From JALTID01 sp027004335 [NCBI: bacterium] (GTDB lineage Bacteria; JALSQH01): a stretch of 15,923 bases of DNA. The notes under the pieces are model-generated. The model ran no database searches and had not been told where the DNA came from. It worked only from the letters and a program-made list of their open reading frames with translations. This document shows, piece by piece, positions 1-15,923 of this stretch. The position numbers were made by a program, and so were the translations under genes. The DNA is taken from NCBI GenBank assembly GCA_027004335.1, contig JALTID010000004.1, positions 1 to 15,923 of the forward strand, in the 5' to 3' direction. Every line of letters starts with the position of its first letter. The first letter of the stretch is position 1.

Positions 1-19
1 GGAGAAAAAAAACATTCCA

Positions 20-1096
20 ATGATGGAAGATGGAGGAGGAGGAGAAAGAAATAAAGAGAAGGCTCTTGATTACGCTATTACAACGATAGAAAAGCAATTT
101 GGAAAAGGATCAATAATGAAATTGGGGGGGGCAGAACTTCCAAAAGTAGAAGTTATCTCCACTGGTTCTCTGGGACTTGACACAGCCCTTGGAGTTGGGG
201 GATTTCCAAGGGGGAGAATTATTGAAATATATGGCCAAGAGGCTACAGGGAAAACCACTCTCGCTCTTCATGCTATTGCTGAAGCTCAGAAGAATGGAGG
301 CATTGCAGCATTCATAGATGCTGAACACGCCCTTGATGTTTACTATGCAAAAAAACTCGGGGTTCAGATCGATCCTCTTCTCATCTCCCAGCCAGATACG
401 GGGGAGCAGGCTCTTGAAATCGCAGAAATTCTAATTAGAAGCGGAGCTGTGGATGTCATCGTGGTTGACTCAGTTGCTGCCCTAACACCAAGAGCCGAAA
501 TTGAGGGAGATATGGGAGAATACCAGATCGGCCTGCAGGCAAGATTAATGTCACAGGCTCTTAGAAAACTAACTGCCACAGTTTCAAAATCCAATACCAC
601 ACTTATTTTCATCAATCAAACAAGAGTAAAGGCAATTGGAGGAAGTTATTATGGACCATCGGAAACAACAACAGGTGGGACAGCATTAAAATTTTATTCC
701 TCTGTAAGAGTGGAGGTGAAAAGAATTTTATCAATTAAAGAGGGTACCGACAACACGGGTAACAGGATAAGGGCAAAAGTCGTAAAAAATAAATTAGCTC
801 CCCCCTTCAGGGAAGCGGAGTTTGACTTAATGTATGGAGAAGGTATCAGTAAAGAAGGAGAGATCCTTGACATAGGGGTAAACATTGGCATTATAGAAAA
901 AAGCGGCTCATGGTACTCCTATGAAGGAACAAGGCTTGGACAGGGAAGAGAAAATGCAAAGAAATTTCTAAAGGAAGATCCTGATCTGGCCAGAAAACTG
1001 GAAAATCTTATCCGTGAACACTCTGGACTCGCTCCACTTCCTGAGACAAAGGAAGAAGAAAAAGAACCTGAGGTGAAAGATGGTGGAATTAAATGA
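20..1096 (+). CDS. recA: Recombinase RecA
   Basis: RecA forms ATP-dependent filaments on single-stranded DNA for homologous recombination and triggers LexA self-cleavage in the SOS response. The 358 residues match the family length and are collinear throughout. Visible are Walker A GQEATGKT (72-79, usually GPESSGKT), the IDAEHALD segment, Walker B VDVIVVDS, and the C-terminal GQGRENA region. Loop L1 (162-171, [10 protein letters not shown]) and loop L2 (202-220) both differ from the usual form, and L2 is two residues longer (see findings). The start is uncertain: ATGs lie at 20 and 23, the only nearby GGAG (1-4) is too far upstream, and the frame stays open to the window edge, so the true start may lie outside. 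The promoter and any LexA box are also outside. The last 17 bases overlap pilT. Confidence 0.97.
32..43 (+). repeat. (GGA)4 triplet repeat at the recA 5' end
   Basis: Four tandem GGA codons encode Gly5-Gly8 of RecA. The stretch is also a near-perfect anti-16S match (GGAGG), yet no in-frame start codon follows at a suitable distance. It is therefore an internal Shine-Dalgarno-like sequence and not the site for the annotated start. Copy number could change without shifting the frame. Confidence 0.7.
124..131 (+). repeat. G8 homopolymer within recA
   Basis: Eight consecutive G span the codons for Leu35, Gly36, Gly37 and Ala38 of RecA. Runs of this length can slip during replication or sequencing, and a one-base change would abolish RecA. 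The frame is intact here. Confidence 0.75.
1070..1075 (+). promoter_or_regulatory. Ribosome binding site of pilT inside recA
   Basis: GAGGTG lies within the last recA codons, at a good distance from the ATG at 1080 and also usable for the GTG at 1083. It supports the overlapping pilT start and independent initiation on a shared mRNA. Confidence 0.7.
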
Positions 1097-2255
1097 CATT
1101 CTTAAAATAGCTCTGAGAGCAGGTGCCTCTGACATCCATCTCAAAGCGGGATTACCCCCGACCTTCAGGATCAACGGTAAACTCGTTCCCTATAAAGATG
1201 CCAAGAGACTTACCCCTGATGAGATTAACAGAATGGCTCTGGGTATAATGAGTCCTATACAAAAAGAAGATTTTAAGAGGAATCATGAGCTTGACCTTGC
1301 TTACGGTGTACCTGGGCTTGGACGTTTCAGAGTAAATGTTTTTCAGCAGAGGGGCACCATAGGAATAGTCCTCAGGGTAATTCCCTTTGGTGTAGCAACA
1401 TTTGAACAATTAAACTTACCCTCTGTTCTTGAAAAGATAGCAGACTACGAAAGGGGGCTCATTCTTGTAACAGGAACAACGGGAAGTGGTAAATCAACAA
1501 GTTTAGCCGCCATGATTGATTATATAAATAGCAGAAAAACCAAGCATATAATAACAATTGAGGATCCCATAGAATTTCTTATCAGGGACAAAAGAAGTAT
1601 TGTTAATCAGAGAGAAGTTGGTACTGATACACTATCTTTTGCAGTGGCTCTTAAAAGTGCTCTTCGTCAGGATCCAGATGTAATAATGGTTGGTGAAATG
1701 AGGGATTTTGAGACAATAGAAACAGCATTAACAGCAGCAGAAACAGGACACCTTGTTTTAAGCACTCTTCACACCCTTGATGCTACAGAGACAATTAACA
1801 GAATAGTGTCTGTTTTTCCCCCCTATCAGCAAAAACAGGTCAGGCTACAATTGGCAGCAGTTTTGAGAACAGTAATTGCTCAGAGGCTTGTGCCACGGGC
1901 GGATGGGAAAGGAAGGGTGCCTGCACTGGAAATAATGATTGTAACACCAAGGATAAAAGAATTAATCATTGACAAAGATCGGACAAGAGAAATTCCAGAT
2001 GCCATTGCAAAGGGACATCTTTCATATGGAATGCAAACTTTTGATCAGTCATTGATGTTTTTATATAAAAAAGGATTAATTACTTTTGAAGAAGCTCTTA
2101 GACAGAGTTCTAACCCCGACGATTTTAAACTGAGAGCCAGTGGTGTTTCAGGAACCAGCGATGCTGGATGGACAGATCTGGAAGCGGAAATGTCGGAGGA
2201 AGAAGGGAAAGACAAGGGAGAGGGTGGAAGCGATTTCGATTTTGACAAATTCTAA
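1080..2255 (+). CDS. pilT: Type IV pilus retraction ATPase PilT
   Basis: PilT is the hexameric cytoplasmic ATPase that depolymerises type IV pili, driving twitching and, in competent cells, DNA uptake. Visible are an N-terminal PAS-like domain (about 1-100, with the SDIHLKAG motif), Walker A GTTGSGKS (132-139), an Asp box (IEDPIEF), Walker B with Glu206 in VGEMRD, and a His box with His224 and His231. These define the PilT/PilB/GspE superfamily, and the length and C-terminal QTFDQSL region fit PilT. The usual AIRNLIRE retraction motif reads RIKELIID (291-298). A tail after about residue 355 is acidic and probably disordered. The gene overlaps recA by 17 bases and sits 21 bases before alaS. 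A paralogous secretion or PilU-like ATPase is less likely but not excluded. Confidence 0.92.
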
Positions 2256-2276
2256 ACCAAACTCAGACAGATAAAA

Positions 2277-4937
2277 ATGGTTAAAAAAAGAAGTGGGAAA
2301 GAACTGAGAGAGTTATTTTTACACTATTTTGAGGAAAAAGGCCATACAAGAATTACAAGCTCTCCCCTTGTCCCCTACGACGATCCTTCTCTCCTTTTTA
2401 CCAATGCTGGAATGGTCCAATTTAAAAGGGTTTTCTTAGGAGAAGAAAAAAGGAGTTATACCAGAGCAACCTCATGCCAGAAATGCCTGAGAGTTGGAGG
2501 AAAACATAACGATTTAGAAAATGTTGGGCACACCGCGAGACATCATACTTTTTTTGAAATGCTGGGGAATTTTTCCTTTGGAGATTACTTCAAAAGGGAT
2601 GCAATTATTTTTGCATGGGAATTTCTAACTGAAATAATTGGACTGGAAAAAGATAAGCTATATATAACCATTCATGAAAAAGATGATGAAGCTTTTGAAA
2701 TATGGGAAAGAGAAATTGGGATCTCCCCTGAGCGAATATACAGAATGGGAGATAAAGACAATTTCTGGGCAATGGGAGAAACAGGACCATGTGGACCCTG
2801 TTCTGAAATAATTTATGATCAGGGGAAAGATTTCCCATGTCCTCCTGGTGAAAACTATGTTGGAGGTAATTGCGACAGGTACCTTGAATTGTGGAACCTC
2901 GTCTTTATGCAGTACAACAGAGACGAGAAGGGGAATCTCTCTCCTCTCCCACGGCCAAGTATTGATACTGGAATGGGACTTGAAAGACTCGCTGCTGTGG
3001 TACAGGGAGTCAGAAATAATTTTGATACCGACCTGTTTTATAGGATCATTTCAAAAATTGAGGAGCTAACCGGTACAGCATATGAAGAAAATGATGAATC
3101 AGATATAGCTATCAGGGTAATAGCTGATCATTCAAGATCAGTCTCCTTTCTTATTGCAGATGGGATCCTGCCATCAAATGAGGGAAGAGGATATGTTCTC
3201 AGAAGAATCATTAGGAGAGCTCTAAGATATGCAAGAAAATTAGGTATGAAAAAACCATTCTTCTATCAGGTGTGTGAAGAGGTAGTTAGGGATTATGAAG
3301 ATATCTATCCTGAATTGAAAAAAGCAGCGTCTCTGATCACTCAGGTTGTGAAAGGAGAGGAGGAGAGGTTTGGTGAAACCCTTGAAAAGGGACTGAAACT
3401 TTTTGAAGAAGAGATGGTGATCCTTAAAAATAGCAATTCAACTATTATCCCAGGTGACTTTGCCTTCAAATTATACGACACCTATGGATTCCCTCTGGAC
3501 CTAACCCAACTAATTGCAAGAGAAAATGGTTTTGATGTGAATATTAAAGGCTTTAACTTAGAAATGAAAAAACAGAGAGAAAGGGCAAAAAAAGCGTGGA
3601 AAGGATCAAAGGAAGCGGATGAGAGAAATATCTACGCATCGGTTATGAACGAAACAGGGGCAACAGAATTTGTTGGATATACCACACTCAAGGCAGAAGG
3701 GATCATAAAATATCTCATCCGGGATGGAAGAGCTGTGAAAGAGGTGAAAAAAGGAGAAGAATTTGAAATGATTACCTCTGTTACTCCATTCTATGGAGAA
3801 TCAGGTGGTCAGGTAGGCGATACCGGAATTCTTAAAAATGAAAGTGCCGATGGTGTGGTACTGGATACCCAGAAGCCTATTCTGGGACTCATTGTCCACA
3901 AAGCGAAATTAAAACACGGCACTCTGAACAAAGGAGATACCATCCTTCTTGAGGTGAATGAGCAGAGAAGAAGAAATATTATGGCTAATCATACTGCAAC
4001 TCATCTACTACACAGGGCATTAAAAAATATTCTTGGGGAACATGTTAATCAGTCAGGTTCTCTTGTGGGACCTGATTATCTCAGATTTGACTTCACCCAT
4101 TTTTCTGCAATTAAACCTGAAGAATTGAGGGCTGTTGAAGAGGAAGTAAACGGGAAAATTTTTGAGGCAATCCCAGTAAAAGTTGATGTCATGCAATACC
4201 AAGAAGCGGTATCCTCTGGAGCTGTTGCCCTTTTTGAGGAAAAATATGGAGAAACTGTGCGGGTAATTTCGGTGGGAGATTACAGCAGGGAACTGTGTGG
4301 CGGTACTCATGTTTCAAACACCTCCCATATAGGTATTTTTAAAATAATCAGCGAATCAGCAGTAGCAGCAGGCATAAGGAGAATTGAAGCAGTAACCAGA
4401 GGAGGAGCATATAGATATTTTGCCACCCTTCACGAAGATGTAAGGGAACTATCCCATATTCTTAATGTTTCGGAGAAGGAGCTTAAAAACAGAGCTAAAA
4501 AACTCCTTGAAAAAATAAATCAGCAGGAAAAGGAAATTGAGTTACTGCAGAGCAAGATTCTTTCACTTCAGCTTGAAGGACCATCCTCTTCACCATTAGA
4601 AGAAGAAATAAACAAGATAAAGTTTGCAGCAAGAAGGATTGATTCCTCATCTGATAAGGAGTTAAAATCAGCCCTTGATAAAATGAGGGCAAAGATAGGA
4701 AGTGGTATTGTTACTGTGGGTGGGAATGTAAAGGGCAAGGGAGTTATTTTTATTGCTGTCGGTAAAGATTTAATAAAAAAATTTAATGCGGGGGAGCTGG
4801 TGAGAGAAATTGTTCCTCTACTTGGGGGAAGAGGTGGAGGTAGCCCCACCTTTGCTCAGGGTGGGGGAAAAGATCCTGATAAAATCGAAGATGCTTTCCA
4901 GAAATTGAGAGAAATAATAAAAGAAAAGAGCTCTTAA
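2277..4937 (+). CDS. alaS: Alanyl-tRNA synthetase
   Basis: This class II enzyme charges tRNA-Ala with alanine in the cytoplasm and clears mischarged Ser/Gly-tRNA-Ala. The 886 residues are close to the family norm. From the N terminus it shows the catalytic core (class II motifs around TNAGMVQFK and the GHTARHHTFFEMLGNFSFGDY region), the tRNA-recognition helical domain, and the editing domain with zinc-type residues His572 and His576 (HTATH) and Cys674 and His678 (CGGTH). A coiled-coil linker follows (about 725-775), then the DHHA1/C-Ala domain ending in a Gly-rich GGRGGGSPTFAQGGG. The ATG fits family alignments, but no Shine-Dalgarno sequence precedes it in the 21-base gap after pilT. Its TAA touches the receiver gene's stop with no spacer and no terminator. 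Confidence 0.98.
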   Translation: MVKKRSGKELRELFLHYFEEKGHTRITSSPLVPYDDPSLLFTNAGMVQFKRVFLGEEKRSYTRATSCQKCLRVGGKHNDLENVGHTARHHTFFEMLGNFSFGDYFKRDAIIFAWEFLTEIIGLEKDKLYITIHEKDDEAFEIWEREIGISPERIYRMGDKDNFWAMGETGPCGPCSEIIYDQGKDFPCPPGENYVGGNCDRYLELWNLVFMQYNRDEKGNLSPLPRPSIDTGMGLERLAAVVQGVRNNFDTDLFYRIISKIEELTGTAYEENDESDIAIRVIADHSRSVSFLIADGILPSNEGRGYVLRRIIRRALRYARKLGMKKPFFYQVCEEVVRDYEDIYPELKKAASLITQVVKGEEERFGETLEKGLKLFEEEMVILKNSNSTIIPGDFAFKLYDTYGFPLDLTQLIARENGFDVNIKGFNLEMKKQRERAKKAWKGSKEADERNIYASVMNETGATEFVGYTTLKAEGIIKYLIRDGRAVKEVKKGEEFEMITSVTPFYGESGGQVGDTGILKNESADGVVLDTQKPILGLIVHKAKLKHGTLNKGDTILLEVNEQRRRNIMANHTATHLLHRALKNILGEHVNQSGSLVGPDYLRFDFTHFSAIKPEELRAVEEEVNGKIFEAIPVKVDVMQYQEAVSSGAVALFEEKYGETVRVISVGDYSRELCGGTHVSNTSHIGIFKIISESAVAAGIRRIEAVTRGGAYRYFATLHEDVRELSHILNVSEKELKNRAKKLLEKINQQEKEIELLQSKILSLQLEGPSSSPLEEEINKIKFAARRIDSSSDKELKSALDKMRAKIGSGIVTVGGNVKGKGVIFIAVGKDLIKKFNAGELVREIVPLLGGRGGGSPTFAQGGGKDPDKIEDAFQKLREIIKEKSS

Positions 4938-5318
4938 TTACTCTTCCTTTAAAATCCTTGAAATAACCTGTTTAAGTTCTCTGGTAGTAAATGGTTTTGT
5001 GAGATAATCAATAACTCCTGTGAGCTCTTTAAACTTTTCTCCTACCTTATCGCCCTTGGAAGAAATCAAGATTACGGGAATATCTGCTGTCTCAGGATCC
5101 GCCTTAAGCATCTTAGTAAAATGATATCCATTGATATTTGGCATAACAAAATCCGTGATGACCAGATCAGGATGCTCTTCTTTTGCTATTTTAAAACCCT
5201 CAGCCCCTGATCTTGCAACAACAACTTCATACCCCTCAATTTCAAGAAAAGTTCGGAGTGTACTAACTACAGCTGCACTATCATCAACAACCAGAATCTT
5301 CTTTTCAAATAACATCAT
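4938..5318 (-). CDS. Stand-alone CheY-like response regulator receiver
   Basis: This is a single receiver domain of 126 residues with no output domain, so it probably acts by protein-protein contact as CheY, PilG/PilH or Spo0F do. All active-site residues are present: acidic pair Asp12-Asp13, phospho-acceptor Asp56 (in ITDFVMPN), Ser86 as the switch Ser/Thr, and Lys108 followed by Pro-Phe. No histidine kinase lies nearby, so its partner is unknown. The gene follows the triple thioredoxin-fold gene by 11 bases on the same strand and probably shares its transcript. Two ATGs are adjacent (codons 1 and 2), and neither has a Shine-Dalgarno sequence. A link to pilus motility is possible, because such regulators often serve type IV pili and pilT is close, but that is inference. 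Confidence 0.93.
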   Translation of the reverse strand: MMLFEKKILVVDDSAAVVSTLRTFLEIEGYEVVVARSGAEGFKIAKEEHPDLVITDFVMPNINGYHFTKMLKADPETADIPVILISSKGDKVGEKFKELTGVIDYLTKPFTTRELKQVISRILKEE

Positions 5319-5323
5319 ACATA

Positions 5324-5329
5324 ATTATA
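5324..5329 (-). promoter_or_regulatory. TATAAT element five bases before the receiver start
   Basis: On the minus strand a perfect TATAAT hexamer ends five bases before the receiver ATG. If it acts as a -10 box, transcription would begin at or next to the start codon and give a leaderless mRNA. No convincing -35 box lies 16-18 bases upstream, and TATAAT arises easily by chance in AT-rich DNA. Confidence 0.35.
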
Positions 5330-6415
5330 CTAAATTAACTGGCTGTCTTCCAGATATCTTACAATTTGAGGTTCAAGCCTCGTTCTGGGCATCGCTCCCA
5401 CAATCTGATTCACAAGCTCACCATTCTTAAAGATTAAGAGAACTGGAATAGATCTAATGCGGTATTTATTGGCTGTAATGGGATTATTGTCCGTATCCAG
5501 TTTACCGAAAGTAATTTTTCCCTGGTAATCTTTTGCCATCTCCTCCACAATAGGAGCTATCATCTTGCACGGCTGGCACCATTCAGCCCAGCAATCAACT
5601 ATGAGGAGAGGATATTTTTTTATCGCACCTTCAAAATTATCATCGGTTAAAACCACGGGATGATCGGGGTTATCCACCAGTTTAGCTGCCTCCCTCATAG
5701 CTTCTTCCATCTCCCGAAGAGCCTTTTTAACATCCTCAGGATCAGCCCCATATTCAAGTATCTGTTTAACAAAACTGGTCTCAGGTTGAACTCCTATTGT
5801 TATTGAGTCCGGGTCATCATTTATTACCTGTTCCGGGACCGATCTTACCCTCCATCTGTTGGAGAGCTCCATGTTCTCCTCAGCTTCAACACAGATAGCC
5901 TTAACAAATCCATTTGTAGCTATAGCAATTCTATTATCCAAAAGAACCTGCTGTGGACAGTATGGGCAACTGGGAGTTACAAAACACGCTACTGTTACAG
6001 GCTTTTTTAGATATTTCAGGAGAATTTCAGATGTCTTGGATAGTCCAGGTTTCTCCTGAGAAACCTGAATTACAGTATCTATAAATGCGGAGGCTTCATA
6101 CCCTGCTGGAGCACCCATATATTCAATAAGATACCCCTCATCCCATCCAATATGCACAGTGGGGGACATCTTCACATCTCTTTCCTTTGCCTCAGCATCA
6201 ATTGTGCTGTATTCATTAACTTTTATTTTTCCATCGGCAAGCTCAGCAAGCTCATGAATAAACTGAAGAGTAAAATTTGTATACTCAAGAGCAGGTCCAA
6301 CTGTTGCTAATCTGTTGGCAAAAATATCTATGGTTACAGGCTTTTTAAGCTCACCCTTAAATCTTTCCAGGATATAGTGTCTTGATTCTGCATCAATAAT
6401 TCTCTCGCCATTCAT
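5330..6415 (-). CDS. Triple thioredoxin-fold protein (PDO-like pair plus thioredoxin)
   Basis: This probable cytoplasmic thiol-disulfide oxidoreductase of 361 residues has no signal peptide. Unit 1 (about 10-118) has the fold pattern and a Ser84-Pro85 cis-proline candidate but no cysteine, so it is probably redox-dead. Unit 2 (about 128-235) carries Cys150-Pro-Tyr-Cys153 and cis-proline Pro194. Units 1 and 2 resemble the glutaredoxin-like protein disulfide oxidoreductases of thermophiles and the N-terminal domain of AhpF. Unit 3 (about 250-358) is a classical thioredoxin with Trp-Cys280-Gln-Pro-Cys283 and cis-proline Pro324. A charged Glu-rich helix links units 2 and 3. The start has a good AAGGAGG (6426-6432) ten bases upstream and a promoter behind it. 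The electron donor is not encoded here; a thioredoxin reductase elsewhere is the likely partner. The domain call is firm, the physiological substrate unknown. Confidence 0.9.
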   Translation of the reverse strand: MNGERIIDAESRHYILERFKGELKKPVTIDIFANRLATVGPALEYTNFTLQFIHELAELADGKIKVNEYSTIDAEAKERDVKMSPTVHIGWDEGYLIEYMGAPAGYEASAFIDTVIQVSQEKPGLSKTSEILLKYLKKPVTVACFVTPSCPYCPQQVLLDNRIAIATNGFVKAICVEAEENMELSNRWRVRSVPEQVINDDPDSITIGVQPETSFVKQILEYGADPEDVKKALREMEEAMREAAKLVDNPDHPVVLTDDNFEGAIKKYPLLIVDCWAEWCQPCKMIAPIVEEMAKDYQGKITFGKLDTDNNPITANKYRIRSIPVLLIFKNGELVNQIVGAMPRTRLEPQIVRYLEDSQLI

Positions 6416-6456
6416 TTCTGATTTGCCTCCTTCAGGAATTTCTTTTGTGATTATTG

Positions 6457-6485
6457 ATTTTATAATATTTTATTATTTTTGTCAA
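6457..6485 (-). promoter_or_regulatory. Sigma70-type promoter for the thioredoxin-fold/receiver pair
   Basis: On the minus strand, TTGACA (6485-6480, perfect -35) is separated by 17 bases from TAAAAT (6462-6457, 5/6 of the -10 consensus). It lies in the 86-base gap after mfd and upstream of AAGGAGG at 6432-6426. Predicted transcription starts near 6450, giving a leader of about 35 bases. The pair can thus be transcribed independently of mfd. Confidence 0.75.
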
Positions 6486-6501
6486 GAATTCGCCTTTCAC
6501 T

Positions 6502-9500
6502 TTATGAGGAGAGAAAATTCAACTCATCAATGACACTATTGATAAATTTAAAATCTTTTACATCCCCTTCCCATAAAAGGTAGGAAGAGGTAAATGTAAA
6601 ATTTTTATTTTTTTTTCTCAAAGAAATTAGATGCTCTAATCTTATTTTTGTTTCTGGAGATGGAAATATTTTTATCCTCCTTCCCGTGATTCTAATCTCT
6701 TTTATGCCAATCCTGGACGCAGTGAGTTTTAATTTATAAATTTCAATAAGTAGTTGAGTTTCTTCTGGAAGTGGGCCATATATTTCAGCCATTTCTTTTC
6801 TTACAGAGTTGATTTCTTCCTTGTTTACCGCTGTTGATAAGTGATAATAATAACTTAGCCTTTCTTCTATATCTGATATGTAATAATGTGGTATAAATGC
6901 AGCCATTCCTGTTTTGATCTCTACTTCTTCTCGAATTCCTTCTTTATGTACTTTTAATTTTGTTATTGACCTCTGTAGCATTTTCATGTAAAGCTCATAT
7001 CCCAATTTATTCATAAATCCATGCTGCTTTCTTCCTAAAAGTTCTCCTGCACCTCTTAGCTCCAGATCCTTCAGGGCTATTTTGAAACCACTCCCAAGTT
7101 TTGAAAAACTTTTCAGTACTTCAAGTTTTTTCATGACCTTTGGGTTTTTTTTCTCTTCTGCGGGAATAACTAAGTATGCATACCCCTTAACATCTGCTCT
7201 TCCTACCCTTCCCCTTAACTGGTAGAGTTCTGATAATCCAAACTTATGGGCGTTTAAGATAAATATGGTATTTGCTCCAGGGATGTCTACTCCTGATTCA
7301 ATTATAGTTGTGGAAACAAAGACATCATATTCTCCATTGTAGAAGGCGAGGATTCTCCTTTCTAATTCTCTTGTTTCCATCCGTCCATGCGCAGATGTAA
7401 CACGAGTGCCGGGAGGGGTTAGAGATTTAATAGCTTCATAAATTTCTTGCAGGCCTTCTATCCTGTTAAAAATTACAAAAACCTGTCCCCCCCTTTCTAA
7501 TTCCCTTGCAATTCCTGTCCTTATTTCTTTGCTATTCCACTCTATTATCTTTGTTTCTACTTCCTTTCTCCCTTTGGGAGGGGTAGTTATTACACTAACT
7601 GCCCTCAATCCAGATAGAGCTGAGTGAAGTGTCCTTGGAATTGGGGTAGCAGTGAGAAGGAGGGTGTCAACGGTGCTTTTTATTTTTCTTAATTTTTCCT
7701 TCTGCCTTACACCAAATTTCTGCTCCTCATCTATTATTACTACTCCAAGATCCTTAAAATTTATCTCTCTGGAAAGCAGCCTGTGAGTTCCAATTACTAT
7801 GTTAATTTCACCACTTGCTATTTTCCTGATGATTTCTTTCTGCTTTTTCAGGGGGATAAATCTGTTTAGAAGCTCAACTCTTATGGGTAACCCCTGCAAT
7901 CTTTCCTTAAAAAGTGAGTAATGCTGAAGGGATAAGACTGTTGTTGGTGCCATAAATGCCACCTGTTTTCCATCTTCAACTGCTTTCACCGCTGCTCTGA
8001 GAGCCACTTCTGTTTTTCCGAAGCCTGCATCTCCGCAGATTAACCTCTCCATGGGCCTTGGAGACATCATCTCTTTCACCGTTTCTTCAATGGCATTTTC
8101 TTGATCGGGAGTTTCTTCAAAGGGGAAACTCTCTTCAACGGCGCTATAGATTTCAGCAGGAGGGGAAAAGGCATGACCCTCAAGAACCTCTCTTTCTGCA
8201 TAGATTTTCAACAGTTCTGCTGCAAGTTTTTCAACACTTTCATTTACCTTCTCCTTCAATTTTTTCCATTGCGGAGTCCCTAATAAGCTCAGCTCTGGTT
8301 CTTCCTCACCAATGTACGGGGAGATCTTATCAAACTTGAAGACCGGGACATACACTTTCCCATTTGCAAATTGCAGGAGAATAAAATCACCCTTACCTGA
8401 CAGAGTAGTAAGCCCACGATAGATCGCTATCCCATGATCTTCATGAACAACATATTCTCCAGGTCTTATGTCTGCCAAAGTAAGTTCTAATTTTCTTTTC
8501 CCCCTTCTGATTTTCCACAGACGCTGTTTTTTTATTTCTTCCCAATTTTCCCTCCCGATGAAGATGATCTTGTTTCTTTCATCCACATACCCTTTGTAGA
8601 TATTGCAATGAGTGAGGTAAATTCCTGGAGTAGTAAAAGGGATTTCCTTGAAATTTACTTCATTAGTAGAGGTAAAAAACGCGTGAAGTTTTTCTTTTTC
8701 CCATGTGTTTGTGTAAAAAAAAATTATGCGATAACCTGTTCTTAGAAGTTTTTCTACGCTTTTGTTGAATAAAATAATGTTCTCCTCTTTAAGAGGTAAT
8801 AGAGTTGAAAAGAGAGTGCAGAGGGAAAGAGAGGTCTCAGTCAAAGGGGAAAGGGTTTTTAGAAATTGCTCCACTTCTTCAGGCCTTGCGATGATTTCAG
8901 AAAGGTCTGGCAAAAACTGGTTATTTTTTAATGCTTCCCTGTATTTTTTTTCTACTTCTTTCTCAAGCTCTTTAAGTTCCCCTGAAAAATTAAGGATATT
9001 CTCAGATTGAAGGACAAAATATTTTTCATTTTCCAAATACGAAAAAAGTGGAACTGTGTCATGGAAGTAGGATATAGAAAATTCCATGTGGGGGATAGAA
9101 AAGGTATATGAAAAATTTTCAATGAATTCTCTTTCCTTCCAGTGAGGTATTTTTCTTAGTTTTTGGATTTCTTCCAGCTTTTTTTTTAGCCGCTCTTCTG
9201 CATTTTCTTCTAAAAATGTTTCCTTAACAGGTATTACCTCAACTTCTTTTAGTTTATCAAGGGAGTGGTATGTTTCGACATCAATTTCCTTTATCTCTTC
9301 AATGGTGTCTCCCCAATAATCTATCCTGATTATTTTTTCTCCTTCTGGTGGGAAAAAATCAACAACACTTCCTCTGTATGAAATTTCCCCATGATTTTCA
9401 ACTCTATGGGCGGGTTCATAACCGTAATTAATTAATTTTTTTATAAGAAAATCCCTTCTCAGCAGCTCTCCTTTTTTAATTTTAATCCTGCTTTTGATAA

Positions 9501-9813
9501 GAGAGCCTGCGGATAGAACTCTGTATAGGAGTTCCTTATATGGGATTATTACCATTTTTCGTTTCTTCTCCTCTATGAGAGCAAGAAGTGTCTTTATTCT
9601 TCTCAGAGAAATTATGGGATGGGGTGAAGATTCATCAAAAAGAGCAATATCTTTTGGAGGAAAGTAAAGTATTATCAGATTATTTGAAGGTATCTGAATG
9701 AGCTGTGAATAAATTTCCTCTGCTTCCTCTCTATCTGCAACTAAAATAAGAAGGTTTCCTGCGAGATCTTCAGCAGTATTGTAAAGAAAAAGTGGAGGAA
9801 GTGTAAGTTTCAC
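6502..9813 (-). CDS. mfd: Transcription-repair coupling factor Mfd
   Basis: Mfd is a DNA translocase that pushes RNA polymerase off lesions and recruits UvrA. At 1103 residues it is slightly shorter than E. coli Mfd (1148), mainly at the N terminus. In order: a UvrB-like N-terminal module without a Walker motif, an RNA-polymerase-interaction (CarD-like) domain from about 448 (RPGEYVVHEDHG) to 510, and the RecG-like helicase core with Walker A GDAGFGKT (594-601), DEEQ box (695-698), TATPIPR motif and motif VI LRGRVGR (866-872). The C-terminal TRCF domain follows. The start is GTG, one base after the nadA stop, with a weak AGGT upstream, so translation is probably coupled to nadA. A nine-base A run lies in the coding strand near the 3' end (6608-6616). 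No terminator is visible downstream. Confidence 0.97.
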   Translation of the reverse strand: MKLTLPPLFLYNTAEDLAGNLLILVADREEAEEIYSQLIQIPSNNLIILYFPPKDIALFDESSPHPIISLRRIKTLLALIEEKKRKMVIIPYKELLYRVLSAGSLIKSRIKIKKGELLRRDFLIKKLINYGYEPAHRVENHGEISYRGSVVDFFPPEGEKIIRIDYWGDTIEEIKEIDVETYHSLDKLKEVEVIPVKETFLEENAEERLKKKLEEIQKLRKIPHWKEREFIENFSYTFSIPHMEFSISYFHDTVPLFSYLENEKYFVLQSENILNFSGELKELEKEVEKKYREALKNNQFLPDLSEIIARPEEVEQFLKTLSPLTETSLSLCTLFSTLLPLKEENIILFNKSVEKLLRTGYRIIFFYTNTWEKEKLHAFFTSTNEVNFKEIPFTTPGIYLTHCNIYKGYVDERNKIIFIGRENWEEIKKQRLWKIRRGKRKLELTLADIRPGEYVVHEDHGIAIYRGLTTLSGKGDFILLQFANGKVYVPVFKFDKISPYIGEEEPELSLLGTPQWKKLKEKVNESVEKLAAELLKIYAEREVLEGHAFSPPAEIYSAVEESFPFEETPDQENAIEETVKEMMSPRPMERLICGDAGFGKTEVALRAAVKAVEDGKQVAFMAPTTVLSLQHYSLFKERLQGLPIRVELLNRFIPLKKQKEIIRKIASGEINIVIGTHRLLSREINFKDLGVVIIDEEQKFGVRQKEKLRKIKSTVDTLLLTATPIPRTLHSALSGLRAVSVITTPPKGRKEVETKIIEWNSKEIRTGIARELERGGQVFVIFNRIEGLQEIYEAIKSLTPPGTRVTSAHGRMETRELERRILAFYNGEYDVFVSTTIIESGVDIPGANTIFILNAHKFGLSELYQLRGRVGRADVKGYAYLVIPAEEKKNPKVMKKLEVLKSFSKLGSGFKIALKDLELRGAGELLGRKQHGFMNKLGYELYMKMLQRSITKLKVHKEGIREEVEIKTGMAAFIPHYYISDIEERLSYYYHLSTAVNKEEINSVRKEMAEIYGPLPEETQLLIEIYKLKLTASRIGIKEIRITGRRIKIFPSPETKIRLEHLISLRKKNKNFTFTSSYLLWEGDVKDFKFINSVIDELNFLSS

Positions 9814-9814
9814 C

Positions 9815-10717
9815 TTATGTGACCTGCGTCATCTTCTCCACAGCTTCAAAAGCTTTTACTCTGATCTCTTCGGGCAGAGTAATCTGATACCTTTCCTCTT
9901 TCAGGGAGAGATAGATATCTTCAAGAGTAATTTTTTTCATATTAACGCACTCCAGTAGAGGAGAAGCAATTATGAAATTTTTATCTGGATTTTCCTTTTT
10001 TAATTTATAAAGCACACCATTTTCTGTTCCAACTATTATTGTTCTGGCGTCAACTTCACGAGCATAAGGGTAAAGCCCTGAGGTACTGCATACATGGTCT
10101 GCCAGTTCCAGAACATCTGGATTACATTCTGGATGCGCCACAAATTTGGCATCAGGGTATTTTTTCTTGAGTTTCTCAACATCTTCCCTTTTTAGCCTCC
10201 GGTGAACGGGACAGTATCCATCCCACCATTTCAGTTCTTTCATAGAGTGTTTTTTCACCCATTGAGCAAGATTCCTATCGGGGGTGAAAAAGACTTTTTC
10301 TGAGGGAAGATTATTTACCACATTAACGGCATTGGCAGATGTGCAGCAAATATCACTCTCAGCTTTTATCTCAGCTATGGAATTGACATAGGTAACTATT
10401 GCGTGGTTAGGGAGTTTATTCCTTATCATTTTAATATCTTCCACTGTGATCATCTCAGCAAGGGGACAGGTGGCATCAATTCTGGGAATTAGAATTTTTT
10501 TATCAGGTGAAAGAATTGCAGCAGTTTCTGCCATAAAATAAACACCCGCAACAACTATAATTTCCTGAGGAAGGTCTTTTACAATTCTTGCCAGTTGTAG
10601 CGAGTCTCCTGTGTAGTCTGCTATCTCTTGAATTTCGCCTCTCTGGTAGTTATGGGCAACAAGTACTGCATTTTTTTCTTTTCTTAGTGCATTGATTTTT
10701 TTAACCAGTTCATTCAT
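9815..10717 (-). CDS. nadA: Quinolinate synthase NadA
   Basis: NadA condenses iminoaspartate with dihydroxyacetone phosphate to quinolinate, in de novo NAD synthesis, using an oxygen-sensitive [4Fe-4S] cluster. The 300 residues fit the short form of the family, as in Thermotoga. The three cluster cysteines are recognisable: Cys84 (DATCPLAEM), Cys169 (GYCPVH) and Cys257 (LECVNMKK). The N-terminal VAHNYQR and C-terminal CSTSGLYPYA motifs are also present. GAGGT (10727-10723) overlaps the end of the menA-like gene and precedes the ATG by five bases, which fixes the start and suggests translational coupling. nadB and nadC are not in the window. A fused ancillary domain is absent. Confidence 0.96.
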   Translation of the reverse strand: MNELVKKINALRKEKNAVLVAHNYQRGEIQEIADYTGDSLQLARIVKDLPQEIIVVAGVYFMAETAAILSPDKKILIPRIDATCPLAEMITVEDIKMIRNKLPNHAIVTYVNSIAEIKAESDICCTSANAVNVVNNLPSEKVFFTPDRNLAQWVKKHSMKELKWWDGYCPVHRRLKREDVEKLKKKYPDAKFVAHPECNPDVLELADHVCSTSGLYPYAREVDARTIIVGTENGVLYKLKKENPDKNFIIASPLLECVNMKKITLEDIYLSLKEERYQITLPEEIRVKAFEAVEKMTQVT

Positions 10718-10720
10718 TTT

Positions 10721-11629
10721 TTACCTCATTATAAGATAGTGGAGGAAGATTCCTATGGCGAGAAGGAGCTGGGTGAAGAGCACTATGGGGATATTTCTTC
10801 CCTGAATTTTGGCAAATTGAGGGGTATCAATGGATTTTTCCCCCTCTTTTAAATTAGCTATGAAAAGAGGGATGGTAAGGAGAGAAATTAGCACAAGTGG
10901 AGGAAAAACCCCGGCAATTACACAGCCCAATATCCATGCATAGGCACTCCCCACGAGCAAAATGTATACACTGAAAGCCTTTTTCTCCCCGATCTGTATC
11001 GGTAGGGTTTCTCTTCCCCCTAACTTATCTGCTTCTTTGTCTGGGATTTCGTTTAGGAGAAGGAGTGCAGATACGAGAAATCCCGAAGGGATTGAATACA
11101 GAAGGGGAATAAGTTCATATTTCCCTGTAATTACAAGATATGTAGCATAGACGGGGAGGGTCCCAAGTCCTAAACCTGCTGAAATTTCAGAAACACCGTA
11201 GCCTATTCTGGTAAGGATGGGGGTATAGAGAAGAACAAAAATTGCACCTAAGATAAAAATAGGAAGAATTTTCAACCCCACAATATCAAGAAAATACAGG
11301 CCGATAGGAATAGCCAGAAGAAAAGAGACAACCCCAAATATCAGGGCTTCAACTGGTTTCATAAGCCCTGATGTTAAAATCCCACTTCCTCCGTTGAAGG
11401 GAGTTCGTTCGGTGTTGAGATCAATACCAGTTTTATAGTCAAAATAGTCATTTAGAACATTAACACTTATGTGTAAGAGAATCAAACCTACGAGGGCAAG
11501 AAGCATGTTAAAGAGAGAAGTGTGTGAGTTAAGAAGTACTGATACGCTCCAGCCCAGTACTACAAGAATTATTGAAAGAACTAAAAATTGAGGCCTTGTC
11601 TCTTGAAAGTATATTTTTACCCGCTTCAT
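10721..11629 (-). CDS. menA: UbiA-family prenyltransferase, MenA-like
   Basis: This integral membrane prenyltransferase probably attaches a polyprenyl chain to 1,4-dihydroxy-2-naphthoate for menaquinone. Both Asp-rich Mg-diphosphate motifs are present: Asn60-Asp61-x-x-Asp64 continuing to Asp70 (NVLNDYFDYKTGID) and Asp197-x-x-x-Asp201 (NEIPDKEAD) followed by GGRETLP. About eight or nine hydrophobic segments are seen, and the 302 residues are usual. The motif pattern fits MenA better than UbiA or CyoE, but the aromatic substrate cannot be settled from sequence alone, and no other quinone gene is nearby. GGAGG (11642-11638) eight bases upstream supports the start. It is the first gene of the menA-nadA-mfd run and has its own promoter facing away from rplM. 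Confidence 0.85.
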   Translation of the reverse strand: MKRVKIYFQETRPQFLVLSIILVVLGWSVSVLLNSHTSLFNMLLALVGLILLHISVNVLNDYFDYKTGIDLNTERTPFNGGSGILTSGLMKPVEALIFGVVSFLLAIPIGLYFLDIVGLKILPIFILGAIFVLLYTPILTRIGYGVSEISAGLGLGTLPVYATYLVITGKYELIPLLYSIPSGFLVSALLLLNEIPDKEADKLGGRETLPIQIGEKKAFSVYILLVGSAYAWILGCVIAGVFPPLVLISLLTIPLFIANLKEGEKSIDTPQFAKIQGRNIPIVLFTQLLLAIGIFLHYLIMR

Positions 11630-11653
11630 TTTAGTTTCCTCCTTCTTAAATTT

Positions 11654-11681
11654 ATGATAGGAAAAGCAGAGTTTTTTTCAA
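11654..11681 (-). promoter_or_regulatory. Sigma70-type promoter for menA-nadA-mfd
   Basis: On the minus strand, TTGAAA (11681-11676, 5/6) and TATCAT (11659-11654, 5/6) are separated by 16 bases. Transcription would start near 11647, directly before the AAGGAGGAAA ribosome site, so the leader would be very short (about 18 bases). Confidence 0.6.
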
Positions 11682-11700
11682 GAAGAGGGGGTTTTACTGC

Positions 11701-11728
11701 TTGACAGTATTTTTTTACTTCTTATAAT
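11701..11728 (+). promoter_or_regulatory. Consensus sigma70-type promoter for rplM-rpsI
   Basis: TTGACA (11701-11706) and TATAAT (11723-11728) are both perfect hexamers with a 16-base spacer, as expected for a highly expressed ribosomal protein operon. The predicted start is near 11735, which leaves a leader of about 22 bases before rplM. That is too short for a structured L13-type autoregulatory leader upstream of the coding region. Confidence 0.85.
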
Positions 11729-11756
11729 TAGAAAGCAAAAAGAAAAAGGTAGGTTT

Positions 11757-12191
11757 ATGCGTACTTACAGTTTTAAGACTGGTGAAGTGGAGAAAAGGTG
11801 GTATCTCATTGATGCAAAAGGCAAGACACTGGGCAGGCTTGCCAGCCAGATTGCAAAGATTTTAAGAGGAAAGCACAAACCTGAATTTACCCCGCATGCA
11901 GATGTGGGAGATTTTGTAGTGGTGATAAATGCTGCAGAAGTGAGACTTACCGGTAAGAAATTAAATCAAAAGATGTACTACAAATACAGTGGATACCCGG
12001 GTGGTTTGAAGGAATTCACCGCTAAGCAGATGTTTGAAAGGCATCCAGAGTATGTTCTTTATCATGCTGTTAGAGGTATGATGCCCAAAAACAGGTTAGC
12101 AAGGAAGCAGATGAAAAAGTTAAGAATATATCCAGGACCTGAGTATCCACATCAAGCTCAAAAACCAGAGCCACTTGAGATAGATATTTGA
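11757..12191 (+). CDS. rplM: 50S ribosomal protein L13
   Basis: L13 is an early-assembling protein of the large subunit that binds 23S rRNA domain II. The 144 residues are the usual length, and family segments are clear: [16 protein letters not shown] near the N terminus, the [13 protein letters not shown] strand, the KYSGYPGG loop, and the [20 protein letters not shown] and HPHQ-like (YPHQAQKPE) C terminus. The ATG follows an AAGGTAGG ribosome site and a consensus promoter. rpsI follows directly, the normal rplM-rpsI pair. Confidence 0.98.
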
Positions 12192-12196
12192 TAATT

Positions 12197-12202
12197 GGAG
12201 GT
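12197..12202 (+). promoter_or_regulatory. Ribosome binding site that sets the rpsI start
   Basis: GGAGGT lies three bases before the ATG at 12206. An upstream in-frame TTG at 12188 would place this site inside the coding region, so 12206 is preferred as the rpsI start. Confidence 0.75.
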
Positions 12203-12205
12203 AAT

Positions 12206-12601
12206 ATGAGCGAAGATAGATGGCATGCTGTGGGAAAAAGAAAAACAGCTGTTGCAAGAGTGTGGTTAACGCCTGGTACGGGGAAAATTATTATAAATAA
12301 AAATATGCCTCCCGAAGAGTATTTTGACAGGATTACTTCACTTATAAAGATAAAGCAACCTCTTGCAATTACTAACCTTCAGGATAAGTTTGATATTTAT
12401 GTTAATATTAAAGGTGGTGGCAAGTCGGCTCAGGCTGAAGCAATAAGACATGGAATAGCAAGAGCTCTTGTGCTTTACGATGAAAACCTTAGACTTGCAC
12501 TTAAGAAAGCGAGTTTTCTAACTAGAGATGCAAGAAAAGTAGAGAGAAAGAAATACGGAAAGCATAAAGCGAGAAGAAGCCATCAGTTTTCAAAGAGGTA
12601 A
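12206..12601 (+). CDS. rpsI: 30S ribosomal protein S9
   Basis: S9 is a small-subunit head protein whose C-terminal tail reaches the P-site tRNA. From the ATG at 12206 it has 131 residues, the usual length, with the GKRKTAVARVWL N-terminal motif, GGGKSAQAEAIRHGIARAL, DARKVERKKYG and the conserved terminal Ser-Lys-Arg. It begins 14 bases after the rplM stop. argC begins ten bases after its stop, but an intrinsic terminator 55 bases downstream probably ends most transcripts there. Confidence 0.98.
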   Translation: MSEDRWHAVGKRKTAVARVWLTPGTGKIIINKNMPPEEYFDRITSLIKIKQPLAITNLQDKFDIYVNIKGGGKSAQAEAIRHGIARALVLYDENLRLALKKASFLTRDARKVERKKYGKHKARRSHQFSKR

Positions 12602-12611
12602 AATTAATTAG

Positions 12612-13619
12612 GTGGAAAAAATACGGGTTGCTATTATTGGAGCCAGTGGATACACAGGCGGAGATCTTCTCCGCCTTTTTTATTATCACAGAGGAGTTGA
12701 GGTTGTATCTGTCACTTCCCGTCGTTTCAAAGGCAGAGGGATTTCAGATGTTTTCCCTTATTTGAAAAGTATTTATCCGGATCTTAGGTTTAAATCTATA
12801 ACTGAGATCAGAGATGATGCAGATTTTTACTTTCTATCTCTACCCCATGGTGTTAGTATGCTTCATGCAAGGAAATTTCTTGAATATGGAAGGGTAATTG
12901 ACCTGGGAGCTGATTTCAGGCTTAAAAGCCGGGAAGGATATGAAAAATGGTACGGTGAACATCAGGATCCCCAGTTAATAGAAGAAGCTGTGTATGGACT
13001 TCCGGAGCTTTACAGGGAAAAAATTAAAGAAGCACGGCTCGTGGCAAATCCCGGTTGCTATCCAACTTCTGTGATTCTTGGGGCTTATCCTCTTGTCAAG
13101 GAAAACCTTGTAGAAGGAGCTGTGATCGTTGATTCTAAATCTGGAGTAACAGGTGCAGGCAGGAGTCCCTCAGAAAGTCTCCATTTTCCCGAAGTTAATG
13201 AGAATTTTTATCCTTATAAAATAAATGGACACAGACATAAGGCGGAGATGGATGAACATCTTGGGACGGATGTGATTTTTACGCCTCATCTTCTTCCTGT
13301 GGATAGAGGGATCCTCTCCTCTATTTACATGAAAATGAAAGAAAAGTTGAATAACAGCAACCTAAAAGAGGTGTACGAGAAATATTATGGAGGAGAAAAG
13401 TTTGTGAGAGTGATTGGTAATTCTTCTCCTGCTATTAAGAATGTGAGGGGGACCAATTTCGTGGATATAGGCTGGGCTGTAGATGGCGATATTGTGAAGA
13501 TTTTTGTTGCCATTGATAACCTTGTGAAGGGTGCCAGTGGACAGGCTATTCAGAATTTTAATATAATGGCAGGTTTTGTGGAGAATAGGGGATTGAAAAA
13601 CCTGCCTCTGTTTCCGTAG
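12612..13619 (+). CDS. argC: N-acetyl-gamma-glutamyl-phosphate reductase
   Basis: ArgC reduces N-acetyl-glutamyl phosphate to the semialdehyde with NADPH, the third step of arginine synthesis. The 335 residues match type 1 ArgC. Visible are the nucleotide-binding VAIIGASGYTGG, catalytic Cys149 in ANPGCYPTS, SGVTGAGRSPS, and the HRH motif (207-209). The start is GTG, because no ATG fits the N-terminal Rossmann strand. The nearest SD-like AGAGGT (12594-12599) is 12 bases away, so initiation may be slow. A strong intrinsic terminator lies within codons 15-24. This is the only CGC arginine codon I found in the gene, and it sits in the 3' arm of that hairpin. kdsB follows two bases after the stop. 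LysY of the alternative lysine pathway is a homologue, but nothing here favours it. Confidence 0.95.
   Translation: MEKIRVAIIGASGYTGGDLLRLFYYHRGVEVVSVTSRRFKGRGISDVFPYLKSIYPDLRFKSITEIRDDADFYFLSLPHGVSMLHARKFLEYGRVIDLGADFRLKSREGYEKWYGEHQDPQLIEEAVYGLPELYREKIKEARLVANPGCYPTSVILGAYPLVKENLVEGAVIVDSKSGVTGAGRSPSESLHFPEVNENFYPYKINGHRHKAEMDEHLGTDVIFTPHLLPVDRGILSSIYMKMKEKLNNSNLKEVYEKYYGGEKFVRVIGNSSPAIKNVRGTNFVDIGWAVDGDIVKIFVAIDNLVKGASGQAIQNFNIMAGFVENRGLKNLPLFP
12656..12681 (+). terminator. Intrinsic terminator inside the argC 5' end
   Basis: AGGCGGAGA (12656-12664) and TCTCCGCCT (12668-12676) form a perfect nine-pair stem, six of the pairs G-C, with a TCT loop. The U tract (12677-12681) follows at once. 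It is directional: there is no A run on the left side for the minus strand. It begins 55 bases after the rpsI stop, so it is well placed to end the rplM-rpsI transcript, but it lies within argC codons. Confidence 0.8.
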
Positions 13620-13621
13620 AG

Positions 13622-14362
13622 ATGAGTAATTATATTGTTATTCCCGCCAGATTCTCCTCCACGAGATTCCCTGGGAAATTATTGGCTCTCCTTTCAGGTA
13701 AACCTGTTATCAGATGGGTGGTAGAAAATGCGTTAGAAGTGAAGGAATGTAAGATTGTTCTTGCCACAGATAGTGAAAAAATTGCAGAAGTAATTTCTGA
13801 TCTGAAAGATGTGAGAGTCATTATGACCCCCTCAGATATCCCTTCAGGGACTGATAGAGTTGCATTTGCTGTTAAGGATCTTCCATCTCCAGAGTTTGTC
13901 ATAAACCTTCAGGGGGATGAGCCGCTTCTATCATCGGAGCTAATAGAAATTTTGCTTGAAAATCATCTTGAATCGGATCTTGATATTTTTACCCTTGCAA
14001 GAAAGTTAAGAGAAGATGAAGATCCCTCTGATCAAAACCTGGTAAAGGTTGTCTTTGATAGATATGGTAAAGCTCTTTATTTTTCCAGGAGTCCAGTGCC
14101 TTTTTATAAAAAAACTTCAGGAGATTATTTTATTCACATTGGCATTTACTCGTACAGATACAATTCCCTTGAGAAGTTTATCTCATTATCACAATCTCCT
14201 CTTGAAAGAGCTGAAAAACTTGAGCAGCTTAGAGCCCTTGAGAATGAGATGAGTATAGGGGTAAAGGTGGTTGATTATAATGGAGTTGGCATTGATACGG
14301 AGGATGATCTAAGACGGGCAGAATTACTATTGAAATATGGAGAGAAAAGTAATAGTATTTAA
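13622..14362 (+). CDS. kdsB: 3-deoxy-manno-octulosonate cytidylyltransferase
   Basis: KdsB couples CTP and Kdo to CMP-Kdo, the activated sugar for the lipopolysaccharide inner core. The 246 residues fit the family (about 248). Visible signatures are IPARFSSTRFPGK at the N terminus, ATDSEKIAE, SGTDRVA, the metal-binding NLQGDEP, YFSRSPVPF, HIGIYSYR, SPLERAEKLEQLRALE and GIDTEDDL near the end. The ATG is two bases after the argC stop with no clear Shine-Dalgarno sequence, so translation is probably coupled to argC. The CTP made by the downstream pyrG is its substrate, a sensible pairing. Its presence indicates an outer membrane with Kdo. Confidence 0.96.
   Translation: MSNYIVIPARFSSTRFPGKLLALLSGKPVIRWVVENALEVKECKIVLATDSEKIAEVISDLKDVRVIMTPSDIPSGTDRVAFAVKDLPSPEFVINLQGDEPLLSSELIEILLENHLESDLDIFTLARKLREDEDPSDQNLVKVVFDRYGKALYFSRSPVPFYKKTSGDYFIHIGIYSYRYNSLEKFISLSQSPLERAEKLEQLRALENEMSIGVKVVDYNGVGIDTEDDLRRAELLLKYGEKSNSI
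14330..14358 (+). promoter_or_regulatory. Possible weak promoter before pyrG
   Basis: TTGAAA (14330-14335, 5/6) and TAGTAT (14353-14358, 4/6) are 17 bases apart at the end of kdsB. Transcription from it would start near 14365 and include a small GATTG/CAATC hairpin (14366-14378) before the pyrG ribosome site. The match is modest and could be chance. Confidence 0.3.
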
Positions 14363-14381
14363 AAGGATTGGTTCAATCTAA

Positions 14382-15923
<1,542 letters not shown>

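What the first reader, a model, noticed from the sequence alone, without database searches (positions are those of the whole stretch)
12656..12681. Strong intrinsic terminator embedded in the first codons of argC, downstream of rplM-rpsI
A perfect nine-pair GC-rich stem with a three-base loop and an immediate U tract sits inside argC codons 15-24. It would stop ribosomal-operon transcripts 55 bases after rpsI unless a ribosome is already translating argC closely behind RNA polymerase. The GTG start and distant SD make initiation slow, so termination may be the default and argC-kdsB(-pyrG) expression may depend on argC initiation efficiency. The only CGC arginine codon found in argC falls in the 3' arm, which hints that codon choice maintains the hairpin. 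A simple arginine-stalling attenuator would act in the wrong direction at codon 5 (Arg), so the signal, if any, is unclear.
Basis: partly seen in the sequence, partly recalled or inferred. Interest (0 to 1): 0.65.

Follow-up and report, generated by a model that had tools for sequence, protein, structure and literature searches.

The report
Ribosomal-operon terminator hidden inside argC
The stop signal that most likely ends the messenger RNA of two ribosomal-protein genes sits inside the first codons of the next gene, argC, kept there by unusual codon choice, and distant relatives carry similar signals at the same or another place in argC.

Summary
The hairpin is real: 9-bp perfect stem (12656-12676), 3-base loop, six T, 54 nt after the rpsI stop, inside argC codons 15-22. 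Alone it could be chance (0.3% of synonymous recodings match it); comparison says otherwise. The one family relative held (argC 73% identical, synonymous sites near saturation) keeps every stem base. A second family (f11, 21 genomes) has the same gene order and a hairpin at the same argC codons, the 5' arm in another codon phase; its stem third positions are nearly invariant although those codons are mostly rare. In family f60, 18 of 18 loci whose argC directly follows rpsI have a different, covarying hairpin inside argC; none of 17 with a spacer has an equally strong one at that site (15 have one in the spacer), nor do 2 without rpsI upstream. So the hairpin goes with rpsI: most likely the terminator, probably partial, of rplM-rpsI, written into argC where the spacer is missing. 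Arginine-specific attenuation is unsupported. Against: weak T tracts in f11, family f61 mostly lacks the device, the f60 contrast is phylogenetically clumped, and there are no expression data. A new variant of internal operon terminators.

The parts
11701..11728 (+). Perfect sigma-70-type promoter (TTGACA-16-TATAAT) upstream of rplM; the likely source of the transcripts that reach the hairpin
   Evidence: 12 of 12 consensus matches; consensus match only
11757..12191 (+). rplM (ribosomal protein L13)
   Evidence: PF00572
12206..12601 (+). rpsI (ribosomal protein S9), stop codon 12599-12601
   Evidence: (PF00380)
12612..13619 (+). argC, GTG start, 10 nt after rpsI; host ORF of the hairpin
   Evidence: PF01118, PF22698, PF02774; ArgC trees
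12656..12664 (+). 5' arm of terminator stem (AGGCGGAGA), argC codons 15-18
   Evidence: identical in G001
12665..12667 (+). loop; its first base is the only difference from G001 within the hairpin (GAT to GAA)
12668..12676 (+). 3' arm of stem (TCTCCGCCT), argC codons 19-22, holds the only CGC codon of argC
12676..12681 (+). T tract (TTTTTT, then ATTAT); predicted termination zone; in G001 TTTTCTGTTTT
13622..14362 (+). kdsB-like cytidylyltransferase, downstream gene whose expression would also be stepped down
   Evidence: PF02348

Best explanation
The hairpin is an intrinsic transcription terminator that belongs to the rplM-rpsI unit. Because argC starts 10 nt after rpsI there is no room between the genes, so the terminator is written into argC codons 15-24 by synonymous choice (dual coding). 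RNA polymerase leaving rpsI makes the hairpin about 50-80 nt past the stop codon, outside the shadow of the last rpsI ribosome and before an argC ribosome can catch up; most polymerases stop, some read on into argC-kdsB, so a highly expressed ribosomal-protein unit is stepped down to a biosynthetic gene. Shown: the structure, its conservation in the one relative, extreme synonymous constraint in family f11, covariation in family f60, and its going with rpsI adjacency in f60. Inferred: that it terminates in vivo, how efficiently, that step-down is the benefit, and that the f60 logic holds for the window's lineage.
For: Nearest relative: stem identical at 18 of 18 bases although four-fold sites of 12 shared genes match at only 0.28-0.44 (its pyrG row is invalid and left out); of 4,183 16-codon windows, argC codons 7-22 (and the window one codon on) have the most identical codons, 14 of 15 with the same residue. 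f11 (21 genomes): GGG 21/21, GCG 21/21, CTC 20/21, CGC 21/21 at stem positions, with usage elsewhere in rplM, rpsI and argC of 0.11, 0.057, 0.24, 0.029. f11's 5' arm lies in another codon phase than the window's. f60: 18/18 abutting loci with the in-argC hairpin against 0/17 with spacer and 0/2 without rpsI; 15/17 spacer loci have a hairpin of -10.2 kcal/mol or lower starting 3-15 nt after rpsI. Third-third codon pairs covary in the 18: C-G 8, T-A 4, A-T 2, G-T 2, unpaired 2; A-T 12, T-A 3, C-G 1, unpaired 2. 17 of 18 f60 in-argC sites pass a terminator rule with T tail. A second embedded hairpin with eight T, 30 and 32 nt after an upstream stop, is kept in G000 and G001 in a SurA-like gene only 42% identical. 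Published: terminators in the first 100 bp of an ORF work in E. coli, and are maximal beyond about 30 nt from a stop codon (PMC4824070, passages).
Against: No RNA data. The window's family has two genomes, so its case rests on invariance; conservation also covers seven codons upstream of the stem. In G001 the T run is cut to four. In f11 the T tract is poor: 11 of 21 pass the rule, and the Leu codon at the stem end is CTC in 18 of 21. Family f61: 56 loci abut but only 3 pass, 9 have a hairpin of -12 or lower. Only 2 of the 17 f60 spacer loci pass the same terminator rule, their stems being short or their tails less T-rich, and three of them (L154, L220, L222) fold to -13.9 to -16.4 elsewhere at the argC start. 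The f60 association is phylogenetically clumped: 5 changes on the tree, 1 independent pair on well-supported branches. L222 has neither hairpin, L221 a weak one in argC. In-gene synonymous shuffles give as strong a fold in the region in 1 and 2 of 60 for the two f1 loci and in up to 10 of 60 for some f11 loci.
Confidence: 0.74

Rival explanations
1. RNA 3'-end barrier: transcription ends further on (Rho or cleavage in argC) and exonucleases trim back to the hairpin, which protects the rplM-rpsI message. No T tract is needed.
For: In f11 stem pairing is conserved while the T tract is not; going with rpsI fits equally; many f60 spacer hairpins also fail the T-tail rule or have short stems.
Against: f60 in-argC sites have T-rich tails (17 of 18 pass), the window has six T, and the second embedded hairpin has eight T in both genomes.
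Confidence: 0.15
2. argC-linked regulation: the 3' arm can pair with the argC start region (AGGTGGA 12610-12616 with TCCGCCT), or argC initiation or arginine supply decides between hairpin and read-through.
For: Seven pairs incl. one G-U read from the sequence; arginine pathway gene; rare CGC codon.
Against: In f60 the in-argC hairpin follows spacing to rpsI and is absent in the 2 loci without rpsI; position in argC differs between families; RNAalifold on 21 f11 sequences found the hairpin and only weak other helices.
Confidence: 0.05
3. Chance plus protein constraint: the conserved ArgC peptide TG(G/A)(D/E)LLRL is hairpin-prone and codon preference does the rest.
For: 0.3% of synonymous draws give as good a stem.
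Against: The coded pattern TAYACNGGNGSNGANCTNCTCCGCC occurs in 4 of 290 genomes, all f1 or f11 (many of the 290 may lack ArgC: 37 of 59 had a match); of 103 argC loci only the 21 f11 loci and G001 have a stem of 8 bp with 6 GC there; mostly rare codons are nearly invariant in f11; f60 covariation at another peptide.
Confidence: 0.05
4. DNA operator (inverted repeat GGCGGA-N-TCCGCC) bound by a protein.
For: Both arms conserved, spacing near constant.
Against: Only one copy in G000 and one in G001; f60 uses unrelated sequences with covariation; of 11 other copies in the 8 f11 genomes searched, 7 were read and at least 4 lie between genes, 3 of them with T-rich tails as in terminators.
Confidence: 0.01

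Closest known systems
Internal operon terminators that step down expression (Methanococcus ribosomal-protein/RNA polymerase operons, PMC10450193; clostridial ABC importer operons, PMC9045158; E. coli rpsU-dnaG-rpoD and rplL-rpoB, recalled)
   Same: Partial terminator between a highly expressed and a lower gene of one transcript; in the archaeon a ribosomal-protein gene upstream.
   Different: In the passages read those lie in intergenic regions; here the hairpin is inside the next ORF, kept by synonymous sites, and in f60 lies in the spacer or the ORF according to spacing.
Terminator inside the first 100 bp of an ORF, synthetic constructs in E. coli (PMC4824070, W48)
   Same: Same geometry: terminator 30 bp inside an ORF that follows another gene; retains most of its efficiency despite translation (passages).
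   Different: Engineered phage terminator, not a conserved natural dual-coding site.
Attenuators of amino-acid and pyrimidine operons (trp, recalled; pyrBI, named in passages of PMC4824070)
   Same: Terminator overlapping translated codons.
   Different: There a short leader peptide and a competing structure or pausing sense a signal; no leader peptide or convincing competing structure seen here.
ORF-internal 3' ends in E. coli (PMC7815308, listing and start of abstract only)
   Same: 3' ends inside ORFs.
   Different: Not compared site by site with these.

Membership tests
Intrinsic (Rho-independent) terminator | GC-rich stem of 7 bp or more with short loop | tested here: met
   9 bp, 6 GC, loop 3
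Intrinsic (Rho-independent) terminator | U-rich tract right after the stem | tested here: met
   window TTTTTTATTAT; relatives vary: G001 TTTTCTGTTTT; 11 of 21 f11 and 17 of 18 f60 in-argC sites pass the rule
Intrinsic (Rho-independent) terminator | 3' ends of transcripts at the T tract; release in vitro | not testable with these tools
   no RNA data
Internal operon (step-down) terminator | lies between two genes of one directon, downstream of a highly expressed gene | tested here: met
   rplM-rpsI then argC-kdsB-pyrG, same strand; high expression of ribosomal-protein genes is general knowledge, not measured
Internal operon (step-down) terminator | downstream gene transcribed less than upstream gene | not testable with these tools
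   no RNA data
Amino-acid attenuator | leader peptide and competing antiterminator helix, signal-dependent | tested here: inconclusive
   no Rfam match at gathering thresholds in the window; RNAalifold on 21 f11 sequences found the hairpin and only weak other helices; no leader peptide noticed on reading; in f60 the hairpin goes with rpsI, not argC

The most novel reading that the evidence does not exclude
Dual-coded terminators are a regular device in the window's isolated lineage and in Aquificota-like families: where genes abut, the upstream gene's terminator is written into the first codons of the next ORF by synonymous selection, and it moves between spacer and ORF as gene spacing changes. 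argC after rpsI is the best case; the SurA-like gene of G000/G001 is a second, and other gene starts are candidates.
Probability: 0.35. Interest if true: 0.75.

Novelty: new variant of a known kind. Interest (0 to 1): 0.58.

Why it matters
It shows a likely regulatory signal and a protein written in the same bases under demonstrable selection, and gives a natural experiment (spacer or ORF location of the hairpin) for asking how ribosome following and termination are balanced. Terminator finders that look only between genes would miss it, and codon-usage or synonymous-rate methods would misread it. If it terminates, it should also make non-stop argC messages, a testable cost.

Tried and rejected
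Rfam search of the window at gathering thresholds: nothing. Only one relative of the window's family was found in the genome sets searched, so a many-genome test within the family was impossible. Arginine attenuation and start-site sequestration: considered, disfavoured. DNA operator: disfavoured. Single origin of the f1 and f11 hairpins: the ArgC trees put f1 outside the Aquificota-like families, but f1+f11 as one clade is not rejected (AU p 0.23); undecided. Other gene starts: strong terminator-like hairpins in the first 200 nt of ORFs are more frequent than in synonymous shuffles in 400-kb samples of G011 (6 against 0.25) and G101 (3 against 0.5), not clearly in 375 kb of G000 (3 against 1.75, one a start miscall); three followed up (tuf-rpsJ, rplO-secY, rplS-rnhB) lie on hairpin-prone repeated peptides and their conservation was not convincing, so they are not claimed. 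My first scripts misread loci on the minus strand or missed loci by a narrow motif and pyrG was read in a wrong frame; redone (103 loci; L055 and L058 dropped) and dropped. Searches for print (in a library of open-licence papers) showed no report of a terminator in argC after rpsI; most hits were seen as listings only, and passages were read of four papers (PMC4824070, PMC10450193, PMC9045158, PMC12207403).

Full report
WHAT IS THERE. The window (39% GC; G000, a 1.5 Mb draft genome in 262 contigs, 80% complete) has rplM (11757-12191), rpsI (12206-12601), argC (12612-13619), kdsB (13622-14362) and the start of pyrG on the plus strand (Pfam for the first four). A perfect -35/-10 promoter match stands before rplM (11701-11728); no other match of 10 of 12 or better lies on the plus strand between it and argC. 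The hairpin AGGCGGAGA-TCT-TCTCCGCCT with six T (12656-12681) is inside argC, 54 nt after the rpsI stop. Its fold has z -4.7. It heads a list of 16 terminator-like sites, a number that chance gives too. Given the peptide, 292 of 100,000 synonymous draws have as good a stem. So structure alone is suggestive, no more.

NEAREST RELATIVE. The genome sets searched gave one genome of the same family (G001, also JALSQH010000187, an unnamed bacterial MAG). Its argC is 73% identical, with the same rplM-rpsI-argC order. Four-fold sites of 12 shared genes match at 0.28-0.44 (the pyrG row is left out because I read it in a wrong frame), near saturation. Yet the hairpin differs by one loop base (GAT to GAA), while the T run is cut to four (TTTTCTGTTTT). 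Among 4,183 windows of 16 codons in 12 genes, the two at argC codons 7-22 and 8-23 have the most identical codons, 14 of 15 with the same residue; with per-residue rates the chance is 4e-4 for the stem codons and 1.7e-3 for the seven codons before them, which are also unchanged and which I cannot explain. In the window's stem most synonymous bases pair with bases that the protein largely fixes (read from the codon phase), so invariance, not covariation, is what selection on the stem would leave.

A SECOND FAMILY. Of 103 argC loci compared (G001, f11, other Aquificota-like families and diverse genomes; two dropped), 58 have rpsI within 400 nt upstream; only G001 and all 21 f11 loci have a stem of 8 bp with 6 GC pairs at the window's site. 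f11 was first seen in one distant genome, G011; argC was found in 21 of its 22 genomes. At the stem GGG, GCG and CGC are used in 21 of 21 and CTC in 20 of 21, while in rplM, rpsI and the rest of argC these codons make up 0.11, 0.057, 0.029 and 0.24 of their residues. Over 215 four-fold columns the mean share of the commonest base is 0.60; beyond the rpsI overlap the fully invariant ones in argC are codons 20, 21 and 25 (numbered from 0), all in the stem, and codon 15, scored on 17 sequences. The outermost pair is G-C 8, A-T 6, G-T 2, A x C 5; the innermost is G-C 16, A x C 5. The 5' arm is G|GCG|GA in f11 but GGC|GGA|GA in the window: another codon phase. A pattern for the coded hairpin hit 4 of 290 genomes: G000, G001 and two f11 genomes (how many of the 290 have ArgC was not tested; 37 of 59 did). 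The inverted repeat GGCGGA-N3-7-TCCGCC occurs once in G000 and once in G001; in 8 f11 genomes it occurs at argC in 7 (the eighth has a G-U pair) and at 11 other places, of which 7 were read and at least 4 lie between genes, 3 with T-rich tails.

THE NATURAL EXPERIMENT. A scan of loci with rpsI upstream showed other strong hairpins after rpsI. In family f60 (41 genomes searched, argC loci from 37) 18 loci have the ArgC glycine motif 21-29 nt after the rpsI stop; all 18 have an 11-16 bp hairpin inside argC starting 111-122 nt after the stop, at the peptide GK-LKEVFP (-14.0 to -20.8 kcal/mol), and 17 pass a terminator rule (stem of 7 bp or more, -9 kcal/mol or lower, 5 T of 9 with 3 in the first 5). 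The 17 loci with a longer distance (53-114 nt) lack it at that site (-1.7 to -9.9); 15 of them have a hairpin (-10.2 to -16.5) starting 3-15 nt after rpsI in the spacer, though only 2 of the 17 pass the same rule, stems being short or tails less T-rich; L221 has only a weak argC hairpin and L222 neither; L154, L220 and L222 also fold to -13.9 to -16.4 elsewhere at the argC start. Two loci in which no rpsI was found upstream have none (-3.0, -4.0). In the 18, pairs between two third codon positions change together: C-G 8, T-A 4, A-T 2, G-T 2, unpaired 2; A-T 12, T-A 3, C-G 1, unpaired 2; A-T 9, G-C 5, G-T 4; G-C 14, A-T 3, G-T 1. The hairpin thus goes with rpsI adjacency, not with argC. On the ArgC tree the trait changes 5 times, but only one independent contrast lies on well-supported branches; L164 and L169, of one genus by group code, differ in both traits.

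MECHANISM. The simplest reading is a terminator of the rplM-rpsI unit. Published work in E. coli fits the geometry: a terminator is silenced when a few nt from a stop codon, reaches full efficiency beyond about 30 nt, and still works 30 bp inside a translated ORF, losing about 10% (PMC4824070; passages read). The window hairpin starts 54 nt from the stop; f11 hairpins about 30-33 nt; f60 111-122 nt. Read-through would feed argC and kdsB. That the event happens, and its efficiency, are inferred.

AGAINST. f11 tails are poor: 11 of 21 pass the T rule, and the Leu codon at the stem end is CTC in 18 of 21, better for pairing than for a T tract. In f61, 56 loci abut but 3 pass the rule and 9 have a hairpin of -12 or lower. 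Within-gene synonymous shuffles reach the observed fold of the region in 1 and 2 of 60 for the two f1 loci, in 0 of 60 for 12 of 18 abutting f60 loci, 9 of 21 f11 loci and 3 of 56 f61 loci, and in up to 10 of 60 for other f11 loci. An exonuclease-barrier role remains possible, above all in f11.

HOW GENERAL. In a first 124 kb of G000 (later 375 kb, 59 of 262 contigs) a second strong embedded hairpin with eight T lies in the signal-peptide codons of a SurA-like lipoprotein gene, 30 nt after the stop of the gene before it. The G001 homologue, 42% identical, also has a hairpin and eight T there, 32 nt after the preceding stop. Terminator-like hairpins in the first 200 nt of ORFs exceed synonymous shuffles in 400-kb samples of G011 and G101 but not clearly in G000; three follow-ups were inconclusive.

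NAMES. Family codes f1, f11, f59, f60, f61 are those of the search tool. That f11 is Desulfurobacteriaceae, f60 Hydrogenothermaceae and f61 Aquificaceae is recalled, from genome sizes and relatives; one locus named Thermocrinis (Aquificaceae, L052) groups with f61 loci in the tree. The window's genome has no relative among those held between its family and its domain, and its ArgC falls near or just outside the Aquificota-like families.

KNOWN OR NEW. Step-down terminators after ribosomal-protein genes are known (PMC10450193, passages read: intergenic, archaeon), and internal terminators tune other operons (PMC9045158, passages read: intergenic). Natural, conserved terminators written into the next ORF and alternating with a spacer location were not found in my searches, which cover open-licence papers only. 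I file it as a new variant of a known kind.

Noticed in passing
L076 (G000:C17) minus strand, hairpin from 853; L399 (G001:C254) from 1504: Second embedded terminator-like hairpin with eight T in the signal-peptide codons of a SurA-like lipoprotein gene, 30 and 32 nt after the stop of the preceding Pro/Gln-rich gene, kept in both genomes at 42% protein identity.
   Followed up: partly
window 12633-12653: Seven argC codons upstream of the stem are also unchanged between G000 and G001 (chance about 1.7e-3); no pairing role found.
   Followed up: partly
L312 (tuf-rpsJ), L297 (rplO-secY), L293 (rplS-rnhB), L302 (trxA-lpxA): Terminator-like hairpins 57-105 nt after the stop of the preceding gene, inside the next ORF, in G011 and G101; the first three lie on hairpin-prone repeated peptides, conservation unclear; the fourth was not followed.
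   Followed up: partly
L006, L089-L108 (f11): argC appears to start at a GTG inside rpsI (about 31 nt overlap), with rpsI codons there unusually constrained in 21 genomes.
   Followed up: no
G000 sample: Terminator-like hairpins later than 200 nt inside ORFs also exceed shuffles (8 against 2.0); may reflect false ORFs.
   Followed up: no
L062 (G000:C2) minus strand, from 2015: Strong hairpin with T-rich tail inside a methyltransferase-like ORF, 146 nt after the upstream stop.
   Followed up: no
L187 (G087, family f61): One f61 genome has the f60-type hairpin at the same argC site; most f61 genomes lack it.
   Followed up: no
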